DNA of 35,435 nt, taken from contig WALT01000021.1 of NCBI GenBank assembly GCA_015522695.1, positions 1 through 35,435 of the forward strand. The letters are read 5' to 3'. This stretch comes from Nitrososphaerota archaeon (lineage in GTDB: Archaea; Thermoproteota; Nitrososphaeria; Conexivisphaerales; Conexivisphaeraceae). Shown piece after piece: positions 1-35,435 of this stretch; the stretch's first letter is position 1; each line of letters begins with the position of its first letter. The translations under genes and the position numbers were made by a program. Under the pieces are notes generated by a model, which did no database searches, was not told the origin of the DNA, and saw only the letters and a program-made list of their open reading frames with translations.

Positions 1-2
1 CC

Positions 3-695
3 ATGGGGATAAAGCTCTTCGCCACGGACGTCGACGGCACCTTGACGGAGAGTAGGGGCAGTTTCAGGTTGAATTTGAGGGCAGTCGAGGCCCTCAGGAT
101 TCTGGAGGAGCGTGGCGTGGTGGTCTCCCTGATCACCGGCAATGGATATGAGATAGCTGCCGGGCTAGCCAGATATATCGGGGTCAGCGGACCGATTGTC
201 GCCGAAAACGGGTGCCTTCTATTCGAGAAGGGGAAATTGGAGAGCTTGTGTTCCGGGAGGCCGCCGAGGGCGCTCATGGAAGCAGTATCCTCCATGGGAC
301 TTAAGGAGAGCTGGCAGAACCGTTGTAGGCTGCACGACCTGGCGTTCGTGGTCGAGGATATATCGACCCTGAGGAGGGCGGCGGAGAGGGTCAGGGGTCT
401 GATGCCGGAGCTCGGGTGGAGAGGCCGCGTCATCGTCAGCGGCTATGCCCTCCACTTGCAACCAGAGGGTGGAGGAAAGGGTAGGGCTCTCAGAAGCGTG
501 GCCGAGAGGTTGGGCGTAAGAATCGAGGATGTGATCGCCGTGGGGGATTCGGAGGGAGACCTCGAACTCCTAGAGGCTGCTGGGATCCCAGCAGCCGTCG
601 GGGATGCTGATCCACGGTTGAAGATGGCGGCGAGGATTGTCGCCTCTAGTCCAGCTGGGGATGGACTGGTTGAGATAGTGAGGGCCCTGCTTTGA
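3..695 (+). CDS. Archaeal-type phosphoglycolate phosphatase (HAD subclass IIB)
   Basis: A 230-residue HAD hydrolase expected to dephosphorylate 2-phosphoglycolate or a related small sugar phosphate in the cytosol. The nucleophile motif DVDGT places the catalytic aspartates at D9 and D11. Motif II is the TGN near residue 46, the motif III lysine is probably K159 in GGGKG, and motif IV is GDSEGD with D182 and D186. The cap between motifs II and III is of the C2 type, and the length is normal for the archaeal family. The ATG lies two bases inside the window edge, so its upstream region is not visible; the motif spacing from the start suggests it is the true start. Substrate is inferred from family only. 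Confidence 0.85.
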   Translation: MGIKLFATDVDGTLTESRGSFRLNLRAVEALRILEERGVVVSLITGNGYEIAAGLARYIGVSGPIVAENGCLLFEKGKLESLCSGRPPRALMEAVSSMGLKESWQNRCRLHDLAFVVEDISTLRRAAERVRGLMPELGWRGRVIVSGYALHLQPEGGGKGRALRSVAERLGVRIEDVIAVGDSEGDLELLEAAGIPAAVGDADPRLKMAARIVASSPAGDGLVEIVRALL

Positions 696-1054
696 ACCGG
701 AGGTGGCCTTCGACAAGCCTATACTACGTAAGCATCGGCCTCATCTCCCTCCACGATAAATCCAGTCTGAAGTATCCCCCCTTCCATAGACCACGACCAC
801 TGATAGCTCGAATTCACGATCGACACCGGATAGATGGGCGTACAGATCGATCTAAACGGTCCAGCCAGGCGGAGCGGTGGACGACCATTTCAAGATATGT
901 CGGGCGCTGACCTCGGGGCGCAACCTGTTTAGGATAGGACGGAGATTTATGGATCGTTCGATCGGAGGGCGGCGCCCTCCTCCCGGGTTCACCTGTTGTT
1001 GGTGAAGTCTGAGGCCTCGACGTAGGCATGGATCCATCACAACGTCTCCGGGCA
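696..1054. other. Gene-poor spacer with a possible minus-strand coding remnant
   Basis: No convincing intact gene lies here. Read on the minus strand, positions of about 886 down to 719 stay open and end in TAG, giving a peptide rich in W and acidic residues (for example YQWSWSMEGGILQTGFIVEG). That composition looks more like real coding sequence than the competing frames, but I cannot assign a family and there is no clear start. It may be the C-terminal scrap of a decayed gene. Confidence 0.25.
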
Positions 1055-2638
1055 CTAAGAATGGGTGAGCACGGCCTTTAGCTTAGCCAGGGGCCTTATC
1101 ACTGGTTCTTCCTTCGCCTTGCTGGCGGCAAGCCTCTCCTTCGCCTCCTCTATATGGTCCAGTATCTGATCAGGGGTGAGGCCATCGGCGAACTTGGCGA
1201 CCTTGCCTAGGAAATACGAGAGGAGGAAGCGGACGGGTGCCAGCTTGGCTCCCCTTAAATAGAAGGTCGAGATTATGTCCTTAGCCCATCTGACGCTATG
1301 TCTCAACGTCATGAGCATCAACTCGGCGTGATCCCTAGTGAGGTTCACGGAGCGGAACCAATCCTCCCTCCTCAAGACCCCCATAGGAACGAAGAACATA
1401 GGAACGACCATGGACCTGTAGGGCTTTAGCCTCTCTACGAGTTCGATCGTCTTCATGACGTCGTCCGGCGTCTCGCCTGGAAGCCCCACTATGAGCGTGG
1501 CCGCCGGCACTATCCTGTGCTCATGCAATATCATGAACGCCTCCTCCACGATCTCGGGCCACCTCTCGGATGGATATGGTGCCGCCTTGGCAGGCATCAC
1601 GGCCCTGGCCAACCTCGGAGACCCGGTCTCTATCCCGGTCTGGAAGCCGGTGAAGTCCTGGTTCTCACCCAATATCATCTCGGATAGCCTCGTTATGAGC
1701 TTATGTTCCCTCTGGGCTGCTACGACGGCCGCCAGGCTGGCATGGCTCCAGGCCATCGCCTTATAATACCTCTTGACGAGCCTGTGTAGCTTTATCAATG
1801 GCTCCGGCCTCGGATGTATCCCGTCGGCCCCATACAGCAATACATCCTCGCTATGTATCACGCCGCTCTCGATCCCTGCCCCCGCGTTCACCCTCAACTC
1901 CTCCTCTATCATATCCAGCGGTATCATCCTCAATGGCCTGAGCGTGACGTTGCAGAACTTGCAACCGCGGGGACAGCCCCTCATTATCTCCACGAGTCCA
2001 TTGACGCTCGCCGCCTTTATCGTGGGGATCTCCTCTATCCTGGGCGAGTCCCTCGGCGCTATGCTGACGTAACGGGGAAGGGGTTCGCCGTCCAATATGG
2101 CCTCCGCCAACCTCACCACGAGCTTCTCAGCCTCCCCCTCGACTATAGTGTCCACGAGGAACTCGTCCAGATAGTTGGGCGTGTAGAGCCACTGCCATGC
2201 GGATGGCCCCCCGACCACGGTCTTCATGTCCTGGTTCCATCGCCTCTTGACATCAGCGGCCCTCGACATGAACTCCAGGAGCCTCCTCCTGTTCACAGGT
2301 TCCTTCCCCGTGACGAGCCACCACTCGCTGCTCGGGGGATTGAACGCGAAGTAGTCGTGATGGCCGACCAGGAATGCCTTGGCCCTCTTGAGATATGGAC
2401 CCAGGCTATCCGGGTCTATCACCGCTGCCTTGAAGCCGGCGTCTTGGAGGGCCACCTCTATCTTCCTGAGGCCATAAGATGCGAATTTAGGCCTTCCTTC
2501 ACCGTCTACCTTGACCTTTGGGGCCGAGACCCACATCCATATCTTCTCCGGAAAGATGACGGGTGGACCGGTCGTCATGAAGCCCACGAACTCCCTGTCG
2601 TGATGCGTGCTCATGAGAGTCCTATCGACGCTTATCAC
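1055..2638 (-). CDS. B12-binding-type radical SAM protein, function unknown
   Basis: A 527-residue radical SAM enzyme. The cluster-binding cysteines are C222, C226 and C229 in the order CxxxCxxC (RGCPRGCKFC). The N-terminal 200 residues resemble the cobalamin-binding-like domain that precedes the SAM domain in this superfamily, with GGPSAW near 143 and VEGEAE near 167. Later motifs such as GIETGSPRL and VGLPGET are standard for the SAM barrel. No His ligand for cobalamin is obvious, so B12 use is unproven. The longest start is a GTG at 2638; an ATG eight codons later (2614) is an alternative. It follows the 97-residue gene by 19 bp, so the two probably form one transcript. Substrate not predictable. 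Confidence 0.8.
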   Translation of the reverse strand: MISVDRTLMSTHHDREFVGFMTTGPPVIFPEKIWMWVSAPKVKVDGEGRPKFASYGLRKIEVALQDAGFKAAVIDPDSLGPYLKRAKAFLVGHHDYFAFNPPSSEWWLVTGKEPVNRRRLLEFMSRAADVKRRWNQDMKTVVGGPSAWQWLYTPNYLDEFLVDTIVEGEAEKLVVRLAEAILDGEPLPRYVSIAPRDSPRIEEIPTIKAASVNGLVEIMRGCPRGCKFCNVTLRPLRMIPLDMIEEELRVNAGAGIESGVIHSEDVLLYGADGIHPRPEPLIKLHRLVKRYYKAMAWSHASLAAVVAAQREHKLITRLSEMILGENQDFTGFQTGIETGSPRLARAVMPAKAAPYPSERWPEIVEEAFMILHEHRIVPAATLIVGLPGETPDDVMKTIELVERLKPYRSMVVPMFFVPMGVLRREDWFRSVNLTRDHAELMLMTLRHSVRWAKDIISTFYLRGAKLAPVRFLLSYFLGKVAKFADGLTPDQILDHIEEAKERLAASKAKEEPVIRPLAKLKAVLTHS

Positions 2639-2657
2639 GAAGTCCAGATCTAGCGTA

Positions 2658-2951
2658 TCAGGTCACCTCCTCTACGATCTCGATCCCGGGGTTTGCAGAC
2701 CTCACCGTGATGCGCGGCAATCCTAGAGGTTCACCGTCCTCCCTGACTGTGAAGGAGGCGAATATGAAGCTTTGGATGACGTCATGAAGGTCATCCAAGC
2801 AATCCTCAAACCTCGCTCCCTTGATCGTGAAGATGAACCTGTACGCCCCCATCCTGGCCCACTTGGATACTATCGATGAGATCTTAGGTGCAGAACCTTG
2901 TGGTGGGCATCCCTCCAACACTATCTCTACGTCGCCGGTAGGCGGAGGCAT
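2658..2951 (-). CDS. Conserved-looking small protein of unknown function
   Basis: A 97-residue soluble protein that I do not recognise. It is a mixed alpha/beta sequence with two cysteines (residues 15 and 50) and no membrane segment. It lies 19 bp upstream of the radical SAM gene on the same strand. A TATA-like run (GTAAATATG read on the minus strand, about 2984-2992) lies between it and the preceding regulator gene, so the pair likely has its own promoter. The context suggests a partner or substrate of the radical SAM enzyme, but that is inference. Confidence 0.6.
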   Translation of the reverse strand: MPPPTGDVEIVLEGCPPQGSAPKISSIVSKWARMGAYRFIFTIKGARFEDCLDDLHDVIQSFIFASFTVREDGEPLGLPRITVRSANPGIEIVEEVT

Positions 2952-2997
2952 ACTCTAGATATTACAATTGCGGTTGCATATTTACGTTGCTTTTTTT

Positions 2998-3390
2998 TCA
3001 TTCCACTGGACAGGCTATCGGAACGAATTTCAGCCTGCAATGCTTGGTGGCCATCAAGGCCTTGTGCAGCTCGGTAACCTTCTGGGAGGGGCCGGAGACC
3101 ACTATTGTCTCCACGCACTCACCCCCGACGTGGGAGTGGTTGTAGCTCCTGACCATATCCCTGAACTTCCTTAGGGCACCGTAGACGCTTGGATCGTCCT
3201 CGCTTCCCGTGAGTACGAACACTCCTCGACACTGATGTGGTGAGAGATAATGTAGGTTCTCCTGGACGAACAGGCTCAGGGCCTCGCTCACGACCCTGCT
3301 CCTGTCCGAGCCAAGGATCGATGCCAATCTATCGAGGCTCTCCGCTAGCTCCTTCGGGATTGCCACCCCAAACCTCCTCTTCCTGACCAT
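2998..3390 (-). CDS. NikR-like ribbon-helix-helix metal-responsive regulator
   Basis: A 130-residue CopG/NikR-family transcription regulator. Residues 1-45 are the ribbon-helix-helix DNA-binding domain (RRFGVAIPKEL strand and two helices), and residues 55-130 are the ACT-like metal-sensing domain. The metal-site region reads NHSHVGGEC, giving H85, H87 and C92. In E. coli NikR the ligands are H87, H89 and C95, so the spacing from the second His to Cys is one residue shorter here. The C-terminal end has two further cysteines (C118, C127). The ATG has a GAGGTGA Shine-Dalgarno and begins 7 bp after the transporter gene ends, so it is co-transcribed and probably represses it when metal is replete. 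The metal could be Ni, Zn or Mn. Confidence 0.8.
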   Translation of the reverse strand: MVRKRRFGVAIPKELAESLDRLASILGSDRSRVVSEALSLFVQENLHYLSPHQCRGVFVLTGSEDDPSVYGALRKFRDMVRSYNHSHVGGECVETIVVSGPSQKVTELHKALMATKHCRLKFVPIACPVE

Positions 3391-3397
3391 CCATCGA

Positions 3398-5077
3398 TCA
3401 CCTCTTAACGGCCAGGCCGACGGCGTAGACCGCGGTCAACAGAAGGCCGGCGGCTGCAGCGGGTGCTTGATTAAGCACGACCGCGGCGTAAAGCCCAGCC
3501 AGGCTAGCGGCCAAGCTGACGGTTAAGCTGATGAGCAGGGCGTTGCGAGCACTTCCAGCGATCGTCACTGCTATTGCCGAGGGCAGCAATATCAACACAT
3601 GCTCCAAGACGAACCCGACTATCCTTATCAGGGCTACTGTGGTTAGCGCCAGCAGGGTGAACACGAGCCAGTCGTAGACCTCGACCCTGACACCGCTGAG
3701 CCTAGCTCCATCCCTGTCGACCCCCAGACACACGTTCTCCCTATGCGTGAGGAGTGTGAGCGCTAGGACCACAGCTGCTATCGCCGCTGCGTAGATGGCG
3801 TCGCTCCAGCTCGCGAGGAGAGGATCGCCGACTATCATCGCCCATACATTGGACTCCATCGGGAAACTCGTGAGCACATAATATATCGCCATGACGCTGG
3901 CGGATGCTGTGAACGCGACGAAGACAGCCGTGGCGGTGTCGGAATCCACGCCTTTATATATCATGTAACCCACGATGTAGGCCAGGATCAAACCAGCTAG
4001 TACAGCCCATGTGTGTTCATCCAAGATCCCTAGAAGCCTTGACGCTGGTATGGCGGCCACAGCCGCCAATAGCGCAGCATGAGGTGAGGCCCCTGCCAGG
4101 AAGTAGAGCCTACGCGCAGCTATCAGAGGGCTCAGGGCTCCATATGCGAGCGCAGCTGCAACCATGACCACGAGCCATCTCAAATCGAGAGGGATTGCTG
4201 CAACAGCCCGTCTGTGGGTTCCTGTGGTCGCCCTAGCTCCCACGGCTATGCTCTCGAGCTTCTCCGGTACGCTCTGCTCACCTATCGGTGAAGGCAACAT
4301 GAGCACGGATATTCCGTACTCTTTAGCGTACTCGAGAAGCTGTTGAGAGGCCTTGAGCTTGGCTGGTTCCGTGACTATGGCAAGGCGGATCGTGCCCGAT
4401 TCCATAGCGGATATTATCCTCCCCACGTCCACTGGCGTCGCGGGAACCCCATGCTCCTTGATCATCAGGTATTCGACCTTGATTCCAAGCCAGGAGACGG
4501 CGTACTGGGACATGGGGGTATCGGCGACTGCTACGACCTTGAACCTGGGAGCAGCCGCTGTTATCGAATCCACCTTCCTGATAATCTCTGCCATCCTGCT
4601 CCCATAGCTCTGGGCACATTCGGGCCTGATCTCCTCGAGGACCCCTGCCATGTATTCGATGAACGTCTTATAGTTCGATGGATCATATATCGGCATGTGA
4701 TAATTCAGGTTCCCGGTCTCAGGGTTCTCCAGAAGCCTCATGCCAGGGAGATCGGGCATCTCGACGAGCCGTGCCTTGATCTCACCAGATGATACGAGCT
4801 CCCTTATCTTCATCTCGAACGATGTGTGAGCGGTGGACACGATGACATCTGCCGATCTGAGCTTCTCCACATCCGCCGGGGTCAACTGGTAGTTGTGCGG
4901 ATCCACGCCAGGAGGTGCTACACTGTCGATGCTATCACCATCACATAGCAACGGCTTCACGTCATGGATGAGGTTATGGAAGGTCACGACCACCTTGACC
5001 CCTCTAGAGCCGGCCGTGGCGGAGGTGGCCAGGAGCAATGCCAGGAGCAATGCCAGGAGCGGTAGAGCCCTCCACAA
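3398..5077 (-). CDS. Metal ABC importer: substrate-binding protein fused to permease
   Basis: A 559-residue protein that joins two normally separate subunits of a Zn/Mn-type ABC importer. Residues 1-22 are a signal or anchor segment. Residues 27-285 are a cluster A-I (ZnuA/PsaA-like) binding protein: H61 in GVDPHNY, H127 in NYHMP, and E209 or E237 match the metal-ligand positions. Residues about 298-559 are an ABC-3 permease with roughly seven to eight membrane spans and the motif LAGASPHAALL. The reading frame is continuous across the joint. The only in-frame start is a TTG at 5077, preceded by GAGGGG and 13 bp downstream of an in-frame stop. The signal peptide is encoded by a 15-bp tandem repeat. 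It shares a promoter region with the divergent ATPase gene and is followed by the NikR-like gene. Confidence 0.85.
   Translation of the reverse strand: MWRALPLLALLLALLLATSATAGSRGVKVVVTFHNLIHDVKPLLCDGDSIDSVAPPGVDPHNYQLTPADVEKLRSADVIVSTAHTSFEMKIRELVSSGEIKARLVEMPDLPGMRLLENPETGNLNYHMPIYDPSNYKTFIEYMAGVLEEIRPECAQSYGSRMAEIIRKVDSITAAAPRFKVVAVADTPMSQYAVSWLGIKVEYLMIKEHGVPATPVDVGRIISAMESGTIRLAIVTEPAKLKASQQLLEYAKEYGISVLMLPSPIGEQSVPEKLESIAVGARATTGTHRRAVAAIPLDLRWLVVMVAAALAYGALSPLIAARRLYFLAGASPHAALLAAVAAIPASRLLGILDEHTWAVLAGLILAYIVGYMIYKGVDSDTATAVFVAFTASASVMAIYYVLTSFPMESNVWAMIVGDPLLASWSDAIYAAAIAAVVLALTLLTHRENVCLGVDRDGARLSGVRVEVYDWLVFTLLALTTVALIRIVGFVLEHVLILLPSAIAVTIAGSARNALLISLTVSLAASLAGLYAAVVLNQAPAAAAGLLLTAVYAVGLAVKR
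5032..5061. repeat. 15-bp tandem repeat encoding the signal-peptide core
   Basis: About two and a half copies of a 15-bp unit (containing CCAGGAGCAATG) lie in the first codons of the fused transporter gene. On the minus strand they encode the repeating Leu/Ala hydrophobic core of the signal sequence (LLALLLALLLA). Gain or loss of a unit would change the length by five residues without a frameshift. Confidence 0.8.
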
Positions 5078-5096
5078 AGTCGCCCCTCAGAGTGTA

Positions 5097-5118
5097 CACA
5101 ATCCTTATAAGGATTGTG
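5097..5118. promoter_or_regulatory. Perfect 22-bp palindromic operator with central TATA, divergent promoter
   Basis: The half-site CACAATCCTTA is followed at once by its exact reverse complement, so the centre reads TTATAA, a TATA box on both strands. The centre (5107.5) is about 30 bp from each flanking start: TTG at 5077 on the minus strand and ATG at 5137 on the plus strand. This is the normal TATA-to-start distance in this window. A single symmetrical element therefore appears to drive both transporter transcripts, and a dimeric regulator bound there would occlude TBP. The nearby NikR-like protein is the natural candidate. TGTGCACA at 5126-5133 is a second small palindrome just downstream. 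Confidence 0.75.
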
Positions 5119-5136
5119 CATATAATGTGCACACTG

Positions 5137-5913
5137 ATGGATGCACATAGCCTGGAGGTCGAGGGACTGACGGCGGGATATGGAGGGGAACTGGTGATAG
5201 AGAAAGTCAGCTTTCGTCTCGAGGGACCTCAGCTGGCCCAGATATTGGGTCCGAACGGTGCAGGGAAGACCACGTTGATAAAGGCGATCCTGGGCTTGAT
5301 GGAACCAATTTCCGGGCGGGTGATCGTGGACGGCGTCGATATCACGGGGGACCCCAAGGGGGCTGGGCCTATCGTCGGATATGTGCCACAGCTGTTCGGT
5401 TTAGAGCAGGCGAAGTATCCGGTGACGGCATGGGAGCTCGTGGAGTCATCCTATTTCATGCACAGGAGCAGATGGCCCAGGCTATTCTCGAGCGATGAGG
5501 TGAAGGCCAAAATAGAGAAGGCCCTCAAGATCGTAGGACTCGACGAGGAAGCCTGGAGGAAGAGCCTGTGGAACCTATCCGGTGGACAGAGGCAACGCGT
5601 ACTCTTAGCGAGGGCGATCGTCCACGATCCTCCCGTCCTGATCCTGGACGAGCCTCTATCGGCGGTCGATCCATCCGGAAGGGCTGAGATAGCCTCGTTC
5701 ATAGGCTCCTTGGCCGATGAGAAGCTCGTGCTCGTGTCGACGCATGACCCGATGTTGTTACTAAGACATACGAGGACGGTCATATTGGTGAACAAGAGGT
5801 TCTACGCCGTGGGCAGCCCGGATGAGGTCCTTAAGCTCGAGGTTCTAAGCCGCGTATACGCCGGTGCAGCGATACAGGTGCGTGAGCATGTTCATATATC
5901 AGACATGCCATAA
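5137..5913 (+). CDS. Metal ABC transporter ATP-binding protein
   Basis: A 258-residue ABC ATPase that would energise the fused binding-protein/permease encoded divergently. Visible motifs are Walker A GPNGAGKTT near residue 38, the Q-loop in GYVPQLF, the signature LSGGQRQR, Walker B LILDEPLSAVD and the switch histidine in STHDP, all as in ZnuC/MntB-type subunits. The open frame runs upstream to 5038 across the operator, so I chose ATG 5137 because it lies about 30 bp from the TATA centre; ATG 5125 is possible. It is separated from its permease by transcription direction but shares the same operator. Positions 5319-5361 are duplicated exactly in the next gene. Confidence 0.88.
   Translation: MDAHSLEVEGLTAGYGGELVIEKVSFRLEGPQLAQILGPNGAGKTTLIKAILGLMEPISGRVIVDGVDITGDPKGAGPIVGYVPQLFGLEQAKYPVTAWELVESSYFMHRSRWPRLFSSDEVKAKIEKALKIVGLDEEAWRKSLWNLSGGQRQRVLLARAIVHDPPVLILDEPLSAVDPSGRAEIASFIGSLADEKLVLVSTHDPMLLLRHTRTVILVNKRFYAVGSPDEVLKLEVLSRVYAGAAIQVREHVHISDMP
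5319..5361 (+). repeat. 43-bp exact direct repeat, copy 1 (inside ATPase gene)
   Basis: This segment of the ATPase coding sequence, encoding residues around VIVDGVDITGDPKG, recurs without mismatch at 5971-6013. It fits the ABC family here, so this copy is the likely source. Confidence 0.95.
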
Positions 5914-5914
5914 T

Positions 5915-5938
5915 AGTATTACAAGTAATACTTATAAA
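5915..5938 (+). promoter_or_regulatory. Inverted repeat AGTATTAC-AA-GTAATACT joined to a TATA box
   Basis: Two perfect 8-bp arms with a 2-bp spacer (5915-5932) run directly into CTTATAAA (5931-5938). The start codon of the ribbon-helix-helix gene is at 5962, about 27 bp from the TATA centre, which fits leaderless transcription. A dimer on the palindrome would cover the BRE/TATA position, so it looks like a repressor operator. Autoregulation by the downstream protein is the simplest guess. The half-site differs from that of the 5097-5118 element. Confidence 0.65.
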
Positions 5939-5961
5939 CACATAGTTGCCATATACTCGCC

Positions 5962-6447
5962 ATGAGCGATGGTGATCGTGGACGGCGTCGATATCACGGG
6001 GGACCCCAAGGGGATGAAAGCGGGAAGGTCGTCACGATCAGGGGGCTGAACGAGGAGCTCTACAGGAGGGCTGCGGCGCTAGCTAAGACGACCGGCAGGA
6101 CCGTGGGCGAGGTGATGAACGAGGCGATCGAGCTCGTGCTGAACGTGGGCGAGGCTGCGTTATCTCCCTTCGTCAAGCCAGGCGAACATGAGGGGAAGAC
6201 AATCGAGGTTTCCGGGCTGGAGGAGCTCAAGATATCCAAGGAGGACCTCGAAGGCTTGGGCGAGGACGAGAAGGTGGTTTTCCGGGGGTTGAGGAGGCTC
6301 GAGATCGAGGAGGATGTACCCTATAGATACTTCGAGGGGAAGGTCGCTGCGATAGTCTCATGCGATGAAGTGATCTTGCCGAAAGGTTATCCGAAGCTCA
6401 AGGTCGCCGCCAGAATGCAGGGGATAAAGGATCTGAAGATAGGTTAG
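5962..6447 (+). CDS. Ribbon-helix-helix protein with unknown C-terminal domain and a transplanted N-terminus
   Basis: A 161-residue protein. Residues 22-58 form an RHH-like unit (KVVTIRGLNEELYRRAAAL, then a second helix TVGEVMNEAIELVL), suggesting DNA binding. Residues 70-161 are a beta-rich region with recurring short Leu/Ile strand patterns (LEELKI, LRRLEI, IKDLKI) and one CDE; I do not recognise it. Residues 4-18 (GDRGRRRYHGGPQGD) are encoded by a 43-bp exact copy of the upstream ATPase gene read in another frame, so this basic tail is probably recent. No other in-frame start exists before the RHH strand, and the TATA spacing supports ATG 5962. It sits 48 bp after the transporter ATPase, which suggests a role in the same metal response. 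Confidence 0.6.
   Translation: MSDGDRGRRRYHGGPQGDESGKVVTIRGLNEELYRRAAALAKTTGRTVGEVMNEAIELVLNVGEAALSPFVKPGEHEGKTIEVSGLEELKISKEDLEGLGEDEKVVFRGLRRLEIEEDVPYRYFEGKVAAIVSCDEVILPKGYPKLKVAARMQGIKDLKIG
5971..6013 (+). repeat. 43-bp exact direct repeat, copy 2 (5' end of RHH gene)
   Basis: Identical to 5319-5361, 652 bp upstream. Here the segment is read in a different frame and encodes a basic Gly/Arg-rich tail ahead of the RHH strand. Flanking bases differ on both sides, so the copied unit is sharply bounded. Confidence 0.95.
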
Positions 6448-6935
6448 TCCTCCTGCTTCTCGATCCTCCAGATGAGTCCCTTCACGGGCCAGAGATCCGT
6501 GGAGATCGATTTCAGCTCCTCTAGTGCCCTCTTCTCTAGACCTTTATTCCTCCTTCCCCTCTGCCTATGGACCAAGGCCGCGAGGCCCAGCAATATTGCA
6601 TGCAGCACCACCTTCTTCTCTCCCTCCTCCCTTCTCCAGAGCTCCTCCAATGTCTCGTAGGCCTCCCATACCCTGTCCTCCCCGTAATAATCGAGCGCCT
6701 TGGCGATGGGTTCCTCCGGCATCTCCCCCACCTCGATCGTCCTCCTCCACGCAGGTTCCCCCAACAGCTCGGCGAGCATCCTCTCACCCTCCTCTTGGCC
6801 GCCAACGATAACATCGATCTCTATCCATCTGCGAGTGAGCCTGACGTCGACTACTCTCATGTCCTGTATCTTCTTCACCTCATCCCTCAGGTCTGGCCTC
6901 CATCTGTCCTTAGGATAGCCCAGGAGGAGCCTCAT
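6444..6935 (-). CDS. DUF309-family protein
   Basis: A 163-residue protein. The C-terminal half carries the DUF309 pattern: a helix with YYGEDRVWEAYETLEELWRR, then KVVLHAILLGLAALVH and a basic GRRNKGLEKRA. Proteins of this family are small, helical and of unknown function. The N-terminal 65 residues are a separate alpha/beta piece. The frame is open further upstream, but the ATG at 6935 overlaps the stop of the preceding oxidoreductase gene by the classic 4-bp ATGA, so translation is probably coupled and this start is well supported. The stop overlaps the end of the convergent RHH gene by 4 bp. Confidence 0.75.
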   Translation of the reverse strand: MRLLLGYPKDRWRPDLRDEVKKIQDMRVVDVRLTRRWIEIDVIVGGQEEGERMLAELLGEPAWRRTIEVGEMPEEPIAKALDYYGEDRVWEAYETLEELWRREEGEKKVVLHAILLGLAALVHRQRGRRNKGLEKRALEELKSISTDLWPVKGLIWRIEKQED

Positions 6936-8392
6936 CTGGCCTGCACCTTCAGTCTCCTTTCCCTGCGCCTTTCCTCGACGAGGGCCGCTAGATGTTCCTT
7001 GAACCCTTCCCACTCCTCGGGCTCCCTCAAATCGTAGAATGCCCTCTCGATCACCTCGTTCACGGCCGGGTGTATATGCATACCCCAGAACACCGGCATC
7101 GCGGATCCATCCCTCGTGTACATGAGCATCACCGCCTCGTGTATCATCGAGGACGCATATGGGCCTATCGCATGAGCTCCCAGTATCCTGAAAGTATCCT
7201 TCTCAACTATCACCTTCGCGAAATGGTGCTCGGACTTCATGGCGAGTCCCTTCGCCGTATCCTTATAGGGACAGTAGCCCACGAGTATATCATGTCCCCT
7301 CCTGGCTTCCTCCTCACCCACCCCGACGGCCGCGACCTCCGGCTGCACGAATATCGCATGTGGAACTGCACTATAGTCGACCTTGACCTTCCGACCGTGG
7401 AAGGCGTTGTAGAAGACGATCTGGCTCTCGTAGTTGGCTACGTGTTTGAACATATACTTTCCTATCGCATCGCCACAAGCCCAGATGTTCGGCTTCGTCG
7501 TCTCGAGGTATTCATCGACCATTATCCAACCATCTCTATCCGTCCTCACGCCGGTCTTCTCCGGTTTCGTGATATCGGAGTTGCTCTTCCTTCCAGCAGC
7601 GACGATTATCTCGTCCGCCTCAACCTCCACGGTCTCCCTGCTCTTCATGTCCTCCGCCACAAGTACCTTCATGCCGTTCTTCCTTCTAGCCTCCACGACC
7701 CTGTGATTGACCCTGATATCCATGAACTCTCCGAGTTCATATTCTAAGAGGTGGGATATCTCCGGCTCCTCTGTGCTCACCACCCTCGGCAACATCTCGA
7801 GCACTGTGACCCTAGAACCCATCATGGCTAGAAAGAAGCCGAGCTCCATAGCTATGTAGCCTCCTCCTATTATAGCGACGCTCCTGGGTAACCTCCTGAG
7901 CTTGAAGAAGTTCTCGTTCGTGATGTAGCCGACCTCCTCCAGCCCTGGTATCGGTGGGATCAGAGGTCTCGAGCCCGTGCACAGCAATATCTTATCTCCC
8001 CTTATCAGTTCATCTCCGGACTTCACCGTGTACTCGTCGACGAACTCGCCCGTGGTCTGATAGAGATCTATCCTCGGGTCACCCCTTATGTTCTCCTCTA
8101 TAGTCCTGCTCTCGCCCATGACGTCCTCGTATGCCCACTCCATTATCCTGGCGAAATCTATCTTCTTAACTTGAATGTCCATCCAGAACCTGTTGGCCTG
8201 TCTGGATGTATGCACTATCTCGGCCGGATATAACAACATCTTCGATGGTATGCAACCCCTAGTCAAACATATACCCCCTATAGGTCCGTTCTCGATCACA
8301 GCTACCCTCAGATCTGGGTTCATCGAAATGGCCTCTGCGACTATGTTCATGGCGGAGCCTGTGCCGAAGGCGATGACGTCATAATATCTCAT
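6932..8392 (-). CDS. Class I flavin disulfide oxidoreductase (mercuric/mycothione reductase- or lipoamide dehydrogenase-like)
   Basis: A 486-residue FAD-dependent pyridine nucleotide-disulfide oxidoreductase. The redox cysteines are C42 and C47 in GGICLTRGCIPSK. The N-terminal dinucleotide motif is the variant FGTGSAMN, and the second nucleotide fold has IIGGGYIAMELG near 175. ACGDAIG is the second FAD motif, and the C-terminal HIHPAVNEV supplies the catalytic His and its partner Glu. Length is normal. No lipoyl or 2-oxoacid dehydrogenase subunits lie nearby, so a reductase of a small disulfide or another electron acceptor is as likely as lipoamide dehydrogenase. It overlaps the DUF309 gene by 4 bp. 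A GC-rich hairpin lies 8 bp upstream of the start. Confidence 0.82.
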   Translation of the reverse strand: MRYYDVIAFGTGSAMNIVAEAISMNPDLRVAVIENGPIGGICLTRGCIPSKMLLYPAEIVHTSRQANRFWMDIQVKKIDFARIMEWAYEDVMGESRTIEENIRGDPRIDLYQTTGEFVDEYTVKSGDELIRGDKILLCTGSRPLIPPIPGLEEVGYITNENFFKLRRLPRSVAIIGGGYIAMELGFFLAMMGSRVTVLEMLPRVVSTEEPEISHLLEYELGEFMDIRVNHRVVEARRKNGMKVLVAEDMKSRETVEVEADEIIVAAGRKSNSDITKPEKTGVRTDRDGWIMVDEYLETTKPNIWACGDAIGKYMFKHVANYESQIVFYNAFHGRKVKVDYSAVPHAIFVQPEVAAVGVGEEEARRGHDILVGYCPYKDTAKGLAMKSEHHFAKVIVEKDTFRILGAHAIGPYASSMIHEAVMLMYTRDGSAMPVFWGMHIHPAVNEVIERAFYDLREPEEWEGFKEHLAALVEERRRERRLKVQAR

Positions 8393-8399
8393 GCGTAGG

Positions 8400-8415
8400 C
8401 CGCCGTTAGCGGCGG
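8400..8415. promoter_or_regulatory. GC-rich hairpin just upstream of the oxidoreductase start
   Basis: CCGCCG and CGGCGG form a perfect 6-bp stem with a TTAG loop, ending 8 bp before the ATG at 8392. If transcribed it would sit where the ribosome binds, so it could modulate translation. It may also be a remnant of no function. Confidence 0.4.
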
Positions 8416-8542
8416 TGGTTATTCAGTTTTACTCGTGAGTCGCAGAGCCATATCCTTTTATACAGATCGATCTACATAATACGAAGATTGAGCAAGGAGG
8501 AGGGGAGGGCTGCTGGAGGATAGGGCTTTAATCCCATTCAGA

Positions 8543-9328
8543 ATGGGGATGATCAGCTACAGGCCAGGGGCCAAGTTATATTGTTTCATCGTCCGAGGAC
8601 GGAATAAGCCGGGAGGAGGTTCTAGGGTCCTTGGGGTGTTGGCGAAGGCGGGAGCCAACGTCATCTGGATGCACATGGAGCTCCTCGATGAAGGCACGTA
8701 CTATGCCCTCATAACGGCCGATATTTCATCGGCCACAATAGGCCCTGGGGGAGTTGCTAAAATGCTAGAGGAGGAAGAGGACGTCGAGACTGCGGTAGTT
8801 AGCCCCTCTTTGTTCGAGAATGCCGCAATGCCATGTTGGTGGTTTCCCGTGATGGTCGGGGATGAGAGGGCGATCGTGGTGAGGGAAACCGTCGTCGAGA
8901 AGATGGGTGAGAACATGGAGAGGATGTTCGGATCGCCCGCCTGGGCTGCACTCCTATACCATAGCGGCCATGAATTCGGTAGGGCATCATATAAGGACCT
9001 CATGAGGCGGCTTGCCCCGAACATGGCGAGGTCGAATGCGATAATGGAGATGGCCGAGCTGTTGGGCTCAAGGCTCGGATTCGGGCTGATCAAGGTCGTA
9101 TATATGGATTTAGATGTTAAAAGGTTTATAGTAAGGGTGAAGAGGATGTTCGAGTGTGAGGTAGCCAGAAAACGAGGCATCAAGGGTAAAACGAGCCAGT
9201 TCTTCCGTGGAGTAGTATCGGGATGGTTATCCGAGTACGCGGGCGAGGACATCTCCTGTGAGGAGGTCATGTGTATTAACGTCGGTGATCCACATTGCGA
9301 GTTCGATTGTCGGCCTGCTCACAGGTGA
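8543..9328 (+). CDS. ACT domain plus V4R (4-vinyl reductase-type) domain protein
   Basis: A 261-residue predicted cytosolic ligand-binding protein. Residues 8-85 resemble an ACT domain (KLYCFIVRGRNKPGGGSRV, then GVLAKAGANVIWMH). Residues about 115-258 look like a V4R domain, ending in the typical cysteine-rich segment ISCEEVMCINVGDPHCEFDC; the cysteines probably bind zinc. V4R domains are small-molecule sensors, found in bacteriochlorophyll enzymes and in archaeal regulators. There is no DNA-binding or enzymatic domain. An in-frame stop near 8517 limits the start to ATG 8543 or 8549. TTTTATA at 8456-8462 may be the promoter. Ligand unknown. Confidence 0.7.
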   Translation: MGMISYRPGAKLYCFIVRGRNKPGGGSRVLGVLAKAGANVIWMHMELLDEGTYYALITADISSATIGPGGVAKMLEEEEDVETAVVSPSLFENAAMPCWWFPVMVGDERAIVVRETVVEKMGENMERMFGSPAWAALLYHSGHEFGRASYKDLMRRLAPNMARSNAIMEMAELLGSRLGFGLIKVVYMDLDVKRFIVRVKRMFECEVARKRGIKGKTSQFFRGVVSGWLSEYAGEDISCEEVMCINVGDPHCEFDCRPAHR

Positions 9329-9663
9329 CTGACTGAACTGGAAGGATCTTATCGGTCTGGACATTCCATCCGTGATGGAGGGGCTCGTGTACAAGGATAT
9401 TCTCACATCGAAGATCGACCGTCCTGGAACGTCATCGATTTGAATGAGGACCATCATCATGGACGTCATGTCGATCGATATATCGAGCTGGACCCTCAAG
9501 CCATGGAGATGGTGTGCTGAAAGATCGTCTGGGTCTGGGATTTTCACTATATGAGCATCTATAGCTTGAAGATCTTGTGATCATCCGTCGGCTGGGATAT
9601 CTCGTCGTCACCACGATACATCCGATCGGAAGTTACGGTGATATAGCTGCACCATCCCTCCAT
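9329..9663. other. Intergenic region, no gene recognised
   Basis: This 335-bp stretch follows the V4R gene and meets the end of the convergent peptidase gene. Short open stretches occur on the plus strand but none exceeds about 75 codons or shows a recognisable motif. It contains GATC/ATCGAT-rich sequence typical of the spacers here. No hairpin terminator or RNA gene was found. Confidence 0.5.
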
Positions 9664-10740
9664 CTAGAGCTCGAGTACTCTCGGCATCGTGTTCAAGATG
9701 CGTGCCCTTCCAGACTCTACTAACACCATCTCCTCCACCCTGATGCCCAACAGGCCTGGGATGTATATGCCCGGTTCCACCGTCACGACCATCCCACTCT
9801 CCAACTTCCTCCCCTCTTCTGGAGCCAGCCTGGGAGGCTCATGGACATCTATTCCGACGCCGTGACCGAGGCCATGGATGAAGTACTTATCCAGACCACG
9901 TGATGCGAGTATCTTCCTTGCGACCTCGTCTGGCCTGCTGGCTTCCACGCCCGGCTGTATAGAATCTATAGCTCCCTCTACAGCACCGACGACGGCATCG
10001 AGCATCTCCTTCAGCCCCCTGGAGATCCCTGAGGAAACAGTTCTGGTCATGTCGCTACAATATCCGCCCATCACGACCCCAGCATCTATGACTATCGCAT
10101 CGCCTTCCTTCACTATCTCCCCTCGTATTTCAGCGTGCGGATCAGCGGAATTCGCACCCACGGCGACTATAGAGTCGAACGCCATGCGTTCTGCTCCAAG
10201 CCTCCTGGCCTCCTCCTCGAATGCTGCAACTATATCGTAATCCCTGACCCCGGGCCTGACCACTTCTGTTGCCCTCCTCATGGCCTCCTCCGTCACCCCT
10301 AGAGCCCTCATGATCGACTCTATCTCGTCGGTGTCCTTGATCATCCTGGCCTCCCATATCCCTTCAGCTATGTCCTCGGCTCCACCGGAGGCCTCCAGCA
10401 CCTCCTTGGCCTGTCTATATCCAGCCGCCCCTAGATCTACCCCTATTCTGCCTCTAGCCCTCTTAACGGCCGCGATGTGCGGCCGTTCCTCCACCCACTT
10501 CCCTTCAAATCCAGGCGGTATCCTTCCAGCCGCCACGACCGCTACCTCGTCCCCGATCGATCGTCTCGCCCTCCAATAGTCAAGCGCTGGCACGAACAAT
10601 GTGACCTCATCGTTCGAGAATAGGAGGGTGGAGCCTGGACTCCTGAACCCGGTGAGATATTGGACGTTGCTGGAGCCCACTACGATTATGGAGTTCAGCT
10701 TCTCCTCCTCCGCCATCTTCTCAAGTCCGGTGATCCTCAA
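9664..10740 (-). CDS. pepQ: Xaa-Pro dipeptidase / aminopeptidase P family (M24B)
   Basis: A 358-residue creatinase-fold metallopeptidase that removes or splits N-terminal X-Pro bonds. The five metal ligands are all present: D219, D230 (GGYCSDMTRT), H293 (GLGHGVGIDVHEPP), E322 (TVEPGIY) and E336 (RVEEMV). The N-terminal 125 residues are the smaller creatinase domain. The start is a TTG at 10740 preceded by GAGGGATGA at Shine-Dalgarno distance; the next Met is residue 9. It stands alone and is convergent with the V4R gene. It presumably completes peptide breakdown in the cytosol. Confidence 0.88.
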   Translation of the reverse strand: MRITGLEKMAEEEKLNSIIVVGSSNVQYLTGFRSPGSTLLFSNDEVTLFVPALDYWRARRSIGDEVAVVAAGRIPPGFEGKWVEERPHIAAVKRARGRIGVDLGAAGYRQAKEVLEASGGAEDIAEGIWEARMIKDTDEIESIMRALGVTEEAMRRATEVVRPGVRDYDIVAAFEEEARRLGAERMAFDSIVAVGANSADPHAEIRGEIVKEGDAIVIDAGVVMGGYCSDMTRTVSSGISRGLKEMLDAVVGAVEGAIDSIQPGVEASRPDEVARKILASRGLDKYFIHGLGHGVGIDVHEPPRLAPEEGRKLESGMVVTVEPGIYIPGLLGIRVEEMVLVESGRARILNTMPRVLEL

Positions 10741-10858
10741 CGCATCATCCCTCAGGCTACGGTGGCCTTTAACTGATGTCTATCTCAGCCCGGTCCATAG
10801 CCATGGACCCTCGGATTTGGGATGCTCGATGGAAGGACCGCCGTCTTGGGACGAGGAC

Positions 10859-10868
10859 CTTTTTATTT
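10859..10868 (+). promoter_or_regulatory. TATA box for HAD phosphatase gene
   Basis: CTTTTTATTT is centred about 30 bp before the ATG at 10894, which supports that ATG rather than the longer frame beginning at 10822. Confidence 0.5.
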
Positions 10869-10893
10869 CTCCATCTCACATAAGCCATGCGGT

Positions 10894-11538
10894 ATGGGCA
10901 CTTGTAAGCTTCCCCACAATGTGCATGGATTCCTATTCGACTTCGACGGCACGTTAGCCGATACCGTACCGCTGGTATCGAGGGCATGGGAGTATGCATT
11001 TAAGGCTCTAGGCTATGACGTCGGAGCCAGCGATGTGGCTCCCCTCATAGGTCTTCCAGCGGCTAGGATAGTCGAGTTATTGGTCGGCAATACGAGCTCG
11101 CTCATGGAGCTGTCAGGGCTCAGGATGGAATATCTGATGAGAAATTCTGGGAGGGTCAAGCTGTACCCTGAAGTCGAAGCCGTGCTCGAGAAGCTGAGGG
11201 GAGGTGGTTATAGGATAGCGGTGGCGACGTCGCTGCCGCTCAAGGCAGTCAAGGCGATGGTCGAGGAGGTCGGGGCCGACGAGGCGTTCGATGCGATCGT
11301 CGGAGGGGATGAGGTCGAGAAGGGAAAGCCGGAGCCCGATATATTCCTCGAGGCCGCGAGGAGGATCGGGCTGGAACCCGGAGAGGCAGCTGTTGTCGGC
11401 GATAGGGACTACGATATGCTCCCGGCCAGGAGGATGGGGAGCTTCTCGATACTGGTCGTCAGGGATGAAGTATTTTGCCCAGTGGAGAAGCCGGACGCCA
11501 TCGTAACGAGCCTGAAAGGGATACTGGAGCTAGTTTGA
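10894..11538 (+). CDS. HAD-superfamily phosphatase (phosphoglycolate phosphatase-like, subclass IA)
   Basis: A 214-residue haloacid dehalogenase hydrolase with D16 and D18 in FDFDGTLADT, a helical C1 cap between residues 25 and 85, the motif II threonine/serine in VATSLP, the motif III lysine in GKPEPDIF, and GDRDYDM as motif IV. It is similar in plan to Gph/beta-phosphoglucomutase proteins, so a small phosphorylated metabolite is the likely substrate. The open frame extends 24 codons further upstream, but the TATA box at 10859-10868 and family alignment favour the ATG at 10894. It precedes trxB on the same strand by 140 bp, with a separate promoter. Confidence 0.8.
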   Translation: MGTCKLPHNVHGFLFDFDGTLADTVPLVSRAWEYAFKALGYDVGASDVAPLIGLPAARIVELLVGNTSSLMELSGLRMEYLMRNSGRVKLYPEVEAVLEKLRGGGYRIAVATSLPLKAVKAMVEEVGADEAFDAIVGGDEVEKGKPEPDIFLEAARRIGLEPGEAAVVGDRDYDMLPARRMGSFSILVVRDEVFCPVEKPDAIVTSLKGILELV

Positions 11539-11598
11539 GCGAGGACGGGGATCGAGGTCGACGAGGAACATCATGAGATCGTGTAATGGATGTGGCGG

Positions 11599-11633
11599 GA
11601 TATCCGCCATGTATATTGAATGGGATGGGAAAG
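11599..11633 (+). repeat. Imperfect direct repeat of the trxB start region, copy 1
   Basis: This segment (GATATCCGCCATG... GGGAAAG) resembles 11658-11687 (GATATCCACCATG... GGGAAAG), which spans the trxB initiation region. The two differ by a few substitutions and short indels. Copy 1 lacks a TATA box in front of it. It may be a duplicated start region that has decayed. Confidence 0.55.
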
Positions 11634-11648
11634 AGGAGCGACGGGAGT

Positions 11649-11658
11649 AATATAAAAG
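11649..11658 (+). promoter_or_regulatory. TATA box for trxB
   Basis: AATATAAAAG is centred 25 bp before the ATG at 11679, implying a leaderless transcript. Confidence 0.6.
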
Positions 11659-11678
11659 ATATCCACCATGTCATATGA

Positions 11679-12686
11679 ATGGGAAAGATGGAGTTGGAGT
11701 TCAGGATCCCGAGGGAACAGGAGCTGCTACAGGAGCTGGAGCCGGAGTACGATGTCGTGATAGTCGGTGGAGGACCAGCTGCCTACAGTGCCGCTATATA
11801 TGCTGCGAGGTTCGCGCTGAAGACCGTGATGGTGGCTGAAGAGGTCGGGGGACAGCTGACGCTGGCGGGCGAGGTCGATGATTATCTGGGGCTTCCTGGG
11901 ATGAAGGCGGCGGACGTCATAGAGAAGTTCAAGGAACACGTCATGAGATATGGGGTGCCGCTCCTGAACGATAGGGTCGAGACGGTGGGTGAGGCCGGCA
12001 AGGGGATGATGAGGGTCGAGACGGTGGGTGAGGCCAGAACGCTCGCCAAGGCCATCATACTGGCCATAGGAGCTAGGAGGAGAAGACTCCACGTGCCCGG
12101 GGAGGACGAGTTCGACGGGAAAGGCATCAGCTACTGTAGTATATGTGATGCACCTCTATTCAAAGACGTGGATGCCGTCGTCGTCATCGGCGGAGGGGAC
12201 TCCGCGATGGAAGGAGCAGCCCTCCTGGCGGAATATGCGAAAAAGGTCTATTTAGTACATAGGAGGGAGGAATTCAGGGCTCAATCGATAAACGTGGAAG
12301 CCGCAAGGAGGAAGCCGAACATCGAGTTCGTGTTGGACGCGGTGGTCAGGGAGATATCGGGGAACAGGAGGGTTGGTGGTGTTCTCATCGAGGACCTCAA
12401 GACGGGAGAGAGGAGGGAGCTTCAGGTGGGTGGCGTATTCATAGAGATAGGGTTTGAGCCCGACGTCGAGTTCACTAGGAGGAACGGAATAGAGACGGAC
12501 GAGCATGGTTATATAAAGGTTGACGAGTGGATGAGGACCAGCAGGCCGGGGATATTCGCCGCCGGGGACTGCACAAGCCTATGGTTGGGGTTCAGACAGA
12601 TAGCGACGGCTGTAGCACAGGGAGCCGTTGCAGCCTACTCCGCGAATAGGTATTTAAGGGAGATGTGGAGCCGCTCCACCCGGTGA
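11679..12686 (+). CDS. trxB: Thioredoxin reductase
   Basis: A 335-residue low-molecular-weight thioredoxin reductase. FAD binds at [13 protein letters not shown] (residues 27-39), the redox pair is C153 and C156 in SYCSICD, and the NADPH fold has [21 protein letters not shown] carries the basic residues typical of NADPH use. The C-terminal AAGDCTS is the second FAD motif. There is a 22-residue N-terminal extension ([15 protein letters not shown]) before the first beta strand. A 24-bp exact direct repeat (11973-11996 and 12012-12035, 39 bp apart) encodes RVETVGEA twice in a surface region without changing family length. The gene is followed by sufC on the same strand, after a fresh promoter. 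It likely feeds electrons to thioredoxin or peroxiredoxin. Confidence 0.9.
11973..12035 (+). repeat. In-frame 24-bp direct repeat inside trxB
   Basis: Positions 11973-11996 and 12012-12035 are identical, with a 39-bp period, so each copy encodes RVETVGEA in the same frame. Confidence 0.9.
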
Positions 12687-12728
12687 TCTTGTTAATTCTC
12701 TCCAATGATATGCGATATTTATCTAAAG

Positions 12729-12738
12729 TTTTATAAAT
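12729..12738 (+). promoter_or_regulatory. TATA box for sufCB
   Basis: TTTTATAAAT is centred about 22 bp before the ATG at 12756; no Shine-Dalgarno is present, so the message is probably leaderless. Confidence 0.6.
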
Positions 12739-12755
12739 TATAACCCTGTTATGAC

Positions 12756-13511
12756 ATGGAGAACATGAGCGGGGGAGGATTAAGGGTCGAGTGTGTGCAT
12801 GTGAGCACCGGCGGGGGGAGGATCGTGACCGGTGTGAGCTTGTCCGTGGATTCGGGGGAGCTCCATGTGATGCTCGGGCCGAACGGTGCTGGGAAGAGCA
12901 GCTTGGCGAATGGGATAATGGGACATAGGGACTATAGGCTTGAAGGCAAGCTCTTGCTCGATGGGGAGGACATCACGGCTCTTCCCACGCATGAAAGGGT
13001 GAGGAGGGGGCTTGTCATGGCCATCCAGAACCCCCCAAGCGTCGAGGGCGTTAGGGTAGGGGAACTCCTGTCGAGGGCCATTAAGGTGAGACACGATCCG
13101 AGCGAGCGTGAGGTGATGACGACCGTGAAGGGGGAGATCGAGGCCGTTGGCTTGCCGCCCAGCATCATCGGGAGGGAGCTCATGGTTGGGATGAGCGGTG
13201 GAGAGAGGAAGAGGCTGGAGCTCGCCAGGGTTCTATTGATGAAGCCCAAGGTGGCAATACTGGATGAGCCGGATAGCGGGATCGACCTCGATGGACTTCC
13301 AGCGGTGGCCGATGCCATATCGAGGTTGATCGAGTCAGGAGCCGGTGTGATCCTGATAACACATCAACCGGTCATACTTCGCTACCTCAAGCCGAACATG
13401 ATCCATGTGATGGTGAGGGGGGCTCTCGTGGCCGGTGGAGGGCCAGAGCTGGTGGAGTTCGTCGAGAGGAAGGGATATCGATCATTCGCGGTGGAGGTGA
13501 AGGGGTGCTGA
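12756..13511 (+). CDS. sufC: Fe-S cluster assembly ATPase SufC
   Basis: A 251-residue soluble ABC ATPase of the SUF system. Walker A is GPNGAGKSS near residue 41, the signature is MSGGERKR, Walker B is VAILDEPDSGID, and the switch His is in LITHQP. The SufC hallmarks GHRDY and MAIQNPPSVEGV are present. It would hydrolyse ATP to drive cluster formation on SufB. It overlaps sufB by 7 bp. Only sufC and sufB are here, with no sufD, so the complex is probably SufB2C2, as in the minimal archaeal (SMS-like) systems. Confidence 0.93.
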   Translation: MENMSGGGLRVECVHVSTGGGRIVTGVSLSVDSGELHVMLGPNGAGKSSLANGIMGHRDYRLEGKLLLDGEDITALPTHERVRRGLVMAIQNPPSVEGVRVGELLSRAIKVRHDPSEREVMTTVKGEIEAVGLPPSIIGRELMVGMSGGERKRLELARVLLMKPKVAILDEPDSGIDLDGLPAVADAISRLIESGAGVILITHQPVILRYLKPNMIHVMVRGALVAGGGPELVEFVERKGYRSFAVEVKGC

Positions 13512-14824
13512 ACCAAGTCGACAAGGCCCTCAGGGACATAAGCGAGTCGGACTTAAGGGAGTTCTCGAGATCGAGGAAGGAGCCGGAGTGGGTCATGAGG
13601 ATGAGGTTGGAGGCCTATAGATATCTGAGGAGCACATCTCCCGATCCATGTTTGGATCCATTGCTCGAGGAGCTATCGTTCAGGAGGATCGTGGAGGGAT
13701 ATGAGAGGCCGACCGTCGGCGGTGAGAAGGTCGAGGCCGCCGCGAGGAGGCTAGGGATTCCGTGGGGAGAAGTCGATGTCGTGGCCAGTGGATTCTCGGT
13801 CAATATGGATAACAGGATCGTCGAAGCTGTGATGAAGTACATCGAAAGGAGTGGGATCGTGCTCACGAGCATGGATGAGGCCGTGAAGAAATACGATTTC
13901 GTCAAGGGATGGGCCTTCAAGGCCCTTTCTCCGAGATCGAGCAGGAAAGCCGCATACAACGCCATGTTGTGGAGCGGAGGGCCATTCGTATACATACCAC
14001 GAGGGATTAAGGTGCCCCAACCCCTCTATTCCCTCTTCCTCATAGGGAAGGAAGGACTCGGCCAGACGGAGCATACGCTCATAGTAGCTGACGAAGGTTC
14101 AAGCCTAGAATGGATAGAAGGGTGCACGATCCCCATCCCTGTAAAATATGGGATACACATGGGAGCCCTAGAGGCATATGCGCTCAAGGGATCGAGGGTG
14201 AGGATAGTCAGCATCAACAATTGGCTCGATGGAATACATCATATCCCAGTCAAGAAGGTCGTGGGACATGAGGGCTCTTCGACGGAGCTGACGAGCATAG
14301 GCTTCTGGGCCAAGACGGTGAACGTCGCTCCGACGATAGAACTCGTCGGGCGTGGGGCATCGGGCGTGGTACAGAATATAGGCCTGTACAGGGGTGATCA
14401 GAGGGTCCATACTGGACCCCTGATCAGGATGGTCGCCCCGGAGACGAGAGGGCAGGTGCTCAACAGGACGGTAGTCGCAGACCGTGCTAAGGAAGAGTTC
14501 ATAGGAAGGCTCAGGGCTGAGAGGGGGGCCATTGGGGCCGGTGGATATATGAGTTGCAACACCCTCCTCGTCGGGGATGAGGCGGAGAGCATCGCCGATC
14601 CGTCTCTCGATACGAGTGAGAAGAGCGTCGAGCTCATGCATGAGGCCAGCGTGGGTAAGGTCAGCTATGAGAAACTGTACTATTTGGCGCTCTCGGGACT
14701 CGACGAAGAAGAGGCCACATGGTTGGTGGTGAACGGGTTCTTCAACCCAGTCGTCTCAAAGCTACCTTTCGACCTCCAGATCGAGGTGAGGAAGGTGATA
14801 GAACTGGCGCTCAAAGCTAGATAG
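13505..14824 (+). CDS. sufB: Fe-S cluster scaffold SufB (SufB/SufD family)
   Basis: A 439-residue scaffold protein with the beta-helix core of the SufBD family. C351 in GGYMSCNTLLVGDEAE aligns with the essential cysteine of E. coli SufB, which marks it as SufB rather than SufD. The C-terminal helix has the family signature VNGFFNPVVSKLPF. It is shorter than E. coli SufB because the N-terminal domain is reduced, as in the archaeal minimal systems. The start is GTG 13505 with GGAGGTG upstream, and the 7-bp overlap with sufC implies coupling. The stop overlaps the end of the convergent DUF72 gene by 8 bp. The matching cysteine desulfurase gene is at 28230-29462. Confidence 0.92.
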   Translation: MLNQVDKALRDISESDLREFSRSRKEPEWVMRMRLEAYRYLRSTSPDPCLDPLLEELSFRRIVEGYERPTVGGEKVEAAARRLGIPWGEVDVVASGFSVNMDNRIVEAVMKYIERSGIVLTSMDEAVKKYDFVKGWAFKALSPRSSRKAAYNAMLWSGGPFVYIPRGIKVPQPLYSLFLIGKEGLGQTEHTLIVADEGSSLEWIEGCTIPIPVKYGIHMGALEAYALKGSRVRIVSINNWLDGIHHIPVKKVVGHEGSSTELTSIGFWAKTVNVAPTIELVGRGASGVVQNIGLYRGDQRVHTGPLIRMVAPETRGQVLNRTVVADRAKEEFIGRLRAERGAIGAGGYMSCNTLLVGDEAESIADPSLDTSEKSVELMHEASVGKVSYEKLYYLALSGLDEEEATWLVVNGFFNPVVSKLPFDLQIEVRKVIELALKAR

Positions 14825-15524
14825 CCTCCAGCTCCCCGAATATTTCGAGCATCTCCTTCGCATTAGATAACATCGCATGATCGTTGTTGAAGAACACGTA
14901 CACTCTATGAGCTCCTAGATCCACGACCCTCTTGGCCGTTTCCTTCAGTTCCTCCTCGCTGTAGTCATGTGCATACCATGCCGTCCTTCCATGCATCCTC
15001 AGGTACACGGAACCAGAGCTCCTGTCGTAGAACGAGAATTCCGGGGAGTCGACGGAAACGACAGTTATCCCAGCTTCCCTAGCTCTATCGATCCAATCCT
15101 TGGAGAACCAGTCTTGATTTCTCCACTCAACCGCCATCCTCTCTCCAAGCCCGAACTCCTCAGCGATCATGACGATCCTAGACCAGTTCTCCTTCGATGC
15201 CCTGAACTGAGGGGGGAATTGAAACAGGTAGAAGTCCAAGAGGCCAGCGTCCTCTAGTGGCTCCATGAGCCTAGCGAACCTGGAGAAGATCTCTTGAACC
15301 CTTGGAGGCTTGAGAAGCCTTAGATGAGTCATGCTCCTGTGCACCTTGATGCTCCATCTCAACTCTCCAGCGCTGACCCAACTCTTGATCATCGATGGAA
15401 AGGGAAACCTGTAGAAACTGGCGTTCAGCTCCACGGCGTTCAATCCGGAATGCCTCAAGTACCACTTGAACCCATCGGGGTTCCACGAGTAGCTCCATCC
15501 GCTTGTGCCCACGTAGAAGCGCAT
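14817..15524 (-). CDS. DUF72 family protein (YecE-like TIM-barrel fold)
   Basis: A 235-residue protein of the DUF72 family, whose biochemical role is not established. The family start VGTSGWSY is at residues 4-11, followed by VELNASFYRFP, FQFPPQF, VEWRNQDWF and the C-terminal YVFFNNDH, all conserved positions. The frame is open to 15578, but ATG 15524 gives the usual family N-terminus; ATG 15536 is an alternative. It is convergent with sufB. The region upstream holds a coding remnant rather than another intact gene. Confidence 0.8.
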   Translation of the reverse strand: MRFYVGTSGWSYSWNPDGFKWYLRHSGLNAVELNASFYRFPFPSMIKSWVSAGELRWSIKVHRSMTHLRLLKPPRVQEIFSRFARLMEPLEDAGLLDFYLFQFPPQFRASKENWSRIVMIAEEFGLGERMAVEWRNQDWFSKDWIDRAREAGITVVSVDSPEFSFYDRSSGSVYLRMHGRTAWYAHDYSEEELKETAKRVVDLGAHRVYVFFNNDHAMLSNAKEMLEIFGELEAI

Positions 15525-15641
15525 CACGGAACCCATGGCTCCCTCGATAGAAAGCGTTTTCGTCACAGGATCATCCAAACTATTGAGACGACTCGATATG
15601 ATCGATCTTCGATTATAGGAAGGGAGATGTGAGGGTCGTCA

Positions 15642-15855
15642 TCAAGGACGCTGAACGTATACATTGACATCTATTATCTCTACGATATTCTCAGCAGACA
15701 TCGACTCGCCGTTCGCCACGATGACGATCGTCATCGTGTAGATCCGTGTCTTCGCCGATCATCGATCGCGATGTTCATGTGATCGTGATGTCGACCCCTC
15801 CTTCAAGTGCCCTCGCAATATGGATAGAGTAAACTCGGTCAAGAGTTGGACGGAA
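15642..15855 (-). pseudogene. Probable gene remnant with frameshifts, family unknown
   Basis: Read on the minus strand this spacer gives good coding-like peptides in successive frames: RVYSIHIARALEGGVDITIT (about 15855-15788), then a frame change, then YTMTIVIVANGESMSAEN continuing to EIIDVNVYVQRP and a TGA at 15642. The pieces look like one alpha/beta protein with at least one indel. I cannot name the family. It includes a perfect 22-bp palindrome at 15717-15738. Real decay and sequencing error are both possible. Confidence 0.4.
15717..15738. repeat. Perfect 22-bp palindrome
   Basis: The half-site CACGATGACGA is followed by its exact reverse complement. It lies inside the coding remnant at 15642-15855 and no TATA box adjoins it. 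It could be chance within GATC-rich sequence, a protein-binding site or a hairpin. Confidence 0.7.
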
Positions 15856-15874
15856 AGCTTATCTCATGCCCTAG

Positions 15875-16399
15875 ATGAAAATCGTGCGACACATGTTACA
15901 TATCGGCATCGCTGCATACAGCGGGTCCTCCACAGATCTTGAGGAGGCCGCGAGGAGGTTCGTAGAATCACTGCCTGAGACCGACATCAGGCTCATGCTC
16001 GGAGGCTACTGGGGTGCGATGGCGACCGTAGCAGACGCTGCGATCCTACGAGGGATAGAGGTCGTCTTCATCCTCCCGGATAATCCCCCGGTCGAGCCCC
16101 CCGCGTCGAAGCTGTTCATCCCTGTCAGGACGGGGCTTGATTATAAAGGGAGGAGCGTCATCCTGGTGAAAAGCTCCGACGTGCTCGCCGTGATCGGTGG
16201 CGAGTCGGGCACGATTATAGAGATAATGCTTGCCTATGCTCTAGGGATCCCCATAGTGATGCTCCGGAAGACCGGGATGTCTTCCGATAAGCTCGCCGAG
16301 TGCTTCGGTGAGGTCGTGGACACTAGGAGGACATCGAGGATAGTATACGTCGATACACCTGAGCAGCTAGCACAGGAAGCCTTGAAGGCTGGACGGTAG
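15875..16399 (+). CDS. LOG/SLOG-like Rossmann nucleotide-binding protein
   Basis: A 174-residue protein of the TIGR00725-like group related to LOG phosphoribohydrolases. The motif MLGGYWGAMATVADAAILRG near residue 42 matches the GGxxGxM..A nucleotide-binding turn, and IGGESGTIIEI near 109 corresponds to the PGGxGTxxE segment of LOG enzymes, with the Glu kept. True cytokinin-type LOG activity is uncertain because the Pro-Gly is replaced by Ile-Gly. It is monocistronic by spacing. ATG 15875 is used here; ATG 15893 is possible. Confidence 0.65.
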   Translation: MKIVRHMLHIGIAAYSGSSTDLEEAARRFVESLPETDIRLMLGGYWGAMATVADAAILRGIEVVFILPDNPPVEPPASKLFIPVRTGLDYKGRSVILVKSSDVLAVIGGESGTIIEIMLAYALGIPIVMLRKTGMSSDKLAECFGEVVDTRRTSRIVYVDTPEQLAQEALKAGR

Positions 16400-16589
16400 T
16401 CGACCATCCGATGGATCACCTCGATGCGTTATCGGAGATCGTATGACGCTCATGGATGGAGATCCTGCTCTGAAACTCACAGTAGAGGCATCACGTCCGC
16501 GCCGATCTCTGATTTCGTCCACGCCCAGCCTAATTATTTCTCTAGATTAAACAGATAAGTGTGCAAGACTATAAATATCAGTTCACTTT

Positions 16590-16598
16590 GTTATACAG
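16590..16598 (+). promoter_or_regulatory. TATA-like element for the Lrp-family gene
   Basis: GTTATACAG lies about 21 bp before the ATG at 16615. A stronger TATA, CTATAAATA, lies further upstream at 16569-16577 and would give a leader of some 15 nt. Confidence 0.4.
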
Positions 16599-16614
16599 AC
16601 AGCAGGCTGTGGGT

Positions 16615-17046
16615 ATGGACGAGAAGGATAGGACGATAATCGAGAGGTTGCGGGAGAACGCTAGGATATCATATGGGGAGATAGCTAGGATATTGAGGAT
16701 AAGCGACGTCGCTGTGATGAAGCGTGTGAAGAAGCTCGAGAGGGAGGGCGTGATCAAGAAGTATACCGTGGAGGTGGATGACGCCAAGCTCGGGTACGGG
16801 TCGGTATCGCTCACCGGTATCGACGTGGAGCCCGAACATCTATTTAACACGGCCATGCAGCTGAAGGACAAGGATTACGTGGCTTACCTGGCGATAACGT
16901 CCGGAGATCATCAGATAATGACCGTGATAAAGGCTAAGGATAACGAGGAGATGGCCAGGATACATGAGGAGATTTCGGAGATGACGGGTGTCAGGAGGGT
17001 CTGTCCTTCCATAGTTCAGGACGTGATCAAGAAGATCATCTTCTAA
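16615..17046 (+). CDS. Lrp/AsnC-family transcription regulator
   Basis: A 143-residue regulator. Residues 1-60 are the winged helix-turn-helix (DRTIIERLRENARISYGEIA, then ISDVAVMKRVKKLEREGVIKKY). Residues 65-143 are the RAM/ACT-like effector and oligomerisation domain. The frame is open upstream to 16561, but the ATG at 16615 matches the family N-terminus. Such proteins sense amino acids or act as chromatin-like global regulators. It is convergent with the peroxiredoxin gene, so context gives no target. Confidence 0.88.
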   Translation: MDEKDRTIIERLRENARISYGEIARILRISDVAVMKRVKKLEREGVIKKYTVEVDDAKLGYGSVSLTGIDVEPEHLFNTAMQLKDKDYVAYLAITSGDHQIMTVIKAKDNEEMARIHEEISEMTGVRRVCPSIVQDVIKKIIF

Positions 17047-17067
17047 AGGATATAAAGAGGGGACGCA

Positions 17068-17766
17068 TCAGATAATCTTGGAAGCCCTCTCCAGGAAGCC
17101 CCTGGCCATTTCCGCATCCTCGGATGGAGACTCTTTATGACAGAACCACCAATCGTAACACTCATACTGTTTGATCCTCTCCGATGCCTCCTGGACAGTT
17201 GAGGCAGGCGGCACTATTATCCTCTCCCCTATGAGTTCGTTATTGGGCCAGTTCGCCGGCATCGCCGCTTCGAACTTATCGGAGACCTGTAGACCCTTCA
17301 CCATCCTCAGTATCTCATCTACGTTCCTACCTAGCTCCTGTGGATAGTAGAGTATGGATCTGATCATGCCCTCCGGATCCACGATGAATACAGCCCTCAC
17401 GGTGTGCGTCGCCGACTGACCATGGAGCAACCCGAGCATCTCGGATATGAGCCCTCTGGGATCGGCTATTATGGGAAATGGGACCTCCATGTTGAGCTTC
17501 TCCTTTATCCACTCGGTCCACTTTATATGGCTCCATGTGCCGTCGACGCTAAGCCCGATGAGCTCCGTGCTCAGCCCCTTGAAGTCCTCATATCTCCTGG
17601 AGAAAGCGTAGAACTCCGTCGTGCACACAGGTGTGAAGTCCGCTGGATGGCTGAAGAGCACGAACCATTTGCCCCTGAAGTGATCGGGAAGTCTGAACCT
17701 GCCCCTGGTCGTCTGGACCTCCATCTCCGGGAACCTCTCCCCGATGAGTGGGATTCTTCCAGGCAT
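17068..17766 (-). CDS. Peroxiredoxin (Prx6-type archaeal thioredoxin peroxidase)
   Basis: A 232-residue peroxide reductase. The peroxidatic cysteine is C48 in [10 protein letters not shown]203 and C209 in YECYDWWFC correspond to the two C-terminal cysteines of the Aeropyrum pernix enzyme with the same spacing. The long C-terminal arm is intact. The frame has another ATG at 17784, but [17 protein letters not shown] aligns with the start of the Aeropyrum protein and a TATA box (TTTAAATA on the minus strand, 17792-17799) is about 30 bp upstream, so 17766 is preferred. The trxB product nearby is a plausible ultimate electron source. Confidence 0.93.
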
Positions 17767-17790
17767 ATCGTTCAGGAATATCATCTTTAT

Positions 17791-17799
17791 GTATTTAAA
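17791..17799 (-). promoter_or_regulatory. TATA box for peroxiredoxin gene
   Basis: TTTAAATAC on the minus strand is centred about 29 bp before the ATG at 17766. It sits at the edge of an AT-rich spacer (17785-17890). Confidence 0.5.
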
Positions 17800-17895
17800 C
17801 GTTATCCTGAATGATTCAATTAGGAAACAGAATAATTAAAGTATAAAACCATAAATTTGATAAATCTAAATATAAGAACGGTGGACTACATCCAC

Positions 17896-18825
17896 CTAGC
17901 TCCTGCTTCTTATCCTCCTGACGACGAACATTTCGCCCTCATACTCGACGGTCGCCAGCAAGCCCTCCTCGACGAGCTTGTGCAGGTTTCCCTCAGGTAA
18001 TATTCTCTCGGCATACTCGAGCCTTAACGGATGGACCATCGTGGTCCTCAGGACGTAGTCCTCTGGCTCCCCGAGCACAACGAAGTCAGGCGGCTCAGGG
18101 ACGTTCAGGAGCTCGACGTTATCCTCCCCTAACCTTGTGGAGAACGATCTATAGGCCTCCACGAGCTTCTCCTCACTGGGCGGCCTCACCCACAATTCGG
18201 CCGGTGGCCTGATCGGAGTTGCTATGTACGCTTTCTCGGGTCTGATATCGGCAAGCATGTCGGCTATTCCTTCCAGTTCCTTGCTGTCGGTGTTCATAAG
18301 ATCCACGAGCATCGTCTCAGTCGTCAGCGTGCCCCTACGTTCCTTCGACAGCCTGACCAGAGAGTCCAATATGGCATCCAATTTCAGGTCTGGGTGGGGC
18401 CTGTTCAATCTCCTCCACACATCGTAGCTTACGGCATCGAGCTTCACGGACACGTAGTCGAACTCCAGGAGATCCCTGTACACGTCCTCCAGCCATATGA
18501 GGGAGGAGTTGGTTATCACTGCTATGGGCCTGTCCGATTCGTCCCTCACGAGCTTTGCCTCAAGCCCCAGATTGGAGTCCAGCGTCGGTTCCCCATCCGG
18601 GACGAACGTCACGTAGTCGAAGCTAGTTCTCCTCGCAGCCTCCCCCACCTCTTGGGCTATCTCTCTGGGATCGTAGAAAGGCCTCCTCTCGATACTGAGG
18701 GTGATGGTCCTGCCGACCTGACAGTAAACACACGAGTAACTGCAGATCTTGGGGGGGATATTGTTCACGCCGAGGGACAGACCTAATCTACGGGAGGGAA
18801 CAGGCCCGAAGATGCGCCTGACCAT
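17896..18825 (-). CDS. Radical SAM protein, COG0731-like
   Basis: A 309-residue radical SAM protein. The N-terminal signature FGPVPSRRLGLSLGVN is followed by the cluster cysteines C28, C32 and C35 (CSYSCVYCQ). Further conserved features are PDGEPTLD near 80 and VSVKLDA near 127. This family is widespread in archaea and bacteria and its substrate is not established; a link to tRNA wybutosine synthesis is sometimes annotated but I see no direct support. A GTG at 18837 is in frame, but the ATG at 18825 fits the TATA box at 18850-18857. Confidence 0.82.
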   Translation of the reverse strand: MVRRIFGPVPSRRLGLSLGVNNIPPKICSYSCVYCQVGRTITLSIERRPFYDPREIAQEVGEAARRTSFDYVTFVPDGEPTLDSNLGLEAKLVRDESDRPIAVITNSSLIWLEDVYRDLLEFDYVSVKLDAVSYDVWRRLNRPHPDLKLDAILDSLVRLSKERRGTLTTETMLVDLMNTDSKELEGIADMLADIRPEKAYIATPIRPPAELWVRPPSEEKLVEAYRSFSTRLGEDNVELLNVPEPPDFVVLGEPEDYVLRTTMVHPLRLEYAERILPEGNLHKLVEEGLLATVEYEGEMFVVRRIRSRS

Positions 18826-18849
18826 GCGCCGTGCCACTTACACGGCGGG

Positions 18850-18857
18850 AAATAAGC
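18850..18857 (-). promoter_or_regulatory. TATA box for the COG0731-like gene
   Basis: GCTTATTT on the minus strand is centred 28 bp before the ATG at 18825. Confidence 0.45.
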
Positions 18858-18944
18858 ATTGATCCATAAACTGGGAGTAACCCTCCCTGTCGAGGACATA
18901 GCGTATGTTCATCGGGCTCCTGGGGATAATCGCGTACTATCCTC

Positions 18945-18998
18945 TGGGATCCTGTTTAACCGACGACGCGATCGTCGATAACCCTATCAGGGATCCCA
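18945..18998. repeat. Nested inverted repeats downstream of the PiT operon
   Basis: The outer arms TGGGATCC (18945-18952) and GGATCCCA (18991-18998) enclose an inner stem CGACGA (18961-18966) / TCGTCG (18972-18977) with a 5-nt loop. The element lies between the stop of the PhoU-like gene and the promoter of the next minus-strand gene. It may fold as RNA at the 3' end of the phosphate operon, or bind a protein. Confidence 0.5.
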
Positions 18999-19015
18999 GA
19001 CGTGTTATCCCACCT

Positions 19016-19681
19016 TCAACTCAGCGCTGCTATCGACCTCACGACATCCGCTGCATCCTCACACTTATCCTCCGAGTTCTCGACCGAGTCGACGATCTCC
19101 TTAGCTATTATGCAAGCGGATACCCTTGTCTCATCACAGATCCTCAGCACCTCAGCTAGGGCCTCGATCCTAATCTCGTCGACCTCCTCCTCAAGCCTTT
19201 CTATATCATCGGCCAGCTCGAGCGCCCTGTCCGCGTTGCTCACCAATGCCTCGATGGCCTCCTTCAGAAGCCTCGTGGACTCTGACACCTTCTCGACTAT
19301 ATTCACGACATGGTTCCTCACATCATCAGCTATCTCCCCGGGATCGATCAATGTAGCTCTCCTCGATGCAGCCTTCAAGTACGCCGCTATGTCATCGCTT
19401 GTCAGAAGGAGCCTGACTAGCTCCTCCCTGTCTATCGGATGTATGAAGCCCCTGCTGAGCTCCCTGAACATCGTCCTCTTTATATCGTCCGCCTCCTTCT
19501 CCGCCTGGTGCACCCTGGCATATGCTTCCCTCGTCTCCTCCACAGAACCGGACGCGAACTTCCTGAAGAGGTCCAAGCTCGCCTCGGCGACTTCGATTAT
19601 CTTGTCGAGATGATCCTGAGCCATCTCGATGGCCCTTACTTCAGCCCTCCTGCTTACCCAAGCCCAAGTGGGAGCTCCCAT
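19016..19681 (-). CDS. PhoU-like DUF47 protein, partner of the PiT transporter
   Basis: A 221-residue all-helical protein of the DUF47/PhoU-like family. It shows the family pattern of two related three-helix bundles with acidic metal-binding helices, for example HQAEKEADDIKRTMFRELS and LADDIERLEEEVDEIRIEAL. DUF47 proteins are typically encoded next to PiT phosphate permeases and are thought to control them. The gene starts 27 bp after the PiT gene ends on the same strand, so they form an operon. The ATG at 19681 gives an 18-residue lead before the first conserved helix. Confidence 0.87.
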   Translation of the reverse strand: MGAPTWAWVSRRAEVRAIEMAQDHLDKIIEVAEASLDLFRKFASGSVEETREAYARVHQAEKEADDIKRTMFRELSRGFIHPIDREELVRLLLTSDDIAAYLKAASRRATLIDPGEIADDVRNHVVNIVEKVSESTRLLKEAIEALVSNADRALELADDIERLEEEVDEIRIEALAEVLRICDETRVSACIIAKEIVDSVENSEDKCEDAADVVRSIAALS

Positions 19682-19708
19682 GATAACACCTTTACACCGT
19701 TACGTCGA

Positions 19709-20746
19709 TCATGAGCCACCAATAAACATTACCAGCCATCTTATCGCTATCGAGAGCAGTGCAGCTATCGGCACCGTCAGAAACCACGATATCAATATTT
19801 TGATGAAGGTCCTCCAGTTGATACCACGAATTCCATACTTGGCCAGGCCGACGCCGAGGACTGCCGAGACTGAGGCATGCGTAGTCGAGACCGGCATCCC
19901 CCATCCCCACATCATCGCGGGCACGGTCGTGAAAAGCCATATCACCAAGGCATTGGCCAGCCCAGCGGCTGACCCCGTTATGTAGTCTAGCCTCGTTATC
20001 CCGAACGCGATCGTCTTTATCACCCTCCTGCCGAGCGTGAAGCCTCCGATCAGTATACCCAGCGCTCCGATGGCCGCCAACATCATCGACGTCCATATAC
20101 CGGATGTCATGCTCGAGATCCCTCCTATGCTGATCACGCTCAGGTAGACGCCAGTAGCATTGCCGACGTCGTTGGCGCCGAACGAATAAGCTGAGTATGC
20201 CAACGCCCCTATGAGCACGGCCCTGAAGATGCGGTCGACGTCCCAGCCACCCCTAGCTAGACTCGTCGCCGCGTGCTCGAAGGACCTGTAGAAGAGGGCG
20301 GCGAGGAATATAGCGCCGAGGGGGGATGTTATCCAACTCAAGAAGATCTTGATGAGCACCGACACGTTTATGCTTCCACCCTTACCGGCGATCAGGCTCG
20401 CCAGTCCCACACCCATCACCGAACCCACGGACGTCTGTGTGGTCGATATCGGAAGTCCGTTATATGAAGCGAACGTTATCCATGTGGCCGTTGCAGCGGA
20501 TGCGGTGACAGCATCGACGATGCTCTTTATCTCCGTTATCCCCCTTCCGAACGTCTTGATGACCATCCAACCTTGAACGATCGCCCCGATGAAGGCGAAA
20601 AGCCCGAAGATCAGGATGGCCTTATTGAGCGTCAGTGCACCGGCGCCGACTGTGGTGTTCGTGGGATTGGCGGCATCGTTCGTACCTATGCACCATGCGA
20701 TGTAAAACGCGAGCGCAAGCCCGAGAGCTATCAGTAAAGCCTCCAA
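19709..20746 (-). CDS. pit: PiT-family inorganic phosphate transporter
   Basis: About 345 residues with roughly ten membrane spans. The two inverted-topology signature motifs are both present: GTNDAANPTNT near the N-terminus and GANDVGNATG in the second half, each followed by the paired segment PISTTQTSVG and PVSTTHASVS. It imports phosphate with a coupled cation. The frame opens with an ATG at 20818, but the first 24 residues there are Pro-rich and unlike the family. A TATA-like TTTTTATTT (minus strand, 20774-20782) lies inside them, so I place the start at TTG 20746 with moderate confidence. The gene forms an operon with the DUF47 gene. Confidence 0.85.
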   Translation of the reverse strand: MEALLIALGLALAFYIAWCIGTNDAANPTNTTVGAGALTLNKAILIFGLFAFIGAIVQGWMVIKTFGRGITEIKSIVDAVTASAATATWITFASYNGLPISTTQTSVGSVMGVGLASLIAGKGGSINVSVLIKIFLSWITSPLGAIFLAALFYRSFEHAATSLARGGWDVDRIFRAVLIGALAYSAYSFGANDVGNATGVYLSVISIGGISSMTSGIWTSMMLAAIGALGILIGGFTLGRRVIKTIAFGITRLDYITGSAAGLANALVIWLFTTVPAMMWGWGMPVSTTHASVSAVLGVGLAKYGIRGINWRTFIKILISWFLTVPIAALLSIAIRWLVMFIGGS

Positions 20747-20883
20747 TGGGCCTCGGTACCCTAATGGAGGGGGAAATAAAAATTCTGGAGGCCGGTGAAT
20801 CCTGATAAGAGTATCCATCCTGTAGGACTATATCTCCAGAGGACGATGGGAAGGTGAATTGTGGAATTGATGTCATGGGAAGT

Positions 20884-20891
20884 GATTTTTA
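20884..20891 (+). promoter_or_regulatory. TATA-like element for the nitrilase-family gene
   Basis: GATTTTTA is centred 29 bp before the ATG at 20917. Confidence 0.4.
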
Positions 20892-20916
20892 GGATATCAT
20901 CACTCCATGTGATTTG

Positions 20917-21708
20917 ATGCTAAGGGTAGGGTTGGCACAACTCGCTTCCCGGAGAAGTAAAGACGATGGTCTACGAGCTGCCCTCAAGGCCATAGGAGAG
21001 TTAGAAAGCTCGGATCTCGTGGTGCTCCCCGAGTACTTGATGGGCATCAGGAGCGAGGAGGCTGAGCCTCTGGACGGTCATGTCGTGAGGGAGCTCGGCA
21101 GGGTGGCGAGGAGCTCGAATGTCGCCGTCGTGGCGAACATCGCGGAAAGGGGAGAGGGTGGTACCTATAACTCCACCCTGGCGATATCGCCGAAAGGTGA
21201 GGTCGTTGCTGTCCACAGGAAGACGTTACTATTCGATGCCCTGGGACAAAGGGAATCGAACGTGTTCATGGAGGGTGAACTCGAGTTAACCCTTCTAAAG
21301 ATCGCTGGGTTCACAGCGGGCTTGGCCACATGTTTCGAGTTGAGGTTTCCCGAGCTCTTCAGGGCGATGGCACTCGCCGGAGCTAACCTCTTCCTGGTCT
21401 CGGCGGCATGGTACAAGGGGGCGATGAAGGAGGAGCAATGGTCACTCATGGTGAAGGCCAGGGCTCATGAGAATACTTCATATCTCGTGGGTGTAGGGAA
21501 TGCGGCCGACCAGTTCGTGGGTAGAAGTGTAGTCGTCGGCCCCTGGGGGAACACTGAGCTTGAACTTGGACATGAGGAGAGGACGGTCATTTGGAAGCTG
21601 CGAGAGGAAGAGGTTGAGAGGGCGAGGAGCTCACTGCCTCTCCTCGACATGGCCAAGAGGAGGCTCCCTCAGCCGAGGATGAGGGTTGAGAGGGCGAGAC
21701 TGCTTTGA
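20917..21708 (+). CDS. Carbon-nitrogen hydrolase (nitrilase superfamily)
   Basis: A 263-residue amidase-type hydrolase with the Glu-Lys-Cys triad E39 (LPEY), K102 (HRKTLLFD) and C139 (GLATCFELRFPE). It resembles omega-amidase and deaminated-glutathione amidase subfamilies, but substrate cannot be told from sequence. A TTG directly precedes the chosen ATG; the TATA spacing favours ATG 20917. Divergent from the PiT operon and otherwise alone. Confidence 0.85.
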   Translation: MLRVGLAQLASRRSKDDGLRAALKAIGELESSDLVVLPEYLMGIRSEEAEPLDGHVVRELGRVARSSNVAVVANIAERGEGGTYNSTLAISPKGEVVAVHRKTLLFDALGQRESNVFMEGELELTLLKIAGFTAGLATCFELRFPELFRAMALAGANLFLVSAAWYKGAMKEEQWSLMVKARAHENTSYLVGVGNAADQFVGRSVVVGPWGNTELELGHEERTVIWKLREEEVERARSSLPLLDMAKRRLPQPRMRVERARLL

Positions 21709-21973
21709 TGTAATTAGGAGTAGATCTAGTAGCCGAGATGTGGACACGCGACCTCGATAGGGCGATCCCGTTCACGATCGATACTTCCAGGAGAAGGCCT
21801 GTGATGGATGATGATGGCCAACTGAAGCTGCAATTTTAAACACGTTGATCCCGGATCCGGAGCGACCGGTCCTTCTGGAGAGGTTGAGGGAGTCTACATG
21901 TAGGGATTGAGCTGGAATCCGCATCCGAGGACGATGGATCTTCTCGGCTCCATCGGCATGCGCATCCGATCCC

Positions 21974-22807
21974 TCAAATTCGAGATAGCTGCAGCTCTGC
22001 TTTCCTCCCTCCCAAGCCCAGAAGCCTGACCGATCCATCTGCTATCTCTGCATCTGCAAGCCTTCTGACATCAAACCCTTTGGATTCTGCCTCCGTGAGG
22101 GCTTCAACCTCAGCTATGAGGAACACCGCCAAGGGAGCCTCTAGCTTCTCCTGCAGATCGAGGGCTTCAACGTCGTAGAAGCCGCCCATTAAAGCGATCC
22201 TACCCCGTTTTCCTATTTCTGCATCGATGTATATAGGGAGCTTGATTGCTTGGGCCAGGACGATCCCAGCCTGGAGGCTCGAACCAGAGGGTACGACGGC
22301 TGCGTCCAGCTCCGGGTTCTCGTATGACCAGATCAGTATCCTCGATGCCAACCCGAGCAAGAGGGGATCGGGCGGGGGGTTCCCGGTGGTCAGAGGACCC
22401 TCCAATCTCCCTCCGGTGACCCTGGTATTCTCGAGGGATTCTAGCAGGAGCTTCCACGTCCACTCATCTAAGGCCTTCGTCCACAGGGGATTATGGAAAC
22501 AGCTCCTTCTTCCTTCGTGACAGACATTTCCGAAGGGAACCCCCAGGTACTCTAAGGCGTCCATATCGCAGTCCGCCATCACCTCCAGAACCCTCACCTT
22601 ATTCCCAGAGGTCTCACCTTTCATCCATAGCTCCCTGCGGCTCCTGGAGTAGAAGTGTGCATAGCCGGTCGTCAACGTCCTCTCGAGGGCATCCCTATTG
22701 GCGTAGCCGAGCATCAGTGTCTCGCCGCTCGTCGCATCCCTGACGACGACGGGGACGAGGCCGTCTTGTTTCTCGAAATCGATATCCTCCAGCACGAGTG
22801 CTCCCAT
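21974..22807 (-). CDS. hisI: Phosphoribosyl-AMP cyclohydrolase HisI fused to a PRTase-like domain
   Basis: A 277-residue protein. Residues 1-115 are a standard PRA-CH domain: Mg ligands D79, D81 and D83 (ADCDMD) and Zn ligands among C80, C96 (NVCHEG) and C103 (SCFH). It opens the purine ring of PR-AMP in histidine synthesis. Residues 116-277 are not HisE, which is encoded separately. They resemble a type I phosphoribosyltransferase-like fold (LGLASRILIWSYEN, then DAAVVPSGSSLQAGIVLAQA and IGKRGRIALMGG) but lack the acidic VxDDxxxTG PRPP loop. The start is ATG 22807; a TATA (CTTATATAG, 22818-22826) would better fit GTG 22795. Last gene of the his cluster. Confidence 0.85.
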   Translation of the reverse strand: MGALVLEDIDFEKQDGLVPVVVRDATSGETLMLGYANRDALERTLTTGYAHFYSRSRRELWMKGETSGNKVRVLEVMADCDMDALEYLGVPFGNVCHEGRRSCFHNPLWTKALDEWTWKLLLESLENTRVTGGRLEGPLTTGNPPPDPLLLGLASRILIWSYENPELDAAVVPSGSSLQAGIVLAQAIKLPIYIDAEIGKRGRIALMGGFYDVEALDLQEKLEAPLAVFLIAEVEALTEAESKGFDVRRLADAEIADGSVRLLGLGGRKAELQLSRI

Positions 22808-22946
22808 GAAGCCATGCTATATAAGCTAGGCCGCTCTCCTTCCAGAGGAGCCAGGGGATGTATGGAGAACGATATGCACGTTTGAGGTCGTTATCGGTTT
22901 TGGTGGGAGGGGCCCTATCGACGCGCTGGCCGACGGCGTGCTGTAG

Positions 22947-23561
22947 TTACTTCCTCATCATGGACACGAAGTTCTTGAGGACCTTCAGTCCTGGACCGTC
23001 GCTTCTCTCAGGGTGGAACTGAGTCCCATAGATTGGATGTGCCTCCACGGCCGAGGCGAATGTCGTATCTCCATATTCAGTATAGGCACATATCTCCGGC
23101 CTTTTCTCTAACAGCGCATAGCTATGGACGAAGTAGAAGTAGAAGTTGGGCTTAACCCCATCCAGCAACTTACATCGTCTAGATCGTCGGATGTGGGACC
23201 AGCCTATATGAGGGAGCTTCCTGACCGGTATCCTCTCTATCCTTCCGCGTAGCAGCCCCAGTCCCTCGAGACCGCCCCACTCATCACTCCATTCATAGAA
23301 CAACTGCATCCCCAGACAGACCCCTAAGACCATCAGGCCTGAATCTAACATATCCAATAATAGGCCCCTTTGAGGACGTAGCCTCTCCATGGCCGGTCTG
23401 AACGCCCCCACGCCGGGCAATACGAGAGCATCGAAGCCCCTCTTCAGCCTATCCACCACTACGGGCTCGGCCCCTGCCCTCTCGAGTCCGGAATATACGC
23501 TATAGATGTTCCCGACCCCGTACTTCAATATAGCTATCCTAGGCCTCTCCAACGGCCACAA
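22947..23561 (-). CDS. hisH: Imidazole glycerol phosphate synthase glutaminase subunit HisH
   Basis: A 204-residue class I glutamine amidotransferase. The triad is C82 (GVCLGMQ), H183 and E185 (FHPERS), and the oxyanion strand PGVGAF is at 49-54. It makes ammonia for HisF, which is encoded about 2 kb upstream on the same strand. The start is a TTG at 23561, supported by ATAAAAC (minus strand, 23583-23591) 26 bp upstream, so hisH probably also has its own promoter. TTG at codon 4 is an alternative. Confidence 0.93.
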   Translation of the reverse strand: MWPLERPRIAILKYGVGNIYSVYSGLERAGAEPVVVDRLKRGFDALVLPGVGAFRPAMERLRPQRGLLLDMLDSGLMVLGVCLGMQLFYEWSDEWGGLEGLGLLRGRIERIPVRKLPHIGWSHIRRSRRCKLLDGVKPNFYFYFVHSYALLEKRPEICAYTEYGDTTFASAVEAHPIYGTQFHPERSDGPGLKVLKNFVSMMRK

Positions 23562-23586
23562 CTGAAGAAGCCTCCGCTATATCGTT

Positions 23587-23700
23587 TTATGCGCGGTGCT
23601 TCCATCCGTACTTGCCGAGGTCCAAGTAAGATTTGATATATCCGATCCCGTCGGCTGCTCCACATCCTCTATGTCCTCAGGTAACCTCTCCAGTTCAGGT
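23587..23700 (-). pseudogene. Short coding remnant between hisE and hisH
   Basis: Minus-strand translation gives ELERLPEDIEDVE (about 23700-23655), then after a shift of frame ADGIGYIKSYLDLGKYGWKH and a TAA at 23587. The two pieces look like one protein tail broken by an indel. No family recognised. The hisH TATA box overlaps its end. Confidence 0.3.
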
Positions 23701-23770
23701 TATTGGAGCTATCTTATGAGGTTATATGTTTTAACGTCAAGTGGGAAAATATAACGATAGCGATTTTATA

Positions 23771-24076
23771 TCAATCGTTCGGCGTAGCAAGTCCCTTCTC
23801 GTGCATCCTCCTATCCAGCTCTTCGATCATGCCCTTTAGGCCTACACCGCTGATTGCCAGGAGAACCAACAGGTGATAGATAAGGTCCGCTGCCTCTTCC
23901 GCGAGCCTCTCCTCCTTGAGCGCTGCCACGATTACCTCTACCGCTTCTTCTCCTACTTTCCTAGCTATGTGATCTATGCCCTTCTCCGCCAGTGCGGCTG
24001 TATAACTTCCCTCTGGCTTCCTCTCCAACCTGTCGAGTATGACGGAATACAGTTCCTCCAAAGTTTGTACGGACAA
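23771..24076 (-). CDS. hisE: Phosphoribosyl-ATP pyrophosphatase HisE
   Basis: A 101-residue MazG-like helical enzyme that removes pyrophosphate from PR-ATP. The conserved KVGEEAVEVIVAA and EEAADLIYHLLVLL segments carry the Mg-binding Glu and Asp residues. PEGSYTAALAEKG is the typical N-terminal motif. The start is a TTG at 24076. It is stand-alone, unlike the HisIE fusion of many bacteria. The 243-bp spacer on its upstream side contains GATCGATC-rich sequence and no gene I can support. Confidence 0.92.
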   Translation of the reverse strand: MSVQTLEELYSVILDRLERKPEGSYTAALAEKGIDHIARKVGEEAVEVIVAALKEERLAEEAADLIYHLLVLLAISGVGLKGMIEELDRRMHEKGLATPND

Positions 24077-24319
24077 CCCGGGCTATGGTCCAGACATACA
24101 TGCACTTAACGGTTTTAGCTACGTGACTATCCCCTCTGGGCTTAGATACATTGAATATCACATAGTTTCTGTTTCCCGTTAAATTCCCTCTGACGGTTGA
24201 TCTTCCGGCTTCCATGTCGGATGGATGATAGCGATCGATCATTGACATGTGGGATCGATCGATTAAAGGTCTCCAATGGATCATCGTTACATATGGAAAG
24301 CCTGTCATCAGATGAAATC

Positions 24320-25354
24320 CTAGGCGTTGATTGACCGGTTTATTTTCCAGCCTTGAAAATCCCGTTTACATACATATAGTGCCCGGTATAAACCGTCCGC
24401 GGCCTCTAAGATCCTATCCGAGGCCATGAGCGCCCTTATCCAATCCATTGGCACACTCTCCTCACCCATATTCGCCCCCGCTATAGCCCCCGCCATGGAA
24501 GCTATTGTATCGGAGTCTCCATGAAGCCTCGCCGCCTCGAGCACCGTCTTCTCCAAGTCCATGTTCGAGACGAAGGCATATACAGCTGTAGGTACGGAGC
24601 TGAACGCCTCAACACCCACGCCGAGCTTCTCCTCCGCCTCCATCAGGTTCGCACCGTACTCCAACAACCTTTCGGCTTCCTTGAGCTTCCCCCTATAGAC
24701 ATCTGAAACATCCAGTGAGACGAGATAGCCCAGCATATCCTTGGGATCGAGTTCACCGGGCCTCCTGGAGACGGCATAGGATACTGCCGCAGCCTGTACC
24801 AATGCCCCTTCAAACCCCAGTGGATGGTTATGGGTGGGTCTGCATGCCTCCCTCACATGTCGTGGGAGCTCATCAGAAACATCATTGTAGAAGAGGCCGA
24901 GCGGTGAGATCCTCATGGCACAGCCGTTTCCATATGAGCCGCCCGGATATAGCTTCTTGTCCAGCTCCAAGGGCCCCTCACCCCTCAATATCATCCTGAA
25001 TATCTTGGGGGGTCCGGGTCCATATCCCCTCCAGGGCTCCCTCCTCCACCCCTCCGCCAAGTCGATGGCTAGCCTCTCCGCGACCACATGGCAATTCTCG
25101 GCCAGGTGAAGCGCCAGAACGAGCGTTTCCGCCGTGTCATCTGTGTACTCCAAGGGGTCGGTGGATCTGCCCCTCACCCTGCCAAGGGCATCACCTAATG
25201 CGGCGGCAAGGAGGGATCCCCTAAACTTGGACCTCAAGCCGCACGGATTATGACGTTCACAGCTGTTAAAGCTGTTTCTCGAATCGATGGAGGAGTTCAC
25301 CGCGGCCGGATATCCTCCGAGGGCACTCTGTCGTCGACGGCCGACGATAAACAT
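24320..25354 (-). CDS. ADP-ribosylglycohydrolase family protein
   Basis: A 344-residue protein of the DraG/ARH family, which cleaves ADP-ribose from proteins or small molecules with two divalent metal ions. Conserved features are FRGSLLAAALGDALG near 44, the metal-binding TDDT at 71-74, NGCAMRISPLG, and the C-terminal HGDSDTIASMAGAIAGA with the second Asp cluster. The first 40 residues are unlike the family, but the ATG at 25354 is preceded by AGGAGGAC at a suitable distance, so the extension may be real; TTG 25237 is the alternative. It sits between hisF and hisE on the same strand, 47 bp after hisF, and so is probably co-transcribed with histidine genes. Confidence 0.85.
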   Translation of the reverse strand: MFIVGRRRQSALGGYPAAVNSSIDSRNSFNSCERHNPCGLRSKFRGSLLAAALGDALGRVRGRSTDPLEYTDDTAETLVLALHLAENCHVVAERLAIDLAEGWRREPWRGYGPGPPKIFRMILRGEGPLELDKKLYPGGSYGNGCAMRISPLGLFYNDVSDELPRHVREACRPTHNHPLGFEGALVQAAAVSYAVSRRPGELDPKDMLGYLVSLDVSDVYRGKLKEAERLLEYGANLMEAEEKLGVGVEAFSSVPTAVYAFVSNMDLEKTVLEAARLHGDSDTIASMAGAIAGANMGEESVPMDWIRALMASDRILEAADGLYRALYVCKRDFQGWKINRSINA

Positions 25355-25401
25355 GTCGTTCGGTCCTCCTGTTAGATTATGTTGGCGTTCAGCCGAAGGG
25401 A

Positions 25402-26157
25402 CTAGAGCCTCACCTCTATCCCCTTTGACGCCAGATATTCCTTTATCTGGCGTATCGTCGTCTGGCGGTAGTGGAATATTCCCGCTGCCAGTGCTGCGTC
25501 CGCCCCTGCCACGGTGAAGGCCTCTAGGAAGTGTATGGGCTTTCCAGCCCCTCCACTCGCTATCACCGGCACCTGAGCTTCTTCTACGACCGCCTTCGTG
25601 AGCTGGAGGTCATACCCCCGTCTCGTTCCATCCCTGTCTATGCTGGTGAGAAGTATCTCCCCTGCCCCCAGTGTGGCCGTTTCCTCGGCCCATTTTACAG
25701 CATCCAGCCCTGTGGGCCGCTTGCCTCCTACAACATACACCTCCCACCAACCATCCCTTTTTTTGGCGTCTATCGCCACCACGATCGCCTGACTACCATA
25801 CTCCCTCGCCGACTCCTCCACAAGGCTTGGATTTCTCACCGCCGCTGTATTTATCGAGACCTTATCGGCCCCAGAATCCAGCAGATGGCCGAAGTCCTCT
25901 AAACTCGAGACGCCGCCCCCGACCGTGAAGGGTATCGTCAGGGTGCTAGCCACGTCCCTCACCAGGTTGTAGAGCGGCTTTCTCTGCTCAGCGGTGGCGG
26001 AGATGTCCAGGAAGACCAGCTCGTCGGCGACCTCCTCCTCATACCTCGCAGCCAGTTCTACCGGATCTCCAGCATCCCGTAGGCCCTCGAACCTCACGCC
26101 CTTGACCACGCGGCCATCCTTGATGTCCAGACAAGGTATCAGACGTTTCGCCGGCAT
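25402..26157 (-). CDS. hisF: Imidazole glycerol phosphate synthase cyclase subunit HisF
   Basis: A 251-residue TIM barrel. The catalytic D11 (PCLDIKDG) and D130 (VVAIDAKK) are present, with phosphate-binding GGGV near 80 and SGGAG near the C-terminus. It uses ammonia from HisH to form imidazole glycerol phosphate and AICAR. The open frame continues to 26244 but ATG 26157 has GGAGG seven bases upstream and gives the normal start [11 protein letters not shown]. It overlaps the end of hisA by 19 bp. Confidence 0.95.
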
Positions 26158-26864
26158 CTTCCTGCCTCCATAGCACCCCTCAGGTTCATCGAGCCCGTGT
26201 ATATTGCCATCCCCAGGATCGCTGCGTCCACCCCGGCATGACAAAGGGCCCTCAGATGTTCGAGGGAGGATATACCCCCAGCATATATCAGAAGCTTGCT
26301 GGTCATCCTCCTCAGCACCTCCACATCTTTCATCCGAGGACCAGCTAGCGTCCCCTCCACATCGACCTGCGTGTACAGGTAGCCGCCAATCCTCTTCACC
26401 TCGAGCATCCTGATCGCCTCCTCCACACTAATGCTCGCTTCCTTCGTCCAGCCGCTGTACACGATCCGACCCCCTCTCTCTTCCACCGCCGCCAGTACAC
26501 GATCTTCTCGGAGCACGTCGGACAGCCTATCTAGAAAGCCGGGATCTGTTATCCAGGCTGAGCCCACGACTATCCTGTCCACAGAGCCCGCGGCCTCCAG
26601 CGTGTGCTCTATGCTACGTATACCTCCACCGTACTGTATTCTAGCTCCCAACTCCCTCTTCATCTTGGAGGCGATGCGGAGGTTTGCTGGATGGCCTAGC
26701 TCCACCCCATCGAGGTCTACTATGTGAAGCCACCTGGCTCCATCCTCTGTGAGCCTGTACGCTATCTCGATGGGATCCCCTAGGATCAGGCCCGTTCCCT
26801 TCTCACCTTTGACCCTTTTCACAGCCCTACCGCCCTCCAGATCTATCGAAGGTATTACCTCCAT
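26139..26864 (-). CDS. hisA: ProFAR isomerase HisA
   Basis: A 241-residue TIM barrel that isomerises ProFAR to PRFAR. D8 in PSIDLEGG is the first catalytic aspartate; the second active-site position, normally Asp in (V/L)D(A/S)R, reads AAVEERGG, so E128 replaces it. The phosphate-binding YGGGIR and YAGGIS loops are intact. The ATG overlaps the hisG stop by one base (TAATG), so translation is coupled. Length is normal. Confidence 0.9.
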
Positions 26865-27733
26865 TAGGGGATCAACCTCCCCGCGTCCAGCGTCACTATA
26901 TCCCTAGCTCCCCTCCTCTTCAGCTCCAGGAGGAGTACCGGAAGGGAGGATATTGGAACCGCCACCAAGACCTCCCACATGGGCCTCTCCGATCTTATCT
27001 TCGCTATCATCGGGCCGCTCATCGATGGTAACACCTCGACCACAGCTTCTAGACGATCATCCGGCACATTCATGAGCAGGAGCTTGACGCTCCTAGCCAG
27101 TACCACACTTCTGATGGACTCCACCACCACCTCGGCTTCTTCCCTCCCCTGGTTGTCGGGACCGGCTATTAGGACGGCTGAGCTCTTCATTATCGTGTGT
27201 ACCGGTTTTAACCCATGCATCCTGAGCGTGGTCCCCGTAGACACGACATCGACTATGGCCTCCGCAGCCCCGAGCGCTGGCATGGCCTCCGCAGCCCCGC
27301 TCACCCTGACTATCTTCACCTCCATTCCCAGTTCATGGAAGAACCTTCCAGCCACGTTCACGTACTTCGTGGCTATCCTAGATCCTTTGGGCAGATCCTT
27401 CACGCTCTCTATTCCCGAGGGACGAGGTGATGCCAGAACTAACCTAGCATCTCCGAAACCGAGATCCATCAGTTCTTCTACGTCCACACCGGATTCCATT
27501 ATGAGGTCCCTACCCGTTATCCCAAGGTCGGCCGCTCCAGATGAGACTATCCAAGGGACGTCCTCCGCCCTAACATAGACCAAGTCCACTTTTTCCATGC
27601 TGGTCGGCGACACCAGGCTCCTGGACGATGGATCATAGAGAGGCTCTATCCCAGCTTCTCCGAGAAGCTTTAGTGCTGGTCTCCTGAGTCTGCCCTTATT
27701 CGGTACAGCTATCTTAACTCGATCGTCGCTCAT
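26864..27733 (-). CDS. hisG: ATP phosphoribosyltransferase HisG, long form
   Basis: A 289-residue first enzyme of histidine synthesis. Residues 1-210 are the two-lobed catalytic domain, with AVPNKGRL at 9-16 and the PRPP loop VSTGTTLRMHG. Residues 215-289 are the ACT-like regulatory domain of the long form, so it should be feedback-inhibited by histidine and need no HisZ. A TATA-like CTTTTATCTT (minus strand, 27774-27783) about 45 bp upstream suggests an internal promoter. An 18-bp exact repeat (27255-27272 and 27282-27299) encodes GAAEA twice without changing family length. Confidence 0.94.
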   Translation of the reverse strand: MSDDRVKIAVPNKGRLRRPALKLLGEAGIEPLYDPSSRSLVSPTSMEKVDLVYVRAEDVPWIVSSGAADLGITGRDLIMESGVDVEELMDLGFGDARLVLASPRPSGIESVKDLPKGSRIATKYVNVAGRFFHELGMEVKIVRVSGAAEAMPALGAAEAIVDVVSTGTTLRMHGLKPVHTIMKSSAVLIAGPDNQGREEAEVVVESIRSVVLARSVKLLLMNVPDDRLEAVVEVLPSMSGPMIAKIRSERPMWEVLVAVPISSLPVLLLELKRRGARDIVTLDAGRLIP

Positions 27734-27773
27734 GCCCTCTATGAACGCACATCGATGCTAGACGAAATGGAGA

Positions 27774-27783
27774 AAGATAAAAG
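27774..27783 (-). promoter_or_regulatory. TATA-like element upstream of hisG
   Basis: CTTTTATCTT on the minus strand, about 45 bp before the ATG. It would give a leader of about 20 nt. Confidence 0.4.
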
Positions 27784-27815
27784 AGTTGCTATGACGGGGC
27801 GAGGGAACAACCTCG

Positions 27816-28199
27816 TCAGCGTTCACCCTCAGGATAAGTTGCCACGAACAACATCGTCACCGGTTCCTTGCTCTTATTTATCAACTTGCGCTTGACTCCA
27901 GGTGGAATGTAGACCGTGTCCATTGTTTTGAGCTTCATCTCCCCTTCGTCCGTGACCAAGGTCAACGTGCCGGATAGAACTATGTATACCCGCTCAATAT
28001 CCGAGGCGCTCATCTCTGCCCCACCTTCCGGGAGGAAATAGCTTAGACCGACCCAGAACGACTTCGGGCCGCCATGGTCCCTGTGCTGCAACAGGAAGGT
28101 CTTCACGTCAAAATGCTTGGCCGCAGGATATGTCACGGCATCCTTCAACTCCCTCTTAACTATACCGGCTCTTGCCAATTCACCGTAGAGGCTATCCAC
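27816..28199 (-). CDS. Cupin-domain protein
   Basis: A 127-residue single-domain cupin. Residues 50-115 contain the two cupin motif regions (ERVYIVLSGTLTLVTDEGE and YIPPGVKRKLINKSKEPVTML). The usual metal-binding histidines are largely absent: motif 1 has no HxH and motif 2 has KR in place of H. It may therefore bind a ligand without metal, or be inactive. It lies 30 bp after the cysteine desulfurase and 82 bp before hisG. The start is GTG 28199. Confidence 0.75.
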   Translation of the reverse strand: MDSLYGELARAGIVKRELKDAVTYPAAKHFDVKTFLLQHRDHGGPKSFWVGLSYFLPEGGAEMSASDIERVYIVLSGTLTLVTDEGEMKLKTMDTVYIPPGVKRKLINKSKEPVTMLFVATYPEGER

Positions 28200-28229
28200 A
28201 TACCTAAAAAGCGTTTACTCGTCCTTGGA

Positions 28230-29462
28230 CTATCCTCCTCCAACGAAGTCCCTGATGGCCGACACGAGGGCTTCTACATCCTCGATGGTATTATAGAGGT
28301 AGAAGCTGGCCCTCACGGTGCCTTGGCTAAAGCCCAGCCTCTCCACGAGGGGCTGGGCGCAGTGATGACCGGAGCGCACCGCGATGTTCCTGGATGAGAG
28401 GAAGCCAGCCATGGCATGTGGATTATAGTAACCATGCTTCCCTTGAACGACGAATGATATCATGCTCCTATCCGTTCTGCGAGGTCCAACTATCTTCACA
28501 CCCCTTATCCCGGCCAACTTCTCCTCCGCTGCCCTGACCAGTCTGCCCTCATGCTCTCTGATGTTCTCCAACCCGATGCGCATCAGATATTTCGCAGCTT
28601 CAGTCAAGCCCACGGCTCCCTCTATGTTGGGCGTTCCGGCCTCCAACCTCCAGGGGACGTCCAGATAGGATACGTTGAGTTTCAGCTCCCCGACATCTGG
28701 CCTTAGCTTCACACTTCTGATGATGCCACCTCCGACCTCTGGTGGCTCGAGATCCTCTAGCAGATCATGTCTACCCCACATCACCCCTATCCCACTGGGG
28801 CCTAACATCTTGTGTCCGCTGAACACGTAGAAATCTGCACCTAATCCTCCCACATCGAGAGGGATATGTGGTGCTGCCTGGGCGCCATCCACTATCAATA
28901 GAGCACCTACCTCATGAGCAAGCCTGGATACTTCACGCAAGGGCGTCTCGGCCCCCGTCACATTAGATACATGTGTGACCGCCATTATCCTAGTTCTGGA
29001 GTCCACCTTCGATTCCATATCCTCTAGGTCTATCGTACCGTCCTCCCTGACGTCCGTCACCACGAGTTGGGCTTTCCTCCGTTTAGCAATCCTGGCCCAT
29101 GGAAGGATGTTGCTGTGATGTTCCGCGATCGTGATGAGCAGCTCATCGCCTTCTCCGAGCTGGATGGAGAGGGATCTTGCCAGGGCGTTCAAGAGGGATG
29201 TCGTGCCTCCCCCGAACACGATCTCGTCGCCGTTACGCGCTCTTATCAGAGAAGCCAGGATCCTATGTGCATCCTCATAGGCCTCAGTCGTCTCGAGAGC
29301 GATCCTATAGGTCCCCCTGTGGACGTTCGAGTTGAACCTCCTGTAGTATTCCGATATTGCCTCTATCACCTGGCTGGGCTTCTGAGATGTCGCGGCATTA
29401 TCCAAGTAGACGATCCCCGTAGAGAATATCGGGAAGTCCTCCCTCACGGTATATGGGTCCAC
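28230..29462 (-). CDS. sufS: Cysteine desulfurase, SufS-type
   Basis: A 410-residue PLP enzyme of group II. The PLP lysine is K218 (FSGHKMLGP), H115/H116 stack on the cofactor (AEHHSNI), D192 (VDGAQA) binds the ring nitrogen, and the persulfide cysteine is C368 in RSGHHCAQP. VYLDNAATSQKP near the N-terminus is the family hallmark. It would mobilise sulfur from cysteine, probably for SufBC encoded at 12.8-14.8 kb, since no SufE or SufU is seen. The start is GTG 29462 with a TATA box 25 bp upstream. Confidence 0.92.
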   Translation of the reverse strand: MDPYTVREDFPIFSTGIVYLDNAATSQKPSQVIEAISEYYRRFNSNVHRGTYRIALETTEAYEDAHRILASLIRARNGDEIVFGGGTTSLLNALARSLSIQLGEGDELLITIAEHHSNILPWARIAKRRKAQLVVTDVREDGTIDLEDMESKVDSRTRIMAVTHVSNVTGAETPLREVSRLAHEVGALLIVDGAQAAPHIPLDVGGLGADFYVFSGHKMLGPSGIGVMWGRHDLLEDLEPPEVGGGIIRSVKLRPDVGELKLNVSYLDVPWRLEAGTPNIEGAVGLTEAAKYLMRIGLENIREHEGRLVRAAEEKLAGIRGVKIVGPRRTDRSMISFVVQGKHGYYNPHAMAGFLSSRNIAVRSGHHCAQPLVERLGFSQGTVRASFYLYNTIEDVEALVSAIRDFVGGG

Positions 29463-29483
29463 ACGACGTGTTTGAAAGCGCAG

Positions 29484-29491
29484 CTTAAAAG
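29484..29491 (-). promoter_or_regulatory. TATA box for sufS
   Basis: CTTTTAAG on the minus strand is centred 25 bp before the GTG at 29462. It may head the whole sufS-cupin-his run. Confidence 0.5.
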
Positions 29492-29764
29492 CTAAGCGAT
29501 CCAGATGCCAACAGAGGGCCCCCGAAGTTCAGCAGGTGTCGCAGGGCAGGTCAATGAAGAGAAGCGATGTAGCCCTGCTGGCCTGCAGAGCATCTTCTAG
29601 GTGGTCGATCAGTTAGACGATGAAAAGGGACAGAAGTTGGGTGATGGAATTGTTGTGAAGATCGTTAGATGATTGAAACGGCCACGTAGATGGTTACGTT
29701 AGGACGGACGTCGGGAACTGCTAGATAACGATCTTTTTTCTCTCGAAGTTTTAGATCTACATCC
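29492..29764. other. Gene-free spacer between sufS and the PhoU remnant
   Basis: No coding pattern was recognised on either strand. GCAGGGC near 29541 and GCCCTGC near 29572 could pair across about 25 nt. Several RTGATG-like words occur around 29618-29672 but without CTGA D boxes, so no box C/D RNA is called. Confidence 0.4.
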
Positions 29765-30314
29765 CTATAGGCTATCAAGCGTGTATTTGGCGATATATTT
29801 TGCATGGCCACCTATACGCTCGACATGCCTCGCGATGACGATCTTGGCAGCGTAATACTTCGATACTGTTTCTATGGATATCAGCTTCTTCAGTGGTCCA
29901 CGTAGAGGCTATCGAGCTTCTTGTCCATATCCAAGACCTTCCTGGCGTAGTCCGAGTCACCTTCGATAAAGCTTCGGGCTGCTAGCTCAACCATGGATAG
30001 CCCATTTTTAGCCCTTCACCGAATATCTCCAGGCTGGGCCGTTCACGATGCTATCCATCCTACTTATCTCTCCGCAATACCTGCCGATCCTGTAGAAATC
30101 ATAGCACGCATTTATGTATGCCTCGATGGATCTTAAGCTCTCCCTAGAGGCTGGAACTCAGCTATGGATAGCAACACATGGATCTGGATGACCTGGGAAC
30201 GATAGACCAGGAGCTATAGGCAGGCGTAATAGTAGCCCATAGGGCGGTGTAGGTCAGCAACCATCAACACAACTCCTGGGCTTCATCATCCCATCGCAGT
30301 CCTCCCTTCTTCAT
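29765..30314 (-). pseudogene. Decayed PhoU-family gene
   Basis: No single frame is open, but the minus strand gives PhoU-like helices when frames are joined. SLRSIEAYINACYDFYRIGR and then CGEISRMDSIVNG (about 30139-30040) match the first-bundle RIG helix. MVELAARSFIEGDSDYARKV then LDMDKKLDSLYVDH (29994-29893) matches the D-E-A linker region, and ISIETVSKYYAAKIVIARH then VERIGGHAKYIAKYTLDSL, ending at TAG 29765, matches the second-bundle ERIGDHA signature. A start MKKGGLRWDDEAQEL is possible at 30314. At least four indels or stops interrupt it. A functional PiT-associated DUF47 gene exists at 19016-19681. Confidence 0.75.
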
Positions 30315-30432
30315 CTCTATAACTGTGCTTGCAGGGATCTATTTCGGCTATAGCGTGTTGGAGAGGCCTCTGCACTACAGTATCGGGGACGGGTCTCTCG
30401 CGCTTGAGCAACTCGTCAGGATTAGCCCAGCT

Positions 30433-31830
30433 CTACGTGACTATATCGGCGAGCCTTCCCTTCTCCAGGGCGCGCTTGACCTCAAGCGCTATCCTCTGTC
30501 CCGTGCTCATGGGCTTCCCGTACTTTATGTTCGAGTACTGGGCGCCCAACCCCATGTGAACGTTTGTCCCCCCACCATGTCTCAGCGCCAGGTCCTGAGT
30601 TACTGGGATATGCATGGGAGCCTCCCCTTCGGCATCGTAGAGACCGAAGTGGCCTGGACCTTGGGAATACTCCATCTTTATCGTCGGCCTTAGCCCCCAC
30701 TTACTGGGCTTATCCCACGTTATCAGCGTCTGGAGGCACCATGCTCCGATCATGCCCGGCGGCTCGTGCTCCGCTATCGTCAGCAGGAACGAGTCGGCGA
30801 CCCTCAATACATCCTTGAGCAGGGACTCACGGACGCTCAGCAGGGCATGTAGTGTCACCTCGAAGGAGGGCACCATCCTTTCCATTATCTTCTCCTGGAC
30901 GTCCAGCGGTAACCTCTTGAGACCATCGAGTATCGTCTCCCTCCTCTCATCTATTGAAAGGAGCTCGTTTGACAAGAACATCCTAGCTTCCTCTACGCTG
31001 ACTCGATAGAGCCTGGAGAAGGCCTTCTCCAGACCACCCCAGCTCTCGGAGGCATTGAGGGGTGAATAGAAGAAGTTGAAGTTGGCGTGGGGACCTAATA
31101 CGAGCTGCTCCAATCTGGCTGCCCTCAGGCTGTCCTCATCCAAGTTGCCAGCTTTCATCTCCATCTCCACCTTTCTTTCCATGTCCTCTGAGTCGGCAGC
31201 GAAAATGAAGGTGCGCTCGAACCTTCTCTTGGGATGGTGCGCCTTGAGGACGAGTGGTTCATCGATCTTCTCCTTGAAACTCATCCCGCTCCTGGTGACC
31301 TCGAACCCGTAGGCCTTGGGGTACGGTATCCCTGCCTGCTCCGCGAACCAGTAGTAGTCCTTCTCTATCCCTCTGTTCTCCATTTTGAGGAGCCTCCTGG
31401 AGCCAACCATGGGGGCCGAGAACTCGTCTTCTATCCTCGAGCAGTGCTCGTCCCCTCCCATATACACGGTGAAGGCCCTGTTGGGCACTTGGAGGGGCTC
31501 GAACTCGACCAAGTCATCCAAGTACTTGTAGAGGTCGCTGTACTTGTCGAGAACCAGTATCCCGGTATGCCATCCTCTTCCCCTGAGGTCTCTGGGATCC
31601 TCCACGACGGCGACTCCGCGAGCCACGGAGGGCAGGTCCTCAGTGGGCTCCCCGGACACGGGATTCTGAAGATATATTATCGCTCTCTCCCTCGTGGTGT
31701 ATATTATGCTCTTGAACCTATAGCTGCGGGCCCCATACCAGGCATCAAGAGCTGAGTGGGAGCCGAGCATAAGCATCGTGGGTTCCCTGTACTTGGAAGC
31801 TAGCTCCTGCATCTCCTCCCTGGATATCAA
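30433..31830 (-). CDS. purP: Long, divergent PurP-family ATP-grasp ligase
   Basis: A 465-residue homologue of the archaeal FAICAR synthetase PurP, which formylates AICAR with formate and ATP in purine synthesis. The N-terminal domain has MLGSHSALDAWYGAR, and the ATP-grasp part shows EPLVLKAHHPKRRFERTFIFA and a C-terminal GGGTNVHMG followed by YGKPMSTGQRIALEVKRAL. Typical PurP is about 340-380 residues, so this one carries roughly 90 extra, including a loop of about 45 before the GGGTN motif. The acidic FEISAR-type segment is replaced by PVTQDLALRHGG. It may be a PurP paralogue with another acceptor. The start is TTG 31830 with TATA CTTATTTA about 32 bp upstream. Divergent from deoC. Confidence 0.75.
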   Translation of the reverse strand: MISREEMQELASKYREPTMLMLGSHSALDAWYGARSYRFKSIIYTTRERAIIYLQNPVSGEPTEDLPSVARGVAVVEDPRDLRGRGWHTGILVLDKYSDLYKYLDDLVEFEPLQVPNRAFTVYMGGDEHCSRIEDEFSAPMVGSRRLLKMENRGIEKDYYWFAEQAGIPYPKAYGFEVTRSGMSFKEKIDEPLVLKAHHPKRRFERTFIFAADSEDMERKVEMEMKAGNLDEDSLRAARLEQLVLGPHANFNFFYSPLNASESWGGLEKAFSRLYRVSVEEARMFLSNELLSIDERRETILDGLKRLPLDVQEKIMERMVPSFEVTLHALLSVRESLLKDVLRVADSFLLTIAEHEPPGMIGAWCLQTLITWDKPSKWGLRPTIKMEYSQGPGHFGLYDAEGEAPMHIPVTQDLALRHGGGTNVHMGLGAQYSNIKYGKPMSTGQRIALEVKRALEKGRLADIVT

Positions 31831-31895
31831 AACGAACTGGGAAGCCCTCTACCTGTAAATAAGTTGTTATTCCGAGGTCGTGTAAAGATATATGG

Positions 31896-32603
31896 ATGGA
31901 AGCCGCTACGGCTTCGGGCATGATCGGATTTCGTGTCAGCAAGGAGGAGCTGGCCTCGAGGATAGAGCACACGGTGCTGATCCCATCGATCAGGTGGCTG
32001 GATGTAGAAAGGGTGGTCCAGGAGACCGAGAGCTACGGGTTCAGATGCTCGGTGGTCCCGCCGCACATGGTCGCCGAGGCGGCAGCAGCCTCCACGAGGC
32101 CTGTGTGCACGGTGGCTGGCTTTCCCTTCGGCTACCAGCCTACCGTGGCCAAGCTAGCTGAGCTAGAGGCGGCGGCCGAGGCTGGAGCGGTAGAGGTTGA
32201 CGTGGTGATGAACCTATCCGCTTTTCTTGATGGCAGGATAGAGTATGTGAGACGAGAGCTGGAGCTCATTTCCCATGAGGCCCATAGCCATGGCATAGTG
32301 CTCAAGGTTATCCTGGAGACGGGACTCATCGGAGGGCATGTGGAGGAAGCGGCCCTGATCGCCGCCGATAGTGGAGCGGACTATGTGAAGACGTGCACGG
32401 GCTTCGGGCCTCGAGGAGCGACCCTGGAGGATGTGTTGAAGATTAGAAGGGCTATCGGAGGGAGAGCCAAGGTGAAGGCGGCAGGAGGGATAAGGGAGAC
32501 CGTGTTCGCGCTCCAGCTGCTGGCGGCTGGAGCTGACACGATAGGCACGAGCTCCGGACCTAGGATCGTGGAGGGATTAGAGAAGCTCAGCGACCTAGGC
32601 TAG
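31896..32603 (+). CDS. deoC: Deoxyribose-phosphate aldolase
   Basis: A 235-residue TIM-barrel class I aldolase cleaving 2-deoxyribose 5-phosphate to acetaldehyde and glyceraldehyde 3-phosphate. The Schiff-base lysine is K165 (DYVKTCTGFG), the proton-relay residues are D102 (VEVDVVMN) and K194 (AKVKAAGGIR). The ATG at 31896 and the ATG at 31920 (MIGFRVSKEEL) are both possible; an AT-rich element just upstream suits the later one. Divergent from purP with about 65 bp between them. Confidence 0.92.
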   Translation: MEAATASGMIGFRVSKEELASRIEHTVLIPSIRWLDVERVVQETESYGFRCSVVPPHMVAEAAAASTRPVCTVAGFPFGYQPTVAKLAELEAAAEAGAVEVDVVMNLSAFLDGRIEYVRRELELISHEAHSHGIVLKVILETGLIGGHVEEAALIAADSGADYVKTCTGFGPRGATLEDVLKIRRAIGGRAKVKAAGGIRETVFALQLLAAGADTIGTSSGPRIVEGLEKLSDLG

Positions 32604-32604
32604 A

Positions 32605-33222
32605 GCAGCATCGGTAGGTTTGAGTTTTCGGGGATCACCGAGTTGAAAGCAAGAGCACTCATAGGACATCGAGAGGGCATGAATGCCAATCCCTGTAGCT
32701 CGGGCCTCCCTGAGAAGTCTGTGGCACCTCGGGACCGCCTCGCCCATAGGGCTCGAACGCCTCGATCCCTGGAACCGACGCCATGAGAACCCTGCTCGGG
32801 ACCTCATGTGCTTTGCGAGCAGGACATGCCCTCTACCCCCTTCGGTCGACAGTCCTGGTAATATTCTCTGCGACTCACTCTGAGAGCCATGCCCTTCAAC
32901 TCTACGTACACGGGATCGCAGCAATTCAGCAGGCAGTCGAGCGTAGGGCCCATGAACCTAGGGAGCGGCACTCCATCGTAGTTCCGTATCTATGAGGGTC
33001 CATCTATTGTGGCCGCGATCCTAGCGGTGGTGCGGGAGCCCATGATGGAGGTGGCAATGCGCGAGCCTCCCTTGAGTTAGGTCGAGAAGCCTTCCTGTGT
33101 CGTCAGTATGAGCTAGAAGCCTGCCGCTGGGACGCGAGATCTCCACCATGAACCTGTTCAGCCTTCTCAGACTCGGAATAAGACATCCGAACACTCTTGG
33201 GCTTTACCGATTTCCCAGTCAT
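32605..33222 (-). pseudogene. sfsA: Decayed sfsA gene (DNA-binding/sugar fermentation stimulation protein family)
   Basis: Frame-hopping translation of the minus strand gives an SfsA homologue in correct order. RRLNRFMVEISRPSGRLLAH then TDDTGRLLDL (33173-33080) matches the N-terminal RxNRF...HxxNTGR motif. TLDCLLNCCDPVYVELKGMA (about 32945-32885) matches the RIDFLL...EVKSVTL nuclease-like strand. VLMASVPGIEAFEPYGRGG and LLREARATGIGIHALSMSYE (32790-32660) match the C-terminal QxxxxxxFxPN and EAxxxGVEV segments. At least four frameshifts and a TAG separate these pieces, so no full-length product can be made. Confidence 0.8.
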
Positions 33223-33528
33223 CTCTCCTGGGACACAATGTTGTCTCTTGATGTTCCTAGAACTACTTCTTCGGTAAATTTTTAACAAATCATGTATTTA
33301 TGATTGCTGAGAGGGCGGCGATCAGGGCTCTTCAAACTCAAACTTCCCCTCATCACACGGACCAGTCCAACTTTGTGGGGATCCACCGGCGATGATCTTA
33401 AATGAAATATAAGATATTTTCTTATTCTATGATGTTAGACGGAGTATATCATTTATATTTAAAGCAATAGAATTTATGGACTCCTATCACCCATCATATA
33501 CTTAGAAAATTTTTTAACTTTAGATCCT
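33223..33528. other. AT-rich spacer upstream of the antiporter gene
   Basis: No gene seen. The last 130 bp are very AT-rich, with CATATACTTA (33494-33503) centred about 30 bp before the TTG at 33529 as the likely TATA box and a run of T at 33508-33515. Confidence 0.5.
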
Positions 33529-35031
33529 TTGGTGGAGGCCGTGCTCTTAGAGGAGGCCATCGTAGCAGCGTATAAACTGGGCATAGTCCTCCTCCTCGCC
33601 AAATTATTGGAGGGTGCCTTCAGAAGATTCGGATTGCCCGGCCTAGCCGGTAGCATAAGCGCAGGTTTAATCCTGGGCCCGAGCATCCTCGGCTTCGTCG
33701 ATGTGCGTTCAAGTCCCTACATGACGCTATTCGTCATGCTGGGCTTGGATTTCCTTCTATTTCTAGCGGGAGCTGAGGAACTGGGGGAGTTATCGTGGAG
33801 GAAGATAGGGCCAGCGGAACTCACGCTGGGCTTCACGCTTTTCTCCTCCTCTGCCCTTCTCGTGAGCTTAGTTCTGTTGACGATTGTGAGCCCTCTTCAG
33901 GCGATAATAGTTGGCGTCGTGATGGGGATGGTGAGCGTGGGTCCCATGACCAAGAGCCTTGTGGAATCTGGTTTTGCTAGACGATCCCCGATTTCCTCCC
34001 TTCTGATAGCCGGGCTTGTGGCCGAGGTCACCGGGATCGTCATCTTCGGAGTTTTGGTGAAAGGCCCGAGTGCACAATCCCTAACTGCTGCCCTACTGAT
34101 GCTCATGGGGGTACTCGCCTTCGGAAGATGGATCCTCATTAGAGCCCTCCGTGTCGTAGAAAGGGTATTACATTCTAGGGAGACCACGTTCGCGATAATA
34201 GTCGCGCTAGTCCTTCTGACTGGTTACCTTGCCCACAGCTTAGGGCTGAATTCCGCCATAGTGGCGCTACTTCTCGGCGTGTTCTCCTCCACATATTTAG
34301 CTGAGAGACCGGAGTGTCTCGAGAAGCTCCATGCTTTCACCTATGGCTTCTTCGAACCACTGTTCTTCGCTGGAATAGGCCTTTACGTGTCATCCATAAG
34401 TCCCTCGATAGCGACGATGGCCATCGCTCTCGCCACGTTGTCGGCGATTCCCAAGCTTGCAGTGGGTCGAGCTTTCTTGAATTCCCTTCGTGTTGCAACG
34501 ACCATGACGGCGAAGGGTGGGGTGGATGCTGCCCTCTTGCTCGCAGTAACAGTGTCGGAGTCACCTCGAGTGGGCAACAATATGTACGCTGCAGGTGTAC
34601 TGGCGATAACTGTCCTGGCGATACTCTCGGCTTTCCCTATACACATCAGTGGCAAGAGAGCACCGGAGGTGATGCTGAATGCGGGGGATTTAATTGTTAA
34701 GGCCTCGATAAACATCGGGGATCGAGCCGAAAGGGCGGTGCACATCCTCTCCAAGCTCCCTGCTCTCGTGGTGATAGACGAGGAGGGCAGGCCAGCTGGT
34801 GTCATGAGGCCGATCGATTTGTTGAAGGCTGGTCCTCACGATGGGGTTGTCGATGTATATCAACCATATGTGACCTCCGTGCATAGGGACAAGCCTATAG
34901 GTGAGATACTGTCGGATGAGTCGCTCGGTTCCAGCCCGGTACTCGCAGTGGTGGACGATCACGGAAGGGTTATCGGTGCACTGTTCCCACATCTGCTACT
35001 GGGTCGTCTTAAAGGTAGAAGGATCATCTGA
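33529..35031 (+). CDS. CPA2-type cation/proton antiporter with C-terminal CBS-like domain
   Basis: A 500-residue membrane protein. Residues 10-375 hold about eleven or twelve spans of the Kef/NapA fold (FGLPGLAGSISAGLILGPSILG near the N-terminus, LDFLLFLAGAEE in the third or fourth span). Residues about 385-495 look like a CBS pair (LPALVVIDEEGRPAGVMRPIDLL and SPVLAVVDDHGRVIGALFP), suggesting nucleotide regulation. The ion-binding pair, normally DD or ND, reads AE at 165-166 (LVAEVTG). That could alter ion choice or stoichiometry. The start is TTG 33529 or GTG 33532. It is monocistronic. Confidence 0.82.
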   Translation: MVEAVLLEEAIVAAYKLGIVLLLAKLLEGAFRRFGLPGLAGSISAGLILGPSILGFVDVRSSPYMTLFVMLGLDFLLFLAGAEELGELSWRKIGPAELTLGFTLFSSSALLVSLVLLTIVSPLQAIIVGVVMGMVSVGPMTKSLVESGFARRSPISSLLIAGLVAEVTGIVIFGVLVKGPSAQSLTAALLMLMGVLAFGRWILIRALRVVERVLHSRETTFAIIVALVLLTGYLAHSLGLNSAIVALLLGVFSSTYLAERPECLEKLHAFTYGFFEPLFFAGIGLYVSSISPSIATMAIALATLSAIPKLAVGRAFLNSLRVATTMTAKGGVDAALLLAVTVSESPRVGNNMYAAGVLAITVLAILSAFPIHISGKRAPEVMLNAGDLIVKASINIGDRAERAVHILSKLPALVVIDEEGRPAGVMRPIDLLKAGPHDGVVDVYQPYVTSVHRDKPIGEILSDESLGSSPVLAVVDDHGRVIGALFPHLLLGRLKGRRII

Positions 35032-35300
35032 TTACACGAGACGTCCATGAGATATCTGTGAGGTGGACGCGGACGATCATATTCAGTAAGGTCATCTCTT
35101 GAATGAAAACGACATGGCAGCTCGATCGCATTTTGAGTTCCTTCCTAGACGATATCGTACGATGATATCCACCGAATGGATTTACATTTAGTCGCTAAGA
35201 AGGCTCCGTCCGGAAGATGGAAGCGTCATTTCTATCTAGGTAATCGAAGGGGAGGTACATGACAACGATATATACATCTAGTGCCCATTTCTCGGGCGAC

Positions 35301-35435
35301 ATGAGCTGGGGTGCGCTCGAGGAGGTACCGGAGGAGGTCCCCAGGAGGAGGAGGGAACATCCATCATGTATGAGGTTCGTCGACAGGAAGGTGTTGGTCA
35401 CCGGCGCCGGGAGGGGCCTTGGCCGTCTAATAGCC
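35301..35435 (+). CDS. Short-chain dehydrogenase/reductase, 5' part only
   Basis: The first 45 residues of an SDR, cut by the window end. VLVTGAGRGLGRLIA is the TGxxxGxG nucleotide-binding motif at the N-terminal Rossmann strand. It is preceded by an acidic then basic 23-residue lead (MSWGALEEVPEEVPRRRR). TATATACAT at 35269-35277 lies about 28 bp before ATG 35301, which supports this start; ATG 35259 and ATG 35370 are alternatives. Substrate unknown. Confidence 0.75.
   Translation, partial: MSWGALEEVPEEVPRRRREHPSCMRFVDRKVLVTGAGRGLGRLIA

Follow-up and report, generated by a model that had tools for sequence, protein, structure and literature searches.

The stretch of DNA analysed here (the window) comprises 35,435 nucleotides of contig WALT01000021.1 from a Nitrososphaerota archaeon. 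On its minus strand, positions 5077 to 3398 form one uninterrupted ORF that opens with a TTG codon and encodes 559 aa, with a divergent ATPase gene on one side and a regulator gene on the other (Table 1). A first-pass annotation of the same sequence had read this ORF as a ZnuA/PsaA-like binding domain continuing in frame into an ABC-3 permease, and the profile and structural results bear that reading out. PF01297 (ZnuA) matched residues 29-261 at 69 bits, against a cut-off of 29, and PF00950 (ABC-3) matched residues 302-557 at 81.4 bits, against a cut-off of 20.1 (both Pfam). The AlphaFold2 model of the chain, built from an 83-row alignment, contains two confident domains; its mean pLDDT is 94.2 and falls below 50 only at residues 290-294.

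Table 1. Features of the fused importer locus, in coordinates of the window
Feature	Position	Strand	Evidence
Fused binding protein-permease, 559 aa, TTG start	3398..5077	-	ORF, Pfam, AlphaFold2
Signal peptide, residues ~1-23, without lipobox cysteine	5009..5077	-	Sequence; modelled helix 5-19; lipobox scan
ZnuA/TroA-type substrate-binding domain, residues ~28-291, terminal helix 270-291	4205..4996	-	Pfam, AlphaFold2, Foldseek
Linker region, residues ~286-298 (~13 residues), low-confidence 290-294, no transmembrane helix	4184..4222	-	Linker comparison, AlphaFold2
ABC-3 permease core, residues ~299-558, nine long helices, short helix 455-460 at coupling-helix position	3404..4183	-	Pfam, AlphaFold2, Foldseek
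ATP-binding protein of importer, divergent; start at 5137, or in frame at 5125	5137..5913	+	ORF, Pfam, NCBIfam, locus comparison
NikR-like ribbon-helix-helix regulator, 130 aa, directly downstream of fused gene	2998..3390	-	ORF, Pfam, NCBIfam, locus comparison
Predicted operator site 1, TGTGCACA	5126..5133	.	Site counts, shuffles
Predicted operator site 2, TGTGTACA on minus strand, 33 bp from site 1	5093..5100	.	Site counts, shuffles
Perfect 22-bp palindrome CACAATCCTTATAAGGATTGTG, centre = symmetric TATA-like element	5097..5118	.	Palindrome search

The modelled N-terminal half consists of a signal helix (residues 5-19) and a two-lobed receptor that ends in helix 270-291. The permease half is modelled as helices at residues 299-321, 325-349, 354-374, 379-404 and 424-453, a short helix at 455-460, and further helices at 465-487, 489-506, 510-535 and 539-558. 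Foldseek matched the binding domain to YfeA, FpvC and ZnuA, and the permease to PsaC of PsaBC (7kyp/7kyo) with target TM-scores of 0.74-0.83. The placement of the two domains relative to each other is uncertain (pTM 0.65). The locus has the features by which a cluster A-I importer is recognised, namely a PF01297 receptor with the TroA/ZnuA fold, a PF00950 permease and a cognate ATPase alongside. The NCBIfam equivalogs for the Znu, Azt, Slo and Mnt systems gave weak matches to the fused protein, far under their cut-offs (19-42 bits against 268-525), and by these scores it falls under none of ZnuABC, MntABC, SloABC or AztABC. The fused protein is the sole ABC-3 permease recovered by a whole-genome search of the window genome, in which a search for a ZIP transporter found none.

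Scanning 84,980 genomes with the family alignment identified 65 loci from Desulfurococcales, Pyrodictiaceae, Thermofilaceae, genomes labelled Sulfolobales, Archaeoglobaceae and, more distantly, Thermococcus. A four-part module of ATPase, binding protein, permease and NikR-like regulator occurs in about 60 archaeal loci; nearly all loci that are sufficiently complete have the four parts. The order of ATPase gene, then binding protein, permease and regulator, is kept in nearly all complete loci, and the ATPase gene is mostly divergent from the binding-protein gene, the window included. In NCBIfam the window ATPase comes closest to the MntA and AztA types, without reaching their cut-offs. Most relatives encode binding protein and permease in separate genes, which commonly overlap by 4 bp, in line with the earlier premise that the two are normally separate. 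Beyond the module itself, a search around the family loci found no conserved gene that would point to a particular metal. Loci L064, L070-L072, L076, L079, L082, L083, L085 and L095 are rearranged, with ATPase, permease and regulator on one strand and the binding protein divergent, so that a receptor-permease fusion is impossible there. The Thermococcus binding proteins at L109-L116 are akin to the family, and no family permease or regulator was detected near them.

Since relatives mostly carry two overlapping genes, a small indel could join such a pair, and the window assembly is a draft of 34 contigs; a single frame might thus be an assembly or sequencing artefact merging two genes that overlap by 4 bp. 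We regard this as exceedingly improbable. The junction in the window is no simple join, because the hydrophobic anchor and the additional helix found at the corresponding ends of split relatives (see below) are both gone, and two other fused loci (L053 and L055) share this short form. Altogether seven other fused loci come from other, independent assemblies, among them L037 (= G364), which lies on a contig of 1.84 Mb. Three genomes of the same family encode the neighbouring radical-SAM protein at 70-72% identity, and the contig is therefore native to the organism. These related fusions and this neighbour gene argue against both an artefact and a foreign contig.

The single-ORF fusions of the family comprise the window and L037, L053, L054, L055, L056, L058 and L067. 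Concatenated receptor-permease alignments of 53-55 rows, eight of them fused, were used to place these on a tree, as the first-pass annotation had suggested for archaeal ZnuA and ABC-3 fusions. The fused or split state changes at least six times on this tree, and an arrangement with all eight fused rows in a single clade was rejected (p-AU 2.6e-5). Together these results indicate that fusion arose repeatedly. Branch support is patchy and several branches are weak, which leaves the precise number of fusion events uncertain; our claim from the tree is that the fusion has recurred in the family, by repeated origin, and not a particular count. Running a fusion profile over 398 genomes of the phylum brought out a second fused group (families II and III; L013-L035 and L034), with 13 single-ORF receptor-permease proteins of 554-600 aa. 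Its permeases group in a clade of their own (99% SH-aLRT), distant from the window family. A PF01297 survey of the class returned no fusions among the best-scoring proteins listed, all of which were split.

The second group shares with the window family the receptor-permease order in one ORF. Unlike that family, most of its members are without the histidine of the receptor DPH motif, and no NikR-like neighbour was found beside them. At L013, L019, L020, L026-L032, L035 and L051 this histidine is mostly gone (RHAS or GVNL, for example, in place of DPH) and the fused ABC-3 permease is kept; proteins of the group that have lost the histidine may bind a wholly different ligand. The protein at L034 (1456-3246) is fused, has canonical-looking ligands (DPH, DPHVW, SHDAF) and branches at the base of the group, of which it is possibly the ancestral form.

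The split members of the window family suggest how a fused chain could be accommodated in the membrane. A hydrophobic C-terminal tail, usually followed by basic residues, is present in 32 of 46 split binding proteins, and many split permeases have an additional hydrophobic helix ahead of the core. Joining two such genes would yield, in order, the receptor, a helix running out to in, a basic loop, a helix running in to out, and the permease core. Linkers with two helices are found at L054, L056 and L058 and, in the alignment, also at L040/L067. Both helices are absent from the window, L053, L055 and L037, where a short linker leads from the receptor straight into the core. The modelled core has five helices ahead of the coupling-helix position. 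In MntC of B. anthracis, residues 1-20 lie in the extracellular region (PMC11779740) and the N-terminal helix is at the membrane-extracellular interface (PMC8487065). By analogy with that protein, the model suggests that the permease core starts outside, with the same orientation whether both linker helices are present or neither. An outside start of the ABC-3 core, five helices before the cytoplasmic coupling helix, would make the fusion topologically workable. The receptor's anchor and the permease's extra helix would cancel each other, a fusion keeping both or, as in the window, dropping both.

The first-pass annotation had also supposed that fusion removes the need for a lipid anchor, and this part does not hold. 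A lipobox-like pattern was found in 5 of 53 family members, some of these badly placed or spurious; with 48 of the 53 negative and hydrophobic tails common in the split binding proteins, lipid anchoring of the receptor was rejected. The linker also bears on whether the chain stays whole. It is short, flexible and of low confidence at residues 290-294, and split versions are the common state in the same family, as would suit a protein that is translated as one chain and then cut at the linker into an ordinary separate binding protein and permease. However, no cleavage motif was identified in the linker, and several fused relatives keep two membrane helices there, holding the parts together regardless; we think processing of this kind improbable, and take the intact fused chain to be the working form.

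The metal-site residues of the family depart from those of characterised relatives. H61 and H127, which had been picked out in the binding domain at first pass, are the two lobe-1 histidines of the receptor and are conserved in 97-100% of the family. The third and fourth ligand positions are not conserved: residue 186 is D, E, S, V, T or A, 187 varies, and 262 is Pro. H84, E88, N125, Q191, Y192 and W196 are nearly invariant in family receptors. In the permease, the essential Asp-His-Asp triad of MntC (Asp47, His51 and Asp94; PMC8487065) has as its counterparts G329, H333 and D380 in the window protein. The first triad Asp (Asp46/47 of PsaC/MntC) is replaced family-wide by Gly, Ala or Ser, and the His and second Asp are kept. 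H493 is invariant in the family, where most members have E or Q at 492, and may stand in for the missing Asp. The window protein thus has neither the canonical four-residue receptor site nor the Asp-His-Asp permease triad. Judged by the protein families, transition-metal import appears to be the likely function; with some ligands of characterised relatives missing, the cargo may be another metal or a metal complex. Import of a metal-chelate (a metallophore or thiolate complex) instead of the bare ion would suit a binding protein in which the lobe-2 ligands are not conserved whereas H84, E88, Q191, Y192 and W196 are. We consider it unlikely, as the receptor keeps its two lobe-1 histidines, the permease keeps titratable residues, and the nearest solved receptors bind bare ions.

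The regulator directly downstream has a NikR_C domain (33.1 bits against a Pfam cut-off of 22), but at about 25 bits it reaches none of the NikR equivalogs of NCBIfam (cut-offs 83-175). Its H85, H87 and C92 align with NikR H87, H89 and C95 and are conserved in 98-100% of aligned members. The NikR ligand H76 has no counterpart in family regulators, which instead carry H52-x-C54, nearly invariant and new with respect to NikR. Judged by its sequence, the regulator is NikR-like only, with neither an equivalog-level score nor the full His3Cys nickel site.

The choice of metal is a matter of judgement and not of computation. Zinc is our leading guess, held with slightly less than even confidence, and is favoured because it is universally needed, the fused protein is the sole ABC-3 importer in the genome, and no ZIP transporter was found there. 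Nickel or cobalt would come next, at distinctly lower weight, and the rest goes to other metals. A variant of the preferred model has nickel (or cobalt) as the imported metal in place of zinc, manganese or iron, and assigns nickel sensing to the NikR-like protein. It can appeal to the three retained residues, which are three of the four nickel ligands of E. coli NikR, to PF00374 matches in 24 of 26 genomes (counted among module-bearing genomes only), and to a 2009 survey in which few nickel importers were known from Thermoproteales and Desulfurococcales (PMC2667541). Its weaknesses are that PF00374 has no match in the window's own genome, which is 95.5% complete, that the fourth NikR ligand is absent from a regulator with its own H52-x-C54, and that this regulator scores below the NikR equivalog cut-offs. 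Nor is PF00374 specific, since it also matches complex I-type relatives. We view the nickel variant as possible but doubtful; with the PF00374 evidence missing from the window genome and the family unspecific, nickel as a settled substrate was rejected as unproven. Equally tentative is a broader proposal, that these loci constitute a distinct archaeal cluster A-I subfamily with an altered receptor and permease metal site, a cargo metal outside the usual Zn/Mn/Fe set (nickel or cobalt), a novel type of NikR-like sensor that acts on an operator of its own, and an architecture that has repeatedly become single-chain.

The intergenic region between the divergent genes contains a candidate operator. 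In the window, two TGTGCACA-type sites flank a TATA-like element that lies about 30 bp from both divergent start codons, which suggests that one element drives both genes. Exact TGTGCACA occurs upstream of the binding-protein gene at 47 of 59 loci, against 0.24 in shuffles, and site pairs spaced 32-34 bp apart (at most one mismatch each) occur in 46 of the 59 upstream regions, against 0.01 in shuffles. These regions make up 2% of the DNA and hold 64 of the 69 exact TGTGCACA copies found in all loci. The pair is the predicted operator of the NikR-like regulator; a literature search on TGTGCACA operators found nothing relevant. The pair pattern has a single occurrence in the window genome, at the module promoter, and a wider regulon of operator copies was rejected. 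A role of the 22-bp palindrome as operator was also rejected: this sequence is peculiar to the window, where it has no second match even with three mismatches allowed, and the conserved elements are the TGTGCACA sites that overlap and flank it.

Within the order of the window organism the family is narrowly distributed: the window genome alone among 20 genomes carries it, and the weaker matches in the others are ordinary split homologues. In G001, a genome of the same family, the homologues of window genes 1055-2638, 2658-2951 and 6932-8392 are direct neighbours, and about 300 bp occupy the place that the module and two small genes take up in the window. An empty site in this genome implies that the module was probably acquired, and the simplest reading is that it was gained by transfer from a Desulfurococcales-like source; loss from the sister genus is a possible alternative. 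The stretch absent from G001 includes the genes at 5962-6447 (161 aa, no Pfam match) and 6444-7013 (DUF309). Further along, the protein encoded at 8543-9328 has a C-terminal V4R domain and an apparent N-terminal ACT-like part, and is possibly a small-molecule-sensing regulator. The first-pass annotation had concentrated on the fusion, and missed the conserved module of regulator, operator and ATPase, the altered metal-site residues and the insertion at a conserved locus.

Taking these observations together, we consider it highly probable that the locus encodes a cluster A-I-type (ZnuABC/MntABC-like) importer of a divalent transition metal whose receptor is the N-terminal domain of its permease. 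The working unit would comprise two fused chains and two copies of the divergently encoded ATPase. This agrees with the earlier expectation of one receptor per permease chain and two per homodimer, which we infer to be right. In each chain a short flexible linker would tether the receptor domain outside the membrane. Only one of the two receptors would be engaged at any moment: it would close around a metal ion, dock on the homodimeric permease and hand the ion over to a path formed by H333, D380 and H493, with ATP as the driving force. The NikR-like protein would bind the two TGTGCACA sites astride the TATA-like element and control both divergent genes; bound there, a repressor could block both promoters.

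Fusions of receptor and permease are known for other importers, and we found none described for this class of metal importer. That search covered the open-access literature, and prior cataloguing is possible. The earlier remark that no described cluster A-I fusion was known stands to that extent, although the fusion is not isolated: it recurs within the family and again in the distant second group. Fusion has happened repeatedly here, split and fused versions of one module exist alongside each other, and the linkers are of two kinds; this makes the effects of tethering on affinity, stoichiometry and retention testable, in cells that seemingly do without lipid anchoring of the receptor. Metal sensing could likewise be probed through the conserved regulator and the operator predicted for it, in archaea that are mostly uncultivated and whose metal uptake is poorly known.

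The window regulator has in common with NikR the ribbon-helix-helix and NikR_C domains and the ligands H87, H89 and C95, but is without H76, has an extra H-x-C and lies below all equivalog cut-offs. Its predicted operator, a TGTGCACA pair with sites 32-34 bp apart, is arranged unlike the E. coli nik operator. The cluster A-I systems PsaABC, MntABC, ZnuABC and AztABC share with the window family the PF01297 receptor, the PF00950 permease, the ATPase type and the predicted folds. The family differs from them in the replacement of Asp46/47 by Gly, Ala or Ser, the invariant H493, the unconserved third and fourth receptor ligands and the NikR-like regulator, and the window protein in the fusion of receptor to permease. 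Fusion as such is found elsewhere among ABC importers, as had been noted at first pass; OpuA and GlnPQ are examples. In OpuF and EgtUBC, too, the receptor is covalently tied to the transmembrane domain (PMC9732360). These importers are of other classes with other substrates, and EgtUBC has its receptor at the C-terminus as opposed to the N-terminus in the window protein.
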